A stretch of DNA of 64,000 nt from the NCBI GenBank assembly GCA_015272325.1, contig JACYLU010000036.1:310001-374000 (forward strand), in the 5' to 3' direction. The stretch is from Synechococcales cyanobacterium C42_A2020_086 (GTDB lineage: Bacteria; Cyanobacteriota; Cyanobacteriia; Elainellales; Elainellaceae). The notes beneath the pieces were generated by a model, which saw nothing but the letters and a program-made list of their open reading frames with translations, was not told the origin of the DNA and ran no database searches. This document shows positions 1-64,000 of this stretch, one piece after another. Within the stretch, counting starts at the first letter, position 1. Each line of letters starts with the position of its first letter. The translations under genes were made by a program, and so were the position numbers.

Positions 1-560
1 CGCTCTACGCAACCTGCGTTTCTAAGCCTTATCTAGGGTAGCACAGGTTGTGTGGTTTTTGGAGTTTGGAGCAAATGGGCAAAGCTAGGCAGCAGAGTCT
101 AAAGGTATTCAGCGATCAGCCGAGGCGGCAGGGGATGACAAATCGGAGAGAGAAGCTATGACTTGGCACTAGGTAAGCTCGTTAGTCTAGTTATTCCCCG
201 ACTTTTTACCCCTTTGGCGACTAAAGATTTTCTTAATGTTATTCTGGAGAGCGGTGGATTTTTGTCTTAACGACGAAAACCAGAGCGGTTGCTTCTGCTC
301 AATCGCGGCTCGAATCCATATAATGACTCAGGCTGATCTGATCGAGCTAATTTCGAGCAAATTAGCGTCAGGTTGAGCAGCCAATGCTTGCTCCGTTGGG
401 GCTTACCAGCTCTGACGGTGGTTTGGGGTGTATTTGTCTAGTGCTGAGATCTACTGCTGAGAGAGGTGCATTCTGTCCCGTTTGTAAAGACGAGGTCAAG
501 AGTCATTTTGGAGTTGGTTATCACTCCCATTGTAGTTTAGCTGTTCCACTGTGTTCGCCC
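1..560. other. Leading non-coding stretch
   Basis: No convincing gene is seen here. The reading frame of the next gene stays open upstream to position 384, but that stretch encodes residues untypical of an exported protein and lies before a clear signal peptide, so I treat it as leader DNA. It presumably contains the promoter of the DUF3370 gene. I could not pick a promoter with confidence. Confidence 0.5.
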
Positions 561-2345
561 ATGCGCATTTTTCTGTCGCTGTTGCCCCTGGCTCAACTGG
601 TGACTCCATTGCCCGCCAACGCCGTACCGGCGATTTCTTCAACTCCTGCCGCTTCTGCAACGGTGATTTCTACGCCGCCACCCGATCCACAACCCGAAAC
701 GGTGATCACCTCGCCGCCACCGAGCCGCCCCAATCTTGGCAATCCGCGACCAGCACCCTCACCTGTCCGCCTCGCTCCTCCATCCACTAGTCCGCTTCCC
801 ATTGCTCCTCCAGTTCCTCGGCCACTGGATGTAGTGCAGCCGCAGCAGGTTCGTCCCCTGCCAGGACAGCTGGATGAAGTGCCCGTGTTCAACAGCAACA
901 GCCCAGAGCTGATCCAAACCGAGGGCATCCTGCTGTCTACGTTTCCACCAGGGCCGATGCAGACTCCATCAGCGCATTTGAACTACCCGCTGCAGGGGCG
1001 CTTCGATATTTTTGCCCACCATGTGGCCCGGGGGTTGACGCCTGATGATGTGCGAACGCTTTATCTTGGCATTGTTGTGTACAATCCGTCAGATCGGCCA
1101 GTAACGCTGGATCTGATGCAGGCGGTGAGCTATCTCAGTCAGGATGCACCGTTCAACGATTTGCCGTCCTATGTGGCGAACCCCCAAGGAACCGTATTCG
1201 CGGGTCCAGGCAGCCGTGTCACCAATGAGGTGTTGCGGGGCGAACGCCAGCCCCACTGGCCAAGTCAGATTGTGATTCCGCCCAAAAATTCCCAGTTGCT
1301 GGTGAACGTGCCGATTCCGCTGCGCCGCCTTACGGTCGCCACCAATGGTACATTGCCGCCAGGGGCGATTATTCCTGGATTTCCGACTGTGGCAACTCAA
1401 ACACCTGCGGCGGGTGCCCAAACGGCTGCCGTGTTGCCCCGTTTGACTCTGACGGCCACAGGCGATGCCGCCCAAGCTGCAACCGCTCCGGTGCCGCCGA
1501 CCGTGCCTGCCCGTCCACCCGTCCCCGATAATCGTCCTCTGCCCTCGAATGGGCGCACGATTCTGATGCATCTGGCTAGCGATGGTCCGGTTTATCTGGC
1601 GAGTCTGGCAATGTTTGCTCCTCGGACAGCCAGTGGCGATGAGCGCGTGCCCACATTGATGGAATGGATTGATCTCTTGAGAAATGGTACTCTGGCCGGA
1701 CCGCGGGATCGTCGTCCTACTACACCTAATACCCGCTTTGTTGGTCGGTTTTTCTATGGACGGGTCGCGGGGGTGGCTCAAGGCTCGCAGTGGATTGCGC
1801 AAGCCACAGACGGTGAAAATGCTGCCTATCTCAGCATCCCCAACCCCGGCGAAGCCATCTCCTATGTGCTCAGCACGGTGGACCACAATACCTTTGGCAC
1901 CGGGCAGATCCAGAGTGCTCCGATGCTGGTTCGCTATCCCGATACTGCCTATCGCGCCCACGGCAACTATGGCGTTCTCTACAGCATTACCTTGCCGCTG
2001 CACAACAAAACCGACGCCACTCAGCGTGTGCGGATTATGCTGCAAACCCCGCTGCAGGATGAGCGTCTCAACGGAGAAGCCCTGCGGTTTCGCAACCCAC
2101 CCTACGACCAGATTTTCTTCCGCGGCACTGTTCGCCTACGCTATCAGGATGACCTGCGGATTCCCCAAACCCGCTATTTTCACATCGTGCAGCGACGCGG
2201 GCAGCAGGGTGAACCGCTCCTTAGCCTGACGCTGCCGAGAGGCGACCGACGGCTCGTGGAAGTGCAGTTTATCTACCCGCCCGATGCAACGCCACCGCAA
2301 GTACTAACGGTAGAGACACAGGCCGCCCGCACCGCAGAGCAGTAG
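561..2345 (+). CDS. DUF3370 family exported protein
   Basis: A protein of about 594 residues of the cyanobacterial DUF3370 family. The ATG at 561 is chosen because it begins a typical signal peptide (MRIFLSLLPLAQLVTPLPANA). An in-frame ATG at 384 would bury it. The next ~110 residues are proline-rich (linker or cell-wall spanning), and the conserved DUF3370 core follows. Family-typical stretches in the last third include STVDHNTFGTGQIQSAPM and YRAHGNYGVLYSI. The function of DUF3370 is not known; an envelope or surface role is inferred from the signal peptide and proline-rich region. It converges on purK, with 28 bases between the stops. Confidence 0.85.
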   Translation: MRIFLSLLPLAQLVTPLPANAVPAISSTPAASATVISTPPPDPQPETVITSPPPSRPNLGNPRPAPSPVRLAPPSTSPLPIAPPVPRPLDVVQPQQVRPLPGQLDEVPVFNSNSPELIQTEGILLSTFPPGPMQTPSAHLNYPLQGRFDIFAHHVARGLTPDDVRTLYLGIVVYNPSDRPVTLDLMQAVSYLSQDAPFNDLPSYVANPQGTVFAGPGSRVTNEVLRGERQPHWPSQIVIPPKNSQLLVNVPIPLRRLTVATNGTLPPGAIIPGFPTVATQTPAAGAQTAAVLPRLTLTATGDAAQAATAPVPPTVPARPPVPDNRPLPSNGRTILMHLASDGPVYLASLAMFAPRTASGDERVPTLMEWIDLLRNGTLAGPRDRRPTTPNTRFVGRFFYGRVAGVAQGSQWIAQATDGENAAYLSIPNPGEAISYVLSTVDHNTFGTGQIQSAPMLVRYPDTAYRAHGNYGVLYSITLPLHNKTDATQRVRIMLQTPLQDERLNGEALRFRNPPYDQIFFRGTVRLRYQDDLRIPQTRYFHIVQRRGQQGEPLLSLTLPRGDRRLVEVQFIYPPDATPPQVLTVETQAARTAEQ

Positions 2346-2373
2346 CGGAGTCTGGGTTTAGCCCATTGCCGCA

Positions 2374-3522
2374 TCACGCCTTGTTAGGGTACCAAATTCT
2401 CTCTATCGTCTCTGCAATCTCCGTTGCGTGCAGCCGATCCTGCTCCGGCTGTAGGAGCACAGTGACATGTCCGAGTTTGCGGCCGGGACGCGACTGGGTT
2501 TTGCCATACCAATAGACATGGGCATTGGGAATATCAACTAGCCGTTGCCGCTGTTCTAGATAGTCATGATCGGCGGCTTCATAGCCTAGCAAGTTCACCA
2601 TGACTGCTCCAGAACTGGTGAGAGTCGAACTGCCCAACGGCAGCCCACAAACGGCTCTGAGCTGCTGCTCGAATTGCGAGGTGGCGCAGGCATCGAGGGT
2701 GTAGTGACCGGAGTTGTGGGTGCGAGGTGCCAATTCATTCACTAGGACCTGTCCCTCGCGGGTCAGGAAACACTCGATACCCATAACACCGACATAGTCC
2801 AAACTCGTCAATAGGGCTTGGGCAATCTGGTGGACCTGCTCGACCACTGCCGGATCAAAATCGTCGATGACAAAGACGCGGCGACAAACCTGCTGCTCCT
2901 GCTGGGTTTCTACGACCGGGTAAAGGACAGTTTCCCCGCTCAGGGAGCGGGCAGCAATCACGGCTAGCTCTCGCTCGAAGGGGACGAACTCTTCGATCAG
3001 CCAGTCGGCTGCGGTAAAGGCCGGCGAGTGCAGCAGGGCCACAGCATCAGCAGGCTGCTTTAAGATCACCGTGCCCTGCCCATCGTAGCCGTGGCGGCGC
3101 ACCTTGAGTACGGTCGGCCAACCAAACGGGTTCAGGGATGCTGCGTCGGTGTTTTGAAATACCTGAAACTGCGGTGTGGGAATGCCCACGTTTCGCAGAT
3201 AAGTGCGCTGATGATATTTGTCGAGCAGTGGTGCTAGAGACGTGAGGCGAGGATAGAACAGCACACCGTGATCGGCCAGCCGCGACAGCGCCTCTAGATC
3301 GACAAATTCGTTTTCAAAGGTGATGACATCGCAAAGACGAGACAGTTTAGCCGTCGCTTCGGCATCGGCAACGGGCGCAAGGACAGTCTGGCTAGCAATA
3401 GCAACAGCAGGATCCGTAGCCTGCGGCGTTTGGATTACTAGCTCAATCCCCAGAGACTGAGCTGCTTCTGCCATCATCCAGGCTAATTGCCCGCCGCCAA
3501 TGACTCCAACTCGCTTGATCAT
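2374..3522 (-). CDS. purK: 5-(carboxyamino)imidazole ribonucleotide synthase
   Basis: ATP-grasp enzyme of purine synthesis that converts AIR, ATP and bicarbonate to N5-CAIR. It has an N-terminal dinucleotide-like motif (IGGGQLAWMMAEAA), the ATP-grasp segment (TVLKVRRHGYDGQGTVIL) and the catalytic-domain signature (NELAPRTHNSGHYTLDACATSQFEQ). At 382 residues it has the normal family length. The ATG at 3522 is chosen because AGGAG lies about six bases upstream; in-frame starts at 3543 and 3630 lack this support and add a non-homologous extension. It lies 38 bases downstream of the pentapeptide gene on the same strand, so co-transcription is possible. Confidence 0.95.
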   Translation of the reverse strand: MIKRVGVIGGGQLAWMMAEAAQSLGIELVIQTPQATDPAVAIASQTVLAPVADAEATAKLSRLCDVITFENEFVDLEALSRLADHGVLFYPRLTSLAPLLDKYHQRTYLRNVGIPTPQFQVFQNTDAASLNPFGWPTVLKVRRHGYDGQGTVILKQPADAVALLHSPAFTAADWLIEEFVPFERELAVIAARSLSGETVLYPVVETQQEQQVCRRVFVIDDFDPAVVEQVHQIAQALLTSLDYVGVMGIECFLTREGQVLVNELAPRTHNSGHYTLDACATSQFEQQLRAVCGLPLGSSTLTSSGAVMVNLLGYEAADHDYLEQRQRLVDIPNAHVYWYGKTQSRPGRKLGHVTVLLQPEQDRLHATEIAETIERIWYPNKA

Positions 3523-3560
3523 GGGTTTCTCCTGTGTTGCCATCTTCGCACTTCGCTCTC

Positions 3561-4055
3561 TTAGCGACACCCTAATGATTCGCGAGTTGCAACCCCGGTT
3601 TTGGAGTTGACACCGGTTGCCCGCTGGCACAGCTCTTTGACTTGCGCCCCATCGAGAATGGCGTCGCTAAAATCGGCTCCGGTAATATCCGTGCCATCAA
3701 ATGTAGAGCGCAGCAGCAGCGTTTCGACCAGAATCGCGTCGCTCAGATCGGCTCCGGCAAAGTTCACCTGATCCGCCAGGGCATTGGTGAGATCGGCTCC
3801 ATGCAGCTTGGCTTGAGTCAACACCGAGGCGCTAAAGACGGCACCCCGGACATCGGCTTTGGTAAAATTGGTGCGCTCCATGTGGGCGTTCGAGAACTCT
3901 GAGCCTTGCAGTTCCTCTCCAGAGAAATCCTGTCCAGACAGCTCGGCGTTGCTAAAGGACCGGGGTACCGTCCAGTCAGCCGCAGCGGGCAGACTCCAAC
4001 TCCATAGGATCAGCACCAGCAGCAGAGCAATCAGTCGTTGAGAGATTCGACACAT
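3561..4055 (-). CDS. Exported pentapeptide-repeat protein
   Basis: A 164-residue protein with a signal peptide (residues 1 to about 26, [19 protein letters not shown]). About 20 pentapeptide repeats of the A(D/N)LXX type follow, for example [21 protein letters not shown], and build a right-handed quadrilateral beta-helix. The C-terminus ([19 protein letters not shown]) carries two cysteines and resembles the tails of thylakoid-lumen pentapeptide proteins; a lumenal or periplasmic location is inferred. No enzymatic role can be read. It lies upstream of purK on the same strand. A long run of shadow frames on the other strand is due to the repeats. Confidence 0.85.
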
Positions 4056-4943
4056 GAGACTAATGGGATAGCAGATCAGGGAGCTACGGCCGCAACTCCT
4101 ATCTTTATCTTGACAGGTGGTAGGAAACCACGTCCAGAGCAGACGTTTCCCCTACAATCGCATTACGGGAGCAGGTGTGACATCGGAGATTGATTTTGAC
4201 TTAACGCTTTTGAGATTACTTTGCGGTCATTAGGTCACGTTATGCACACTGCAACACACAATACTTTCACAAGAAGTAACTGACAACTCATCGAGTCGTG
4301 ACCTTCGGTTGCTCCCATAGCTTGCCAGACTTATTCTGTCACCGTTCGCCTAGCCTGCCGTAGGCACTGCCATTTACCCGTCTGTTACCTGAGAGTGCCG
4401 TTAGGGCGCTCCACTTGCTGTGTCCTGCCTTAATGGAGGATTTCACAGGGCAGTACCCACTCAAAACCTCCATAGAGCTTCGCAAGGTGTACATCGCTGT
4501 GTCCAACGCTAACAATCAGTCTTTCCTTAAGTGGTCACAATCAATTCTTCAATCAGTTTATCAGTATGTTTTCCCACTTGTACTGCTAGTATCAAGTCAG
4601 TGCAGTGAGCTAGATTCAATGCAATCCAGCAGTTCTCTACTGCTAATTCGTCTAGGAGGTATGGCTTCTGGTTTTTTTACAAACAACCACATCTCGTCAG
4701 CAGATTCCTCTGGGGGTTCACCGTTTGCACCTGGGCATTATGAATTTGCTGCGCTTTTTGTCTGCACCTCTGCCCCCTGCCGAATTTTGCAGGGCGTTCC
4801 CTCACCAGTCACCTGAGAAACACTGCCCTTGGCACCAGCAGAACAGATAAACACAGTGCGATCGGGATTGAGAAATTGAATCTCCAGCCTATGATTGAAG
4901 AAGAACTGTTTACTTGTCGAGTTACTTGTCGAGGTCAACGCCA
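4056..4943. other. Spacer between the pentapeptide gene and Uma2 gene
   Basis: 888 bases without a convincing protein gene. The part 4268-4478 holds a strongly self-complementary minus-strand RNA candidate described separately. The part 4480-4940 has small open frames on both strands. One of them, on the minus strand at 4738-4944, reads LEIQFLNPDRTVFICSAGAKG and could be a decayed gene end, but I do not recognise it. Composition is more AT-rich than in neighbouring genes. Confidence 0.4.
4268..4478 (-). ncRNA. Structured RNA, candidate orphan HEARO / IscB omega RNA
   Basis: Read on the minus strand, the segment contains nested complementary arms: 4467-4473 with 4433-4439 (AUGGAGG/CCUCCAU), 4394-4399 with 4363-4368 (GGCACU/AGUGCC), 4338-4342 with 4298-4302 (GUGAC/GUCAC) and a short ACUC-GAU-GAGU hairpin. 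The core phrases GCGCCCUAACGGC, CAGGUAACAGACGGGUAAAU and CUAUGGGAGCAACCGAAGGU resemble, from memory, the scaffold of HEARO RNAs that guide IscB nucleases. An iscB gene would be expected on the minus strand below about 4260, but only 200 bases remain before the pentapeptide gene. If correct, this is a stand-alone guide RNA with its guide at the 4480-4510 end. Family assignment is by memory and untested. Confidence 0.5.
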
Positions 4944-5594
4944 ATGGTCACGCTTCAGCTTCGTCAATTGGAGGTGCCACCCGGGAAATGTCTATTGCTC
5001 CACGATGTGAGCTGGTCAGACTTTGAGACCATTTTGGCGGAGATGGGAAACCATCGCAGCACACGTATCGCCTACGACAATGGTTTGTTAGAAATCATGG
5101 CACCCCTACCCGAACATGAATACTTTAAGCAGTCTCTGAGTATTGCAATTGAAGATATTGCCGAGGCCTTAGAGCAAAACTACGAAAGCTACGGTTCTAC
5201 AACTTGGAGAAAACGAGCAGAGCAAGCCGGGATAGAACCCGATAATTGCTTTTACTTTCAAAATGAAGCTCGCGTGCGCGGTAAACTCACCTTCGATCTG
5301 GATCAAGATCCTCCACCCGATCTCGCCCTAGAAATTGACCTCACGAGCAAGTCCCTTAATCGCTTCCCAATCTATCGGCGGCTAGGGGTGCCAGAAATTT
5401 GGTGCTACGACCAGGGAAAACTCACGGTTTACCGGCTGCAAGAGGGCGAGTACCAACAAGTAGAACAAAGTAAAGTTTTTCCGGTTCTGCGAGTCCAAGA
5501 GTTGCCCCAGCTAATCGAGGCACATCGCGAACAGGGGCGATTGGCCCTACGGCGAGCCGTAAGAGCCTGGGTGAGAGAGCAGATCAGCCGCTAG
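4944..5594 (+). CDS. Uma2 family protein (DUF820, PD-(D/E)XK nuclease fold)
   Basis: A 216-residue member of the Uma2/DUF820 family, hugely expanded in cyanobacteria and with a restriction-endonuclease-like fold. The core can be seen as IAYDNGLLEIMAPLPEHE, then DLALEIDLTSKS (the D..E-x-D catalytic strand), then YRRLGVPEIWCYD. The start at 4944 is preferred over 4914 because GAGG lies about nine bases upstream and family members start near MVTLQL. The natural substrate of the family is unknown; many copies sit beside mobile elements or toxin-like loci. Here it neighbours the candidate HEARO RNA. Confidence 0.85.
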   Translation: MVTLQLRQLEVPPGKCLLLHDVSWSDFETILAEMGNHRSTRIAYDNGLLEIMAPLPEHEYFKQSLSIAIEDIAEALEQNYESYGSTTWRKRAEQAGIEPDNCFYFQNEARVRGKLTFDLDQDPPPDLALEIDLTSKSLNRFPIYRRLGVPEIWCYDQGKLTVYRLQEGEYQQVEQSKVFPVLRVQELPQLIEAHREQGRLALRRAVRAWVREQISR

Positions 5595-6474
5595 AAATAG
5601 TAGTAGCTGCGTGCCCTCTGGTAAGCGATTGGCATCAATCGGTTTACTGCTTTGAATATTGCTTGAGCGGTTTTTGCAAATGAAGTTAAGTATCGAGTTG
5701 AGTATGAAGTTGATATCTCTCAGATTGTCTCAGATGGATTGGTGAATGATTGGACCAGCTTGATCTTGGATAGAGCGTGTTGGCAGGGAACTGCTTTGAG
5801 GCTGTGGGTTGATGAAGGGTGTCTGGCAGACTGACTCGTCCCAATCAGGTCTTCAAGCGGGTTTTCAGACAAGGATGGCATACTGTCTTGCCTGCCCATG
5901 ATTTGTAGCAGTAACTCATTGCTTGCCTCTATCAACGACTTGCAAGGGATAATGTTCAGGAAAGGATGCGCCCCGCAACGCAGGGCCCATCCTGCTCGGG
6001 CTACTGTTTTCCAATCACCTCAATCATCGGGATTGACCCGGTCCACTTTTCTAAACCGCTCTCCAGCTTAGCCGTGAAGCATTGAATTAAATTTCTTTGC
6101 TAACGACGTACCAGGAAAGGGTTGGGGGCTAGAGAAAAGGGACCTTAGAGCTTTGCCTAATGTGGGGGTAAACCACAACGGCATTTCCCTCTTGGTAGTC
6201 AGTTTGAGAGATCAGTTGTGAGGAAACTGTGAGGAATGCGAAAATAGGCGAAGTTTAACGACGGTAACGCAATATTGCTTAGAAAACTTAATAATACTGA
6301 TATTCAAGCCGTGAACTATCTCGATAAAACTATTTCGATAATCAGTCTCACTGTTTTCTAGAGTGATCCCTGGAGTGATTCATGAGTTCATTGCTACATT
6401 CATGTGCTCAATGTTCTGGGTAAAGTCAGCGACACACGTAATACAACGGGCATCCCTTTTCGCGGGTATTGGCT
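5595..6474. other. Long spacer before the hybrid regulator
   Basis: 880 bases without a supported gene. A small minus-strand frame at 5720-5935 has no recognisable features. The segment near 5687-5715 holds an imperfect 12-bp repeat (agtatcgagttg / agtatgaagttg). At 6210-6235 a phrase ttgtgaggaaactgtgagga resembles ttgtaaggaaacggtg found about 25 bases upstream of the other REC-wHTH gene at 25474; this may be a shared control element but could be chance. Confidence 0.4.
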
Positions 6475-9400
6475 ATGAAGATCCTGATTGTAGAAGACGA
6501 TCAAACCGTGGCTCAAACCTTACAGATCCTGCTGTCTAGCTACAACTATGCAGTTGATATAGCCACGGATGGCGACGCTGGGTTACAGATGGCAGAAGCC
6601 TTTGATTATGATCTGATTGTGCTAGATATTGCTCTGCCTAAACTCGACGGGATCAGCCTCTGTCAACAGCTGCGCCACCAAGGATTCCAGCGCTCGATTT
6701 TGGTACTGACTGGACAAGGAAACGCCCAGCAAAAAGCAATTGCCCTCAATGCCGGAGCCGACGACTATGTGGTTAAACCGTTTGATTCAGAAGAGCTAGT
6801 CGCGCGGATCCAGGCTCTATTACGTCGAGGGAGTTCTACCACTCAACCCATCTTGACCTGGGGGCTGCTATCGCTTGATCCCAGCAGCCGCAAAGTATCC
6901 TATGGTACTGATCTGCTGACGGTCACTTCCAAAGAATATGCGATTTTGGAGTTGTTGCTGCGGCATCCCGACAGGATATTTAGCGCTAGCAAAATTTTGG
7001 ACCAAGTCTGGAATTCCATCGATGTCTCCAGCGAAGCAGCCGTTCGTGGCCACATCAAGGAACTGCGGCGAAAATTAGCAGCCGCCGGTGCTCCCAAGGA
7101 CTTGATTAAAACAGTGTATCAATCTGGCTACCGGCTCAACCCCCTCTACGCCTCTGGTTTGGCGCACCCAGCCGAGCACCAGCCAACGCCACCCCAGCCT
7201 GCCGAACTGACGGCAGTCAATCAAGAGTTACGGGCCGCGCTAGACAAACTCCGCTCAACTCAGGCAGAATTGCGCCAGAAGCATCAGGAATTGCAGCTCG
7301 CTTATCAAACCATTGCCCAAGAACGGCAGTGTTTGCAAGCTACTCACGACGACCTAGAGCAGCGAGTCGCTGAACGCACCGCCGAGCTAGCAGCAGCCAA
7401 TCAGGCGTTGCAACAGCAGCAGCAGCATTGGCAAACCTTGGTGGAAAATAGCCCTGACATTATTTTTCGCCTCGATCTGCAGCTGCGTCATCTCTACATC
7501 AGTCCCAGAGTTGCGGAAGTCTCGGGCTTGCCGCCCCAGCATTTTCTTGGTAAAACAGGTCGGGAATTGGGATTACCCGCCGATGCGTGCGATGCCTTTG
7601 AGGCAGCCTGTCGAGCGGCAATTGCTACCGGCGAAATCACCCGGGTCGAATACACCATTGCTGACCGGCACTATGCTTCTCGCCTGATTCCAGAACGGTC
7701 AGCCGCTGGAGCAATCGAATCCCTGCTGGGTATCACCGAAGACATCACCGAGCGGCAATCGATTGAAACTGAATATAAATGCATGGAGGCTGCCCTGCAA
7801 CAACAGCTAGCACGGATGCGCCTGATCACGGAAACCAGCCATTTTATCCGCCAAACGCTAGATCTAGACCAAGTGTTGCAGCGCACGGTCGATCAGATCA
7901 GACAACTCTTGCAGGTCAACCGTACGCTGATCTTTCGCTTCCAACCCGATTGGCGGTGCACTGCTGTTGCCGAATCCGTTGAACCGGGCTGGACACCCAT
8001 TCTAGCAACAACCATTTCGGATCCCTGCTTTCGGGATCAGTATATTGAGCCCTATCGCCAAGGACGAGTCTCTGCCATTGCCGATCTGGAAACTGCAGCA
8101 TTGCAGCCCTGCTATCGGGACTTATTGGCAAGCTTTCAGGTCCGAGCCAACTTGGTGGTTCCGATCTTGCAAAGCAACCCGCCGCAAGACGACCATCTCT
8201 GGGGGCTACTAGTTGTGCATCATTGCGCCGGTCCTCGACCCTGGCAAGCGGAAGAACTAGAGTTGTTGCGGCAATTAGCAAATCAAGTGGGGATTGCCAT
8301 TCAGCAATCTGAACTCTATCAGCAAGCCCATCACGAACTGCTAGAACGCAGGCGAATGCAGCAAGTCCTGCAAGACAGTGAAGAACGCTTCCGCTCTCTC
8401 AGTGCTTCGGCTCCCATTGGCATCCGGCAATCGAATGCGGATGGTATTTGCCTCTACGTCAATGCCCGCTGGCAAGAAATGTCTGGACTCAGCTTGGAAG
8501 ATAGCCTAGGCAATGGTTGGCTGCAGGCAATTCATCCCGATGATCGCGAGGCGACCGCTCAAGCTTGGGAAACCTATGTGCGGCAGGGTGCGCAGCAGGG
8601 CAAGGAATTGAAGCAAAAGGTGCGGCTGCTGACTCCCCAAGGCGAGGTGCGCTGGATCTTCTGCCAAACCGCACCGATTCGCTCTAGCAGCGGGGAAATT
8701 ACGGGCTATGTCAGCACCCAAGAAGATATCACCGCTCGCAAACAGGCTGAACAAACCATCCGGGAACAAGCTGCTTTGCTAGATATTGCCTCCGATGCGA
8801 TCTTCGTTCGCGATTTAAACCACCGCATTCTCTACTGGAATCAGGGCGCAGAGCGGCTATATGGTTGGTCGGCGGCAGAGGCCGTTGGTCAGAACGCCAG
8901 AGAACTGCTTCAGGAGGATTCTACCCAGATGGCCGCTGTGCTTCAGAGGGTGCTAGAGCAAGGAGAATGGCAGGGCGAAATGCGCAAAGTGACCCGCACA
9001 GGTCGCGAAGTGATGATTGCAGGACGCTGGACCCTCGTGCGAGATGAAGCCGGCCATCCCACGTCGATCTTGAGTGTCAACACCGACATTACAGAAAAGA
9101 AACAGCTAGAAGCGCAATTCTACCGGGCACAGCGGCTAGAAAGTATCGGCACCTTGGCGAGCGGTATTGCCCATGACCTCAACAACGTGTTGACTCCAAT
9201 CTTGGCGCTCTCGCAACTATTGCGGCTAAAGCTGCAACTAGATGCCCACTCCCGCGAAATGCTAGAGATCTTGGCAGAGAGTGCCAAACGCGGGGCTAAC
9301 CTCGTTAAACAAATTCTCACCTTTGCTCGCGGCAGCGAAGGCACCCAGATCCCGCTTCAGGTGGGACCGCTGCTCCATGAAATTGCCACTATTGCCCGCC

Positions 9401-10281
9401 AGACCTTTCCCAAATCCATCAGCATTCACGACGTATCATCTCCCTCGCTAGGGTGGGTTGTGGCGGATCCTACCCATCTACACCAGGTATTGATGAACCT
9501 CTGTGTGAATGCCCGCGATGCTATGCCGAATGGCGGCACGCTGACCCTTGAAGCCCAAAATCAGTTCGTTGATGCCGAAATGGCTGCAATGCATCTCGAT
9601 GCCAAGGTCGGTAATTACGTAGTCATCACCGTTGCTGATACGGGAACCGGCATTGCCCCCGAGGTTTTGGATCGCATCTTCGACCCTTTCTTTACCACGA
9701 AAGCTCCCGGACACGGAACCGGATTAGGTCTTTCGACCGTGCTGGGAATTGTCAAAAGCAGCGGTGGTTTTGTAGATGTTCAGAGCCAGTTAGGAGTGGG
9801 TAGCCAGTTTAAGCTGTATTTACCCGCCATTGAGGCTGTAGACCCCACTAGCGAGCAGCCGACTAATCTTCTTTCAGGGCAGGGAGAATGCATTTTGGTC
9901 GTGGATGATGAACCAATGATTCTCCAGTCTATGCAAGCCGTCTTGACTAGCTACCATTACCGCGTTCTCACTGCTTCAAGTTGTGCTGATGCCATCGCTT
10001 GTTACAGGAAGCAGCATGAGCAGATCCACGTGGTGGTGATCGATATGATGATGCCAGACGGCGACGGACTAGAGACGATTCGAGCATTGCAGGCCATCAA
10101 CCCTCAGGTTCAGATCATTGCCACCAGTGGACTGGTTGGAAACTACCGGCAGAGCCTGCAAGCCCTGGGAGTGACCACTCTGTTACCCAAACCTTTCGTG
10201 ACAGTCGAATTGCTGCAAGGTATCCAGTCACACATTCGTCAACACACGCAGCAGTACATGCCACAAAATACCTCTGCTTAA
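6475..10281 (+). CDS. Hybrid signalling protein: REC-wHTH-PAS-GAF(CBCR)-PAS-PAS-HisKA-HATPase-REC
   Basis: About 1268 residues, starting at ATG 6475 (a TTG at 6469 would add two residues). Domains: receiver 1-115 with acceptor D51; OmpR-type winged helix about 125-225; coiled coil about 235-310; PAS about 320-425; GAF about 450-605; PAS about 630-755; PAS about 760-885; HisKA with GIAHDLNN (H900); HATPase with NARDAM, DTGTGIAP and GTGLGL; C-terminal receiver with D1190. The GAF has DPCF (C518) and PCY (C546) exactly 28 residues apart, the two-cysteine spacing known for DXCF cyanobacteriochromes, so covalent bilin binding and a blue/green-type response are inferred. The canonical cysteine is followed by Tyr rather than the usual His. 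A DNA-binding regulator fused in front of a whole hybrid kinase would let one polypeptide sense, relay and bind DNA. Confidence 0.9.
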   Translation: MKILIVEDDQTVAQTLQILLSSYNYAVDIATDGDAGLQMAEAFDYDLIVLDIALPKLDGISLCQQLRHQGFQRSILVLTGQGNAQQKAIALNAGADDYVVKPFDSEELVARIQALLRRGSSTTQPILTWGLLSLDPSSRKVSYGTDLLTVTSKEYAILELLLRHPDRIFSASKILDQVWNSIDVSSEAAVRGHIKELRRKLAAAGAPKDLIKTVYQSGYRLNPLYASGLAHPAEHQPTPPQPAELTAVNQELRAALDKLRSTQAELRQKHQELQLAYQTIAQERQCLQATHDDLEQRVAERTAELAAANQALQQQQQHWQTLVENSPDIIFRLDLQLRHLYISPRVAEVSGLPPQHFLGKTGRELGLPADACDAFEAACRAAIATGEITRVEYTIADRHYASRLIPERSAAGAIESLLGITEDITERQSIETEYKCMEAALQQQLARMRLITETSHFIRQTLDLDQVLQRTVDQIRQLLQVNRTLIFRFQPDWRCTAVAESVEPGWTPILATTISDPCFRDQYIEPYRQGRVSAIADLETAALQPCYRDLLASFQVRANLVVPILQSNPPQDDHLWGLLVVHHCAGPRPWQAEELELLRQLANQVGIAIQQSELYQQAHHELLERRRMQQVLQDSEERFRSLSASAPIGIRQSNADGICLYVNARWQEMSGLSLEDSLGNGWLQAIHPDDREATAQAWETYVRQGAQQGKELKQKVRLLTPQGEVRWIFCQTAPIRSSSGEITGYVSTQEDITARKQAEQTIREQAALLDIASDAIFVRDLNHRILYWNQGAERLYGWSAAEAVGQNARELLQEDSTQMAAVLQRVLEQGEWQGEMRKVTRTGREVMIAGRWTLVRDEAGHPTSILSVNTDITEKKQLEAQFYRAQRLESIGTLASGIAHDLNNVLTPILALSQLLRLKLQLDAHSREMLEILAESAKRGANLVKQILTFARGSEGTQIPLQVGPLLHEIATIARQTFPKSISIHDVSSPSLGWVVADPTHLHQVLMNLCVNARDAMPNGGTLTLEAQNQFVDAEMAAMHLDAKVGNYVVITVADTGTGIAPEVLDRIFDPFFTTKAPGHGTGLGLSTVLGIVKSSGGFVDVQSQLGVGSQFKLYLPAIEAVDPTSEQPTNLLSGQGECILVVDDEPMILQSMQAVLTSYHYRVLTASSCADAIACYRKQHEQIHVVVIDMMMPDGDGLETIRALQAINPQVQIIATSGLVGNYRQSLQALGVTTLLPKPFVTVELLQGIQSHIRQHTQQYMPQNTSA

Positions 10282-10318
10282 GCAAAATCCGCATAAGTCA
10301 GTGGCACGAGTAACATAT

Positions 10319-10348
10319 AGAGCAACATCAAGTAGAGCAACATCAAGA
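10319..10348. repeat. Tandem duplication, 15-bp period
   Basis: Two copies of agagcaacatcaag(t/a) lie head to tail shortly after the stop of the large hybrid kinase. Confidence 0.9.
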
Positions 10349-10445
10349 GTAAAGAAAAGTTCATATCGCTAGCCACAGCTTGTGTTAATATAAAAGTGGG
10401 ATCGGAGCTTCCCGAACGATAGCTAAAGCAGTTACACTCTAAACT

Positions 10446-10586
10446 ATGGCGCGTATAGTTGAGAGTAATACTGAACGAGGATCTGAAGACGAGACAGCTA
10501 TGGTGACGGAGTTAAGAGGCGACGAAACCAAAATCCACAGGTTGATCAAGGAGGCAACTTTGGAACCAATAGCAAGTCGTTGTTGA
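10446..10586 (+). CDS. Possible 46-residue small protein
   Basis: An ATG-to-TGA frame of 46 codons, rich in charged residues (begins MARIVESNTERGSEDET, contains KIHRLIKEA). There is no Shine-Dalgarno sequence. Its TGA forms the first three bases of the perfect 12-bp inverted repeat that follows, as would be expected if the inverted repeat were its terminator. It is not similar to anything I recognise and may be a chance frame. Confidence 0.2.
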   Translation: MARIVESNTERGSEDETAMVTELRGDETKIHRLIKEATLEPIASRC

Positions 10587-10635
10587 GAGGAAGTTAGTGA
10601 GTCCGCTAATAGTGAGTCCGCTAAACTTCCTCTCA
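10584..10635. repeat. Perfect 12-bp inverted repeat enclosing a 15-bp tandem duplication
   Basis: The arms tgagaggaagtt (10584-10595) and aacttcctctca (10624-10635) are exact reverse complements. Between them lie two copies of tagtgagtccgctaa (10595-10609 and 10610-10624). There is no U-run after the hairpin, so it is not a classical terminator; a transcript-stabilising or attenuating stem is possible. Confidence 0.85.
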
Positions 10636-10679
10636 GCATGTCTAGAGCTTCGTTGCTATTTTGCCTTCGTGAATCCTGA

Positions 10680-10701
10680 GTACTGTTGAAGTACTGTTGA
10701 T
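10680..10701. repeat. Tandem duplication, 11-bp period
   Basis: Two copies of gtactgttga(a/t), about 100 bases upstream of the DUF4278 gene. Confidence 0.9.
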
Positions 10702-10797
10702 GCATTTGATAATTAGGACTGCTGAATCTCAGCCATATTCCCCTTATTGGCTTGATCTCAGCCTCTATGTCCAGCCGCTTTACCAGGAGGTGAGTTT

Positions 10798-11304
10798 ATG
10801 AAGCTCAGTTATCGCGGCGTCCCCTATGAGTATATGCCCACTCCAGTTACATTGGCAGGCTACCGCGGCAAAGGGAAGTATCGTGGTATTCCTACATCCT
10901 ACGCCATCTTTACTGCCGATGTTCCTCAACCTGAATACGAGCTGACCTATCGCGGCGCAACCTACACCACGGGGTCTCCTCAGTCTAGGGCTTCGCAGTC
11001 TCCTCCAGTAGCGAGGCAAGAGGCGACATCTGTACCAGAGTCCGTACCAGAACCTGTGAGTGAACCGGTTGTCGGTCCAGCCACGTCTGCTGTCAATCCC
11101 CCAACGATGAATGAGCGCCTGCGCTACTTGATGATGGAACACCATCGTCGCATTAGAAAACGGGAGCAATCTATGCTGGCTCGCCTGGATGCAGACATTG
11201 GGCTGTCGGTGGAGGATGCAACTCACTTCTATAACCACATCCAAGGCTATTTCCCCAACGACGAATGGCCGGACTACGACCGCAGCCCTGCTGCAATGAG
11301 CTAG
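10798..11304 (+). CDS. DUF4278 domain protein
   Basis: 168 residues. The first ~60 match the cyanobacterial DUF4278 pattern, a repeated short beta motif (MKLSYRGVPYEY, then GKYRGIPTSY, then ELTYRGATYTTG). A Pro/Glu-rich linker (about 62-100) and a charged C-terminal helical part (NERLRYLMMEHHRRIRKREQSM) follow. A strong Shine-Dalgarno AGGAGGTG lies about five bases before the ATG. Function of the family is unknown; it often appears with stress proteins, as here upstream of hsp20. The TAG stop lies in a 12-bp tandem duplication. Confidence 0.85.
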   Translation: MKLSYRGVPYEYMPTPVTLAGYRGKGKYRGIPTSYAIFTADVPQPEYELTYRGATYTTGSPQSRASQSPPVARQEATSVPESVPEPVSEPVVGPATSAVNPPTMNERLRYLMMEHHRRIRKREQSMLARLDADIGLSVEDATHFYNHIQGYFPNDEWPDYDRSPAAMS

Positions 11305-11318
11305 AGAATGAGCTAGAA
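11295..11318. repeat. 12-bp tandem duplication across a stop codon
   Basis: aatgagctagag / aatgagctagaa. The first copy contains the TAG stop of the DUF4278 gene; the second gives an in-frame backup TAG 12 bases later. Confidence 0.9.
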
Positions 11319-11551
11319 CCAGTCCTTGGCTCACCACTTGGGTCAGTGTGAGGAGTGGCAATGCAGAAGGGGACAACAGGATGACTTGGCTTCGGCGAGT
11401 CATCCTTTAATACGCAATGCGTAATCTTTAGCGGGCGTTGGAGGGGGCAATGGGTTGCGAGACATCCTCACAAAATCCTCAGATCTTCTGTCTAAAATTC
11501 AAAATTGAGTAGGAGATCAATGCGGCTAACTGCAGAGGAGGTGATCCTACG

Positions 11552-11698
11552 ATGGAGGGTGTCGTGGCGGCACAACTGCCCCAAGAGGCTAAGCCCCAAA
11601 ACGCGAAGTCCCCAAAACGCTCCCGATTAACAGCTCCTACGAAACCTGACGCTCAATACCTTCGCGAGCTGTTACAGCTTTGGGAAGATGCTTCCTGA
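11552..11698 (+). CDS. Small protein of 48 residues, unknown
   Basis: The ATG at 11552 is preceded by GAGGAGGTGATC, a near-perfect Shine-Dalgarno with about six bases spacing; this is the main reason to call a gene. The product begins MEGVVAAQLPQEAKP, has a basic middle (KSPKRSRLTAPTKP) and ends in a short amphipathic helix (AQYLRELLQLWEDAS). I do not recognise the family. The stop lies in the first copy of a 17-bp tandem duplication. It lies 190 bases upstream of hsp20 on the same strand. Confidence 0.5.
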   Translation: MEGVVAAQLPQEAKPQNAKSPKRSRLTAPTKPDAQYLRELLQLWEDAS

Positions 11699-11727
11699 GT
11701 TGCTCCAAAGCCTGAGTTGCTCCAGAG
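11694..11727. repeat. 17-bp tandem duplication across a stop codon
   Basis: cctgagttgctccaaag / cctgagttgctccagag; one mismatch. The TGA of the 48-residue ORF lies in the first copy. Confidence 0.9.
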
Positions 11728-11728
11728 A

Positions 11729-11748
11729 TTGATGCAACTTGATGCAAC
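11729..11748. repeat. 10-bp tandem duplication
   Basis: ttgatgcaac twice, directly after the 17-bp duplication. Confidence 0.9.
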
Positions 11749-11836
11749 TAGGAGAAACGCTGAGAAGCACTGAGGTGATCCATAGATTACCGTTCGAGAA
11801 CTATGTTTGACAAGTAGGTTCAACGAATAGGTTTGA

Positions 11837-11868
11837 TGAATAGTTTGATCTCTGAATAGTTTGACTAA
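11837..11868. repeat. 16-bp partial tandem duplication
   Basis: tgaatagtttga repeated with 16-bp spacing, immediately upstream of the hsp20 ribosome site. Confidence 0.8.
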
Positions 11869-11888
11869 TGATTTGAGGAGGAAAAACT

Positions 11889-12356
11889 ATGGCAATCGTA
11901 CACCTTGATCCTCTCGAGGAAATGACGCATTGGGAACCCTTCCGCGGGATTAGCAGTTTGCAGCGCGAAATCAACCGCTTGTTTGATCGCTTGTTACCCA
12001 GTGGCGATGGTGAAATTCGATCGCTGACTTTCGTTCCTTCTGCCGAAATGGAAGAAACCGACGATGCTATTCACCTCCGGTTGGAAGTTCCGGGTATGGA
12101 GTCCAAGGATCTGGAGGTTGAAGTCACCGAAGAGTCGGTATCAATTAGGGGTGAGCGCAAGACTGAGTCTAAGACCGAGGCTAGAGGCATGATTCGCTCC
12201 GAATTCCACTACGGCAAGTTTGAACGCCGGATTTCCTTGCCAGCCCATATTCAAACCGATAAGGTCCAGGCTGAGTGCAAGAACGGCGTATTGACTCTGA
12301 TGCTGCCCAAGGTGGAATCTGAACAGCGAAAAGTGGTGAAGGTCAACATTGGCTAG
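11889..12356 (+). CDS. hspA: Small heat-shock protein Hsp20 (alpha-crystallin)
   Basis: 155 residues. ATP-independent holdase chaperone. N-terminal arm (WEPFRGISSLQREINRLFDRLLP), alpha-crystallin domain about 45-145 (FVPSAEMEETDDAIHLRLEVPGMESKDLEVEVTEESVSIRGERK...), with the conserved GVLTLMLPK near the C-terminus. GAGGAGG precedes the ATG. The short C-terminal tail after the domain lacks an evident IXI/V motif apart from KVVKVNIG. A hairpin lies 13 bases after the stop. Confidence 0.95.
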   Translation: MAIVHLDPLEEMTHWEPFRGISSLQREINRLFDRLLPSGDGEIRSLTFVPSAEMEETDDAIHLRLEVPGMESKDLEVEVTEESVSIRGERKTESKTEARGMIRSEFHYGKFERRISLPAHIQTDKVQAECKNGVLTLMLPKVESEQRKVVKVNIG

Positions 12357-12369
12357 AGTTGAATGGATT

Positions 12370-12400
12370 AGGGTTTGGGATGGGCAACCTCTCAAACCCT
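12370..12400. terminator. Possible hairpin terminator after hsp20
   Basis: Arms agggtttg (12370-12377) and caaaccct (12393-12400) are exact complements with a 15-base loop. The following bases are T-rich only weakly (tatgagttta), so termination efficiency is uncertain. Confidence 0.45.
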
Positions 12401-12480
12401 TATGAGTTTAATACTGGTCAATGGCTAAGCAAACCTTAGGCAACCGTTAGGAAACTGGAACTCCTTGAACCTGTCCAGAC

Positions 12481-12505
12481 GGTTGCAAGCCAAATGGTTG
12501 CAAGG
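12481..12505. repeat. 15-bp period duplication at a ribosome site
   Basis: ggttgcaag occurs twice 15 bases apart; the second copy runs into the AAGGAGG ribosome site of the PRC-barrel gene. Confidence 0.7.
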
Positions 12506-12514
12506 AGGCTAGAG

Positions 12515-13273
12515 ATGCTGACCGTGGTACGACGCAGCCAAGTCCAGGGCTTGATGACAATGGATAGTTCGACGCTCTCGCATTTAGGCGAGGTGCAGGA
12601 GGTTTGGCTCGACGAAACGGGAAAGGTTGCCTATCTCTCGGGAAGTGCGGGCTATTTACCGCTAGAACAGGTAGCTCGTATTAGTCATCAGGCGCTTTCA
12701 ACCTATGGACGACTGCTCGTAGCAACCCCAGATCGCCTACGCCGTCTTGATCAATTAGCTGTTCATTCTGCCCTAGGAGAACCATTAGGGTGGGTAGAGG
12801 ATTTTCTCTTCGACTGGCATACCGGCGAAATTGCCGCTTATATTCTGGCAGGACAGATCGCTGAACCGTTAGGAGAATATGCCGTACTCTATCCTGAAGA
12901 TGTCAAAGAGATAACAGTTGACTATCTGGTAATCGCCAGCGATGCTGAGAAACGCCTCAAACCCGCATCAGAAGGGCTGCGAGGATTTTTTAGCGAGCAA
13001 TCTCATCAGGTGCAGCATTTGATACAGCTCATTGCCGACCGCGTTCATCATCTCGTTGCTCCCCACGATCAACCAGAGGTGGTGCGAGTTAAGGTCAAAG
13101 AAGCAAGCGACGAGCTAGCCGCTTCCGGTCAACACGACCACCATGCCTTGGCAGAAGCAACGTCCTATTTGCAGGAGCAGTGGCAGGCATTACACCAGAG
13201 TATCAGTCGTTCGGGAGAGCGAGCCAAGGCAGCTCTTCATTCCGCTTGGAAGCGCCTAACGGGTAGCCCCTAG
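12515..13273 (+). CDS. PRC-barrel domain protein
   Basis: 252 residues. Two PRC-barrel-like beta domains (about 8-60, VQGLMTMDSS...GEVQEVWLD; and about 75-145, SALGEPLGWVEDFLFDWHTGEIAAYIL), then a helical C-terminal half with coiled-coil-like segments. The ATG at 12515 is preferred over 12494 because AAGGAGG ends seven bases upstream. PRC-barrel proteins bind RNA, photosynthetic complexes or other proteins; the exact role is not readable. First gene of a tight plus-strand series (spacings 37, 32 and 58 bases to the next three), probably an operon. Confidence 0.85.
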   Translation: MLTVVRRSQVQGLMTMDSSTLSHLGEVQEVWLDETGKVAYLSGSAGYLPLEQVARISHQALSTYGRLLVATPDRLRRLDQLAVHSALGEPLGWVEDFLFDWHTGEIAAYILAGQIAEPLGEYAVLYPEDVKEITVDYLVIASDAEKRLKPASEGLRGFFSEQSHQVQHLIQLIADRVHHLVAPHDQPEVVRVKVKEASDELAASGQHDHHALAEATSYLQEQWQALHQSISRSGERAKAALHSAWKRLTGSP

Positions 13274-13310
13274 GGTCGTTCCGGGATCTCTGCTTCAGGA
13301 GGTGATTACG

Positions 13311-13985
13311 ATGCACGCCCATTATGCTCGATTTAAAACGCGCACTGAGGCCGGTCAACAGCTAGCGACTCGGCTCAAAAACTATGCCAATCGTGCCGAT
13401 GTATTGGTCTTGGGGCTGCCCCGGGGCGGTGTGCCGGTCGCCTATGAAGTCGCCAAAGCCTTGAATGTACCCTTGGATATTTGCCTGGTGCGGAAGTTGG
13501 GCGTTCCAGGGCATAAAGAGCTAGCAATGGGAGCCATCGGTTCAGGTGGCGTCAGGGTATTAAATTACGACGTGGTGAGTTGGCTAGGCATTTCTGGCAA
13601 AACCATCGACGAAGTAGCAGCCCGAGAATTGAAAGAACTGCAGCGGCGTGATCGGGTCTATCGAGGTGATCGTCCCCAACCCGACATCCGCGATCGAACG
13701 GTGATTCTCGTCGATGATGGTATAGCTACTGGCTCAACCATGCGAGCAGCCATTGCGGTGCTGAAGGCCCAACGCCCTGCCGGTTTGATCGTTGCCGTTC
13801 CAGTTGCTCCACCCCAAACGCTTCAAGACTTAAGTACCGAAGTTGATGATGTGGTGTGTTTGCTGGCACCAGAAACCTTTTATGCCATTGGTCTCTGGTA
13901 CGACGACTTTTCCCAAACCTCCGACGCAGAAGTTTGTGAACTCTTAGCTCAGCCAACTGTGAAAAATCTTTCATCCATTACTTAG
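13311..13985 (+). CDS. Phosphoribosyltransferase family protein
   Basis: 224 residues with the type I phosphoribosyltransferase fold. The PRPP loop is VILVDDGIATGSTMRAA (about residues 130-146); the N-terminal LVLGLPRGGVPVAYEVAKAL and VRKLGVPGHKELAMGAIG are typical of the orphan PRTase subfamily that travels with dienelactone hydrolases. The ATG at 13311 follows AGGAGGTGATTACG; the GTG at 13302 lies inside the ribosome site. Substrate base unknown. The TAG stop lies in a 12-bp tandem duplication. A hydrolase gene follows 32 bases later. Confidence 0.88.
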   Translation: MHAHYARFKTRTEAGQQLATRLKNYANRADVLVLGLPRGGVPVAYEVAKALNVPLDICLVRKLGVPGHKELAMGAIGSGGVRVLNYDVVSWLGISGKTIDEVAARELKELQRRDRVYRGDRPQPDIRDRTVILVDDGIATGSTMRAAIAVLKAQRPAGLIVAVPVAPPQTLQDLSTEVDDVVCLLAPETFYAIGLWYDDFSQTSDAEVCELLAQPTVKNLSSIT

Positions 13986-13999
13986 AGCATTACTTAAAG
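13976..13999. repeat. 12-bp tandem duplication across a stop codon
   Basis: cattacttagag / cattacttaaag, followed by a more diverged third copy (acgttgcttaag). The first copy holds the TAG of the phosphoribosyltransferase gene; the second supplies an in-frame TAA. The third runs into the ribosome site of the next gene. Confidence 0.9.
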
Positions 14000-14017
14000 A
14001 CGTTGCTTAAGGAGCAG

Positions 14018-14734
14018 ATGAACAGGATGGATAAACGTTCAACAGATCATATTCCAGATCATATCCCGGAGAATCTTGTATCCGTCTCCGCAGGACCTGC
14101 TCAACTAGAAGGCAATCTAGTCGTTCCGGCAGGTGCTCAAGGGATCGTGTTGTTTGCCCACGGAAGTGGAAGCAGTCGATTCAGCTTTCGTAATCGCTAC
14201 GTTGCCAGTGTGCTGCAGCAGCAGGGATTAGCAACACTGTTGCTCGATTTGTTGACAGCCAAGGAAGAAGAGATTGATTTGCGAACCTGGCAGTTGCGGT
14301 TTGATATTGGCTTGTTAGCGACACGGCTAGTAGGAGCAACAGACTGGTTACTCCACAACCCAACAACACAGAATTTAAGGATTGGCTACTTCGGTGCCAG
14401 TACGGGGAGTGCTGCAGCTTTGATTGCCGCCACAAAACGCCCGGATGTGGTGAAAGCCGTCGTTTCCAGAGGTGGACGTTCCGATCTGGCTGAAGCTGCA
14501 CTTCCTCGGGTGCGAGCCGCGACGCTGCTGATTGTTGGTGGCAACGACTTCCCCATCATGGCGATGAATCAAGAGGCGCTGACCCTTCTGGAGCAAGCAG
14601 CAGAGAAACGGCTAGAAGTGATTCCTAACGCAACACATTTGTTCGAGGAACCGGGTGCCCTAGAGCAGGTAGCTGTCTTGGCAGGCGAGTGGTTTAAGCG
14701 GCATTTATGCTCCGAACTGTACGCTCTGGGTTAA
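14018..14734 (+). CDS. Dienelactone hydrolase-like alpha/beta hydrolase
   Basis: 238 residues, alpha/beta-hydrolase fold. Oxyanion region GIVLFAHGSGSSRFSFRN, nucleophile elbow GYFGASTGSAAAL (Ser in GASTG), acid in VGGNDFPI and catalytic His in IPNATHLFEEPGAL. The triad is complete. The start is taken at ATG 14018, just after AAGGAG; ATG 14027 is an alternative with better spacing. The partner phosphoribosyltransferase lies immediately upstream; I recall that in some actinobacteria the two are fused into one protein, so a joint function is likely. Natural substrate unknown. Confidence 0.85.
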   Translation: MNRMDKRSTDHIPDHIPENLVSVSAGPAQLEGNLVVPAGAQGIVLFAHGSGSSRFSFRNRYVASVLQQQGLATLLLDLLTAKEEEIDLRTWQLRFDIGLLATRLVGATDWLLHNPTTQNLRIGYFGASTGSAAALIAATKRPDVVKAVVSRGGRSDLAEAALPRVRAATLLIVGGNDFPIMAMNQEALTLLEQAAEKRLEVIPNATHLFEEPGALEQVAVLAGEWFKRHLCSELYALG

Positions 14735-14792
14735 AGCATCTCCCTACACCGTTCTGAATCGGCCTTAATTGGACTCAAATGGAGGTCCATCA

Positions 14793-15740
14793 ATGAAAAC
14801 CCGCCATCGCCTGACCCAAATTGCTCTAACCCTCCTTAGCACCTTGCTCATCCTCCTCCTGTGGGGAACAGCCGTCGCCCAAACTAGCCACGACCTTGAG
14901 AAAGACATCGTGCGGTTTGGAGGTGATGTCACCGTTGCGGAGGAACAAGTTGTGCACAATGCAACCGCCGTCGCCGGCTCTGTGATTGTTCTCAACAATG
15001 GACAAGTGCGAGGGGATGCAGTTGCCATTGGCGGCGATGTCATCCTGAAAGCAGGTGCCCGCGTGAATGGCGATGCCACTGCCATTGGCGGCGATATTTT
15101 TCGGGAAGACAATGTCACGATTGGTGGGGATGCGGTTGCTGTGTTGAGTGGCGACCGGGGGCTGATGCTGCGAATGCGACAGTGGGGACTATCGGGTCTA
15201 CTGATTCGTGCCTACTGGGTTAGCGCCGCTGCTCATGCGATGGTTGTGCTGACCCTAACCGCAATTGGAATATTGCTTGTTTTTTTGATTCCCCATTTTC
15301 TTCAGTCTGTGGTTTCAACCCTCAACCAAGCGCCTCTCAAGAGTGGGGTCTGGGGATTGGGCAGCGTTGTCGCCCTGATTCTGCTTTCGGCGCTAATTAG
15401 TGGCAGCCTGTTGGGATTGATACTGCTGCCGATTGCAAATTTAGCGATATTCGTAGCGGGGCTGTTGGGATCCATCGGCATTGCCCTATGGCTTGGGCAG
15501 CGAACCCTACCCGTTGCTGGACGACCGCTTTGGCAATCCCTAGTGATTGGCATGTTGATTTTAGGAATTATTGGACTGATTCCTATCCTAGGAGGGCTGT
15601 TCTTCCTGGTGGCAAATCTGTTTGGGTTGGGAGGAATTCTTGTGTTGCAATTCAGCAAACATCACCGCGAATTGCTGAGACATCGACCACCTCCACCCCA
15701 CCTAGAACCGACAGATCAGTATCCCCAGGAGATGCCCTAA
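14793..15740 (+). CDS. Bactofilin-like polymer-forming domain plus membrane segments
   Basis: 315 residues. Signal peptide or first membrane helix (about 8-30, LTLLSTLLILLLWGTAVA), then a short beta-helical repeat region of the polymer-forming/DUF583 kind (GGDVTVAEEQVVHNATAVAGSVIV..RGDAVAIGGDVILKAGARVNGDATAIGGD), then four or five hydrophobic helices (about 155-290) and a Pro/His-rich tail. The ATG at 14793 follows GGAGG by seven bases. The beta-helix probably lies outside the cytoplasmic membrane. Last gene of the probable 12.5-15.7 kb operon. The TAA stop lies in an imperfect 12-bp duplication. Confidence 0.8.
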   Translation: MKTRHRLTQIALTLLSTLLILLLWGTAVAQTSHDLEKDIVRFGGDVTVAEEQVVHNATAVAGSVIVLNNGQVRGDAVAIGGDVILKAGARVNGDATAIGGDIFREDNVTIGGDAVAVLSGDRGLMLRMRQWGLSGLLIRAYWVSAAAHAMVVLTLTAIGILLVFLIPHFLQSVVSTLNQAPLKSGVWGLGSVVALILLSALISGSLLGLILLPIANLAIFVAGLLGSIGIALWLGQRTLPVAGRPLWQSLVIGMLILGIIGLIPILGGLFFLVANLFGLGGILVLQFSKHHRELLRHRPPPPHLEPTDQYPQEMP

Positions 15741-15755
15741 ACCATGTCCTAAAAT
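15732..15755. repeat. Imperfect 12-bp duplication across a stop codon
   Basis: atgccctaaacc / atgtcctaaaat: nine of 12 positions match. The TAA stop of the bactofilin-like gene lies in the first copy; an in-frame TAA follows in the second. Confidence 0.7.
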
Positions 15756-15804
15756 ACATCTCCCTATTCACTTCGATATACTCTGGTAAATTAAAAGGTA
15801 ACGC

Positions 15805-16416
15805 ATGAATTCTTCTCATTCCATCAATACCTCTACCAGAAGCGTAATCCATCCTCGACAATTGCTAGAACGCTATGCAGCAGGAGAAAGGAACTTTAGT
15901 GGGCTGCTTCTAGTAGGAGTTGATCTCAGCGATGCGTATTTGAGTGGAGCAGATTTTTCCAGATCTCAGCTCATAGGGGCTAATCTGGCTAATGCACTGT
16001 TAAGCACAGTCAATTTCAGTGAAGCCGATTTAGCAGGAGCCAATTTGGCGGGAGCCAATTTGTTTAGTGCTTTCTTGAGTGGTGCCAATCTCAATCACGC
16101 TGTTTTGCAGGCTGCCAATTTGATGGAAGCCGATCTCAGCGGTGCATCACTGATTGAGGCAGACTTGAGCGATGCTGTGCTGCATCTCACCTGCCTAGCA
16201 GAAGCCAATCTTACCCAGGCTAAGTTAGTCGGAGCCAGACTGTGTGGCGCGAAGCTATGGAAAGCGAACCTGTGTGGTGCTGATTTGCGGGGCGCCGATT
16301 TGTGTGATGCGAACCTCTGTGAGGCAAATCTGCGGGGCGCAAATCTGGAAGCCACCGATACCAGCGAGGTTGCCTTAACAGGAGCGATTTTGCCTCAGGG
16401 CGACGTTCATGAGTAG
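15805..16416 (+). CDS. Pentapeptide-repeat protein
   Basis: 203 residues, no signal peptide. A short N-terminal helix (HPRQLLERYAAGERNFSGLLL) leads into roughly 30 consecutive A(D/N)LXX pentapeptides (GANLANALL, GADLRGADLCDANLCEANL). This builds a single quadrilateral beta-helix of about seven turns. Several repeats carry Cys on the surface position. Cytoplasmic role unknown. It lies 64 bases after the preceding gene and may belong to the same transcript. Confidence 0.88.
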   Translation: MNSSHSINTSTRSVIHPRQLLERYAAGERNFSGLLLVGVDLSDAYLSGADFSRSQLIGANLANALLSTVNFSEADLAGANLAGANLFSAFLSGANLNHAVLQAANLMEADLSGASLIEADLSDAVLHLTCLAEANLTQAKLVGARLCGAKLWKANLCGADLRGADLCDANLCEANLRGANLEATDTSEVALTGAILPQGDVHE

Positions 16417-16827
16417 CGTTGCTCCGCAGATTGTGCGCTATGTATCAAGAGTGTACGGACAAAGGTCTACCACTGCTTGCTCCCACTGCCTGCTCAATGT
16501 GGGCTTCCACACTTCACATTTCAATGGAGCTAAGCGGACTCGAACCGCTGACCCCCTCAATGCCATTGAGGTGCGCTACCAACTGCGCTATAGCCCCGGA
16601 TTGCGTATACCATCATGCCTCGATAAAGGGGAGTTCGTCAACTAGATTTTGAGATTTCTAGCGGAGGGTAGAGGAGAGGCAGCAGGGGGCAGGGGCAGAG
16701 GCACTGTATAGCCCGAGATTTATGAAGTATGAAGATTGGTGATGCCGAAGTTCACTGCGGGTTCTGGTCCGCTCTTCGGGATTTCCTCTAGGATCTAAAA
16801 TCGTACCGATGATTTTGCTTCTGCCCT
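16417..16827. other. Spacer containing tRNA-Ala
   Basis: 411 bases. Besides the minus-strand tRNA at 16525-16597 no gene is supported. Two overlapping plus-strand frames (16409-16645 and 16419-16652) are simply the tRNA read on its opposite strand. Confidence 0.7.
16525..16597 (-). tRNA. tRNA-Ala (GGC anticodon)
   Basis: 73 nt cloverleaf on the minus strand: acceptor GGGGCTA/TAGCTCC, D arm GCGC-AGTTGGTA-GCGC, anticodon arm CCTCA-ATGGCAT-TGAGG with anticodon GGC, T arm AGCGG-TTCGAGT-CCGCT, discriminator A. CCA is not encoded. All stems pair except one G-U in the acceptor. Confidence 0.97.
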
Positions 16828-17922
16828 ATGACTGTGACGCCACCCAATCCGTCAGAGCCACCCTCTTCGGGTTCTTCAGAAACCGAGGCAGCCGCTGAGC
16901 TGCTCCTTTCCCTTCGCCGCAAGCAAGGTAACTGGGTGGCGTGGGGGCAAGCCTGTCAGCAGCTGCAAAAGGCTGGCTACAGCCCACAGCAAATTTTTGA
17001 GGAAACCGGATTCGAGCCGGTGCAGCAGAATCAGGTGATCGTGGCTGCGCAGGTTTACCAGTCCCTCATGACGGGAGAGGCAGCTCCAGAGGTGCTTCAG
17101 CGGTTCGAGCAGACGGGCAGCGACATCCTCTATGAGTTTCGGATTTTGGCACAGCCGCAGCGGGTGGCGGCCGCCGCAATTGTAGTTGAGAAAGGAATTG
17201 ACTCCGAAGGAGCACAGGACGTAGCAAAGGCGCTCAAAGAATTTACACGGCTCTCCAATCCTCCGGTTGAGTTCACCGCTTACCCCAGTGACGCCATCGC
17301 CTATCACTACTGGAAATTGGCGCAGCAGCAGGCCGATTTGCAGGCTCGCTCGCGGCTGATTGCTCAAGCTCTGCGGTTTGCCCAGGGTGAGGCAGCTCGG
17401 CAGCGGGTGGAAAGTCTGCTCACCGATTTCAGCGTTACTCGTAGCCGTTCGGCGCCCCGGTTGCCTTTTTACCGTCTGGAGTCAGCGGAGGAACAGCCGC
17501 GAATTCTGCCGGTGGTGGGTCAGTTGCCGCTTACGACGGCTGACATGCAGGCGGTGCCATTGGTTGAGGATGAGGGTGTTTTTCATTTGGTGAAGTTCGC
17601 TGGAGCGGGGGCCTGGGTAGCGCTGCCGAGCTGGCAGGTGGTACGCAATGCTGAAGACCCAGTGGTGATTATGGCGCTGGGTGAGCAGCTCCCCGCAGAC
17701 AGTTTGAACCCTACCGAAGAAGTGCTGCTGGTGGTGGATCGGGCAGAGCGAAGCTGGAGCAGCGAAAGTTATTTTCTGATCGATCAAGCAGGGGAGTTAG
17801 CAATCGAGTGGTTTGAGGAGGCTCCAGAAGCAGCTATTCTCGGCAAGGTGATCTTGGTGCTGCGTCCCAAGAAAGTGCTAGATGAGGACTTCAACAAAGA
17901 CTTGTGGCAGATCGAGGAATAG
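16828..17922 (+). CDS. raf1: RuBisCO accumulation factor 1
   Basis: 364 residues. Chaperone that brackets RbcL dimers during assembly of form I RuBisCO. The N-terminal helical domain shows the cyanobacterial signature WGQACQQLQKAGYSPQQIFEETGFEP followed by QNQVIVAAQVYQSL; the middle is a helical domain to about residue 205; the C-terminal beta domain (about 225-355, LPFYRLE...WVALPSWQVV) dimerises in the known structures. Length is normal. It converges on cobL with only five bases between the stops. Confidence 0.95.
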   Translation: MTVTPPNPSEPPSSGSSETEAAAELLLSLRRKQGNWVAWGQACQQLQKAGYSPQQIFEETGFEPVQQNQVIVAAQVYQSLMTGEAAPEVLQRFEQTGSDILYEFRILAQPQRVAAAAIVVEKGIDSEGAQDVAKALKEFTRLSNPPVEFTAYPSDAIAYHYWKLAQQQADLQARSRLIAQALRFAQGEAARQRVESLLTDFSVTRSRSAPRLPFYRLESAEEQPRILPVVGQLPLTTADMQAVPLVEDEGVFHLVKFAGAGAWVALPSWQVVRNAEDPVVIMALGEQLPADSLNPTEEVLLVVDRAERSWSSESYFLIDQAGELAIEWFEEAPEAAILGKVILVLRPKKVLDEDFNKDLWQIEE

Positions 17923-17927
17923 GCTAC

Positions 17928-19145
17928 TTAGCCTTGAACAATACCCACCCACTGTGTCACTGGAGCAAGAGGCTTCCAGCCCAGAAATCCGCCAATCGGT
18001 TCGGTGCGCTGAATAGCAATGCGGGTCAACGTTCCTCCCCTAGCGTGATGCCACTGCAACAGCACCTGCTCGCTTTCTAGCGTGACAGCATTGGCAACGA
18101 GTCGTCCCCCCAACGGCAATGCTTGCCAACAGGTATCTAGCAGTGAGGGAGTGGTGAGACCACCGCCAACAAAAATAGCGTTGGGTTGAGGTAAGGTGCC
18201 GAGAGCAGCAGGGGCAGTACCGGCAATAATTTGCAAATTGGGTGTTCCTAGGGCCACAGCGTTGTCAGCAATGTAGCGTAGTCGTTGCGGCTGAGGTTCG
18301 ATGGCAATGGCATGGCAGCGGGGATGGCTGCGCATCCACTCGATGCCAATAGAGCCACAGCCCGCTCCCACATCCCAGAGCACCTGCCCCGGCAAAGGAG
18401 CCAGAGCCGCCAGCGTAATAGCGCGAACTTCCCGCTTAGTCAGCTGCCCGTCGTGCTGATAGACCGTATCCGGCAAACCCGCTAGTCGCGACAAGCCCGT
18501 AATGCCCGCATCGGCTACACACTCCACTGCAATTGTGTTCAGATCAGATCCTTCAACCGCGCTCCAGGAGGCAGCCGTACCCCTGATGTGGCGTTCGTGG
18601 AGACTCCCTAGCCGCTCTAGGACTGTGATTGTGCTCTGTCCGTATCCCGCCTGCGTTAGCAGTTTAGCGACTTCTCGGGGCGTCTGCCGATCGGCGCTCA
18701 AAATTAACACACGAGCTTGAGGATAGAGCACTGCCCGCAGCACCGCCGAATCGCGTCCGCAAAGACTAATTTGCTCAACCTCCGGCAGGGACCAGCCCAA
18801 GCGAGCGCAAGCCAAGCTAAAGGCAGAGGGAGCCGGAATAATAGTCATTTCATCGATTGGCACATGACGTAGCAGTGTTGCGCCAATGCCGTAGCAAAGT
18901 GGATCACCACTAGCCAGCACACAGGTTGATCGCCCCCGCTGCTGCACTATCTGCTGCACTGAATCTGCAATTGGAGAACTCCAAAACAGCTTGTCTCGGG
19001 CATCGCTTGGCGGCAGCATAGCGAGATGGCGTTGTCCACCGCAAATGACTTCTGCTTGCTCTAGCAGCAGACGAGCCGCCGCTGTCAGCTCCGCTAACCC
19101 TGCCTCCCCTACCCCAATAATAGACAGCCACTTAGGCGCAGTCAT
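17928..19145 (-). CDS. cobL: Precorrin-6Y C5,15-methyltransferase (decarboxylating), CbiET-type
   Basis: 405 residues, a fusion of two methyltransferases of corrin-ring (vitamin B12 or pseudo-B12) synthesis. N-terminal CbiE part about 1-205 (IIGVGEAGLAELTAAARLLLEQAEVICGG...ASGDPLCYG). C-terminal CbiT part about 215-400 with SAM motif LWDVGAGCGSIGIEWMRS. It methylates C5 and C15 and decarboxylates the C12 acetate side chain. The start at 19145 gives the usual N-terminus. No cobalamin riboswitch was seen upstream. The convergent end with raf1 forms a small palindrome (aggctacttagcct). Confidence 0.93.
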   Translation of the reverse strand: MTAPKWLSIIGVGEAGLAELTAAARLLLEQAEVICGGQRHLAMLPPSDARDKLFWSSPIADSVQQIVQQRGRSTCVLASGDPLCYGIGATLLRHVPIDEMTIIPAPSAFSLACARLGWSLPEVEQISLCGRDSAVLRAVLYPQARVLILSADRQTPREVAKLLTQAGYGQSTITVLERLGSLHERHIRGTAASWSAVEGSDLNTIAVECVADAGITGLSRLAGLPDTVYQHDGQLTKREVRAITLAALAPLPGQVLWDVGAGCGSIGIEWMRSHPRCHAIAIEPQPQRLRYIADNAVALGTPNLQIIAGTAPAALGTLPQPNAIFVGGGLTTPSLLDTCWQALPLGGRLVANAVTLESEQVLLQWHHARGGTLTRIAIQRTEPIGGFLGWKPLAPVTQWVGIVQG

Positions 19146-19340
19146 GGTTCTGCATCTCTAGGGCTGAAAAGTAGCCGCTTGTACAACGTCCTCCCGATAG
19201 CCATACCGCAACTAGAATGCCGACCAGCCGGATTAAGTCTAGAGATCGTGGGCTAGATTATGGATCTACCTAGTTCATGAACCATACTAAACCAATACTA
19301 GTCCGTATTGACCATAGCCCCCGATGCGACTACGGAAACT

Positions 19341-20207
19341 TTAGCTCTGATTGGCACGAAACATCTGCTCAGCCCGGTGCCAAGCGTCGCGAACGGCGTA
19401 CTTAGCCCGCTCCCAGCTCAGTTCTCCCGTTCCAGCATAGCGATTCTCGTACTCGCGGCGCAGCTCTGGCTCTAGTTCCGCATAGGAGCGGCCGGTGCTG
19501 AAGTAATGAGCATATCCCTCATACCCTGTTCGGAATGCAGGCTGATAGTCCTCGTAGCTTAGGTTTTGCTCGTAATAGGGCAGAGATCGATAATGCTTTC
19601 GCCAGTATTCATCCTGCTCATAAAACAGAGCGTTACGCTCGGCTCTATCCCAAGCATCTCGGGTGGCGTACTGAGCATCATCCCAAGTCAGGCTAGACGG
19701 CGGATATTGAGCTTCATAGGCGTGGCGCAATTCCGGTTCAACCTCTTTGTAAGGTCTACCAGCATAGCGGGTATATCCTTCATAACCTGTTCGGTAGGCA
19801 GGATGATAATCTTCATAGCTGTAGTCATCACGAACATAGGGACGAGAACGGTAATGCTCTCGCCAGTAGCCTTCTTCAACCGTTGGATTCACTGCCTCAG
19901 CCGCACTCTTGCCAACCAGCCCACCGATCACACTCCCCACAACCGCCCCGACCACTGCTCCAATAGGTCCTGCTGTAGCGCCAATGGCCGCCCCAGCTGC
20001 CCCAGCCGCCGCAGCTCCTACGCCAGTTCCCACCGGGTGTGCTCCTGCTTCCCCTGTGATGGGATCTGGATTGCGATTCGCTTCCACCACTTCCATCATT
20101 TCTGCTTCCGACTCGTAAGCTTGGCTCTCATCATGCTGGTTCTCGTCACGATAGTAGGAGTCATTCCAATGGGTACGAGAGTCATTGTGGGAATTGCTGT
20201 GTGTCAT
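19341..20207 (-). CDS. Glycine-zipper protein with duplicated Tyr-rich domain
   Basis: 288 residues, unknown function. Acidic N-terminus (about 1-60), a Gly/Ala zipper (about 62-112, GVGAAAAGAAGAAIGATAGPI...) that could insert into or span a membrane, then two homologous ~75-residue domains (about 119-195 and 205-284). Each runs YW(R)(E/K)HYRS.PY....(Y/L)SYEDY.PA(Y/F)RTGYEGY..Y and ends in SW/TWDDAQYATRDAWDRAER. The internal duplication is clear by eye. Similar proteins occur in many bacteria as unassigned stress-related proteins; nothing more specific is claimed. Confidence 0.8.
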   Translation of the reverse strand: MTHSNSHNDSRTHWNDSYYRDENQHDESQAYESEAEMMEVVEANRNPDPITGEAGAHPVGTGVGAAAAGAAGAAIGATAGPIGAVVGAVVGSVIGGLVGKSAAEAVNPTVEEGYWREHYRSRPYVRDDYSYEDYHPAYRTGYEGYTRYAGRPYKEVEPELRHAYEAQYPPSSLTWDDAQYATRDAWDRAERNALFYEQDEYWRKHYRSLPYYEQNLSYEDYQPAFRTGYEGYAHYFSTGRSYAELEPELRREYENRYAGTGELSWERAKYAVRDAWHRAEQMFRANQS

Positions 20208-20533
20208 ATCGTTCCTTACCCCCAGACTTTCAATGCTAATTTTGCTTTTTAGCCTAGCGATTCAACCGATTATCTTGCTCTCTCAGAGGTTTGAGATAAT
20301 AGTCTATCTTTATTGAGATATCCTATCGAGATACTATCGAATGATTGGTGAAATGACGTCAGAGATAAAACTACACAGCTCAAGGAGTCAAATCAATGAG
20401 TCAAAAAGTTTCGGAACCTAATTGAAACCTAAAAAACTCCTACTCTGCCTGAGCTACTCTGCTAAAGTGTGACTCTAGACAGATGAGATGGGTTTCAAGT
20501 CATGTCATCCTAGGATTATCACTAGAATACTTA
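20208..20533. other. Divergent promoter region
   Basis: 326 bases between two divergently read genes. AT-rich, with an imperfect repeat around 20318-20345 (gagatatcctatc / gagatactatc). No gene or defined operator recognised. Confidence 0.4.
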
Positions 20534-20758
20534 ATGAGCGATATGCTGCTACAAGACAAACAATCGGGTGCTTTGATCGAAATTCTGGACGTCAGTGAAT
20601 TAATCAATCCTGTGAAGCAAACCGTTGCTGGTCGCATCCAGTCGGGGCAGGAAGAGCAAGATCCCGAAAATCTGGACAAAGCGAACCTCAGCTTTCCTTC
20701 TGGAGAATCGCTGCCTCGCTGCTGGCTCGATGCCGACTACCAGTTGCAGGACACTTGA
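20534..20758 (+). CDS. Small conserved cyanobacterial protein
   Basis: 74 residues from ATG 20534 (starts at 20483 or 20543 are also in frame). The sequence MLLQDKQSGALIEILDVSELINP, then EEQDPENLDKANLSFPSGESLPRCWLDADY, matches a small conserved cyanobacterial family as I remember it; it is sometimes labelled acetyltransferase without evidence. No known domain. An imperfect repeat (caggacacttgaactt / caggacttcaactgg) covers the stop. Confidence 0.65.
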   Translation: MSDMLLQDKQSGALIEILDVSELINPVKQTVAGRIQSGQEEQDPENLDKANLSFPSGESLPRCWLDADYQLQDT

Positions 20759-21026
20759 ACTTCAGGACTTCAACTGGTTAGCAACTTACATAAAGTTTGT
20801 CTTTTGTCTAAAGGCGTTCTCGATAGAGATAGTCTTGATGGTATGGTCAAAGCGTCTTGAGCGCGAGCATATACCTACACTTCGTCTACTCACGTCTACT
20901 TGCATCTTTTGTATCCGATGATATTGTAAAGTATCTATGCAGCCTCAAACTCGGTGTTAAATTAGATTTGAATCAGCTGTAAATTTGAAAAGTTTTTGCT
21001 TATTCTGAAATGACTCTGCTTCACGT

Positions 21027-21470
21027 TTACTTTCCAGAGGAATTCTCGTCATTATTAGAGTTTCTATTGGCACTGTAAAACCTATGAGGGGTTCGTGGAC
21101 AATAGTCTGAACAATTGATTGCCCGCTCGGTAAAAACATCGTACGGACGCACGGCACATTTTAGATATAGCGTGTTCGCGAAATACCGACAGTGCTTGCA
21201 GGGTATCCGCTGATCATGCCGCCGCTGAAGCCAGAGCCGGCCTTCCCGCCAAAGAGCAACAGCTTCTGAAAGCAAGGGAATTGAAACTAAGATCGACCCC
21301 ATCACTATTAAGGTCCATAGCGAAGCGCTGGGTAATTCAGTTCTGCTTGAGGCAGTTTCTGGGGCTGGTGGCGAAGCCAGCTCTGTGTGCAGCGAATCAG
21401 GAGCCTGCCGATTCGAGGCGGGTAACGCACGACCTTGAGGGGAACTGGACTGCTCTAAGTGGCTCAACAT
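21027..21470 (-). CDS. Membrane protein with Cys-rich C-terminal motif
   Basis: 147 residues. A low-complexity N-terminus (about 1-47), one membrane helix (about 50-72, LWTLIVMGSILVSIPLLSEAVALW), then a cysteine motif: IPCKHCRYFANTLYLKCAVRP, then AINCSDYCPR. The C-x2-C...C...C-x3-C pattern suggests a metal site or disulfides. I recall similar small cyanobacterial proteins without known function. A role in membrane-linked metal or redox chemistry is only a guess. Confidence 0.6.
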   Translation of the reverse strand: MLSHLEQSSSPQGRALPASNRQAPDSLHTELASPPAPETASSRTELPSASLWTLIVMGSILVSIPLLSEAVALWREGRLWLQRRHDQRIPCKHCRYFANTLYLKCAVRPYDVFTERAINCSDYCPRTPHRFYSANRNSNNDENSSGK

Positions 21471-21676
21471 ACTTGAAACCTCACTGCTTACCCCTCACCC
21501 TAGCAACCGTGATTGCTTGGCTCCTCTGCCTTTAGGCAGAGACCCCAGATTCAATGTTTAGGCATCTCTATCGCAAGTACTATCTCCAGATAGAAGACAC
21601 GGTGCTAGTCAGTGTGAATTAATGAGTACCGTAACGTATGCCAGACTCAACCTTTTTAGCATCGAAGTGACGCCGA

Positions 21677-22561
21677 ATGCGGATCAGAAGAAGAGCAGTT
21701 TGGTCTCTATTGAAAGAGACGGTTAAAGGATGGCAGGAGGATAAGATTGCCTTGTGGGCTGCAGCCTTAGCGTACTATACGACGTTCTCCCTTGCTCCTC
21801 TACTTGTCATTGCCATTGCCATTGCTGGAGCGGTGTTTGGTGAAGAGGCAGCCCAAGGTGAGGTAGTCGCACAAATTGAAGGACTCATCGGTCAGCAAGG
21901 GGCAGAGGCAATTCAAGCCATGTTGCAGAATGCGAACCAGCCCGGCTCTGGCGGTCTGTGGGCAACTACGATTGGGGTGATTACGCTGTTGATTGGTGCC
22001 TCTGGCGTCTTTGGGCAGTTGCAAGAGGCATTAAATGCTATTTGGCATGTGAAGCCCAAGCCAAGTGCCGGCATCAAGAACCTCATTCAAGATCGCTTTT
22101 TATCTTTTGCCATGGTGCTGGTGATTGGCTTCTTGCTGCTAGTCTCCCTGCTCTTGAGTGCGGTGCTGGCCGCTATTAGCACTCTAATCAACAACTTTTT
22201 ACCTGAGTTGACCATTGCCGGGCAGGTTTTCAATTTTCTGCTGTCCTTTGGTGTCATTACCTTACTCTTTGCGTTGATCTACAAAGTGCTCCCAGATATA
22301 ACGTTGCCATGGCGTTATTTCTGGATAGGGGCAGCCGTCACTGCACTGTTGTTCAACATCGGCAAGTTTTTAATTGGTCTTTACTTGGGGAGCAGTGGCA
22401 TTGCCTCAACCTATGGGGCCGCTGCCTCTCTCGCCGTGATTCTAATTTGGGTTTATTACTCGGCCCAGATTCTACTGGTGGGTGCTGTATTCACCAAGGT
22501 CTACGCCCGCTATCGGGGCGCTCAGATTCGCCCTAGTTCACACGCTATGTTAGTCGATTGA
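21677..22561 (+). CDS. YihY/BrkB family inner-membrane protein
   Basis: 294 residues, UPF0761/YihY family. Six hydrophobic helices; the conserved N-terminal piece WQEDKIALWAAALAYYTTFSLAPLLVIAIAIAG, central GASGVFGQLQEALNAIWHV and C-terminal AAASLAVILIWVYYSAQILLVGAVFTKVYA are characteristic. Once labelled ribonuclease BN in error; true function unknown, possibly transport or envelope. The stop codon is the first TGA of a threefold 11-bp repeat. It precedes the DUF2231 gene by 40 bases, so the two are probably co-transcribed. Confidence 0.9.
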   Translation: MRIRRRAVWSLLKETVKGWQEDKIALWAAALAYYTTFSLAPLLVIAIAIAGAVFGEEAAQGEVVAQIEGLIGQQGAEAIQAMLQNANQPGSGGLWATTIGVITLLIGASGVFGQLQEALNAIWHVKPKPSAGIKNLIQDRFLSFAMVLVIGFLLLVSLLLSAVLAAISTLINNFLPELTIAGQVFNFLLSFGVITLLFALIYKVLPDITLPWRYFWIGAAVTALLFNIGKFLIGLYLGSSGIASTYGAAASLAVILIWVYYSAQILLVGAVFTKVYARYRGAQIRPSSHAMLVD

Positions 22562-22592
22562 TATTTGAGTGATATTCGAGTGAGTATTCGAG
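22559..22592. repeat. Threefold 11-bp tandem repeat starting at a stop codon
   Basis: tgatatttgag / tgatattcgag / tgagtattcgag. Each copy starts with TGA and the first TGA is the stop of the yihY-like gene. The next gene's GAGGAG ribosome site follows directly. Confidence 0.85.
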
Positions 22593-22601
22593 GAGAACAC
22601 A

Positions 22602-23129
22602 ATGACGAGAACACCAGACATTCCTTTACTGATTGAGAACCATGTAGGGGAGTCTACCGACAGTGGCATTCCCAGCACGGTTGAAGTCTTGAAGCACCCC
22701 TTGCATCCCCTGATTGTGACGTTTCCAATTGCGTTTTTGGTGGGCGCATTGGGCACAGATATTGGCTATTGGGTTACGCAAGATGCCTTCTGGGCGAGAG
22801 CATCGGTTTGGCTGCTGGGTGTGGGCTTCATCAGTGGGCTTGTGGCAGCCCTAACGGGAATGCTCGACTTTCTCCGCATCGACCGCGTGCGTAAGCGTCA
22901 GTCAGGCTGGATCCACATGATCGGCAATATTGTGGCTCTAACCCTGACGCTGGTGAATTGGCTGCTGCGCCTTGGGCGACCTGCTGACTCCGTTTCGCTG
23001 ATTGGCTTGGTGCTGTCGCTGGTAGTAGCGAGCCTCTTGGGATTCACGGGCTGGCATGGTGCTGAACTGATCTATCGACACAAAATCGCAGTCATTGGAC
23101 ACACCAGCCGGCAAGAGCCTGAACTCTAG
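22602..23129 (+). CDS. DUF2231 membrane protein
   Basis: 175 residues with four membrane helices. The family pattern is seen in LKHPLHPLIVTFPIAFLVGALGTDIGYW and in GLVAALTGMLDFLRIDRVRKRQSGWIHMIGNIVALTLTLVNWLLR. DUF2231 proteins share a His-containing first helix (HPLHP) that may hold a cofactor in redox-linked relatives. GAGGAG lies nine bases before the ATG. Its TAG overlaps the stop codon of the convergent gene within a shared CTAG. Confidence 0.85.
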   Translation: MTRTPDIPLLIENHVGESTDSGIPSTVEVLKHPLHPLIVTFPIAFLVGALGTDIGYWVTQDAFWARASVWLLGVGFISGLVAALTGMLDFLRIDRVRKRQSGWIHMIGNIVALTLTLVNWLLRLGRPADSVSLIGLVLSLVVASLLGFTGWHGAELIYRHKIAVIGHTSRQEPEL

Positions 23130-24334
23130 CGCCGCTTCGCCCCTTTGAGATGGGTACGAGGTTGAAATCCTAGCTCTGCTCGCGGCTGGGGCGCTTGAAT
23201 TGGAGTATTGCCTGCCGGTGCGACAGTAGAACCATCGCGGCGCACAATCTGCTGCTGGGTCTGCTGTCGCAGTTTAGCGTCTTCATCCCCATATAGAAAT
23301 GACAGCAGCACAAATCGCCGTCCTTGAGTGATAGGTGTTGCCTCATGCAGTAGTGAGCAAGAAAACACAATGGCGCTGCCGGCACTGGCGCTATATAGAT
23401 CGGGTCCATACTCAGGGAACCGCAAACACCCGCCCTCGTAGGCTCCCGTATTCAAATTTAAAGTCAGAGCAAAGCGACGATGGGCTGTGCCCGCTGATTT
23501 ATTGTCTCGATGCGGGCGGAAAAAGCCCTGGTTTGCCGCTTCGTAACAGGCAACGACATAGCGCTCAAAGCTAGTGACGCGAAACTGGAAGGCTTTTTCA
23601 ATTTCGGGCACAACGCGGCGCGAAATCAAACCGTTAATCTGCGATATTAGAGCTGGATCGGTAATCAGCCAATCGCGACGACGTTTAATTGCTGGATCGA
23701 CCACCACTACCGTTTTGTCGCCTTCTTGCCTCATGAAGCCCGATTCAATGCCACCCTCCGCCTCATAGCGGTCAATCAACTGCTGACAAACATCGGACTG
23801 GAATACCTGGGGAATCAGCAAAACGGGAGCCTGCTGAGTAATCAGACGCGGCCGAGGGGGCGGGGGCAGCGCCTGGATAAAGCTCATTACCTGATGCACG
23901 TGGTTGACGTTCGTCTCTAGCGGAAACAGGTTGAGAATCCGCAAATTTTCATCCAGCACAAACGTGGTCGGGTCGTAGGTAATGCGACCGGTACCATCTT
24001 TACCAAGTTGGCAAAGCCCGTAGCGAATGCTGAGATCGCCGCTGAAATCCCATAGAAATTGAAAGTGGGACGACGGCGATGCTTGCTGTTCTAGAAAGCG
24101 ATCGTTGGGATCGATGCTAATGCCGAAAAAGCGAATTCCAGTGTGTTCAAAGCGCTCTCGAGCCGCCATGAACCCGGCCAACACCTTCTGTACTTGGGGA
24201 TTACTAGAGCTGCCAAAGAAGAACAGCACCGCTCGGTAGCCGCCCATCACCACATCTTGGGAAGCACCGTGGCTGGAGGTCGGAAGCGTAAACCAGGGAG
24301 CATGATCTCCAACAGTAAGAACAGGTGTATTCAT
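23126..24334 (-). CDS. Peroxiredoxin-like domain fused to 2OG-Fe(II) oxygenase
   Basis: 402 residues. N-terminal thioredoxin-fold AhpC/TSA-like domain (about 1-155, VGDHAPWFTLPTS..VLFFFGSSSNPQVQKVLAGF..GISIDP). The position of the peroxidatic Cys holds no cysteine, so it should be redox-dead. C-terminal prolyl-4-hydroxylase-type 2OG oxygenase (about 170-350) with iron ligands H275, D277 (FFRPHRDN) and H330 (SLLHEATPI) and 2OG-binding R340. The oxygenase half should be active, hydroxylating a protein or small substrate; the thioredoxin-like half may bind it. Overlaps the stop of the neighbouring gene by four bases. Confidence 0.88.
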   Translation of the reverse strand: MNTPVLTVGDHAPWFTLPTSSHGASQDVVMGGYRAVLFFFGSSSNPQVQKVLAGFMAARERFEHTGIRFFGISIDPNDRFLEQQASPSSHFQFLWDFSGDLSIRYGLCQLGKDGTGRITYDPTTFVLDENLRILNLFPLETNVNHVHQVMSFIQALPPPPRPRLITQQAPVLLIPQVFQSDVCQQLIDRYEAEGGIESGFMRQEGDKTVVVVDPAIKRRRDWLITDPALISQINGLISRRVVPEIEKAFQFRVTSFERYVVACYEAANQGFFRPHRDNKSAGTAHRRFALTLNLNTGAYEGGCLRFPEYGPDLYSASAGSAIVFSCSLLHEATPITQGRRFVLLSFLYGDEDAKLRQQTQQQIVRRDGSTVAPAGNTPIQAPQPRAELGFQPRTHLKGAKRR

Positions 24335-24432
24335 GATTCCCCAAAAATTTGTTTTTTCAGTATCGAATTAAAGGCAGCTTGCCGTCAACGTAGCTTGGCT
24401 ACATCGCTGAGCGGATCTGGCTTGTGTGAAGT

Positions 24433-24729
24433 CTACCGTACCGCTGGTGCAGCAGGGCTAGCGTTTGCGGCTAAGAGCGGATCTCCTGTAGCGGGGGAGC
24501 GCAAATTCAGCCAAACCGTATAGTTGAGGGCTGATGTGGTTACAATCGCCCCATGGTCTCGCTGGCAGAGCTTCCAGGCTAAATCAAAGGCTTGGTAGCG
24601 TTCTTGATGACTAAATTGGGCCACGTGGCGAAACAAGTGATTGCGAAAGCGCATTCCCTTGAGAACTTTACCTTCTCTCCAAAATTGAAAGGTGCAGATC
24701 AATGATTCGTTAATTAACAGAGTTTCCAT
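24433..24729 (-). CDS. Small conserved hypothetical protein
   Basis: 98 residues. Begins METLLINESLICTFQFWREGKVLKGMRFRNHLFRHVAQF and continues with a helix QERYQAFDLAWKLCQRDH and a strand IVTTSALNYTVWLNLRS; the last ~25 residues are Ala/Pro-rich. The compact alpha/beta pattern and start context support a real gene, and I recall similar cyanobacterial proteins, but no function is known. Confidence 0.55.
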   Translation of the reverse strand: METLLINESLICTFQFWREGKVLKGMRFRNHLFRHVAQFSHQERYQAFDLAWKLCQRDHGAIVTTSALNYTVWLNLRSPATGDPLLAANASPAAPAVR

Positions 24730-25473
24730 GGTGTCGTTCTACATTAGACCGTTGTCGCTGTCTGCTGCGATTGCGATGCCACCCACAAGACTAGCAGCCT
24801 TCAAGCATGCCCTGCTGAGCTACTACTCGAGTCAATCGGCTATAACAGCTTGGTAGATTCACCTGGTGTCCAGTCGGTTATCTCATCTGTTATCCAGTGT
24901 AGTGGTCCCTGAAACCTGTGCACTCAAATTCTGCCCCACCAGGATTACACTAAAACAATGAATCGCTTTTTGAATCGTCTCTAGAAATCTGGACAGAACA
25001 GTTGCCGTCGATAGGATGCTGCTGAGAGGGGCTGGAGACGATTGTTGGTTGGTCTCGTTGGTTAGTCTTGTTGGTTGAGCAATTGGTTGATCAAATTGTT
25101 GGTTGATCAAAGATTAGGCCTATGCGCTGATGCCCTTCGTTTAGTATGAGGATAGAAAAGTGAAAAAGTCGGGAATGTGTGGAGTTGCAGAGTTGGCAGA
25201 GCGGCATGGGCAATGGGGATGAGTGGGTCGCAGCCGAGCGGTTTTGCAGAGTCAGGACAGAGATTTTAGTCAAGGACTTGCAGCTCAATCAGGGCAGCTT
25301 AGGAAGGTGGCTCACAACTGCTTGTTTTCTGAGAAGCAGATGGATACCGAGCGACAGCCATTCCGCTGTATGAGGGACATTTTAGTGAACAGAATGCGAA
25401 ATTCATAGGACTTGAACTGTGGTGAACCAGTAGGTCACTGAGACTAGTTGTAAGGAAACGGTGTGCGCAGTCT
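24730..25473. other. Spacer before the REC-wHTH-Hpt-REC gene
   Basis: 744 bases without a supported gene. The part 25041-25110 is an irregular TTGGTT array. Phrase ttgtaaggaaacggtg at 25447-25465 resembles one upstream of the other REC-wHTH hybrid gene. Small frames on both strands (for example 24883-25110 and 25091-25288 minus) are low-complexity and rejected. Confidence 0.4.
25041..25110. repeat. Irregular TTGGTT-rich array
   Basis: The hexamer ttggtt recurs about six times in 70 bases with variable spacers, including two copies of ttggttgatcaa at 25083 and 25099. Confidence 0.7.
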
Positions 25474-28053
<2,580 letters not shown>

Positions 28054-28607
28054 ATAGGTCAGAGGTTGATTCAGTACATTGCACATTGCCTTGAGCCGAT
28101 GTAGCTAAGAGCAGGGTAAAAGCATCGCGTCGCAAGCCATTTGGATACCCTGGTTCAATCAAGACACCGTGTATCAAGTTCAATGCCTGCAATTTAAAGC
28201 ACTAGAAAATAGCACTAGAGAGCGCCACCTAGCCAAGTTCATCAAAGTGGGAATAATCTTTACCATAGAAACCAATGGTGAAGAAATCGGGGAAAATCAC
28301 AGCCTTCCTGGCTGGACTTGCGAATTGTCAACTAGAGATCTGCGCATTTCTCAGCCGATTCAGCCTGACTATCCTGCCTGGCGTTCATTTTTCGATACTA
28401 AGTTCGATACCATTTTTTCTGGGTTCTTCCCGACTTTTTCACCTTTGATTTCTAGCGTGGTAAGGGCTGGACAGGTGGCGGTTGACACCGGACGTATCAC
28501 CGTACTGCCAGTGCGGCAGAGGGGAGAGCAATCTGGGTGCTCCACCTTGAGCTAGCGGGTAAGGGTCCGTTAGAAGTGCTGATTTCAGGTCAGCTCCAAG
28601 ACTAGAG

Positions 28608-28640
28608 TTGAGTACGGGTTGAGTACGGGTTGAGTACGGG
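28608..28640. repeat. Perfect threefold 11-bp tandem repeat
   Basis: ttgagtacggg three times without mismatch, in the long spacer before the histidine kinase. One unit corresponds to about one helical turn. Confidence 0.95.
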
Positions 28641-28946
28641 TTAAGTCATTCTTGAGCTTTTGAGGTAGTAGCTGGTGGGCAGCCGTCTGGATTGAGCGCC
28701 ATTCCTCCTGAAAATCTTCCAATTTGCACAGAAACAGGAAACTCAAGAAACTGCGGGTGACCTGAGACCGCATCGGTCGGTGTCGCTCTTGGAGCGGTAG
28801 CTGCCCGGTGAATCGGTGAAGCAGCCATGGGCTGCGCTGGTTCGGGGGAAAGCCGTTTCCCTATCACTCTGGGGCAAGGGCAGTCGTGCTGAACCAGGGT
28901 CATCATCTGAGTTCCTGAACATTGAGCCATCTAAGCCACGTGAACC

Positions 28947-30452
28947 ATGGGTATTCCTCTGCGCATTCTGTGGATTGAAGCCTCTGAAGCAAACCTAAAC
29001 CAGGGACTGCAAGTGCTACGTCACAGTGGCTATCAACCGGTGGTTGTGCGAGTTGATCACGTAAACTGCTTGCAGTGCCAACTGCAGCAACACGGCTGGG
29101 ATGTCGTCCTCTCCGCTTCTGAATTGCCGGGTTTAACGGCATTGGAAGCCTTGCAAATTCTGCAGGCAGTTAAGCCAGACTTGCCATTTATTGTGCTGTC
29201 GCAGCCCCTAGGAGAACGAGCTGCAGTGGCACTCCTGAAAGCAGGTGCGAGTGATTACCTGCCGCAAACCGAGGTGCAGCAATTGGGATTGGTTCTTGCG
29301 GCGGCGCTCCGGCAGGCTGAGGCAAAACGCAAAAGCCAACAGACCGAGATAGCATTGCGGCAGCAGGCGGCAATTGTTGAGGCGGCTGAGGATGCCCTGA
29401 TCAGTACCGATGTTAATGGCCGGGTCCTGACCTGGAATCGAGGAGCAGAGCGGCTCTATGGCTATACAGCGGCAGAAGCCATAGGACAATCCCTAGTGAG
29501 CTTGATTCAGCCTGAAGCCGAGCTGCGTTGGTCAATGCCTCTGCGGCGTTTTGTCATGCGGGTAACGAGCTGTCGGCAGGTGCTGCATCGCCGTAAGACC
29601 GGGGAACTGCTCGATGTGCTGCTGACCATCTCACTGATGCGAGACGCCGGTGAGGTAGTTGGATTTGCGGTGGTGGCACGGGATATCAGCCGGCAATCTA
29701 CCGAGCGGCTGAAGGATGAATTTGTGTCTATCATTAATCACGAATTGCGCACGCCCCTAACGTCGCTGCAAGGTTCCATTGAACTTTTGCTCACAGGTAA
29801 ACTAGGCGAACTCTCACATCAAGGGCAGCGCATGCTGGAGATTGCAGCCAAGAATCTCGACCGACTCGTGCATTTAACCAACAATATTCTGGATCTAGAA
29901 GGGCTATCGTCGGGCAGAATTCAAATCAGTAAACAGCCCTGCCCCTTAGAGCAATTAATGGCTCAGGCTGCAGCGGAACTCCAGCCCATTGCTGCTCAGA
30001 AGGGGATTCGGCTGATTATCGCTTCTCAAGAATTACTACTAACCGTTGATGGACAGCGAATTCAGCAAGTTCTCACCAATTTACTCATGAATGCTATTCA
30101 ATTCTCCCGCCCAGGCAGTAGAGTATGGTTAGAGGCAGAAGTGAGCCGTGCTGGTGTTCCAGGGTTGCCCGAGGGTCCCCATGTGCTGATTCGAGTGAAG
30201 GATGAGGGGCAGGGCATTCCAGCCGACAAGCTGGACGCCATCTTTGAGCAGTTCCAGCAGGTAGATGCCTCTGATTCTCGTCGGCAAGGTGGGGCAGGAC
30301 TGGGACTAGCGATTTGCCGCAACATTGTGCAGCAGCATCAGGGGCATCTCTGGGTCGAAAGTCGCCTTGGCTGCGGCAGTACCTTCTACATCGCCCTGCC
30401 AGCTCAGCACGTTGCGGTCCCAGCTTGTGTCGGGAACACTAGGAGCAACTGA
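28947..30452 (+). CDS. PAS histidine kinase with N-terminal pseudo-receiver
   Basis: 501 residues. Receiver-like domain about 5-120, PAS about 138-250 (AAEDALISTDVNGRVLTWNRGAERLYGYTAAEAIG), HisKA with SIINHELRTPLTSL (H265), HATPase about 375-490 (NLLMNAIQFS, DEGQGIPADKL, GAGLGLAI). In the receiver the acceptor Asp is Ala57 (VVLSASELPG), the acidic pocket is EASEA and the usual Lys is lost (DYLPQTE), so it cannot be phosphorylated in the normal way. The kinase part looks fully active. A stand-alone receiver gene follows after 12 bases and is its probable target. Confidence 0.92.
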   Translation: MGIPLRILWIEASEANLNQGLQVLRHSGYQPVVVRVDHVNCLQCQLQQHGWDVVLSASELPGLTALEALQILQAVKPDLPFIVLSQPLGERAAVALLKAGASDYLPQTEVQQLGLVLAAALRQAEAKRKSQQTEIALRQQAAIVEAAEDALISTDVNGRVLTWNRGAERLYGYTAAEAIGQSLVSLIQPEAELRWSMPLRRFVMRVTSCRQVLHRRKTGELLDVLLTISLMRDAGEVVGFAVVARDISRQSTERLKDEFVSIINHELRTPLTSLQGSIELLLTGKLGELSHQGQRMLEIAAKNLDRLVHLTNNILDLEGLSSGRIQISKQPCPLEQLMAQAAAELQPIAAQKGIRLIIASQELLLTVDGQRIQQVLTNLLMNAIQFSRPGSRVWLEAEVSRAGVPGLPEGPHVLIRVKDEGQGIPADKLDAIFEQFQQVDASDSRRQGGAGLGLAICRNIVQQHQGHLWVESRLGCGSTFYIALPAQHVAVPACVGNTRSN

Positions 30453-30464
30453 AACGCATGGGAG

Positions 30465-30854
30465 ATGTCATCTGTGGCAGGTAAACGGGTTTTGGTGATT
30501 GATGATGAAGATGACATTCGGGAAGTCGCTCAAGTAAGTCTTGAAATCATGGCTGGGCTAGATGTCATCGTTGCCTGTTCCAGTCGTGAAGGGCTAACCA
30601 AGGCTGAACGCGAGCAGCCTGATGCCATCCTGCTCGATGTGATGCTGCCGGATATGGACGGGCTGATGGTTTTTCAGCAGTTGCAGTCTAATCCTGCAAC
30701 CCGGCACATCCCCGTAGTATTACTGACTGCTAAGGTTCAAGTTGCTGATCAGCGGCGCTTTGCTGAACTCGGTGTTAAAGCCATGATTGCCAAACCTTTT
30801 AAACCGGCCCAGCTGGCCGATCAACTACTAGAAGTCTTGGGATGGCAGAACTAA
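30465..30854 (+). CDS. Single-domain response regulator
   Basis: 129 residues, one receiver: VLVIDDEDD acidic pocket, acceptor D58 in AILLDVMLPDMDG, Thr in VVLLTAKV, Lys in IAKPFKP. No output domain, so it works by protein contact or as a shuttle in a relay. Twelve bases after the kinase gene, surely the same transcript. Confidence 0.93.
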   Translation: MSSVAGKRVLVIDDEDDIREVAQVSLEIMAGLDVIVACSSREGLTKAEREQPDAILLDVMLPDMDGLMVFQQLQSNPATRHIPVVLLTAKVQVADQRRFAELGVKAMIAKPFKPAQLADQLLEVLGWQN

Positions 30855-31223
30855 AAGGCGTTTGGGTTGCCTTGATAGGGCCACCTGATCGGTTCAACAC
30901 GACCGCCCCTCCCTGGCTTGTACTGTAGCAGTGCCCGACTTTTTCACTTTCTCCGTCTAGAATTCAAACAAGGTGTGGTGCCCCAGTATACCCGTTCTTT
31001 CTTGATCCTTTGCCGGTCTGACACGTGACCAAGTACACCATCCAGGTTGATGGGGGTCTCCGTCCTTGATTCGATCATGATTCGGTCATGGTGATAGTTG
31101 GTAATGCGCCTGCGGCGAGTGAAGGCAGGTAATCAACCCTGAACGTCACGGACCCCGGCTAGATAAACTCAGCTAGGGGTAGGTCATCGGGATTATGGAC
31201 CGGAGCAGCATAGCGGACGCAGC
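30855..31223. other. Spacer before the HisKA-EAL gene
   Basis: 369 bases without a gene. A near-perfect 11-bp duplication (gattcgatcat / gattcggtcat) lies at 31068-31089. Near 31201-31226 an imperfect repeat (cggagcagcatag / cggacgcagcatga) overlaps the start of the next gene. Confidence 0.45.
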
Positions 31224-32348
31224 ATGATTAGCGATCAATCCTCTCACCCTTCAGATTCTTTATTCGCATCAGCCAAATCCCTTAGTTCTTGTCTGGCACT
31301 CTCAGCCGAACAAGCGGCCTTAGATATCAGCCACGAATTGCGGACGCCGCTGACGGTGATTCAAGGAGCACTGGAGCTACTCGAGAGTGGCAGACTTGGC
31401 CCTTTGTCCGATCAAGGGCAGCGGTTGATTCAAATTGCAACTAGCAATGTTGAGCGGCTGATGCGGCTCACGATTGCCATCGAACAAGAGTCGGAATCGA
31501 TTATTAGCCTACTGTCCACCGAGGAGCTAGCGCGGCTGCGGTTAGAGCGCGATCTCCGCCATGCCCTAGAGCGTCGCCAGCTGAAGCTGCAATATCAGCC
31601 AATCGTGTCATTGGCAACGGGAACGATCATTGGCTTTGAAGTACTCGTTCGCTGGCAACATCCGACGCTGGGAACCATCCCTCCCATCCAGTTCATCCCG
31701 CTAGCTGAGAAAACCGGGCTAATTCTCGACATTGGAACTTGGGTGCTGCGCGAAGCCTGCTATCAACTGCACCAATGGCGTCAGCACTACTTTTCAGAGT
31801 TTCAGATGCTAACTATTAGCGTTAATCTGTCGTGCCAACAGATTGCCTGCCCGAGTCTACCGCAGTCCATTCAGCAAATTCTCTGCGAGACGGAGCTGCC
31901 AGCCCACTGTCTGAAACTCGAAATCACCGAAAGTTCGATTAAAGAGTCTGCTGCTGCCGTAGAGCTAGTGTTGAGTCAACTGCAAGTGCTGGGTGTGCAG
32001 CTCTACATCGATGACTTTGGAACGGGCTACTCTTCCTTAAGCCGTTTGCTCGAGCTGCCGCTGGATGTACTAAAAATCGATCGATCGTTTGTGCAGCAGC
32101 TTTCTTCCAAGCGGGGCGAATTTTTGGTGCGAGCCATTGCCAACCTGGCTCACAATCTAGGCATCGATGTGATTGCGGAAGGGGTAGAAACAGAGGAGCA
32201 GGCGCTGAAGCTGCAGGCGCTGGGCTGCCAACGAGGACAGGGCTACTTCTTTGCCCGACCGCTCGACAGCCAGGCCATTCCCCCCCTGATTTGCAATTTA
32301 TCCACTTCTCTGCAGGTTGCTGGTCGAGTCGCCAATGTCAGGGTTTAA
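31224..32348 (+). CDS. HisKA-EAL protein (cyclic-di-GMP phosphodiesterase with kinase dimerisation domain)
   Basis: 374 residues. Residues about 30-95 form a HisKA module ([23 protein letters not shown]37) but no HATPase follows; instead an EAL domain fills about 105-350. EAL catalytic residues are all present: E139 (EVLVRW, EVL form), N201, E233, D263 and D264 (DDFGTGYSS), K284, E319 and E322 (EGVETEE). It should hydrolyse c-di-GMP. The HisKA part is visibly similar to that of the kinase at 28947 (LSDQGQRLIQIATSNVERL against LSHQGQRMLEIAAKNLDRL), so phosphorylation by that kinase or hetero-dimerisation is a reasonable inference. This architecture is rare to my knowledge. Confidence 0.9.
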   Translation: MISDQSSHPSDSLFASAKSLSSCLALSAEQAALDISHELRTPLTVIQGALELLESGRLGPLSDQGQRLIQIATSNVERLMRLTIAIEQESESIISLLSTEELARLRLERDLRHALERRQLKLQYQPIVSLATGTIIGFEVLVRWQHPTLGTIPPIQFIPLAEKTGLILDIGTWVLREACYQLHQWRQHYFSEFQMLTISVNLSCQQIACPSLPQSIQQILCETELPAHCLKLEITESSIKESAAAVELVLSQLQVLGVQLYIDDFGTGYSSLSRLLELPLDVLKIDRSFVQQLSSKRGEFLVRAIANLAHNLGIDVIAEGVETEEQALKLQALGCQRGQGYFFARPLDSQAIPPLICNLSTSLQVAGRVANVRV

Positions 32349-32456
32349 CGCTGCTAGCTCAACGCCTAGAGTATGGCCGATTGCTCTCCATCCTGCGTCA
32401 ACTGATGGAGTAACCTAAGGGGGTGGTTTGCAACCCTAGCACTCCAACCCTACACT

Positions 32457-32484
32457 CTATGAGGAGCGGCCTATGAGGAGCAGC
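32457..32484. repeat. 14-bp tandem duplication
   Basis: ctatgaggagcggc / ctatgaggagcagc, one mismatch. It lies about 80 bases upstream of the multi-GAF kinase start. Confidence 0.9.
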
Positions 32485-32562
32485 GGTATGCAGCCTCTTG
32501 TTCTCCTGTTCTGAGATCACGATTTCTCAAGCCCTTAGACGCCGGAGTTCCTCCCCATCGCA

Positions 32563-35500
32563 ATGCCTTCTGATCCACATATGATGTCTGAAACGCTCCT
32601 GATTGTTGAGGCGTCTCCCCATCACCAGCAGCTGACCCAACCACTGCAGGAGCATGGCTATCACACACAGGGTGTGGCGAGCGGCAGAGCGGCTTTGCTG
32701 CTGCTTCAGTCTCAGAGGGATTGGCTGCCCCATTTAATCTTGCTGGATCTAAAGCTGCCCGATATGGATGGGTATGAAGTTTGCCGGTGCTTGAAGGCTG
32801 ATGCTCGTACCTGTGCCATTCCTGTGATTTTCCTGAGTGCGAGGGAGGATGCCTTTGATCCAACCCGTGCTTTTCAAGTGGGAGGAGCAGACTACCTCAT
32901 CCGACCGTTTCCAATAGTGGAGATGATTGCTCGCATCGAGAACCAGCTGCGGATGCAGCGATTGCAGCGACAGCTAAGCCAGCAGAATCAGCAACTCCGC
33001 CAAGAAATACAGGCTCGGGAAACCGCGGAGCAGGTGTTGGCGCAACAGATGCAGCGAGGGTTGCTGTTGCACCAAGTCATTGCAACGGTGCGCTCCCGGA
33101 TCGACAGTCAATCGATGTTTGAGGCTATCGTGCAGCATATTGGGCAAGCATTGCCGATGAGCCGCTGTGCGATTCACCTTTATGAAGCACTGCCGATTCC
33201 CGAGTTTCCCCTGATCGCCGAGTATGTGCCGCCAGAGGCTCTGCTGCTAGACCATCGCTTTCTCCAAGACTACGACCTGCCGGTCAACGATCCGCTGGTG
33301 CAAGAGGCGCTGAGTCGAGACCGAGCGGTGATCGCTACCCCCGAAGCGACGGCACGACTGCTCTCCACAGCTTGCCCTGCGACCGGGTTGCTGATTGTAC
33401 GCACCTCCTACCAAAATCAGCCGAATGGATTGGTCATTCTTCAGTCGGCAGCTCACCCTTCGTGGACAGTGGATGACATCGAGCTGCTCGAAGCGATTGC
33501 CGCACAGGTGGGAATTGCCGTTGCCCAGGCCAAGTCCCATGAGCAACAGCAAAAACAGCGCGAAGCCCTGGACTATAGCAGCTCTATTTTGCGGCAGGAT
33601 ATCACGGCTCGCAAACAAACCGAGGCAGAACTGCGAAAACAGTCGCTAGCGCTTGAGGAGTTTAGTCGCAACCTCAAGCATCTGCATCGCCTCTGCCTGA
33701 CTGACTTTAAAACCATTGGACATCTCTGTGCCGATTACCTGAAGACGGGCTGTCAGTTTCTGGGATTTTCTGATGGAGTTGTGGGCTGCCTGCACAACCA
33801 GCGCTATAAAGTGCTCGCCGTTCACTCTCAGTTTGCTTCGCTGGTGCCTAACCTCGAACTGGACTTGGAAGACACCTATTGCCATGCCGTGATTCAGCAG
33901 GGGCAGACGGTTTGCTATGACAATGTGGGCGCCATAGAGGCGTTAGCGTGCCATCCGCTCTACCAACACTTGCGCATCCATTCCTATATCGGCACCCCCA
34001 TTTTTGTCGATGGCAAGCTCTACGGCACCCTCTGCTTCTTTTCCACAGCTATCCGTCCGCAGGGCTATCGGCACCACGAGCAGGAAATCATCGAACTCAT
34101 GGCGCAGAGTATTGGCAAGTTTATCCATACTCATCAGGTGAAAGCCAAGCGACACCAAGCCGAGGAACAAGTCCAGCTATTGCTGGATATTACCCAGGAC
34201 ATTACTGCTGCCCCCGACTTCAACCAGGCGCTCTATGTCGCTCTAGAGAAATTGTGCCAAGCCACCAACTGGATCTACGGCGAGGTGTGGCTACCCTCAG
34301 CTGACGGTCGCGTTTTGGAATCCAGCTCAGTTTACTATTGCAACCCCCAGGAACAGCACCCGGCGGCTGTGGCGGCTGTGCAGCAGCTACGCCGAAGCCT
34401 GCAAGGTGTAACCTTTCGCCCTGGAGAAGGCATCGCCGGACGAGTCTGGAGCCGCCAACAACCTGAATGGACACTCGATACCGATAGCGGGACCGTGCTG
34501 CCCTCAAACCAGGGGTTTTCCTATCGGTTGCAGCTAGTGAATCACTGCGGTATTCGCGCTCGTTTGGGGGTTCCCATCACCGTTGCCTACGACCGCCGTA
34601 TCCCAGCCCATTGGGGAGAGGAGTCAGCTGCATCGTCTGGCTCCACCCAAGCTGTGGTGCTGGCTGTGCTTGTCTTTTTCACCGTTGAACCCCGCCCGCA
34701 AGACAAACGATTGATTCAGCTCGTTTCGGCCGTGGCAACCCAGTTGGGGACGGTGCTAGCCCAGAAACAGGCGGAAGCAGAATTGCAGGCGCTCTTCTCT
34801 GCCATGACGGATGTGGTGCTGGTGCGCGATGCGGCCGGCCGCTGCCTAAAGATCGCCTCGACGGGTCCTAACCTTTACAGACCTGTCCCTGAAATGTTGG
34901 GCAAAACACTGCATGAAACCCTGCCTCTGGAGGTCGCCGATCTGTTGCTCTCAGGTATTCAAGAGAGCTTGAGAACTCGCAAAACGGTCAATCTAGAATA
35001 TCAGCTCTGCATCCGCGAGCGTCAGGTGTGGCTTGCAGCGAGTATATCGCCTCTGTCGGACAATACAGTGCTGATTGTTGGGCGCGATATCAGCGATCGC
35101 AAACAGGTTGAAGAAGCCCTAGCCCGGCGCGAGCGCTATTTAGCCGCCCTCGTGGAAGTGCAGCGCGAACTGTTGGCAGCGCGAGAAGCCGAGCCTAATT
35201 ACCCAGAAATTTTGCGGCTGCTAGGACGGGTTGCTCAGGCCGCTCAGGTGCATCTTTTGACCTACCAACTCACGGCAGAGGGACAGTATCGCTGGAAGTC
35301 GTATTCCGATGGGTCTTATGGATCTAAGAAATTCAGAGAGGTGGATGCCCCACCATTGCCAGAGTCAGAGCAGCATTTGCTGCCAGTCCATCCGGCGGTG
35401 TTTCCTCGCTGGGTACAGCAGCTAGCCTCAGGAGAGCCGATCAGCGGCACTTGGAGCGATTTCCCCGAGGAAGAGCGATCGGAATTAGCCGCGCAGGGCA

Positions 35501-37377
35501 TTACTTCGGTGCTGGCGCTGCCGCTGATTGTAAATGGTCAGTTCTGGGGATTGATTCGGTTCGACAATCGAGCCGCGGGGCAGGGATGGGATGCTCTAGA
35601 CATCCGCCTGTTGAGTACTGCTGCTTCCGCTATTTCGCTGCACTGCGAACGCCAATTGGCGGAAGATGCCCTACGCCAGAGTGCTGCTCGAGAGCAGTCC
35701 ACGTTGCGGGTCATTGAGCACATGCGGCAAACACTGGACATCGAGCAGATCTTCCGGACAACAACCGACGAGTTGCGCCAACTGCTGAAGTGCGACCGCG
35801 TTCTAATCTATCGGTTCCAGCCTGACTGGAGCGGCACCTGCGTCGCTGAATCGGTAGGGGAGCCATGGACGCCTGTCTTGGCATCAACCGAGATGGAGAT
35901 TGCCCATGCCTGCGAAGGCAACCACTGCCGAGTCAAAACCTGGGACCAAGATCACATTTCCGATACGTATCTTCAAGAAACCCAGGGTGGGGTCTATCGC
36001 CAAGGAACCCCCTATCTCAGTGTTGCCGATATCTCCCAGGCTGGATTCTCTGCGTGCTACCGGCAGCTTCTAGAACGATTGCAAGCGAAAGCCTATCTCA
36101 CCTTACCGATCTCTCAGGGCAATCGCCTCTGGGGCTTGTTGTCTGCCTATCAGAATGCCCATCCGCGAGAGTGGCAGCCCGCTGATATTGCTCTGGCAAC
36201 TCACATCAGTACCCAGCTTGGGGTAGCTTTGCAGCAGGCAGACTTGCTCCAGCAAACTCAGCAACAGTCTGAGGCGCTAGCTAAGGCACGAGACGCCGCT
36301 GAGGCAGCCAACCGGGCAAAAAGCCAATTTCTGGCCAACATGAGCCACGAATTGCGGACGCCACTCAATTCCATTCTGGGATTTACTCAACTGCTGCATC
36401 AGGATACGGCGCTGGGGTTGGAATACCAAAAGTATCTGGACATCATTAACCGCAGTGGGCAACATCTGCTGGAGCTGATCAACGAGGTGTTGGAAGCCTC
36501 AAAGTTAGAAGCCGGGCAAGTGAGTGTCAACGTGAGTGAGTTTGACCTGTCTCTTCTGCTCAACGATCTCGAAGCTATGGTGCGGCAACAGGCAAAACAA
36601 AAACGCCTCACGCTGACGGTTGCTTGCGATGCCGATGTACCGCAGCGGCTCATCACCGATCAAAGCAAACTGCGGCAAGTTCTCTTGAATTTGCTTGATA
36701 ATGCGATTAAGTTCACTCAGACCGGAGGTGTGATGCTGCGGGTCAAACGAGTCCCTGTTGACTCCCCTCTTGATCCTCGTGATTCAGTGGGCAAATCCGT
36801 GTTGGATCAGATCAAGCTGCCAGAGGTGACCTGCCCAGCTACTCCCGGCGATGGGCAACCGTCAATCCGGCAAGTGCTGCGTTTTGAGGTTGAAGATACT
36901 GGATTTGGGATTGCGCCAGATGAGATGGACTCGCTATTCCAAGCGTTTGTGCAAACGGAAGCAGGACGGCAATCCAATGGTGGCACTGGGTTGGGTCTGG
37001 TAATTAGCCGCAAGTTCATTAACTTACTAGGAGGAGAAATTCAGGTCCAGAGTCAACCTGGGCAGGGGACGGTATTTTGGTTCGATTTGCCGGTTCAAAT
37101 TCCCACTACCCCCCCTCCTGTACTGGTCACTGCTGCAACCAAGGGTGGCATCATGCCCACACCAACATCTCCCCTGCTCACACCAGCAGATCTAGCGGTT
37201 ATGCCGGCTGAATGGGTGTCGCAGCTGCATCAGGCGGCGTTGGGTTGTAGCGACCGGCAGGTGCTAGAGCTTGTTGCCCAAATTCCGGAAGCCCACAGCA
37301 GTCTGGCTCATCGGCTTGCCGAATTGGTGGACAATTTCTGCTTTGCAGAAATCGTGGAATTGACGACTGTATCTTAG
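32563..37377 (+). CDS. Multi-GAF hybrid histidine kinase with cyanobacteriochrome-like GAF
   Basis: 1604 residues. Receiver about 10-130 (D62; acidic pocket weakened to VEASPH); coiled coil about 132-160; GAF about 165-335; GAF about 375-530; GAF about 545-735; PAS about 740-860; GAF about 865-1040; GAF about 1050-1230; HisKA with [12 protein letters not shown] (H1262); HATPase about 1365-1510 with an insertion before DTGFGIAP; and a C-terminal ~80-residue helical tail found on many cyanobacterial kinases. The fifth GAF reads [14 protein letters not shown], then [23 protein letters not shown], then [13 protein letters not shown], close to the red/green cyanobacteriochrome lineage, with C1165 at the bilin site followed by Tyr. 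ATG 32581 or 32584 are alternative starts. Confidence 0.9.
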
Positions 37378-37460
37378 CTATATCTCTCTAAAATCCGCCT
37401 TTATCTGTTTTTAGGATTCAGTGTTTAGGATCCGTCTTAGAGCAGCCTTGAATTAATCTG

Positions 37461-37489
37461 GAATCAGTCCTGAATCAGTCCTGAATCAG
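37461..37489. repeat. 11-bp tandem repeat, 2.6 copies
   Basis: gaatcagtcct / gaatcagtcct / gaatcag, ending 13 bases before the next gene's ATG. Confidence 0.9.
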
Positions 37490-37502
37490 CGATGAACCCA
37501 TC

Positions 37503-38690
37503 ATGAATACCATGCCCTCGAATCAACTCCATTCTGAATCGCCCGCAACGAAAGGAAACATCCTGATCGTTGACGACACCCCCAACAATTTACGGCTGCT
37601 GTCTTCGATGCTGACTCGGCAAGGATACGAGGTGCGGAGTGCTATTAGTGGCTCCGTTGCCTTGATGGCAGTGCAAACCGTTCAGCTCGATCTGATCCTG
37701 TTAGATATCAACATGCCGACTATGAACGGCTATGAGGTCTGCGAACGACTTAAGGCCGAAGAGCAAACCCGCGATATTCCGGTGATCTTTCTGAGTGCGC
37801 TTGGGGAACCCATAGATAAGGTACAAGCCTTTCGAGTCGGCGGAGTGGACTACATCACCAAACCCTTTCAGGTGGAGGAAGTGCTGGCTCGGGTCGAGAA
37901 TCATCTCACGTTGCGCCGCGTGCAGCTAGAGTTGCAGCAAGCAAAAACCAACGCCCTGAATGCTCTGGCTCAGGAGCAGGAATTAAATCGGCTGAAATCA
38001 GAATTTGTCTCGATGATTTCCCACGATTTTCGGACGCCGCTGACCAGCATTCAAGCCTTTGCCGAATTGCTCCGGTTCAACAGTGATGATTTGTCTCCAG
38101 AACTGCGAGACCGCTATTTCGAAAAAATAGACGCTGCTGTTGAGCATCTGCTCTACTTGCTGAATGAGGTGCTGTTGATTGGCAGCATTGAAGCCGGAAA
38201 AACGCAATGTCAGCCGGAATTGATGGATCTGGAGAAGTTTTGTCGCGATCTGTGTGAAACGGTGCAGCTTTCAGAAAATCATCATCAGATTCAGTTTCGC
38301 TGTACGGGTGATTGTTCGCAGGCGGAGATGGATCAGATGTTGCTGCGACGCATCCTGATGAATTTATTGTCGAATGCAATTAAATATTCCCCAGAACAGT
38401 CTTTAGTGCAGCTCGACCTGAGCTGTGGAGAGGGTCAGGCTGTGTTGCAAGTTCAAGATCAGGGCATTGGCATTCCCCTCGATAATCAGCCCCATTTATT
38501 TAAAACATTCTACCGCTGCAGTAACGTTGGGCAGATCAAAGGAACTGGGCTAGGGCTAGCCGTTGTCAAGCGCTGCGTTGATGCCCATCAAGGGCAGATT
38601 CAGTTGGTGAGTGAAGAAGGCGTGGGTACAACTGTTACGGTCACTTTGCCGCTGTTCCGTTCGCCAGTCGGTTCTGAGCTGCCATCGTGA
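37503..38690 (+). CDS. REC-histidine kinase
   Basis: 395 residues. Receiver about 17-135 (NILIVDDTPNNL, D68 in LILLDINMPTMNG, ITKPF), coiled-coil linker about 140-165, HisKA with SMISHDFRTPLTSI, HATPase about 265-390 (NLLSNAIKYS, DQGIGIPLD, GTGLGLAVV). A soluble receiver-first kinase of the type common in cyanobacteria; it would be driven by phosphorylation of its receiver rather than by a bound ligand. It lies 125 bases after the multi-GAF kinase and closes the signalling island. Confidence 0.93.
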   Translation: MNTMPSNQLHSESPATKGNILIVDDTPNNLRLLSSMLTRQGYEVRSAISGSVALMAVQTVQLDLILLDINMPTMNGYEVCERLKAEEQTRDIPVIFLSALGEPIDKVQAFRVGGVDYITKPFQVEEVLARVENHLTLRRVQLELQQAKTNALNALAQEQELNRLKSEFVSMISHDFRTPLTSIQAFAELLRFNSDDLSPELRDRYFEKIDAAVEHLLYLLNEVLLIGSIEAGKTQCQPELMDLEKFCRDLCETVQLSENHHQIQFRCTGDCSQAEMDQMLLRRILMNLLSNAIKYSPEQSLVQLDLSCGEGQAVLQVQDQGIGIPLDNQPHLFKTFYRCSNVGQIKGTGLGLAVVKRCVDAHQGQIQLVSEEGVGTTVTVTLPLFRSPVGSELPS

Positions 38691-38706
38691 TCGCCTCAGC
38701 AAGGGG

Positions 38707-39915
38707 TTAGCGTAGTCCCCGGGCTTGGGCATAGCTCAAGGGTGCCTTGATCCAATCGTTTTCTTGAAAGCGGCGGTAGCGGAATAGGTGCAGCAGCTCT
38801 ACGGATTCGTTCATCGGCTCCAGAATCAAGCGGCTCACCAGGTCGCCGACGACTGGGCTGAGCTTGTAACCATGCCCGCTAAAGCCAACGGCGCAGTAGA
38901 GTCCGGGCACATCGTCTAGCCGGTCAATGATCGGCTGATAGTCAGGGGTGACGCCCCAAATGCCAGAATAGGTTTCGGTAATGGGTGCATGGGTCAGGCT
39001 AGGGCAGCGGCGAATCAGCTTTTGATGCAGCTTGTCGCAGATGTCAGGAAACAATTGTCCTTGAAACTGCTCGGCATCCGACAGGGCAAACTGAGCATGA
39101 TACTTAGGATCCGAGTTGCCAATCCGGGTGTAGGGCTGCTCGGCATCAGAGCGGATATAGCAGAGATTAATCAAATCTGACACGACCGGATGAACGGTTG
39201 CTACCTCGGTTGGTCGCTCGACCACAACGACATGCTCCACAATTGGCGTCACTGGAAATTCCAGTCCCAACTGAGTCGCAAACTGGCGCGCCCACGGTCC
39301 AACACAGTCCACCACCGTGCGGGTATGGATAGCTCCCTGCGGCGTCACCACTCCTTCAATTCGCCCTTCAGCATCCAGGTTAATTCCAAGAACCGGGGTT
39401 TCGGTGCGAATCTCTGCCCCCAAATCGCTAGCTCGCTGAGCGAGGGCTGCCGTGGTTTGGGGCGGGCTGCCGTAGCCTGAATCCGGCTCATAGGCAATGG
39501 CGGCGACATCGCTGAGATCCAGCAGCGGACCGCAAACTTGCTGAAGCTGCTGTGCCTCGGCTAAGTCAACCCGAATTCCCATCTGCTGATGCATCGCCAC
39601 CACCTGATGCAGCGTTTCCACATCTGCTTCACCGACCAGCACAAAATAGCCGCAGGCATGAAAGCCGGCATCATAGCCACCAAAGCGCTCGCCAAAGTGA
39701 TGAAATAGCTGTAGCGACTGCTGCGCCAGTTTTGCTAGTACCGGGTGGGTATAGTGGGTGCGAATAATGCCAATGCCTTTGCCAGAAGCACCATTCGCAA
39801 GCTGCTTCTGCTCTAACAGGATGACCTTTTTCACGCCCTTTTCCGCTAGATGCAGAGCGATAGAAGCTCCGATGCAGCCTCCCCCAACTACGACGATATC
39901 TGCGGTTTCCGTCAT
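38707..39915 (-). CDS. FAD-dependent oxidoreductase, sarcosine oxidase beta-like
   Basis: 402 residues of the DAO family. FAD-binding IVVVGGGCIGASIALHLAEKG at the N-terminus, GKGIGIIRTHYTHP, and the C-terminal flavin loop VGFSGHGYKLSPVVGDLV. Closest in style to monomeric or beta-subunit sarcosine/dimethylglycine oxidases, which oxidise N-methyl amines to formaldehyde or methylene-THF. I see no covalent-flavin motif to prove the substrate. It is on the same strand and 233 bases downstream of the glutamine-synthetase-like gene. An amine or N-methyl amino acid substrate is inferred from family and neighbours. Confidence 0.85.
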   Translation of the reverse strand: MTETADIVVVGGGCIGASIALHLAEKGVKKVILLEQKQLANGASGKGIGIIRTHYTHPVLAKLAQQSLQLFHHFGERFGGYDAGFHACGYFVLVGEADVETLHQVVAMHQQMGIRVDLAEAQQLQQVCGPLLDLSDVAAIAYEPDSGYGSPPQTTAALAQRASDLGAEIRTETPVLGINLDAEGRIEGVVTPQGAIHTRTVVDCVGPWARQFATQLGLEFPVTPIVEHVVVVERPTEVATVHPVVSDLINLCYIRSDAEQPYTRIGNSDPKYHAQFALSDAEQFQGQLFPDICDKLHQKLIRRCPSLTHAPITETYSGIWGVTPDYQPIIDRLDDVPGLYCAVGFSGHGYKLSPVVGDLVSRLILEPMNESVELLHLFRYRRFQENDWIKAPLSYAQARGLR

Positions 39916-40148
39916 GAATGCCTTAGCCTAAGATTGAACAGATTGAACCCGAAATGGAGCCAGAACCTAAAACGCTGATGACTGCTCTGATGTCTACGCT
40001 CTGATATCTACAGTAACTATTGCAGCAAGCTGCATTGAATTGATATTTAACTGAGATTGAACTTGTATTTATTTCTATCCATGCTTATTGACTCCTACCT
40101 CGCTCGACAATTTACCATGCTGCTTCTAGTTACTGTTCTTGATTTTCC

Positions 40149-41657
40149 TCAAGGTAGACAGTCCAGATACATTTCCATATCCCAATCACTGGTGGTTGCC
40201 AGGAACTTTTCCCATTCATCTCGTTTATACCAGTGATAGAGATCATACATTTCACCGGGCAAAGCGGAGCGAATCACGTTATCTTCAGCCAAGCGATCCA
40301 ACGCTTCTCCCAGAGACATCGGCAGTTTTTTCACTTGCTTTCCGGCTTCCATGGCTTCATAGAGGTTGCGCTGCTCCGGTTCACCAGGATCAAGATTGCG
40401 CTGGATGCCGTCATCAAAGGCTTTTAGCAGAGCGGCCGCCATCAGGTAGGGGTTGACCATCGAATCAACCGCCCGGTACTCAAACCGTCCGGGAGCCGAG
40501 ACCCGCAGCCCGCAAGTGCGATTTTGGAAGCCCCAGTCGGCATAGACAGGTGCCCAGAGTCCCGTATCCCAGAGGCGGCGGTAAGAGTTAACCGTTGAAG
40601 CCCCGATTGCGGTTAAAGCTGGGAGATGCTCGATGACGCCGCCAATGCACTGCAAGCCCACTGGTCCGGGCAGAGTTTTGGAGTGACCGGCCATCGGCAG
40701 GAAGGTATTTTCACCGCCGCGATTGTAGGTGAACACCTGCGGCAGCCCCGGCAGAGACTCAAAGCCAAAGGATTTTAGCCCAGATTCTCCACCCCGCCAC
40801 AGCGAGAGGTTGTGGTGGCAGCCCGATGCCGAGACGCCCATGAACGGCTTGGACATGAAGCAGGCAATCAAGTTGAATTCGCGGGCCACCTGAGCACAAA
40901 TCTGGCGATAGGTAGTGAGGCGGTCGCAGGTACGCAGAGCATCGTCGAAGGTAAAGTTCAGCTCGAGCTGCCCCGGCGCATCTTCGTGATCGCCCTGGAT
41001 CATATCGAGTCCCATTGCCTGCCCGTACTCGATGACGCGCAAAAAGACCGGCCGCAGCTCCTCGAATTGGTCGATGTGATAACAGTTGGGCTTGGTAACG
41101 CCGCCGGCGGGCTTACCGTCCGGTGCTTTTTTTAGCCACATCATTTCCGGTTCGCAGCCGTGGCGGAGCTGCAAGCCGTGCTGCTGCTGAAACTGAGCAT
41201 GGATGCGCTTGAGGTTGCCGCGACAGTCTGCCGTTAGGTAGGCTCCCGGATCGTTAGGTTCCTCGCGGTTGCGGAAGCAGGTACAGAAGACCCGCGCCAC
41301 GCGCTTGTCCCAGGGGAGCTGGCAGAAAGTTTCCGGATCGGGAATGGCGACGAGTTCTGAGGCTTCGGGACCGTAGCCAATGTAGTTGCGATGACGATCA
41401 ACGTAGAGATTGGCCATCGAGCCGTAGACGAGCTGAATGCCGCGATCGGCGATCGTTTCCCAGTGATCGGCGGGCACCCCTTTGCCAACAATTCGCCCGG
41501 TAACCGAGACGAACTGATAATAGATGTACTGGATGCCTAGTTCGTTGATTTTTTCCCGCACCTGCCGCACCCAGTCGGCGCGCTGCTCGTCGGCAACGTG
41601 GTGCTCTAAATCGGTTAGCGTTTGGGCGGTGTTTGCCTTTACTAGAACGTCAGTCAC
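40149..41657 (-). CDS. Glutamine synthetase family ligase
   Basis: About 502 residues from a GTG at 41657, chosen because GGAGG lies seven bases upstream; the longer frame to 41780 would overlap the preceding gene and has no homology. Family marks: GCEPEMMW, GDHEDAPGQLELNF, GVSASGCHHNLSLW, NSYRRLWDTGLWAPVYADWGFQNRTCGLRV and RFEYRAVDSMVNPYLMAAALLKAFDDG. It diverges from housekeeping GlnA, so it probably joins glutamate to an amine other than ammonia (gamma-glutamylation of a methylamine or polyamine), consistent with the sarcosine-oxidase-like and PhyH neighbours. Substrate not determined. Confidence 0.88.
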   Translation of the reverse strand: MTDVLVKANTAQTLTDLEHHVADEQRADWVRQVREKINELGIQYIYYQFVSVTGRIVGKGVPADHWETIADRGIQLVYGSMANLYVDRHRNYIGYGPEASELVAIPDPETFCQLPWDKRVARVFCTCFRNREEPNDPGAYLTADCRGNLKRIHAQFQQQHGLQLRHGCEPEMMWLKKAPDGKPAGGVTKPNCYHIDQFEELRPVFLRVIEYGQAMGLDMIQGDHEDAPGQLELNFTFDDALRTCDRLTTYRQICAQVAREFNLIACFMSKPFMGVSASGCHHNLSLWRGGESGLKSFGFESLPGLPQVFTYNRGGENTFLPMAGHSKTLPGPVGLQCIGGVIEHLPALTAIGASTVNSYRRLWDTGLWAPVYADWGFQNRTCGLRVSAPGRFEYRAVDSMVNPYLMAAALLKAFDDGIQRNLDPGEPEQRNLYEAMEAGKQVKKLPMSLGEALDRLAEDNVIRSALPGEMYDLYHWYKRDEWEKFLATTSDWDMEMYLDCLP

Positions 41658-41715
41658 TGCCAGTCCTCCAGGGGTAGGTACAAGAGGGTCGTTCGGGTGC
41701 TCGTCTGCATCGCCA

Positions 41716-42447
41716 TCAGAAGGGAAAGGGTTTCCAGGGAATCCAAGTCGCCCATAGCTGCGCCAAAGTGCCGTCGGCAATTAGCGCCTCCAACGTTCGA
41801 TTCAAAGCGTCTGCTAATTCGGGCTGATCGCGATTCACGGCAATGCCAAAAGGAACGCGAGTTGGCACACTAAAGGCAATGCGCAGGCGATCATCCTCTT
41901 CGGCCGCTACCAGCAGCACCAGCTCGTCGTCGATCAGGGCATCAATGGCTCCAGTTCTAAGGGCGTCCAGCATTTCGGGCAACACCTGATCGCTACCCGG
42001 AAACGCCACAATCTCAACGTTCTCAAATTGCTCTGCCAGCTCTAGATTGGTGCTGTTCGCCAGCCCACCCACACGTAGCCCCGCCAAGTCTTGGGGAGTG
42101 GTGGCTGTACAGTCAGCCCGTACCAATACCGCTTCATCGAACACACCATAGGGGCGAGTGAACTGTGCCCAAGCTTGGCGTTCCGGCGTAATAGCTTGAT
42201 TAAACCAAACCACATCGGACTTGCCGGATTGTAGGCTGGTGTAGAAGTCCGCCATCGGCAAGTTGTGCCAGACCGGTTCTAGCCCCAAGCGATCGCATAC
42301 CGCTCGCGTCACGGCTGGTTCATAACCGAGAGGAATACCGTCCGCCACATAACTCATAGGACGAGCATCAAAGGCGCTAGCAATAATCGTGAGAGCGCCC
42401 GGATGAATTGTCTTGATCAGCTTGAGAGAATTAGAATCGCTTATCAT
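41716..42447 (-). CDS. Solute-binding (SBP_bac_3) protein without signal peptide
   Basis: 243 residues of the amino-acid-type periplasmic binding fold (GYEPAVTRAVCDRLGLEPVWHNLP, DVVWFNQAITPERQAWAQFTRPYG, LAGLRVGGLANSTN, GAIDALIDDELV). The N-terminus is MISDSNSLKLIKTIHPGALTI and shows no signal peptide or lipobox. No permease or ATPase gene is nearby. It may be cytoplasmic, an enzyme-like relative, or have a wrongly placed start; no better upstream start is in frame. 20 bases after the PhyH gene and 58 before the ligase gene: one operon. Confidence 0.8.
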   Translation of the reverse strand: MISDSNSLKLIKTIHPGALTIIASAFDARPMSYVADGIPLGYEPAVTRAVCDRLGLEPVWHNLPMADFYTSLQSGKSDVVWFNQAITPERQAWAQFTRPYGVFDEAVLVRADCTATTPQDLAGLRVGGLANSTNLELAEQFENVEIVAFPGSDQVLPEMLDALRTGAIDALIDDELVLLVAAEEDDRLRIAFSVPTRVPFGIAVNRDQPELADALNRTLEALIADGTLAQLWATWIPWKPFPF

Positions 42448-42466
42448 GTTAAATCTGATTTTGAAC

Positions 42467-43375
42467 CTATGAACGGCTCACCATCTGCGGCTGTTTTAAG
42501 ATTGACAGTGCATCTCCACAGTAATCTTTTAGATGCGGCGAACGGTATCCGTCTCGCGTCCATAGGATGGGGAAAAAGCTTTCATCCATCGTGCTATCAC
42601 CAATTCGCTTGTAGCGTCCGTAGATGTATCCTGGCTGTGTATCTCGGAATTGAGCAGCAGAGGATAGCGTGTGTATCCCCAAACTACGCCGCACTCGGTC
42701 AGTGCGCTGATTGGGTCCGGAACCATGCCACATCCAGCCGTGATGAAACACGCAGCCGCCTGCCGGAATCTCCACGGGCACAATGTCGGGATTGGCAAGG
42801 CCTGCTTTGGCTGCAGCCCGCATCATTGTCGCTCGATAGTCGTGCTCTGGCGCATGAAAATCGCCGATTTCAGTGACCAACTCCCAGCGATGAGAACCAC
42901 GCACATATTCGATCGTTCCTGTATCGCGATGGGTATCGTCCAAGGCAATCCAGCAGGTGATCATCTCCGGCGGATCGATATAGCTGATGTAGGTAGCATC
43001 CTGATGCAGCGCCACCGCCTTGCCACCCGCCGGCTTAAACCAAAGGCTATCTTGACCGATGCGTGCCCCCGGCCAGCCCGCCAGTAAAGCACTGATGCGA
43101 CCGATCTCCGCCGAGAGGACCACGCTGGCCACAGTGCGATCGCATTTCCAAACATTGCACATCTCCCGCGTCACGTCCGGCAAACTCAACCCAGGACGCC
43201 AGTACCACTCATCGGGATACATGCCCGTCTCAAAGTGACCAGCAAAGAGCGGCTCAATTTTGCTCACCAATCGCGCTACCCAATCGGCGTCTAAAAACCG
43301 CTCAATCACCAAAAAACCGTCTGCTTGAAACTGCTGGATTTGAGCGTCGGTAATCGGAGTGGAATTGTTATTCAT
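42467..43375 (-). CDS. Phytanoyl-CoA dioxygenase family (PhyH) oxygenase
   Basis: 302 residues, non-haem Fe(II)/2-oxoglutarate oxygenase of the PhyH superfamily. Iron ligands in ALHQDATY (H-x-D) and the distal His in GWMWHGSGPNQ, followed by R for 2OG (RTDRVRRSLGIH). PhyH enzymes hydroxylate small molecules (phytanoyl-CoA, ectoine, N-methylated or phosphonate substrates). ATG 43375 is chosen over an upstream TTG. First gene of the minus-strand operon PhyH, binding protein, ligase, FAD oxidase. Confidence 0.88.
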   Translation of the reverse strand: MNNNSTPITDAQIQQFQADGFLVIERFLDADWVARLVSKIEPLFAGHFETGMYPDEWYWRPGLSLPDVTREMCNVWKCDRTVASVVLSAEIGRISALLAGWPGARIGQDSLWFKPAGGKAVALHQDATYISYIDPPEMITCWIALDDTHRDTGTIEYVRGSHRWELVTEIGDFHAPEHDYRATMMRAAAKAGLANPDIVPVEIPAGGCVFHHGWMWHGSGPNQRTDRVRRSLGIHTLSSAAQFRDTQPGYIYGRYKRIGDSTMDESFFPILWTRDGYRSPHLKDYCGDALSILKQPQMVSRS

Positions 43376-43605
43376 AGAGCGCAAAGCACATTTATGGCGT
43401 CATCTCAGGCCTTTTTGTCAATCGGTGCATTAAGTCCTAAACACTAATTCCAAATAATTGTGTCTCAATTTGCCTGATCTATCTAGTTTGTGTGCGATTC
43501 TCTATCGCTTTGCAATTCTCTAGCGGTCAGCTTTTTGCGACACTAGTTTGCGACTGCTGTGTTTGTGATTTCTTGATTTAATTTGTGATCCACTTGTGAC
43601 ATCAA

Positions 43606-43627
43606 ACTATCAACAGACTATCAACAA
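43606..43627. repeat. 11-bp tandem duplication
   Basis: actatcaacag / actatcaacaa. Confidence 0.9.
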
Positions 43628-43742
43628 AGAACTCTGTTCTGCTTCGGCTAATTCAAGTCAAGAGCGGCAACTCTCAACCTGCAATCCAACGAAGATATTG
43701 AAAATAGGTGGTTAGCGTGGAGATAATTGACGATCTAATTTT

Positions 43743-43762
43743 TCACTCTAGCTCACTCTAGC
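43743..43762. repeat. Perfect 10-bp tandem duplication
   Basis: tcactctagc twice. Confidence 0.9.
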
Positions 43763-43994
43763 TTGTTATAATAACTGGCGGTTTCTTGGGAAAGTGTATT
43801 GAGCACTACGATATCCTTCTGTTGAATCTCAATCCCTAAGAGAGTACGAGAAAGCAGAAAAAAGGCAAGCCTGTTGGCTCACCTTGTCGAGGATGCTGGA
43901 AACGTTTAGGAGACGTAACTGAAGAGTAAATATCCCTAATAAAATGCCTTGCACTGCGGACGGTCCAAAGCATGCTAGGGTGAACACTGCTTGG

Positions 43995-44402
43995 CTATTG
44001 GCGTCTGTATCTCCGGGTAATCGAGCGACGTTTGCGCTGAACAGCAGCTCCACCGATGCCCAGCATACCGAGCAGTGCTAGAGGCTGTAGGGAGTTACGA
44101 GTGGCGCGCTCCCAGCGAGCCGAATTGGCCTCAGGTGCGGGTCGAGAGGGGGAGCTAGGCTGCGATAAGCCCACAAGAGAGAGCGCGCTAGCCAGAATCA
44201 AAGCCCCCAATGTCGCTGAATTGGTAGACGGCGCAGGCGGAGTACTTTCTCGCCCCATCGTGTAGGACTTGTAGAGGAAGTACAGCACAATTAACGCCGT
44301 GAGGATAATCAGGACCCCGATCACCGCTGGATTATTGGCAAAGGTGTAGATTGGTCCCTTGGCTTCCGAGAATTCCTGAAAGGTCTTGAATGGGCTACTC
44401 AT
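43995..44402 (-). CDS. Small membrane protein downstream of amt
   Basis: 135 residues. Cytoplasmic-type N-terminus (SSPFKTFQEFSEAKGPIYTF), membrane helix about 26-46 (AVIGVLIILTALIVLYFLY), Pro/Ser linker, a second hydrophobic stretch about 64-79 (LGALILASALSLVGL), a third about 107-118, and a highly basic C-terminus (QRKRRSITRRYRRQ). AAGGAGGAG lies seven bases before the ATG, and the gene begins 13 bases after the amt stop, so it is translated from the same message. I do not recognise the family; an accessory or regulatory subunit of the transporter is a guess from position. Confidence 0.7.
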   Translation of the reverse strand: MSSPFKTFQEFSEAKGPIYTFANNPAVIGVLIILTALIVLYFLYKSYTMGRESTPPAPSTNSATLGALILASALSLVGLSQPSSPSRPAPEANSARWERATRNSLQPLALLGMLGIGGAAVQRKRRSITRRYRRQ

Positions 44403-44415
44403 CGTTGGCTCCTCC

Positions 44416-45825
44416 TTATTCTGCGGCTAGTTCAGATGAACCCCGGACAGACGTAGCGGCCATCCGATTGGCGGCGTTTTGCGTTACGAAGCTCATTGTG
44501 GCGTATTCGGGATAGCCCTCGACGCCTAAATCAGCAATATCCAACCCTTCGATCTCTTCCTGGCGAGAAACCCGCAGCAGATGCAGCTTTTTCAGGACCC
44601 AGCTGGTACCATATCCTGGAATAAACCCGAGCAGCACGACGCAAAGCACCGCCCCCAGGAGCTGTCCGAAGAAATTAATCGGGGGTACCGCGTCACCTTG
44701 AGGAAAACCAGCCGCCGCAATCCCAACAATAACGCTGCCAAAGAGACCGCAAAATCCGTGAACGCCAACGGCACCCACGGCATCGTCAATCCCTAGGCGC
44801 TCAACAAACACAATCACCTTGGGCATCAAGTATGCACCGACAAAGGCAATCACAATGGCCAGAGCCGGATGGTAGATATCCATACCTCCTGCCGCCGAGA
44901 TGATGCCTGCTAGGGCACCAGAAATCGTGAAGAAGGGATCTGCCTTCGACGAGATATAGGCCGCAACTAATCCGGCAGCCAGCGACAGAGTCGTGGTCAC
45001 TCCGATTGAAGCCAGGGTCATTGGAGTGCCGTAGATCGTGGTTCCAGCTTCATAGCCGGGCAAGACAATTAGGCAGGCTGCTAGGAACGCGTAAAAGCCG
45101 ACGAAAATCAGCATCAGCCCCACCATGGTTAGCGGCAGGTTGTGGGGAAGGATCGGGCGCGGTTTGCCGTTCTCATCATATTTGCCAATCCGGGGACCCA
45201 GATTCAGCAGCACTCCCAAGGTAAAGAAGCCAGAGATTCCATGCACAATCCCAGAGCAGCCAAAGTCATGATAGCCGAGCGCGGTAAATAACCATCCGAA
45301 CGCATTCCAACCCCACGCCGCTCCCACAAGCCAAGTGAAGCTGCCTAGGACAATCGAAAGAATCAGATAAGCACCAATTTTCACCCGCTCGATTAATGCC
45401 CCGGAAAGAATCGAAGCGGTAGTCATGGCAAACAGCGCGAAGGCAAACCAGAACACCCCGGTTAGATGATCGGCCGTATTGGGACCCAACGCCGGTGACC
45501 AGGGGTAGGAGGCTTCGACGTAGGGCATCACCGCCGCCACAGTTTCGTTTGCCTCAGGGTTGGTCCAGGGGCCGAGAATGCCGCCCGTGACGGGAAACAG
45601 CGGGAAGGCGTTGTAGACCCACCACCCAAATAAAAAGAAGGTTAACCCCACGCTGGCCAGCGTCAGCAGGTTCTTGACCATGGTAGCGAGCACGTTCTTT
45701 GTGCGGGAAGCTCCTCCTTCATAGGCAAGGAAACCTGCATGAATGAGCAGCATAAATACAGCAGCCCAGTAGTAGAAGGATTCTGATACAAACGTTCCGA
45801 GAAACTCTTGCGCTTCGGGAGACAT
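44416..45825 (-). CDS. amt: Ammonium transporter
   Basis: 469 residues, Amt/MEP/Rh family with about 11 membrane helices. The pore twin histidines are present (SGIVHGISGFF and GAVGVHGFCGLFG), as are the gate phenylalanine region and the C-terminal regulatory tail RVSRQEEIEGLDIADLGVEGYPEY, the site where PII proteins act in relatives. No signal peptide is evident, as in some cyanobacterial Amt. It lies between a nitrogen-related minus-strand operon and a plus-strand catabolic-type set, so may import ammonium or methylammonium released by those enzymes. No GTA-N8-TAC NtcA site was found upstream. Confidence 0.93.
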   Translation of the reverse strand: MSPEAQEFLGTFVSESFYYWAAVFMLLIHAGFLAYEGGASRTKNVLATMVKNLLTLASVGLTFFLFGWWVYNAFPLFPVTGGILGPWTNPEANETVAAVMPYVEASYPWSPALGPNTADHLTGVFWFAFALFAMTTASILSGALIERVKIGAYLILSIVLGSFTWLVGAAWGWNAFGWLFTALGYHDFGCSGIVHGISGFFTLGVLLNLGPRIGKYDENGKPRPILPHNLPLTMVGLMLIFVGFYAFLAACLIVLPGYEAGTTIYGTPMTLASIGVTTTLSLAAGLVAAYISSKADPFFTISGALAGIISAAGGMDIYHPALAIVIAFVGAYLMPKVIVFVERLGIDDAVGAVGVHGFCGLFGSVIVGIAAAGFPQGDAVPPINFFGQLLGAVLCVVLLGFIPGYGTSWVLKKLHLLRVSRQEEIEGLDIADLGVEGYPEYATMSFVTQNAANRMAATSVRGSSELAAE

Positions 45826-46486
45826 AACTTAGCGTTGAGATAAGCGACAACGAAACAAAAGAATCAAATCGAAAAAACGGCTGAATTTAGGTTTGAATCT
45901 ACTCTCTTGAGTCTGCTCTCAGCTCGACACAGGGTTCAGATACACACAACATCGCGCCTCAGCCTACCTGAGCAGCGAAAACTCCGTTCTAGTGACAAAG
46001 ATTACAAAGACATGACCTGAGACATTGCATTCACCACCAAGTGGGCGGTGCTACTATCCCAGGGCAGACACATACAAGGGCAGCCTGCATCAGCAAGACC
46101 GCAACACGCCACCGTCAGAATCTTAGAGAACAATGATTAAAACTTAGTAAAGACGACTTGTTATGACAAATTTGTATTCAAATTGACCATCAGAGCTTTT
46201 TCAGCAGTTTGGCGTGCAGCGAGATCAGGCTGTTTGGGACACAGCGGCTATCATTCCTGACCTCAGTATCATTGCTGTATCGAAGATTGCAACTCAATGG
46301 GGCTACACCTCAACTGGCCTGGAATCCCTAGGGATGAACACTTCGCTGCAGGGGAATAGTGGGGTAATATCGGATTCAGTTGTTGCTGGCAGCTCGACTG
46401 CAGCGCTGTACAACCGTTATTTCGATGATTTTCGATCGGCTTGAGCTTGAGTCTATTTGTTCAACATCACACCTTTAATTAAGCCC
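45826..46486. other. Divergent promoter region between amt and the acyl-CoA dehydrogenase-like gene
   Basis: 661 bases. No NtcA box of the GTA-N8-TAC form. A plus-strand frame at 46214-46444 (76 codons) has no ribosome site and no similarity I recognise; I do not call it. The leader of the downstream gene could be read from a TTG at 46457, but the ATG at 46487 fits the family better. Confidence 0.4.
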
Positions 46487-47923
46487 ATGACCGCAACTAA
46501 AACTTGGAACACAGAGGAATTCTGGGGACTCGGGTACGATTTTGACCCCCAATGGCTACTCACCCCAGCCCAACAAGAGCTGCAAGCGAAGCTGATTGAC
46601 CTGTGCGCCACGGTGCTTCGCCCCAATGCCATCGAGTCAGATCGGGAGTTGGTGTATCCTCGCAAGAACTTTGAGGCCCTGGCGTCCCTTGGCTTGCTGG
46701 GGCTGATCGTCCCTCAAGACTGGGGCGGGCTAGGCGAGAATCATGTCTGCGCTGCAATGGTGGTAGAAACAATTGCCCGCTACGGCTGCCCGAGCACGGC
46801 CATGTGCTACACGATGCATCTAGGTGCAGTGGCGGCACTGCTGTTCCGGGCACACCACAGCACTGAATTTCAAGACCTGCTGCGGCGGCTCGATCGCGAT
46901 GTGCTGATTGGCAGCCTGTCCTATTCTGATCCGGAAACCGGCTCTCACTTCTGGTATCCTGTCTCTTCGAAGGCCGAGCGAGTTGAGTCGGGCTGGCAGG
47001 TGCACAAGAAAGCCTCCTGGACGACTTCGGCTGGCTTTGCCGATTGGTACATTGTCCAGACAACCAGCCCCGAATTTGACGGCAACTACTCGGATTTGTC
47101 CTGCTTCCTGATCCTGGGCAATGAAGTCATAGCAGAACCCCAGAAGTGGGACGCGCTGGGGCTGCGGGGCAATCAGTCGGGGACGCTCTGCGTAGACGGC
47201 GTGACTGTACCCCTCAACCGTATGGTAGGACCCAAAGGCGACGGCACAGCTTCCAACGATGAGATTGTCGATCCCTTCTTCTTGCTCTGCTCCTCAGCCT
47301 GCTGGAACGGCATTGCCATGGGAGCCATCGATATTGCCAAGCGGCATGTAACTCGCAAAAAGCACGTGGATGTGGGCATGCGCGTGGCGGACTATCCCAC
47401 CATTCAAGACTATTTTGGGGAAGCCATCATCGACACCAACGCCTGCCGCTGCTTTACCTTCTCGATGGGCAAGCTGATGGACGATTTGACGAACCAATGC
47501 GATTGGTCGATCCATGCCGATCTCACCGCACTGCCGCGGGCTACATACTTGCCCTGGTACTGGCAAATCAAATTTGCGGCAGCCAAAAACGTTGCCCATG
47601 TCTGCGACAAAATGCTGCATGCCTGCGGCGGTTCTGGCTTCAAGAAAGACATGGAAATCGAACGCTACCTGCGCGACGGCAAGGCCGGTTGGGTGATGGG
47701 TCCCACGAACGAGGTGCTGCGGCAGTTTGTGGGCAAGCTGGCGCTGCTCGGCTTCGACAGCCTCGACTACTGGAACCAAACCGTCAACGAGCGCGTGCTG
47801 CACAACGAAGTCAAGAAGCTCGACGCCGAAGGCAAACGCAAGCTGGCAGCCGAACTGCTACAACAAGCCGACGCCGAAGACCTACATCAAGCCATGAGAC
47901 CCCTCGTGGGCAGTGGTGTGTAG
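46487..47923 (+). CDS. Acyl-CoA dehydrogenase-fold flavoprotein
   Basis: 478 residues. ACAD pattern: N-terminal helical domain (LVYPRKNFEALASLGLLGLIVPQDWGGLG), beta domain (ASWTTSAGFADWYIVQTT, WDALGLRGNQSGTLCVDGVTVP), and C-terminal helical domain (CDKMLHACGGSGFKKDMEIERYLRDGKAGWVMGPTNEVLRQF). Members include true acyl-CoA dehydrogenases, nitroalkane oxidase and flavin monooxygenases. The usual catalytic-Glu context cannot be confirmed by eye, so the reaction is open. First gene of a plus-strand set with the MOSC and DUF1989-GcvT genes. Confidence 0.85.
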   Translation: MTATKTWNTEEFWGLGYDFDPQWLLTPAQQELQAKLIDLCATVLRPNAIESDRELVYPRKNFEALASLGLLGLIVPQDWGGLGENHVCAAMVVETIARYGCPSTAMCYTMHLGAVAALLFRAHHSTEFQDLLRRLDRDVLIGSLSYSDPETGSHFWYPVSSKAERVESGWQVHKKASWTTSAGFADWYIVQTTSPEFDGNYSDLSCFLILGNEVIAEPQKWDALGLRGNQSGTLCVDGVTVPLNRMVGPKGDGTASNDEIVDPFFLLCSSACWNGIAMGAIDIAKRHVTRKKHVDVGMRVADYPTIQDYFGEAIIDTNACRCFTFSMGKLMDDLTNQCDWSIHADLTALPRATYLPWYWQIKFAAAKNVAHVCDKMLHACGGSGFKKDMEIERYLRDGKAGWVMGPTNEVLRQFVGKLALLGFDSLDYWNQTVNERVLHNEVKKLDAEGKRKLAAELLQQADAEDLHQAMRPLVGSGV

Positions 47924-47991
47924 TCGCTCGACGGCTGAACCCAGAGGAGGGTGCGGCGTGCCTTCCTCTTTCATGTCTACCGGAGGAGCAT

Positions 47992-48825
47992 ATGAGCCAG
48001 GCTGTGGGTTCTGCAGGTTTTGTGGGCACGCTGGTGTCTCTGTGGCGCTATCCAGTGAAGTCGATGCTGGGCGAGGAGCTGAATGCGGCTCTGGTGTCGG
48101 ATCGAGGGCTAGTGGGCGACCGCGCCTATGCCTTGATCGATCGAGCAACCGGCATGACCGCCAGCGCCAAGAATCCCCGCAAGTGGGGGCAACTCTTTGA
48201 CTGCCGCGCTGCCTTCACCGCCACACCCCACTCGCCGACCGCTCTACCGACCGTGAAGATGACCCTGCCCGACGGTCGCGAAATTCGCAGCGATACCCCC
48301 GAGGTGCATCAGATTCTCTCTGCTCTATTTGGACGGGAGGTGACGCTGGAAACCCAAGCTCCGACGACGCCTAGCCTTGAAGAATATTGGCCCAGCATCG
48401 AGGGATTGCCCCATCAGGATGCCATCACCGATGAAGCTACGCTAGCCAGTACCTTCTTCGACGGCGCTACGGTGCATCTGCTGACTACCGCCACGCTGAA
48501 TCAGCTGCAGGCCCTGGCTCCTGTCTCTCGGTTTGAAACCCGCCGCTTTCGCCCCAATCTTGTAGTTGCCCCGGATGCGGCTACCGGCTTTGTCGAAAAC
48601 GACTGGATTGGCAAAACCGTGGCAATTGGCGATAGGGTGCGCTTGCATATTCAGGGTCCCTGTCCCCGCTGCGTAATGACGACCATGCCGCAAAGCGAAC
48701 TGCCTGCCGATCTCGAGATTCTCAAAACTGCCGTGCGCCACAATCAGGGGAATGTTGGCGTCTATGCCCGCGTCCTGCAAGGGGGTACGTTGAAACGCGG
48801 CGATGCCGTGCATCTGGAATCCTGA
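47992..48825 (+). CDS. MOSC-domain molybdenum enzyme, mARC-like
   Basis: 277 residues from ATG 47992, set by CGGAGGAGC just upstream; the frame is open much further upstream but only as antisense-like read-through of the previous gene. N-terminal MOSC beta-barrel domain (LVSLWRYPVKSMLGEEL, RGLVGDRAYALID) and MOSC catalytic domain with the Mo-binding cysteine region GPCPRCVMTT. This arrangement is that of the mitochondrial amidoxime-reducing components and YcbX, which reduce N-hydroxylated compounds. No ferredoxin domain is attached; the electron donor is unknown. 41 bases before the DUF1989-GcvT gene. Confidence 0.85.
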   Translation: MSQAVGSAGFVGTLVSLWRYPVKSMLGEELNAALVSDRGLVGDRAYALIDRATGMTASAKNPRKWGQLFDCRAAFTATPHSPTALPTVKMTLPDGREIRSDTPEVHQILSALFGREVTLETQAPTTPSLEEYWPSIEGLPHQDAITDEATLASTFFDGATVHLLTTATLNQLQALAPVSRFETRRFRPNLVVAPDAATGFVENDWIGKTVAIGDRVRLHIQGPCPRCVMTTMPQSELPADLEILKTAVRHNQGNVGVYARVLQGGTLKRGDAVHLES

Positions 48826-48865
48826 CCGTTGACTGCACCGTGCATTCTCTACCCTTTCCACCGCT

Positions 48866-50710
48866 ATGCTGACCAGTCTGGATCGTCCTGTTGCCCTGCC
48901 CGCGCCGCTCGGTGCTTTGGTTGCTGAGTACCGCATCGAGCCAGCCACCGCGATTGCCTATCGGGTGCAAGCCGGACAGTACATTCAGATTATTGATATT
49001 GAGGGACGCCAGTGTTCTGATTTGCTGGTGTTTGCCGGCGCCGCCTTTGAAGAAGAACTCGATGCCACGGTGACGCGCACCCTCAACGGCTTGGCGGTTC
49101 CCCAAGCGGGGCTGCACGGCAAGTACTTCTCGCAAATGATGCAGCCTCTGTTCGAGGTGATTCAAGACACCTGCGGGCGGCACGATCAGTTTCTGCTAGC
49201 CTGCACCGCTCGCTACTACGAGGACCTCGGCTATCCGGGTCATCCGAGCTGTAGCGATAACTTCAACCGCGTGCTGCACCCCTACGGCATTCTGCCGCGA
49301 CCGGGCTGGAGTGCGGTCAACTTTTTCTACAACACAGCGATCGCGAGCGACGGCACGATTGTTGGTGGTGAATCCTGGTCACGTCCCGGAGACTATGTGC
49401 TGCTGCGGGCCAATCGCGATCTGCTCTGCGCTAGCTCCGCCTGCGCCGACGATATTGATGCCGTCAATGCCTGGCAACCCACCCCGATCCAGATCCGCAT
49501 CTATGACGCCAGTGAATCATTTCCGCGAGCAATCGGACGGCGGGTATCTCCAGAAGCACCCGTTCGGCTGACGCGACTCAGCGCCTTTACACCCTGCATC
49601 CAGACCTTGACGAATCATCTGGTAGAGTACAACGGCTTTTGGGTGCCCAACAGCTTCGCCAACCACGGCATCCACGACGAGTACTGGGCGCTGCGAGAGC
49701 GGGTGGTGCTGATGGATCTGTCGGCGCTGCGCAAGTTTGAGGTCAGCGGTAGAGACGCGGGTGCGCTGCTGCAATTGTCCTTCTCGCGGGATATCGGCAA
49801 GCTGACGATTGGGCAGTCAGCCTATGGCTGTTTGCTGAATCCCCACGGCGGCATCATCGACGATGGCATTGTCTTTTGCCTTGGCGAGACTACCTACCGC
49901 TATGTCGGCAACTGCGATAGCGACGGCGACTGGCTGCGGCGGGTGGCGCACCAGCGGGGCTACGAAGTCACAATCACCCCCAGCAGCGATTGGCTGCACA
50001 ATCTGGCTCTGCAGGGACCCTGCTCGCGGGATCTGCTGCGGCCGCTGGTCGCGCTCGACTCGGAGTTCGGACTCGGCAATTTGGATGAATTGGGCTATTT
50101 CCGCTTTGCGACGGGGCAAGTGGCAGGGATTCCGGTGCTGATCTCGCGGACCGGCTACACCGGCGAACTCGGCTACGAGCTGTTTGTTCATCCCGACCAA
50201 GGAGCAGCGCTGTGGGAGGTGCTGATGCAGGCGGGTCGTGCCTATGACTTGCGACCGATGGGGATGCTGGCGCTAGATCGGGCCCGCATTGAGGCTGGGC
50301 TGCTGGCGGCAGGGCGGGAATTTGACGATCTGACTTCGCCCTATCAGGCAGGCATTGGCTGGGCCGTGGCACTGAAGAAGCCGGATTTCATCGGCAAAGC
50401 GGCTCTGGAGCAGATCAAAGCCCGCCCACCCTATGTTGCCGTTGGTCTAGTACTGGAGGGCAACGAAATCGCTAGCTTTGGGCAGTGCGTGCATCCCATC
50501 GGCGAACGCTGGCGAGTAGGTCGGATTACCAGCGCCACCTTTTCCCCGATTCTCAACCGCAGCATTGCCCTAGCGCAGATTGTGCCGGAGTATGCCACAA
50601 TCGGCACCGAACTCGAGGTTGGTTTTGTGGATGGCATGCAGCGCCGCATCCGTGCTGTTGTCGGCCCGCTGGCTGCTTACGACCCCACAAAGTCGCGAGT
50701 CAAAGCTTGA
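48866..50710 (+). CDS. DUF1989-GcvT fusion protein
   Basis: 614 residues. Residues about 10-215 are DUF1989 (urea-carboxylase-associated family): QYIQIIDIEGRQCSDLLVF, TCGRHDQF, HPSCSDNFNRVL and GGESWSRPGDYVLLRA. Residues about 245-605 are a GcvT-type aminomethyltransferase (LMDLSALRKFEVSG, ISRTGYTGELGYELFV, PMGMLALDRARIEAGL) with its C-terminal barrel (VGRITSATFSP). DUF1989 proteins include the carboxyguanidine deiminase subunits; GcvT proteins move one-carbon units from amines to tetrahydrofolate. The fusion suggests two steps on one methylated nitrogen compound. No clear ribosome site is seen at ATG 48866, but the start fits the domain. Confidence 0.88.
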   Translation: MLTSLDRPVALPAPLGALVAEYRIEPATAIAYRVQAGQYIQIIDIEGRQCSDLLVFAGAAFEEELDATVTRTLNGLAVPQAGLHGKYFSQMMQPLFEVIQDTCGRHDQFLLACTARYYEDLGYPGHPSCSDNFNRVLHPYGILPRPGWSAVNFFYNTAIASDGTIVGGESWSRPGDYVLLRANRDLLCASSACADDIDAVNAWQPTPIQIRIYDASESFPRAIGRRVSPEAPVRLTRLSAFTPCIQTLTNHLVEYNGFWVPNSFANHGIHDEYWALRERVVLMDLSALRKFEVSGRDAGALLQLSFSRDIGKLTIGQSAYGCLLNPHGGIIDDGIVFCLGETTYRYVGNCDSDGDWLRRVAHQRGYEVTITPSSDWLHNLALQGPCSRDLLRPLVALDSEFGLGNLDELGYFRFATGQVAGIPVLISRTGYTGELGYELFVHPDQGAALWEVLMQAGRAYDLRPMGMLALDRARIEAGLLAAGREFDDLTSPYQAGIGWAVALKKPDFIGKAALEQIKARPPYVAVGLVLEGNEIASFGQCVHPIGERWRVGRITSATFSPILNRSIALAQIVPEYATIGTELEVGFVDGMQRRIRAVVGPLAAYDPTKSRVKA

Positions 50711-50737
50711 TGTGCGTCATCTTTGTCGTCCTACTCT

Positions 50738-51238
50738 ATGACCTCGATTTGTCTCTACGATTTGGCTGGTTTTGATGGGCTGCCCGTGGCCCAGCGCCTG
50801 TTTGGAGACGGCATCCAGCGGCTTGCTCCCTTTCAGTCGGCAGAGTTACCCTTATCCAGCGGCATACCCTGTACGGTGCTGCGGCTCTGCGAAAATAATT
50901 TTCGTGTCCGGCTACAAGAAGCCGACGGGACGGCCTTGCAGCAAGCATTCACTCAGGCGCAAATCGGACAGCGGGTCTGGTTACAGTCTTTTGCTTGGCT
51001 GAGCCGTCTCACCTTGCCGGATGGCATCGAGCGGCTGGCCGAAATCGCGGTGCCCAAATCGCCCCATCGCATCGCCGGGCTACAGATGAACTGTGCCGCA
51101 CCTGGCAGAATTGACGGAGTTGCCGTGCTAGTTTGGAGGCATTCGGCGCAGGGGCAGCCAGCGGTAGACCTGCATCTAGCCGCGTCCGATCGGAAGATAA
51201 TCCAGACAAAACTGCTGGCACTAGAATTTCCCCTCTGA
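50738..51238 (+). CDS. Hypothetical protein, unknown
   Basis: 166 residues from ATG 50738 (TTG 50723 is possible). Mostly beta-type sequence: GIPCTVLRLCENNFRVRLQEADG, IGQRVWLQSFAWLSRLTLPDGIERLAEIAVPK and GVAVLVWRHSAQGQPAVDLHLAASDRK. No motif I know. It lies 27 bases after the DUF1989-GcvT gene, probably in the same transcript, so it may be an accessory of that pathway. Its TGA stop lies within a 14-bp tandem duplication. Confidence 0.6.
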   Translation: MTSICLYDLAGFDGLPVAQRLFGDGIQRLAPFQSAELPLSSGIPCTVLRLCENNFRVRLQEADGTALQQAFTQAQIGQRVWLQSFAWLSRLTLPDGIERLAEIAVPKSPHRIAGLQMNCAAPGRIDGVAVLVWRHSAQGQPAVDLHLAASDRKIIQTKLLALEFPL

Positions 51239-51258
51239 AGCTTACCCTCTGAAGCACT
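51231..51258. repeat. 14-bp tandem duplication across a stop codon
   Basis: ccctctgaagctta / ccctctgaagcact. The first copy contains the TGA (51236-51238) of the hypothetical gene. Confidence 0.85.
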
Positions 51259-51297
51259 GTTGCGGCTTGAAATGCCCTAGATAATGATTTGGATGAG

Positions 51298-51342
51298 AAC
51301 GGTTTAAAGACGGTTTATAAATCATAAAGAATAAAACGGTTT
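51298..51342. promoter_or_regulatory. Triple acggttt repeat, candidate GntR operator
   Basis: acggttt occurs at 51299, 51310 and 51336, all in the same direction and just before the GntR/UTRA start codon. The first two copies are 11 bases apart. An AT palindrome gatttataaatc-like segment lies between. Auto-regulatory operator is inferred from position only. Confidence 0.4.
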
Positions 51343-51348
51343 GGCTCG

Positions 51349-52137
51349 GTGAATTCCCATTCTGATCGGTTGAAATATCGGTTGAAATCTAGTGCGGCGT
51401 CTGCAAATCTGCCGCTGCATTTGGTGATCTCAGAGAAATTGCGTGACCAGATTGCCCGAGGCGAATTTCTGCCCGGTGAGCAATTGCCCAGCGAACATCA
51501 GCTGATGCTGACCTATGCTGTCAGCCGGATTACCGTGCGCCGAGCCATAGCCAATCTGGTAAGTCAGGGGTTGGTGGTGTCCCATCGGGGCAAGGGGGTG
51601 TTTGTCAAAGAACGCCGCAAGCTGACTCGCTCCCTCTCGAATCCGCTGATCTTCTTTGACGAAGACATGGCACAGCAGCAGGCAGCCGCCTCGATTCAGA
51701 CCTTAGCGTTTGAGGTGCTGCCCGCCTCGCCCGAGGTCGCAGCCCGACTGCGCCTTTCTGCGGCCAACGCACCCGTCTACTGCCAAAAAAAGGTAATTTT
51801 GGTGGATCAGGTGCCGGTCGCAATTGACATCACCTATATCTTGCTGCAGCTCGGTCAAACCTTTGCCACGGAACTCCAGTCCAGTTTGATTTACCCCACA
51901 CTCGACAAAAACGGCGTCCTGATCGAGCGGGTTGAGGCGCTGCTGGAATGTACCCATGCCACTCACGAAATCAGCACTCACCTGGAGACCCCCCTCGGCG
52001 CACCGCTGCTGGTCAACCGCTACGTGGCCTACACCACCGGCGATAAGCCTGTGATCTGCGGCGAAACTCTCTCGCGAGCCGATCGCCTCTGCTATTCGGT
52101 CATCCTCACCAAGCGAGCCACCGCCAACGCGGAGTAG
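51349..52137 (+). CDS. GntR family regulator with UTRA domain (HutC type)
   Basis: 262 residues from GTG 51349. N-terminal winged helix about 22-90 (LVISEKLRDQIARGEFLPGEQLPSEHQLMLTYAVSRITVRRAIANLVSQGLVVSHRGKGVFV), then UTRA effector domain about 105-250. HutC-type regulators usually repress catabolic operons and respond to a pathway metabolite. It follows the nitrogen/one-carbon gene set on the same strand and is the natural candidate to control it and the divergent operons. Start is uncertain because no ribosome site is obvious. Confidence 0.9.
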   Translation: MNSHSDRLKYRLKSSAASANLPLHLVISEKLRDQIARGEFLPGEQLPSEHQLMLTYAVSRITVRRAIANLVSQGLVVSHRGKGVFVKERRKLTRSLSNPLIFFDEDMAQQQAAASIQTLAFEVLPASPEVAARLRLSAANAPVYCQKKVILVDQVPVAIDITYILLQLGQTFATELQSSLIYPTLDKNGVLIERVEALLECTHATHEISTHLETPLGAPLLVNRYVAYTTGDKPVICGETLSRADRLCYSVILTKRATANAE

Positions 52138-52144
52138 CGGCACC

Positions 52145-52861
52145 TCACAGCGCACTCGACTCTTTGATCAGCGAAATCACCCAGGCGGCTACAATTGCAC
52201 CCAGGATCAGGCTTTCCAGAGCCTTCAGCAGCCGGTTGGAGTGGCCATGCAGCAGGCTATTCAGAGGTCGATTTTGCCACCAGGTTTGAACCTGCTGCCA
52301 CCAAAGGGTCGGGCTTTCCTGCGGCAAATAGCGCCAGCGCCAGATCGAGAGCAGCAGCGGCATCCCGCCCACCTTAGCACTCATCAGCAGATGCAAAGCA
52401 ATGCAGACCACCAGCACCACCCAGCTCAGCAGATGGGCATAGTACCAGCCGTGGTTTAACTCGCCTTGCGGCAGCCATTTCTCGCTCATCATCTTGCCGG
52501 AGAACAGGGCAAAAGTTAGCGCCAGTAATGCCAAGGTATTGGCCAGGCGATGCAGCGTATACCAGCCGATCGGGCGATCGAGCTGTCCCAGTTTTTCTAG
52601 AGAGTTCGGCTGAATTAACCGTGCCGATCCGCGTCGCAGACTGTACAGCGCGAAGAACGGAAATAGCAGCAGCGCCCACAGCCCAAAGGTGCCGTGGATG
52701 CCTTCTATTTCCTCGAACCGAGGTAGCGGCAAGCGACCCCAGCGACCGTCATAGGTGTTGTAGGTCCAAAAGGCGGTCAAAATAGCGCCAATCACAAACA
52801 GGCCATTGAATCCATGCAGCAGACGCAGCAGCAGCGGCTGATAGGGTTGAAATGGTTTCAT
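52145..52861 (-). CDS. Cytochrome b561-like / formate dehydrogenase gamma-type membrane protein
   Basis: 238 residues from ATG 52861; the longer frame to 52942 adds a Ser/Lys-rich stretch without family likeness. Four to five membrane helices (LLLRLLHGFNGLFVIGAILTAF, HGTFGLWALLLFPFFALYSL, LHRLANTLALLALTFALFSG, AHLLSWVVLVVCIALHLLMSAKVGG) with histidines placed as di-haem ligands of the b561/FdnI family (LLHGF, GIHGT, LHRL, HLLSW, ALHLLM). Likely passes electrons across the membrane. It ends eight bases from the GntR gene stop (convergent). Partner enzyme unknown. Confidence 0.8.
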   Translation of the reverse strand: MKPFQPYQPLLLRLLHGFNGLFVIGAILTAFWTYNTYDGRWGRLPLPRFEEIEGIHGTFGLWALLLFPFFALYSLRRGSARLIQPNSLEKLGQLDRPIGWYTLHRLANTLALLALTFALFSGKMMSEKWLPQGELNHGWYYAHLLSWVVLVVCIALHLLMSAKVGGMPLLLSIWRWRYLPQESPTLWWQQVQTWWQNRPLNSLLHGHSNRLLKALESLILGAIVAAWVISLIKESSAL

Positions 52862-53163
52862 AAACTGCGAATTCGAGGAATGGAGTGAGAGCAGAGCCAG
52901 CGAAGCGTCTACTTTTTCTTTGAGAATTTTCTTTGAGAACACCCAAAATCTATCCCAGGATGGATCCCGGTTCTATACAAAAACTTAGTCAACTTGAGAA
53001 ATATTGACAAATCCCCAGGCGGTTCTGCTGAGGTTGCGAAAAATTTTGGGCAAACTGAGGCTTGGGAGCGTTAAATCGGCTTCAGCGAGATCAGCGCTGA
53101 TTCAATTTGGCGTGCCTACGCAGTCTTTCCATGTATCTGACCATGACCCCCAGAAACGGCAAA
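52862..53163. other. Spacer upstream of the cytochrome gene
   Basis: 302 bases, divergent promoter space. Repeated acaaatcc/aaat phrases but no defined motif. Frames at 53004-53207 are not supported. Confidence 0.35.
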
Positions 53164-53328
53164 ATGAATTTTCCATTGTGGCAATTTCTAAATCAGCCTT
53201 TGTTTGATTCCCGGTCTCCGCTGATCCTCAATCCGCGACGATTTTGGCACCGTTATCAAGTTGAATACCTTGAACGCTGCTGGTTTAAAAACTACCGTCC
53301 TGAAGAGCGATTTCGCAACCGTGAATAG
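53164..53328 (+). CDS. Small basic protein of 54 residues
   Basis: ATG 53164 (53107, 53131 and 53143 are in-frame alternatives). The product reads MNFPLWQFLNQPLFDSRSPL, then LNPRRFWHRYQVEYLERCWFKNYRPEERFR: aromatic and basic residues, compact, not low-complexity. I recall similar small cyanobacterial proteins beginning with an LWQFLNQPLF-like motif. A strong rho-independent terminator follows 88 bases after the stop in the right orientation, supporting transcription. Function unknown. Confidence 0.5.
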   Translation: MNFPLWQFLNQPLFDSRSPLILNPRRFWHRYQVEYLERCWFKNYRPEERFRNRE

Positions 53329-53680
53329 CAGCCATAGAATCAATCAGAACCATAAATTCCGTCAACCGTACAGACCTATCCAAGGCATCGTTAGCATCAT
53401 TAGAGGATTTTGAATGAGCGAACTTCGGTTCGCTTTTTTTGCGCTAGTGTACGCCTGCAAGATCATCGCCGCCATATGGGAGGCATTCTTGATGATCACT
53501 CAATAATCAATCAACGATCATCCAATAATCACCCAATGATTCCTCAATAGTTTATCAGCAATAGCTGAAATATCGCATGAGTCTTCCTCTGAATTTTTCC
53601 CAATCATTCTCAAGCCATTTCCTAGATCATTCCTCAACCATCCCCGATCCGCGTCTTAGAAATGATCATGACTTAAATGA
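53329..53680. other. Spacer with terminator and repeats
   Basis: 352 bases. It contains the terminator at 53417-53440, an irregular aataatca array (about 53498-53535) and a perfect 15-bp tandem duplication at 53660-53689 that reaches into the end of the neighbouring minus-strand gene. Confidence 0.6.
53417..53440 (+). terminator. Rho-independent terminator with TTCG loop
   Basis: agcgaac-ttcg-gttcgct followed by seven T in all: a perfect 7-bp stem capped by a UUCG tetraloop. Oriented to end transcription from the small plus-strand gene upstream. Confidence 0.93.
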
Positions 53681-53689
53681 TCATGACTT
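53660..53689. repeat. Perfect 15-bp tandem duplication across a stop codon
   Basis: aaatgatcatgactt twice. The TGA stop of the minus-strand hydrolase (53681-53683) lies in one copy. Confidence 0.92.
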
Positions 53690-54598
53690 TGACAAATATT
53701 TTTGTAAAAAGGGCAAAATACCGTCAGCTAAGGTATCAGCATATTCTTCGTGTAAGCCTAGCGAACCCGGCATGCGATAGATCTGGATTCCCACCCCCGA
53801 AAAATGGGCTAGGATTTCCATCTCTTCCAGTGATTTCGGCGGCGTTTGTTCACCGATGACCATCATCACCGGAGCTGAGAGCGGCGGCTGAAAGTAATTG
53901 AAAAACTCGCTGCGCTTGCGAACCGGATCGAGTGCACCAGTCACGAAGGCCGCTGAAGCAAACCGGGCACCGCGCCGCTGGGTTGTCCGCCATTTGTCGC
54001 GGATTAAGACTGGGGTGATGTGGGCTGGGTCAGCGTATACATGCCGTTGATACATCCAGCGCAAGAAGGGCGGCAGGGTGTTGAGCCAATACAGCAATTG
54101 CCCGATCAGCGGCAGCCGTACCACGAAGCGCAGCGTGTTGTAGGCCCAGCGATGCTCGCCCATGGCTGTTGGTAAGGGTCCACGCCAAGTAGGAGCCACC
54201 AGCACAATCCACGACCAAGGCGGCGACGACCGCTGAGCAAGCTGCATCACATATCCAGCTGCATGACCTGCCGCAATCACCACGACCGGCTCCTGGAACA
54301 CTGCCTGCACAAAGTCCTTGAGCATGGCATGATAGACCGCTGGCCGATAGCGGAACCCAGGGCGCGACGAATCCCCAAAGCCGACCCAATCTAGAGCCAC
54401 CACTTGAAATTTCTCGGCCAGTCGTGCCGCTAGCCCCGCCATTTCGCTGCGCGTTGACACACTGCTAAAGGCAGGCAGTAGCAAAATCGGCTTCCCTTCT
54501 CCCAGAATTTCGTAGGTGATGGTGACTCGCTGCTTTTGCCAATTCCAATAAAACTCTCGAACTGCCCCGCCAATACCAGGACCTAGATGAGATTGCAT
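53681..54598 (-). CDS. Alpha/beta hydrolase-fold protein without serine nucleophile
   Basis: 305 residues. Fold is clear: KPILLLPAFSSVSTRSEMAGLAARLAEKFQVVALDWVGFGDSSRP, then VVVIAAGHAAGYVMQLAQ, then APVMMVIGEQTP and LGLHEEYAD. At the nucleophile elbow the usual G-x-S-x-G reads GHAAG, with Ala in place of Ser. The possible acid (GEQT) and His (LHEE) positions are partly kept. Either a non-hydrolytic binding protein or an enzyme with another mechanism. It ends in a 15-bp duplication. Divergent from nothing close; the next gene is 175 bases upstream on the same strand. Confidence 0.82.
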   Translation of the reverse strand: MQSHLGPGIGGAVREFYWNWQKQRVTITYEILGEGKPILLLPAFSSVSTRSEMAGLAARLAEKFQVVALDWVGFGDSSRPGFRYRPAVYHAMLKDFVQAVFQEPVVVIAAGHAAGYVMQLAQRSSPPWSWIVLVAPTWRGPLPTAMGEHRWAYNTLRFVVRLPLIGQLLYWLNTLPPFLRWMYQRHVYADPAHITPVLIRDKWRTTQRRGARFASAAFVTGALDPVRKRSEFFNYFQPPLSAPVMMVIGEQTPPKSLEEMEILAHFSGVGIQIYRMPGSLGLHEEYADTLADGILPFLQKYLSKS

Positions 54599-54773
54599 AG
54601 TCGTGTGTTCAGGCCGCTCTAACTACAGGACTACCCATTGGTCATGCTTTATAGGCGCGGATAGCTCGAAAGTTCGCCTCCAATCCGACCGCGTTAAAGC
54701 ATCACCTCGCTAGGTAGATGCACCTGTTATTATGCCTGCCCAACGGTTGCTTGTGCTGATTTTTTATCGGTGT

Positions 54774-55649
54774 TCATTTTTTGACGTAGGGTTGAGTAGA
54801 TTTTCGGGCATACTGACTTCGCCAAGAACGAGTCAGCACACCCTGACTAGGACTCAAAAGGAGGGCTAGCCCAAACAGCACGAACACAACTAGAGCGATA
54901 GCCGGGCCCGAAGGCAGGTCAAGATAATAGCTGGCATACATGCCGATGACGCTAGCCATCACCCCCAGCAATGCCCCTACCGCCATCATCTGATGTAGCT
55001 CCTTGACAAGCAAATAGGCAGTTATGGCCGGACCAACCATCAGGGATACCACTAGAATCACTCCGACAATTTTCATACCCACAATCAGCGTCAGGGTAAT
55101 ACCCGCCATCAAGCCAAAGTTGAGCCAATTCACCGGCAAGCCGACAGCTTCGGCTCCAGTGCGATCAAACGTGTAGAACAACAGCTCTTTGTAAAACAAC
55201 CGGATCAGCAGCAGCGCCACGACGGCAATTGTGCAGGTACGCCAAACATCCGTGGCAGTAACGCTGAGAATATCGCCAAATAGCAGTTCTTCGAGATCAA
55301 ACCGGCTTTGCAGTAGGGTCAACAGCGTCACGCCTAGTGCAAAGAAGCTAGCGAAGGTAACGGCCATGGCCGAGTCAATTTTCACCCGTGACTGGTTACG
55401 AATCCAGGTAATCACCGCGGTGCTGAGCATGCCAAAGGCAAAGGCACCCAGCAGCATCTCAATGCCGAAAAAATTGGCGATTGCCAATCCGGGCAGAATG
55501 GCATGGGCAATCACATCTCCCAAGAGCGCCATCCGCTGCACGACGAGATAGGTGCCAACCACCGGACAGAGAATGCCGATTACCACGCCCGCTGCTAATG
55601 CATTCCGCATAAATTCGTAGCTAAGAGGATCGAGAAGCCAGTCGAGCAT
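54774..55649 (-). CDS. znuB: Zinc/manganese ABC transporter permease
   Basis: About 291 residues (ATG 55649; ATG 55685 gives 12 more). ABC-3 family with about eight membrane helices: EFMRNALAAGVVIGILCPVVGTYLVVQRMALLGDVIAHAILPGLAIA is the hallmark N-terminus and SLMVGPAITAYLLVKELHQMMAVGALLGVMASVIGMYASYYLDLPSGPAI the C-terminal core. Works with the ATPase and binding protein next door. Ends with a basic tail. Together with znuC it is transcribed away from znuA. Confidence 0.92.
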   Translation of the reverse strand: MLDWLLDPLSYEFMRNALAAGVVIGILCPVVGTYLVVQRMALLGDVIAHAILPGLAIANFFGIEMLLGAFAFGMLSTAVITWIRNQSRVKIDSAMAVTFASFFALGVTLLTLLQSRFDLEELLFGDILSVTATDVWRTCTIAVVALLLIRLFYKELLFYTFDRTGAEAVGLPVNWLNFGLMAGITLTLIVGMKIVGVILVVSLMVGPAITAYLLVKELHQMMAVGALLGVMASVIGMYASYYLDLPSGPAIALVVFVLFGLALLLSPSQGVLTRSWRSQYARKSTQPYVKK

Positions 55650-55700
55650 AGGGCAGGCAAATAGAAGGAAAGCAAGAGAAAGCACCGGAAATCAAAGCGA

Positions 55701-56438
55701 TTAGCAGAAAGGCATCTCGGCAGGACGGTTGGCAACGTGCAGATTTTCGCCGTAGGCTCGCTGGATGTTTTCTAAGGTCATGACCGATTGGGGTGCATCG
55801 TTAGCTAGCAGAGTGCGGTTGAGCAGCAGCAGCCGATCGTAACGCTGCAAGGCATCGCCCCACTCGTGGCTGCAAATCAGCAGGGTTTTGCCTTGGGCGC
55901 GCAGCTCAGCAAACACCCCCAGCATAATGGCCTCGGTTTTTTTATCAATGCCGGTAAACGGCTCGTCGAGAAAGAACAGATCGGCTTGCTGCGCCAGTGC
56001 CCGTGCTAGAAAGACCCGCTGCTGTTGCCCACCCGAGAGCTGCCCGATTTGCCGCTGCGCCAGATCGAGCAAATTGACCCGCTCGAGAGCCGCCTGCACA
56101 ATCTGCCGAGACTGACGGCTAGGCTGCCGCAACCAGCCGGTGGTCGTGGTGCGGGCCATCATGACAACGTTCCAGGCAGTAATTGGATAGTCCCAGTCGA
56201 TCTGGGAGCGCTGTGGCACATAGGCCACCCGATGCCGCTGGCGCTGCAGTGGTGCTCCATGGAGTGCGGCTCGCCCCTGCATCGGTAGTAGTCCCAGTAG
56301 CGCTTTCACCAGGGTGCTTTTGCCGGCTCCATTGGGGCCAATCATCCCCACGATCTGCCCGGGCGCGATGGCGAAGCTAATATCTTCCACCGCCAATACG
56401 CCTCGGTAATCCACCGATAGATGCTCGACCTCTAGCAT
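55701..56438 (-). CDS. znuC: Zinc/manganese ABC transporter ATP-binding protein
   Basis: 245 residues. Walker A GPNGAGKSTLVKALL, Q-loop YVPQRSQIDWDYPIT, signature LSGGQQQRVFLARAL, Walker B LFFLDEPFTG, switch His in LLICSHEWG. It energises the high-affinity Zn (possibly Mn) importer. The stop is 16 bases before the 55685 start of znuB. The promoter region carries two Zur-type boxes shared with znuA. Confidence 0.95.
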   Translation of the reverse strand: MLEVEHLSVDYRGVLAVEDISFAIAPGQIVGMIGPNGAGKSTLVKALLGLLPMQGRAALHGAPLQRQRHRVAYVPQRSQIDWDYPITAWNVVMMARTTTTGWLRQPSRQSRQIVQAALERVNLLDLAQRQIGQLSGGQQQRVFLARALAQQADLFFLDEPFTGIDKKTEAIMLGVFAELRAQGKTLLICSHEWGDALQRYDRLLLLNRTLLANDAPQSVMTLENIQRAYGENLHVANRPAEMPFC

Positions 56439-56460
56439 GGCTAATCTGAAAATATCCTAA

Positions 56461-56542
56461 TGATAATCGTTTTCATGACATACCCAAGGCATCATAACAA
56501 ATGATAATCGTTTCCATGGTGCACCCAAGGCATCATAGCAAA
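56461..56542. promoter_or_regulatory. Duplicated 41-bp Zur-type operator between znuC and znuA
   Basis: Two copies 41 bases apart. Each begins with a box (tgataatcgttttcat at 56461-56476 and tgataatcgtttccat at 56502-56517) that is an imperfect inverted repeat of the Fur/Zur kind and continues with cccaaggcatcata(a/g)caaa. The boxes lie about 23 bases upstream of znuC and 54 bases upstream of znuA, fitting zinc-dependent repression of both directions. Zur rather than Fur is inferred from the genes. Confidence 0.85.
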
Positions 56543-56570
56543 AGCCCTTGCAAGCTCAAACCGGGAGGTC

Positions 56571-57710
56571 ATGATGTTTAACCGAATGGGAATTGGCAAT
56601 CGGTACTGGAGTGCTGCGGCATTAGTACTGACTCTAGGCGTAGGAGGCTGTACCCAGGCTAACCAAACTGCTCAGCAGCCCGACGCCGAAGCACCGACTG
56701 CGTCAACCGCGGAACAGCCGCAGGTGGTTGCCACATCGACCGTGCTGTGCGACCTGACCCAACAGATCGCGGCCGACACTATCGACCTGACCTGTCTGCT
56801 GTCTCCCAATCAAGATCCCCATGTCTATGCTGCAACGCCCTCGGACCGAAAAGCCATTGAGGATGCCGATTTAGTGCTGTATGGGGGCTACAACTACGAG
56901 CCAGGACTGATCCGCATCATTCAAGCCACGACAACCCCTGCTGCTAAAGTCGCCGTTTTTGAAGCAGCAGTCCCAAAACCCCTGCTCGGCAAGGAGCATG
57001 ACCACGGGCACGACCATGGCGAGGAGCACGATCACGGTGACGAAACAGCCCATGACCATGACCATGACCATACACACGAGTCTGAAACGGCCGCCAATCT
57101 GGATACTGCCGATCACGACCATGGAGCTGAGGCAGACCTAGTTCCCGATCCGCATATTTGGCACAATGCCTTAAACGGAGTGGCAATCGCCAGGGTGATC
57201 GAAACAAACCTCAGCCAAGTTGCGCCCGAACATGCCGCACAGTATCAGCAAAATGCCGCAGCCCTCACCCGCCAACTGACCAACCTCGACGATTGGATCA
57301 AAACCCAGGTGGCGACGGTCCCGGTCCCTGAGCGCAAACTTGTGACGACCCACGAAGCCTTGGGCTACTTCGCCGATGCTTATGGCTTCACCGTCGCTGG
57401 AGCCATTAAAGGACTCAGCACCGAGGAAAAACCTTCGGCTGCCCGCCTCACCGAGCTAGCCGACCAGCTCAAGCAATCCCAAGTACCGGCTGTGTTTATC
57501 GAAACTACCACCAACCCCAAACTGATTGAGACCGTGGCCCGCGAAGCCAATGTCACCGTGGCCGAAACGCCCCTCTTTATTGAAGGTCCCGGCGGCGAAG
57601 GAACGCCAGCTCCTACCTATCAAGACATGCTGATTTCCAATACCTGCACAATCGTCAATGCTCTGGGCGGTCGTTGCGATAGTGCTACTGCTCCTCGAGG
57701 CGACTCCTGA
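56571..57710 (+). CDS. znuA: Zinc ABC transporter substrate-binding lipoprotein
   Basis: 379 residues; start at ATG 56571 or 56574 after GGGAGGTC. Lipoprotein signal (LVLTLGVGGC, Cys about 27). Cluster A-1 binding fold with zinc ligands in PHIWHNALN, THEALGYFADAYGF and VFIETTTNPKLIETVA. A loop of about 55 residues (about 140-195) is rich in His/Asp/Glu (EHDHGHDHGEEHDHGD), the zinc-scavenging loop typical of ZnuA. The TGA stop lies in an 11-bp tandem duplication. Confidence 0.95.
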   Translation: MMFNRMGIGNRYWSAAALVLTLGVGGCTQANQTAQQPDAEAPTASTAEQPQVVATSTVLCDLTQQIAADTIDLTCLLSPNQDPHVYAATPSDRKAIEDADLVLYGGYNYEPGLIRIIQATTTPAAKVAVFEAAVPKPLLGKEHDHGHDHGEEHDHGDETAHDHDHDHTHESETAANLDTADHDHGAEADLVPDPHIWHNALNGVAIARVIETNLSQVAPEHAAQYQQNAAALTRQLTNLDDWIKTQVATVPVPERKLVTTHEALGYFADAYGFTVAGAIKGLSTEEKPSAARLTELADQLKQSQVPAVFIETTTNPKLIETVAREANVTVAETPLFIEGPGGEGTPAPTYQDMLISNTCTIVNALGGRCDSATAPRGDS

Positions 57711-57726
57711 ACTATTCCTGAACTAT
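57705..57726. repeat. Perfect 11-bp tandem duplication across the znuA stop
   Basis: tcctgaactat twice. The first copy contains the TGA (57708-57710). A second overlapping repeat, attgagttca, follows. Confidence 0.92.
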
Positions 57727-57775
57727 TGAGTTCAATTGAGTTCAGTCAAGTTCATTTGGGGCACTGAAACCACAG

Positions 57776-57800
57776 AAAACCCCCCGGGTGACCAGGGGGT
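57776..57800 (-). terminator. Probable terminator of the fasciclin gene
   Basis: On the minus strand ACCCCC and GGGGGG form a six-pair stem around TGGTCACC and are followed by TTTTC. It lies 180 bases beyond the fasciclin stop. GC-rich stem plus short U-run. Confidence 0.55.
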
Positions 57801-57979
57801 GTGAATCAGGGTGCATCTACCATTCCCTTCATCTGCCTTGAAGCCGGGTATCAGGAACCACACGACTCATTCCAGGGAGACTTCATCCAGTCTTCAGAAA
57901 TGCCACGAATCACTTCATCAACGGTTGAAGATTCAGCTCATGAGCAGCCCATGAATTTCCTATCTGGATGAATGGGAGA

Positions 57980-58642
57980 CTAAAGAGCCAAGTCGGGAGG
58001 CAGAATTACCTGGTCTACAATGTGGACTACACCATTGCTGGCTTGCAGGTCGGGCTGAGTCACGCTGGCATTATTGACCCGGACCTGGTTAGCCGCTGCA
58101 TCAACCTGCACCTCGACCGATTCTCCAGCCACCGTCTGCACCTCACCCGACTGAATCTGATCCGAGGTCACAGTTCCAGGAACAACATGGTACAGCAACA
58201 ACTGCCGCAGGGTCTCACGATTTTCGGGCAGGAGTAACTGTTGTCGTGTTTCCTCAGGAAGAGCCGCAAAGGCTTCATCGCTAGGAGCAAAAACGGTGTA
58301 GCTGGCGCTATCTCCTTCTAGGGTCTCCTGTAGCCCTGCGGCGTCAATGGCTGAAGCAAGGGTACTCAAGGAAGGGTTATTGTCAATCACAGAAGCGACA
58401 TCCTCACCCCTATCCGTTTGACCAACTGTATCAGGGCTGGTACCCGGTGCTGTATCGGGTTCTGCAGGTGCTTGTGCAGCCGGAGATTCAGCTGTCGGAG
58501 CTTGAGCGTCCGGTGTTTGAGTCGTCTCTGGTGCACAGGCAGCAATAATGGGCAGCAGCAGCAACCCTGCGGTCAGGGTCAGCCACGACTTGATCGAACG
58601 ATTTGAACCTTTTGAATCTTGAGTATGGATGGGAGTCCGCAT
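57980..58642 (-). CDS. Fasciclin (FAS1) domain lipoprotein
   Basis: 220 residues. Lipoprotein signal (WLTLTAGLLLLPIIAAC, Cys about 36), Ala/Pro/Thr/Glu-rich linker about 37-80, and one FAS1 domain about 82-218 (SLSTLASAIDAAGLQETLEG, YTVFAPSDEAFAALP, LRQLLLYHVVPGTV, NGVVHIVDQVILPP). FAS1 domains mediate adhesion to cells or polysaccharide. The domain is of normal length. Anchored in the outer leaflet or periplasm. Confidence 0.93.
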   Translation of the reverse strand: MRTPIHTQDSKGSNRSIKSWLTLTAGLLLLPIIAACAPETTQTPDAQAPTAESPAAQAPAEPDTAPGTSPDTVGQTDRGEDVASVIDNNPSLSTLASAIDAAGLQETLEGDSASYTVFAPSDEAFAALPEETRQQLLLPENRETLRQLLLYHVVPGTVTSDQIQSGEVQTVAGESVEVQVDAAANQVRVNNASVTQPDLQASNGVVHIVDQVILPPDLAL

Positions 58643-59610
58643 AGGATACCTCTCTAAAGTGCTTTGAATGTGCTCAAACCGGTTCTAAAGAACCTTGGCG
58701 ACTCTGGGCAGTCGCCTAAACCAATACTGCAGGTGGCAAACTAGTAGCAGTTCCTGAACGTCAGTCCAGACCCACTTCAGACCACACCGGACTGCTGCCG
58801 CACTTCCCGCAGAAATGAATCCAAAACCCAGTTCGACCTCAAAAGCAGCCCTAAACAACTGCCTCTGAAGGTGTGCTCAGCTCAAACAAGACCTCAAGCA
58901 AGTCGGCTTGACCCAGCCTTGCGACTAGTCCCAGCGAGTCCAAATGGGAAGACGAGCTAGGTGAACACTAGGTGAATTAACTGTGAATGCTTTTAGCCAC
59001 TGGTTTAGTTAGCATCTCCCTCATTCTGTAAACAGGGGGCTGAGATGGTCATTCGGAAGGCTCCTCAGTGGAGACACTCGTCACCCGATGATGCATCGTC
59101 AACCTGGTGTGGGTTGCCTGAATTCATTGGCTCGTTTCACATCGTAAGAGCAGCGGCCGCGCTAGCCGTCTGTCTTTAGTCAGAGATTGCCAAATAGCTG
59201 CCGAGACGATTGGTAAGCGCTCGCTCTCCTATCTAGAAGGTAAGAGCTCAATTCTTTTGCTGCTAGCGGTGGTGTAAGTCTCCAGTGGAAACGAGTTGAG
59301 AAATGGTGGATCGCCCTAGGTCTGATGAAGATTGGGGAATGAAGATTGGGGAAAGACATTGGCGAGGACTAGGCAGTCGTGCAACCCTTACTCTCTTCCT
59401 GTCTGCGATATGACCTTTGGGTGTAAGTTATTGAGAGATTAACTTGAGCAATGCAAGGCAACCCACTGTCGCCGGGGCAGCATGAAATTTCCTGGGACTA
59501 GGACGGCTCAACCGTGAACAGACATCCCAGATCCAGCCATCCCAGAAGACGGGTGGACGGACCATGGGCCAGCAGGGGGAATAGGCGGGTGCCTGAAGGA
59601 GAAACACAGC
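58643..59610. other. Long spacer without genes
   Basis: 968 bases. A 14-bp tandem duplication is at 59325-59352. Minus-strand frame 59428-59718 lacks any coding sign and overlaps the next gene. Upstream of the fasciclin start (58643-58700) and of the DUF4336 gene there must be promoters; none is obvious. No RNA gene recognised. Confidence 0.4.
59325..59352. repeat. Perfect 14-bp tandem duplication
   Basis: atgaagattgggga twice. Confidence 0.92.
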
Positions 59611-60837
59611 GTGGATAGAGACAGCACACCCGTCGCCCGAGAGCAAACCCAAGCAGATGCAGACTGGGCATGGCGGTTTTGGTTTACTCTGCCGCTGTAT
59701 CCCTATGGGCAGCGACATACCCTACGCAAGGAAATTATTCAAGATACCATTTGGACCTTTGATCAGATTCAGGGAGTCCTCTACGTGACGGTGCCGATCC
59801 GCATGACGATGGTGCGGCTAGCAAGGGGCGGTCTGCTGATCTACGCTCCTGTGGCTCCCACCCGCGAGTGTATCCGGCTGGTGCAGGAGCTAGTCGCCCA
59901 GCATGGCGAGGTGAGATACATCATTCTGCCCACAGTATCGGGACTGGAGCACAAGGTGTTTGTCGGACCATTTGCACGATGCTTTCCTAGTGCTCAAGTG
60001 TTTGTGGCTCCGCATCAGTGGAGTTTTCCGGTGAATCTGCCGCTGAGTTGGCTAGGATTTCCTAGCCAGCGGACGCACGTTCTGCCAGCCGACAGCCGCC
60101 AAGCTCCCTTTGCTGACGAGTTCGATTATGCCCTGCTCGGTCCGATTAGCCTTGGGTTGGGGCCCTTCGCCGAGGTAGCCTTCTTTCACAGAGCCTCCCA
60201 GACGCTGCTGGTTACTGATGCGGTGGTTTCGGTGCCCGAGGAGCCGCCGCCCATTGTGCAGCTCGATCCAGCCGGGCTGCTATTCCATGCAAAAGACCAC
60301 GCTCTAGAACAGGTGGCTGACACTCAAGCCAATCGCCTTAAGGGATGGCAGCGCATTTGCCTGTTTTCCTTCTACTTTCGTCCAAGTGCGCTAGATGTAG
60401 TACCGCTGGGTAAAGTAGTGAGCAATGCCCTAAAATCGCCCTATCGCTCAAGGCAGAACTATTTTGGACTGTATCCCTTTCGCTGGCAGCCCGGCTGGGA
60501 GCGCTCCTTTGCGGCCCTGCGCGGTGATGGTCGCCTATTTGTTGCTCCGATTTTGCAGACCCTGATCTTGAACCGTGCTCCTGCGGAAACCCTCGCTTGG
60601 GCAAATCGCGTGGCCAGCTGGCCGCTGCAGCGCATCATTCCCTGCCACTTTGATGCTCCTATTGCTGCTGACGCTCGCCAGTTTCGTCGTGCCTTTGCTT
60701 TCCTGGAGCAGCACCCTGCTGATGCCGATGGTGTCTTACATGCGCCGCTGCCCGAAGCCGATTTTGAATTTCTTAAAACCCTAGAAGCAGGGCTAATCAA
60801 GCGGGGCATTACGCCTGCAGCCAAAGCCAAAGTTTAA
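59611..60837 (+). CDS. DUF4336 domain protein
   Basis: 408 residues from GTG 59611, with GGAG about nine bases upstream. DUF4336 family, common in cyanobacteria and algae, with a metallo-beta-lactamase-like layout: IYAPVAPTRECIRLVQEL, VRYIILPTVSGLEHKVFVGPFARCFPSAQVFV, VAFFHRASQTLLVTDAVV and the terminal RIIPCHFDAPI. Histidines in these segments are in metal-site-like places but the full HxHxDH motif is absent. Function unknown; the thylakoid or chloroplast location of plant relatives is only suggestive. 39 bases before the LeuA-like gene. Confidence 0.85.
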   Translation: MDRDSTPVAREQTQADADWAWRFWFTLPLYPYGQRHTLRKEIIQDTIWTFDQIQGVLYVTVPIRMTMVRLARGGLLIYAPVAPTRECIRLVQELVAQHGEVRYIILPTVSGLEHKVFVGPFARCFPSAQVFVAPHQWSFPVNLPLSWLGFPSQRTHVLPADSRQAPFADEFDYALLGPISLGLGPFAEVAFFHRASQTLLVTDAVVSVPEEPPPIVQLDPAGLLFHAKDHALEQVADTQANRLKGWQRICLFSFYFRPSALDVVPLGKVVSNALKSPYRSRQNYFGLYPFRWQPGWERSFAALRGDGRLFVAPILQTLILNRAPAETLAWANRVASWPLQRIIPCHFDAPIAADARQFRRAFAFLEQHPADADGVLHAPLPEADFEFLKTLEAGLIKRGITPAAKAKV

Positions 60838-60876
60838 TCCCGCTCTCCTATTGCTGAGTGACTCGAACTAAGAATC

Positions 60877-61734
60877 ATGCCTGACGAGATAGCCCTTCCC
60901 AACTTGATTTTGCTCGATACGACCCTGCGCGATGGCGAGTTAACGCCTGGGGTTCGGATCACGGTTGCCCAAAAGCTACAGCTTGCTGAGTTGCTCGACG
61001 CTGCTGGCATCGATGTAATTGAAGTAGGCTATCCGGGAGCCTATGCCAAAGATGTGGACGCGGTGCAGCAGGTAGCCAATCGCTTGCAGCGAGCAACCGT
61101 TTGCGCCCTAGCTCATACCAAACACGACGAAATTATCAGTGCCGGTGTCGTGATTCAGCCGGCTCGTCGCGGCCGCATTCATCTCTACACGCGGGTGCAT
61201 CTTGACGCGGACGCCAATCCGCAGCAGGTGCTGACCCACCTAGAAGAAAGCATTACCCTCGCTCGCGAGTATACTGACGATGTGGAATGGTCTGCCTTTG
61301 ATGCTCCCCGCAGTCAGCCGGATTTTCTCTATCGCGCTGTAGAAACGGCGATTGCCGCTGGAGCAACCACCATTAATATTCCCGACAGCATGGGAGCGTC
61401 CGATCCCGACAGCTTTACTCGGCTGCTGTCTTCGATTCAACAACACGTGCCGAATATTGACCAGGCGATTCTCTCGGTGCACTGCCACAACGATCGGGGG
61501 TTAGCCGTGCAAAACTCGATTGCCGCCATTCACCACGGAGTCCGGCAGGTTGAATGTGCAGTCAACGGCTTGGGAGCCAGAAAAGGCAATACTGATCTCA
61601 AAACCCTGGTAACGATGCTGTGGCAGGATCAGCAAGTGCTGCAACCTGTGCACCAACGCTATGCCGTGAATCTCGATTGGCAACTGCTCGATCAAGCCTC
61701 TGAACTAGTGAAGCAGATGACAGGAATACGCTAG
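60877..61734 (+). CDS. Short LeuA/homocitrate synthase-like aldolase
   Basis: 285 residues with an HMGL-like TIM barrel: LLDTTLRDGELTPGV (substrate/metal motif, DGEL instead of DGEQ), IEVGYPG, TINIPDSMG, SVHCHNDRGLAVQNSIAAI (metal HxH) and ECAVNGLGARKGN. It lacks the C-terminal LeuA regulatory domain and the linker, so it should not be feedback-inhibited by leucine in the usual way. Could be an isopropylmalate synthase-like, homocitrate synthase or another acetyl-CoA aldolase. No leu or nif genes are near. Confidence 0.85.
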   Translation: MPDEIALPNLILLDTTLRDGELTPGVRITVAQKLQLAELLDAAGIDVIEVGYPGAYAKDVDAVQQVANRLQRATVCALAHTKHDEIISAGVVIQPARRGRIHLYTRVHLDADANPQQVLTHLEESITLAREYTDDVEWSAFDAPRSQPDFLYRAVETAIAAGATTINIPDSMGASDPDSFTRLLSSIQQHVPNIDQAILSVHCHNDRGLAVQNSIAAIHHGVRQVECAVNGLGARKGNTDLKTLVTMLWQDQQVLQPVHQRYAVNLDWQLLDQASELVKQMTGIR

Positions 61735-61788
61735 CCTGCCTCTGGAAACAGGAATGCCCCCCAACACGGGACAAGCTTCTTGCTGCAA

Positions 61789-62532
61789 CTAGCCTTCCAG
61801 AGAAGGGGAATTCAACAGATCAACGTCACCAGGCAGGCTCGATGGATTAGCGGTTGAAAGCTGCTGCACCTCGCCTACCACACGGGCTTGACTGGCCATC
61901 AGATGGCTACGAATAGCGGCTACGGCCCTATCTACTTGGCGCTCGGCGATGGCCTGATAAATCTGACGATGCTCAATGCGGATTTCCAGCACTTCCGGGT
62001 TGTGCTGCGTGGTTTGCACCCGGAGCAGTGCCATTTTATCAAACACCTGATCCAATAGCCCGACCAACCAGCGATTGCCCGAGCTTTCCGCAATCAGCCG
62101 ATGAAAGCCATAGTCGAGATTGAGTAACTGCATCACCTTTAGGTTGGGGGATTTACCCGGCACAAGCGCTTCCGCCTGCACCACGTAGTCTTCGAGCTGA
62201 GCGAGCTGCCGTTGAGTCGCCTGTGCACAAGCACCCGCCACCGAGAGTTGCTCGAGCGCCAGTCGACAATCATAGAGCTGTACAGCATCAATCACCGAGA
62301 TGGACGTCACCTGAAGACCACCAGACCCGTCTGATGTGACTAATCCATCTTTTTGCAACTGCCGCAGCGCTTCCCGAATCGGGGTACGGCTCACCTGCAA
62401 CTGCTGAGCGAGCTGCGTTTCCACCAAACGCTCGCTGGGCGCAAAATCACCCGATAGGATGCTCGTCCGTAGGGCTTGGTAGGTTTGCTCGTGCAATGAT
62501 TTGCTTCGCTGAATCGGCGGGACAGCCACCAT
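61789..62532 (-). CDS. GntR family regulator with FCD domain (FadR subfamily)
   Basis: 247 residues from ATG 62532, after AAGGAG with ten bases spacing. Winged helix about 8-75 (LHEQTYQALRTSILSGDFAPSERLVETQLAQQLQVSRTPIREALRQLQKDGLV), FCD effector domain about 85-225 with the metal-site histidines expected in LDYGFHRLIAES, EHRQIYQAI and IRSHLMA. Such regulators respond to carboxylic acids. The convergent LeuA-like aldolase gene makes a product of that class, but a link is only inferred. Confidence 0.9.
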   Translation of the reverse strand: MVAVPPIQRSKSLHEQTYQALRTSILSGDFAPSERLVETQLAQQLQVSRTPIREALRQLQKDGLVTSDGSGGLQVTSISVIDAVQLYDCRLALEQLSVAGACAQATQRQLAQLEDYVVQAEALVPGKSPNLKVMQLLNLDYGFHRLIAESSGNRWLVGLLDQVFDKMALLRVQTTQHNPEVLEIRIEHRQIYQAIAERQVDRAVAAIRSHLMASQARVVGEVQQLSTANPSSLPGDVDLLNSPSLEG

Positions 62533-62980
62533 TACGTTCGATCTCCTTGGCAAGCAGCAACTCACCTAACGTTACGCTACATCTAGGGTGTTCTGTTGGG
62601 AGCAGTGCTCTCAACGTCCTGAGGATTGAAGTTAGCATCAGTAGCGCTCTTTCCAGAACCTAGTCAAAAGTCTAGTCAAACTGTTTTCTTAGCTTTATTG
62701 TCCTCTTAGCTCTATTATCTCATCCAGAATCAAGACCAACGGTGCAATCTGCATACAGCATACGTAGCGGTTCCCCGATAGGTTTGTAGCAGAAACAACG
62801 ATCGATCTAGACGCTCTAGACGCTGCTGCCTGCCATTGAGTTGCGGCCTGTGAATTGCTGCCGGCCAGTGGGTGTCTTCGCACTCCGAGCGTATCATCCC
62901 TAGACAACTTAGGGAAAAATAGAGAGAATTCCCGAAGCTGGCGATGGTTTTATAGGTCGCGCCAGCAGTTACCTCTGAAC
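62533..62980. other. Spacer with short duplications
   Basis: 448 bases between the GntR/FCD gene and the Nudix gene. Duplications: ctagtcaaa at 62660-62683 (12-bp period), tcttagct(t/c)tatt at 62687-62720 (17-bp period), tctagacgc at 62806-62823 (9-bp period, perfect). No gene supported. The frame of the Nudix gene is open from 62855. Confidence 0.5.
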
Positions 62981-63655
62981 GTGCAGATTTCCGATTTCGT
63001 CACGCCAACAACCCCTGCCGGAACCGCTCTCTTTCTCACCTGGAACGGCTATCACGTCTTTGTCATTTCAAAACGAGAGGTGCTGCATGGTGTGGAATCT
63101 CTGCGCTTTGCAGGGGTGGGGGGCAAACGCCAGAATCCGCAAGAGTCACTAGTGGATTGTGCCTTACGGGAAAGCGTTGAAGAAATTGGTGCTGTGGTTT
63201 CTAGCATCGACAGTGCCGAACAAACCTACTGGCTACAAGCCGATGGCTCGCTGGAAGTCGTGGACTTTACTGATGAGGCGGCAGCAGGGCGAGTGCAGCC
63301 CCGGTTAATTTGGGAGAAACGCAAGCACTCGAGCTACGGCAGCATGACCAATCGAGATATCCCCTACTATCTCGTTGCCTTTAATGCCAGCTTGAGCGGA
63401 CAGCCTCGACCTCTCAATGAAATCGCGGCGATCTTGTATCTCACCGACCAGCACTTGTCTGGTATGCAGCAGCCGTTTCCCCTCACCTTGGCGATGTTGC
63501 TAGCGGCAGGCGCACAGGTAGAGTGTCAATCTGGAATCACACTTGAGACAGACGCAACGCTCGTTCCCCACGGTACCGCTCAGTTTCTGGTGCAGCAGCT
63601 CACTTTCTACCGCAGCGGCAGGCAGCCCGGCCGCAATAACTCAGTGAATTTGTGA
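62981..63655 (+). CDS. Nudix-type hydrolase
   Basis: About 224 residues if GTG 62981 is the start; the frame is open to ATG 62855, but the added residues look non-coding. The Nudix box is GGKRQNPQESLVDCALRESVEEIG, with the REx2EExG core intact and one extra residue before the first Glu. A strand FLTWNGYHVFVISKREVLHG precedes it. Substrate unknown. The C-terminal ~60 residues include TLAMLLAAGAQVEC. Start position is the weak point. Confidence 0.75.
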   Translation: MQISDFVTPTTPAGTALFLTWNGYHVFVISKREVLHGVESLRFAGVGGKRQNPQESLVDCALRESVEEIGAVVSSIDSAEQTYWLQADGSLEVVDFTDEAAAGRVQPRLIWEKRKHSSYGSMTNRDIPYYLVAFNASLSGQPRPLNEIAAILYLTDQHLSGMQQPFPLTLAMLLAAGAQVECQSGITLETDATLVPHGTAQFLVQQLTFYRSGRQPGRNNSVNL

Positions 63656-63820
63656 CTGACCTGTTCCTGGTGCTGAGAGCTAAGAAGGGGATAACCGAGT
63701 AACGCCCCAGCTAGGCAATTGCTTTTTATCCCGTTTTGCTTAACAATCATTAATATATTTAATGAACTTATGTGAAGGGATGATCTTAGCATCGTCTTGA
63801 CACAGCGCTCTTTGCAGCAT

Positions 63821-63854
63821 TCACGATATTTAATCACTCACGATATTTAATCAC
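63821..63854. repeat. Perfect 17-bp tandem duplication at a start codon
   Basis: tcacgatatttaatcac twice, ending one base before the ATG of the last gene. It displaces any ribosome site. Confidence 0.95.
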
Positions 63855-63855
63855 A

Positions 63856-64000
63856 ATGTCTAATCAACTAGGAAAACCTCGCCCGCTGTGGCGGGTGTTG
63901 GCACTATCGGCCGTGACGGGACTAGCTTATTACGGCTGGTATAAATGGGTGATCCAAGATGAGCTACATCGCTATACTGGCTCGGATTGGTCAGGAGCCG
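63856..64000 (+). CDS. Start of a membrane protein gene, cut by the window end
   Basis: Only the first 48 codons are present: begins MSNQLGKPRPLWRVLALSA, with a hydrophobic stretch about 14-28 (LALSAVTGLAYYGWY) and then KWVIQDELHRYTGSDWSG. An N-terminal membrane anchor is likely. Not recognised. The frame is open to the end of the window. Confidence 0.6.
   Translation, partial: MSNQLGKPRPLWRVLALSAVTGLAYYGWYKWVIQDELHRYTGSDWSGA

Follow-up and report, generated by a model that had tools for sequence, protein, structure and literature searches.

The window examined in this study is a stretch of 64,000 nucleotides from Synechococcales cyanobacterium C42_A2020_086, and one of its genes encodes a protein that joins a HisKA domain, the His-bearing dimer domain of a histidine kinase, to an EAL domain. 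This build raises the question of what a HisKA does on a cyclic di-GMP (c-di-GMP) phosphodiesterase when no ATPase domain is present, and with which protein of its surroundings it works. An earlier note on this DNA had suggested that the HisKA is a phosphotransfer module that switches c-di-GMP breakdown, with the kinase two genes upstream as its partner and the stand-alone receiver between them as a possible acceptor of the phosphoryl group.

The HisKA-EAL protein and its family

The Pfam scan of the protein returned only two domains at E ≤ 0.01, a HisKA at residues 31–83 (46.7 bits, cut-off 26.9) and an EAL at residues 109–346 (265.1 bits, cut-off 31.3), and no HATPase was found by it. H37 lies within the motif SHELRTPL, and the EAL part contains E139 (in the motif EVL), N201, E233, D263/D264, K284, E319, E322 and Q339, which we take to be the EAL catalytic set. 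The ExLxR, N, E, DD, K, E and Q residues were found together with the EAL fold by Pfam, alignment and Foldseek. Pfam and alignment thus agree with the earlier description of a phosphorylatable-type HisKA with H37, no HATPase and a complete set of EAL residues.

An AlphaFold model of the monomer, built on a 20-row alignment, predicts helices at residues 9–54 and 63–96 and a third one at residues 99–114, which enters the EAL domain. In this model, the HisKA region is a two-helix hairpin of moderate confidence only (pLDDT of about 64–80 in ten-residue blocks), and with the same moderate confidence the hairpin of 9–54 and 63–96 is the DHp hairpin expected of a HisKA. The modelled EAL part superposes on the EAL structures of BifA and MucR at 1.3–1.5 Å, the Foldseek comparison with the BifA EAL (8arv) giving 1.3 Å. 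By its predicted domains, the protein is an ATPase-less DHp (transmitter) module fused to an EAL phosphodiesterase, and the residues listed above suggest that this c-di-GMP phosphodiesterase is probably active. The features of the locus are collected in Table 1.

Table 1. Features of the HisKA-EAL locus, with positions in the window.
Feature	Position	Strand	Basis or remark
Response regulator REC-wHTH-Hpt-REC, RppA-like, relay component	25474-27018	+	Pfam; NCBIfam NF041734
Histidine kinase REC-PAS-HisKA-HATPase	28947-30452	+	Pfam; adjacent in 5/63 loci
Stand-alone receiver (REC), candidate partner	30465-30854	+	Pfam, linkage, trees, co-occurrence
HisKA-EAL protein	31224-32348	+	374 aa, ATG start, one stop at end, no HATPase
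HisKA / DHp domain (residues 31-83)	31314-31472	+	Pfam, host-genome search, AlphaFold model
H37 codon, candidate phospho-acceptor	31332-31334	+	Sequence and conservation
EAL phosphodiesterase domain (residues 109-346)	31548-32261	+	Pfam, conservation, Foldseek
Multi-GAF histidine kinase, downstream	32563-37377	+	Pfam; homologue beside HisKA-EAL in L102, L103, L104

At least 63 HisKA-EAL proteins, the one of the window and 62 others, were found in at least 55 of 388 genomes of the cyanobacterial class, and they are spread over at least 11 coded families (counted by hand). They were collected by an alignment search in which the best five candidates per genome were scored and by a query made of the HisKA, the linker and the start of the EAL (best 11 candidates or fewer); the counts are lower bounds because few candidates per genome were scored. 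The open frames of the members are 327–426 aa long, and the proteins are 41–72% identical to that of the window. In the Pfam scan, EAL was found in all 63 members and HisKA in 60, and neither Hpt nor a fused Response_reg was found in any of the 63. HATPase was found in 0/63 as well, partly by construction because the query favours a HisKA directly joined to an EAL; this zero shows that the build is common and says nothing against the existence of HisKA-HATPase-EAL proteins.

The five closest homologues (62–72% identical), which came from a full-length search and not from a query of the HisKA-EAL junction, likewise have no HATPase. At E ≤ 1e-100, the full-length search found the protein in 6 of the 36 genomes of the host order, its own included, and all 36 belong to the host's family. 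Since the HATPase is missing in the homologues too, its loss in this strain only, which the earlier note had named as evidence against its own reading, is ruled out. A split kinase, with the HATPase encoded nearby, was also rejected, as the HATPase ORFs beside the distant members L140, L142, L143, L145, L151 and L153 also match HisKA, weakly or partially, and therefore look like complete kinases and not like ATPase-only genes. At the level of sequence, the HisKA-EAL without HATPase is shown to be a recurrent protein build of cyanobacteria.

Outside the cyanobacterial class the sampling was small, and no short HisKA-EAL was found in 16 named genomes or in 299 further ones from the phylum to which G398 belongs (best 15 candidates or fewer per genome). 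G398 gave one match to query residues 24–120, which lies inside an 806-aa frame. Two partial matches, L261 and L264, were rejected, being by eye kinases with an ATPase region; the longer tblastn matches L043, L057 and L073 fall in ORFs of 722–820 aa, and a plasmid search returned a single match, to EAL only. Two short-frame partial matches (in G019 and G031) and the HisKA-only matches were left out of the 63. A single origin of the family is compatible with the EAL tree but unsupported by it (support 36). A tandem pair of HisKA-EAL genes was seen at L173:5845–8069 in G103, which has three in total.

The receiver, the kinase and other companions

The neighbours of the gene are those that the earlier note had described, with REC, PAS, HisKA and HATPase found by Pfam in the upstream kinase and a single domain in the receiver. 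The close likeness claimed for the two HisKAs was also found, the HisKA of this kinase being 57% identical over residues 33–86 and the best HisKA match in the host genome (G000), in which 90 HisKA stretches were found. The same note had proposed a search for HATPase-less HisKA-EAL genes and their gene context. Around the at least 63 genes so found, a REC from the sub-family of the window REC is encoded at most 6 kb upstream and in the same orientation at 38/63 loci (within 1 kb at 30), and a homologue of the kinase (>300 bits, within 6 kb upstream) at 5/63 (the window, L103, L104, L105 and L137). In G011 (L102:10587–11949), the kinase has decayed to two remnants among stop codons, beside which the REC and a HisKA-EAL 72% identical to that of the window are intact. 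These loci do not bear out a specific partnership with the upstream kinase. What stands of the earlier interpretation is that an EAL whose expected catalytic residues are present carries a HisKA retained as a module of the phosphotransfer type, and that a receiver is implicated with it. With a REC at 38 loci and the kinase at five and decayed in G011, the receiver is the more conserved companion, and gene context makes it the better partner candidate; the kinase is likely one source of phosphate for the REC.

Within 6 kb of the nine other EAL genes of the host, no sub-family REC was found (0/9; coordinates compared by eye). In the linked RECs, the phospho-acceptor Asp, the Thr and the Lys are invariant in 38/38 rows (37 genes). 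In a first REC tree, whose controls were host paralogues only, 37 of the 38 linked rows fell into one unstarred group (92/87). A second tree added 20 unlinked RECs from other HisKA-EAL genomes, giving 26 unlinked rows in total, and did not uphold this grouping, so that a single REC lineage was rejected. In the second tree, which is the better controlled one, 36 of the 37 distinct linked RECs fell into two starred groups, a result favoured by the way in which linked RECs were chosen, on a similarity of >100 bits to two of their own number; L147 is in neither group. The group of the window REC holds 8 linked and 2 unlinked rows (100/98), and the other 28 linked and 1 unlinked (99/85), which leaves 3 of the 26 unlinked RECs inside the two.

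The co-occurrence of REC and HisKA-EAL is a test free of this selection bias. A REC with 200 bits or more to that of the window was found in 7 of the 36 genomes of the family (G000, G010, G011, G013, G016, G019 and G020), a co-occurrence limited by the relatedness of these genomes, which represent four coded genera. Six of the seven are the six genomes with a window-type HisKA-EAL, and in the seventh, G019, a fragment of a HisKA-EAL lies in a short frame close to the start of a contig. No window-type REC was found in the other 29 genomes of the family (0/29), where the next scores are 180, 168, 164 and 162 bits. The added controls weakened the claim of a single REC lineage and strengthened the co-occurrence, and the odds of our reading are unchanged. 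As far as trees and genome comparison go, RECs of this sub-family, mostly of two tight groups, are shown to accompany the HisKA-EAL gene.

At 25/63 loci no REC lies upstream on the same strand; four of these have less than 2.5 kb of upstream contig and two have a REC on the opposite strand. Sub-family RECs occur somewhere in all 19 searched genomes, which hold 21 of these 25 members (E ≤ 1e-25), and some of these RECs sit 5–9 kb from the HisKA-EAL gene. Two of the unlinked RECs in the starred groups are L265 (in G243) and L277 (in G050), genomes in which the HisKA-EAL loci L139 and L143 are without a REC; their position away from these loci would fit a partner that has moved.

The relationship of the HisKA itself points to the same sub-family of receivers. 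Of the 89 other HisKAs of the host, exactly six are encoded within 3 kb of one of its sub-family RECs, which are seven single-domain RECs with 100 bits or more to that of the window, and these six HisKAs are also the ones most similar to that of the window. The probability of this coincidence would be 1.7e-9 if the two were independent, a value that is too small because kinase-REC units seem to have duplicated jointly, and the coincidence is best taken as a sign of a recognition system with common ancestry. In a ranking against 32 host HisKAs, from which L252 was dropped as its motif was not found, the top match of all 63 family HisKAs lies among these six. All six are placed above the remaining host HisKAs by 58/63 members, and the HisKA of the upstream kinase is the best match for 43/63. 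The residue at the offset H+12 from the His, which we take to be an EnvZ-type specificity position, is A, V or S in 63/63 members and A, S or T in the six nearest host HisKAs. It is bulkier in 24 of the 26 other host HisKAs, the exceptions being L242 (Cys) and L245 (Ala). In both the ranking and this comparison, the HisKA of the large kinase of the window was counted twice (as L229 and as bigHK). The specificity positions of EnvZ are covered in the available part of PMC2991266. By similarity, the window HisKA is shown to belong to a sub-family of kinase HisKAs that are encoded beside one sub-family of stand-alone RECs.

Six host loci, L253–L258 (G000 C20, C30 twice, C27, C34 and C8), are paralogous to the window module. 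A regulator, a kinase and a REC are present at L254, L255, L256 and L258 (domains assigned by eye and by the host HisKA and REC searches). At L257 a regulator-like start is fused to the kinase and a REC is also present, and L253 has a regulator and a REC without a kinase. The loci on C27, C34 and C8 have a second REC-like match nearby.

The regulator at the head of the window module matches NCBIfam NF041734 with 284.7 bits (cut-off 250), and a relative of it lies upstream on the same strand at 28 of the 38 REC-linked loci. At L144:1008–3380, the module regulator consists of three REC, a wHTH, an Hpt and a C-terminal GGDEF, and it adjoins the REC and the HisKA-EAL gene. At 14 loci (counted from the list), less than 150 bp separates the HisKA-EAL gene from the start of a downstream gene with a GGDEF motif, and Pfam confirms the GGDEF in both genes tested, L161 and L160, the latter also with an EAL. 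Such downstream genes and the GGDEF of the L144 regulator support a role in c-di-GMP metabolism. Two further kinases follow the HisKA-EAL gene of the window (32563–38690; Pfam), of which the multi-GAF kinase is a possible further input of uncertain membership.

Two other gene types were seen around these loci. A HetR-like gene (27015–28025, minus strand) separates the regulator of the window module from its kinase, and a HetR homologue is also present upstream in L102–L105. A family of small ORFs of about 80–125 aa, with the pattern '...FKYWNEGI...CITVSKTHY.VWL.LRS', was found upstream of the HisKA-EAL gene in 30/63 loci, usually between it and the REC (for example L141:8008–8376, L144:4271–4648 and L161:10144–10386). 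None was detected upstream in the window, and this family gave no Pfam match in the members tested and no NCBIfam match in the one tested.

Conservation of the histidine and control of the EAL domain

Every listed EAL residue is retained in 62 or 63 of the 63 members, and a His at the position of H37 in 56/63, or in 43 of the 49 members that are non-redundant at 80%. Around it, E38, R40, T41, P42 and L43 are each retained in 43 to 48 of these 49 (T41 in 43), and an acidic residue adjoins the His in 47. In the seven members without the His, L179, L218 and L220 among them, it is replaced by D, Q or Y or the motif is destroyed, and all seven retain all EAL residues, so that a phospho-His is not indispensable. 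On a tree of EAL columns, the state of the His changed at least five times, a count that cannot give the direction, and the changes are most simply losses. The RTPL is intact in 53/56 His-bearing against 1/7 His-less members; the two co-vary, and the patch of phospho-chemistry therefore tends to stay or vanish as a unit. The helix positions A72, L79, R78 and L82 are better conserved than H37.

Loss of the REC as a route to loss of the His was tried and rejected. The REC is present at 37/52 loci with the His and at 1/7 without it (uncorrected Fisher 0.006), but the association finds no support on the tree (4 independent pairs), and every genome with one of the seven His-less members carries sub-family RECs. 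L220, in which H is changed to Q, retains a linked REC with an intact Asp.

The reading that we favour, at about even odds (roughly 0.5), is that c-di-GMP hydrolysis is gated by an ATPase-less DHp on which its receiver docks, in the manner of Spo0F and Spo0B, with an EAL as the output. The HisKA hairpin would dimerize the enzyme, and the upstream kinase or a paralogue elsewhere would phosphorylate the REC. The phosphorylated REC would then dock on the DHp, where it may exchange its phosphate with H37 (Asp to His, as between Spo0F and Spo0B) or lose it. Docking or the phospho-state would alter the linker helix (about residues 84–114) and hence the EAL dimer, switching hydrolysis. The Hpt of the regulator may serve as the second arm of this relay, so that one signal would act on both transcription and c-di-GMP. 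From this arrangement we infer a phosphotransfer from the REC to H37. The fuller version, in which the phosphate of the receiver passes to the His of the ATPase-less DHp and sets c-di-GMP breakdown, and several lineages later lost the His and came under phosphate-independent control, is tentative and somewhat short of an even chance.

The CA domain of EnvZ can phosphorylate a separate EnvZ DHp in trans, and in a similar way the upstream kinase, or a paralogue, might use its HATPase to phosphorylate H37 directly, either within a heterodimer or in trans; the REC would then act downstream of H37. The HisKA of this kinase, as the closest in the genome and the best match of most members, fits such a route, and so does the acidic residue beside the His in 47 of the 49 non-redundant members, which according to the available part of PMC3510030 is needed in HisKA proteins for the kinase and not for the phosphatase activity. 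This acidic E, however, is also retained in 5/7 His-less members and is therefore of no diagnostic value, and with the kinase adjacent in only five loci and decayed in G011, direct phosphorylation by the kinase seems unlikely. It is likewise doubtful that the HisKA merely holds the EAL dimer together while the REC binds as an allosteric switch or sink and the His is never phosphorylated. The five or more changes in the state of the His while the EAL residues stayed intact, the four helix positions conserved above H37 and the REC of the His-less L220 would all suit this arrangement, but the His persists in 56/63 members despite identities of 41–72% to the window protein, and the RTPL is rarely intact once the His is gone.

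In HisKA kinases, the T or N of the motif is needed for phosphatase activity (PMC3510030, in its available part), and T41 is present in 43 of the 49 non-redundant members. Together with a docking surface that the HisKA shares with the REC-linked kinases, this would be consistent with a DHp that drains the phosphorylated REC as a phosphatase or phosphate sink and tunes the relay of kinase and regulator, the EAL being separately constitutive. The conservation of the EAL active-site residues throughout the family and the GGDEF-motif genes downstream at 14 loci argue instead for a c-di-GMP output, and they make a mere drain very improbable.

Comparison with known systems

The favoured reading of a receiver docked on an ATPase-less DHp recalls the Spo0F-Spo0B pair, in which a stand-alone REC meets a dimeric DHp-type phosphotransferase that is unable to autophosphorylate, the same properties being putative here. 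In Spo0B a degenerate ATPase-like domain is retained and an enzymatic output is lacking, whereas the C-terminal part of the window protein is an EAL and no CA-like domain is present. In RocR and PvrR, an EAL is under a two-component relay and the phosphate input is the Asp of a fused REC. The EAL of these REC-EAL regulators (RocR, PDB 3sy8) is similar to that of the window protein, but in the latter it is a His-bearing module that is fused to the EAL, and the REC is a protein of its own.

EAL proteins with HisKA, HATPase, HAMP and Hpt are described from Caulobacterales and Rhizobiales in the available part of PMC9756655. They link histidine-kinase parts to an EAL, as here, but this cluster has HATPase and HAMP, neither of which was found in the present proteins, whose hosts are cyanobacteria. 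Standalone HisKA or Hpt proteins, called 'PP', have been counted in thermophilic cyanobacteria (PMC9953108), and they share with the present family a HisKA without HATPase in this group; in this census proteins are counted, and the word EAL occurs 0 times in its main text as available. The legend of an Anabaena census names REC, PAS, GAF, FHA, GGDEF, EAL and transmembrane parts and, in the portion available, no HisKA (PMC13075795). No description of a HisKA-EAL without HATPase was recognized among the papers listed by full-text searches, which mostly leave subscription papers outside, and the term 'HisKA-EAL' was unmatched in them. Among the best 25 of 38 NCBIfam matches, no model covers both HisKA and EAL.

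Enzymes of c-di-GMP turnover commonly take in two-component signals through a fused receiver. The HisKA-EAL build is wider in occurrence than the earlier note knew, and in this widespread cyanobacterial build the His-bearing dimer domain of a kinase appears to serve as the input, accompanied by a receiver that is a separate protein. Rather than generating phosphate itself, the HisKA-EAL protein probably reads a phosphate relay, and its natural His-less members are ready-made controls. If this is true, a phospho-His-gated enzyme would join the outputs of phosphorelays, and in cyanobacteria c-di-GMP would be connected with an RppA-like relay module.
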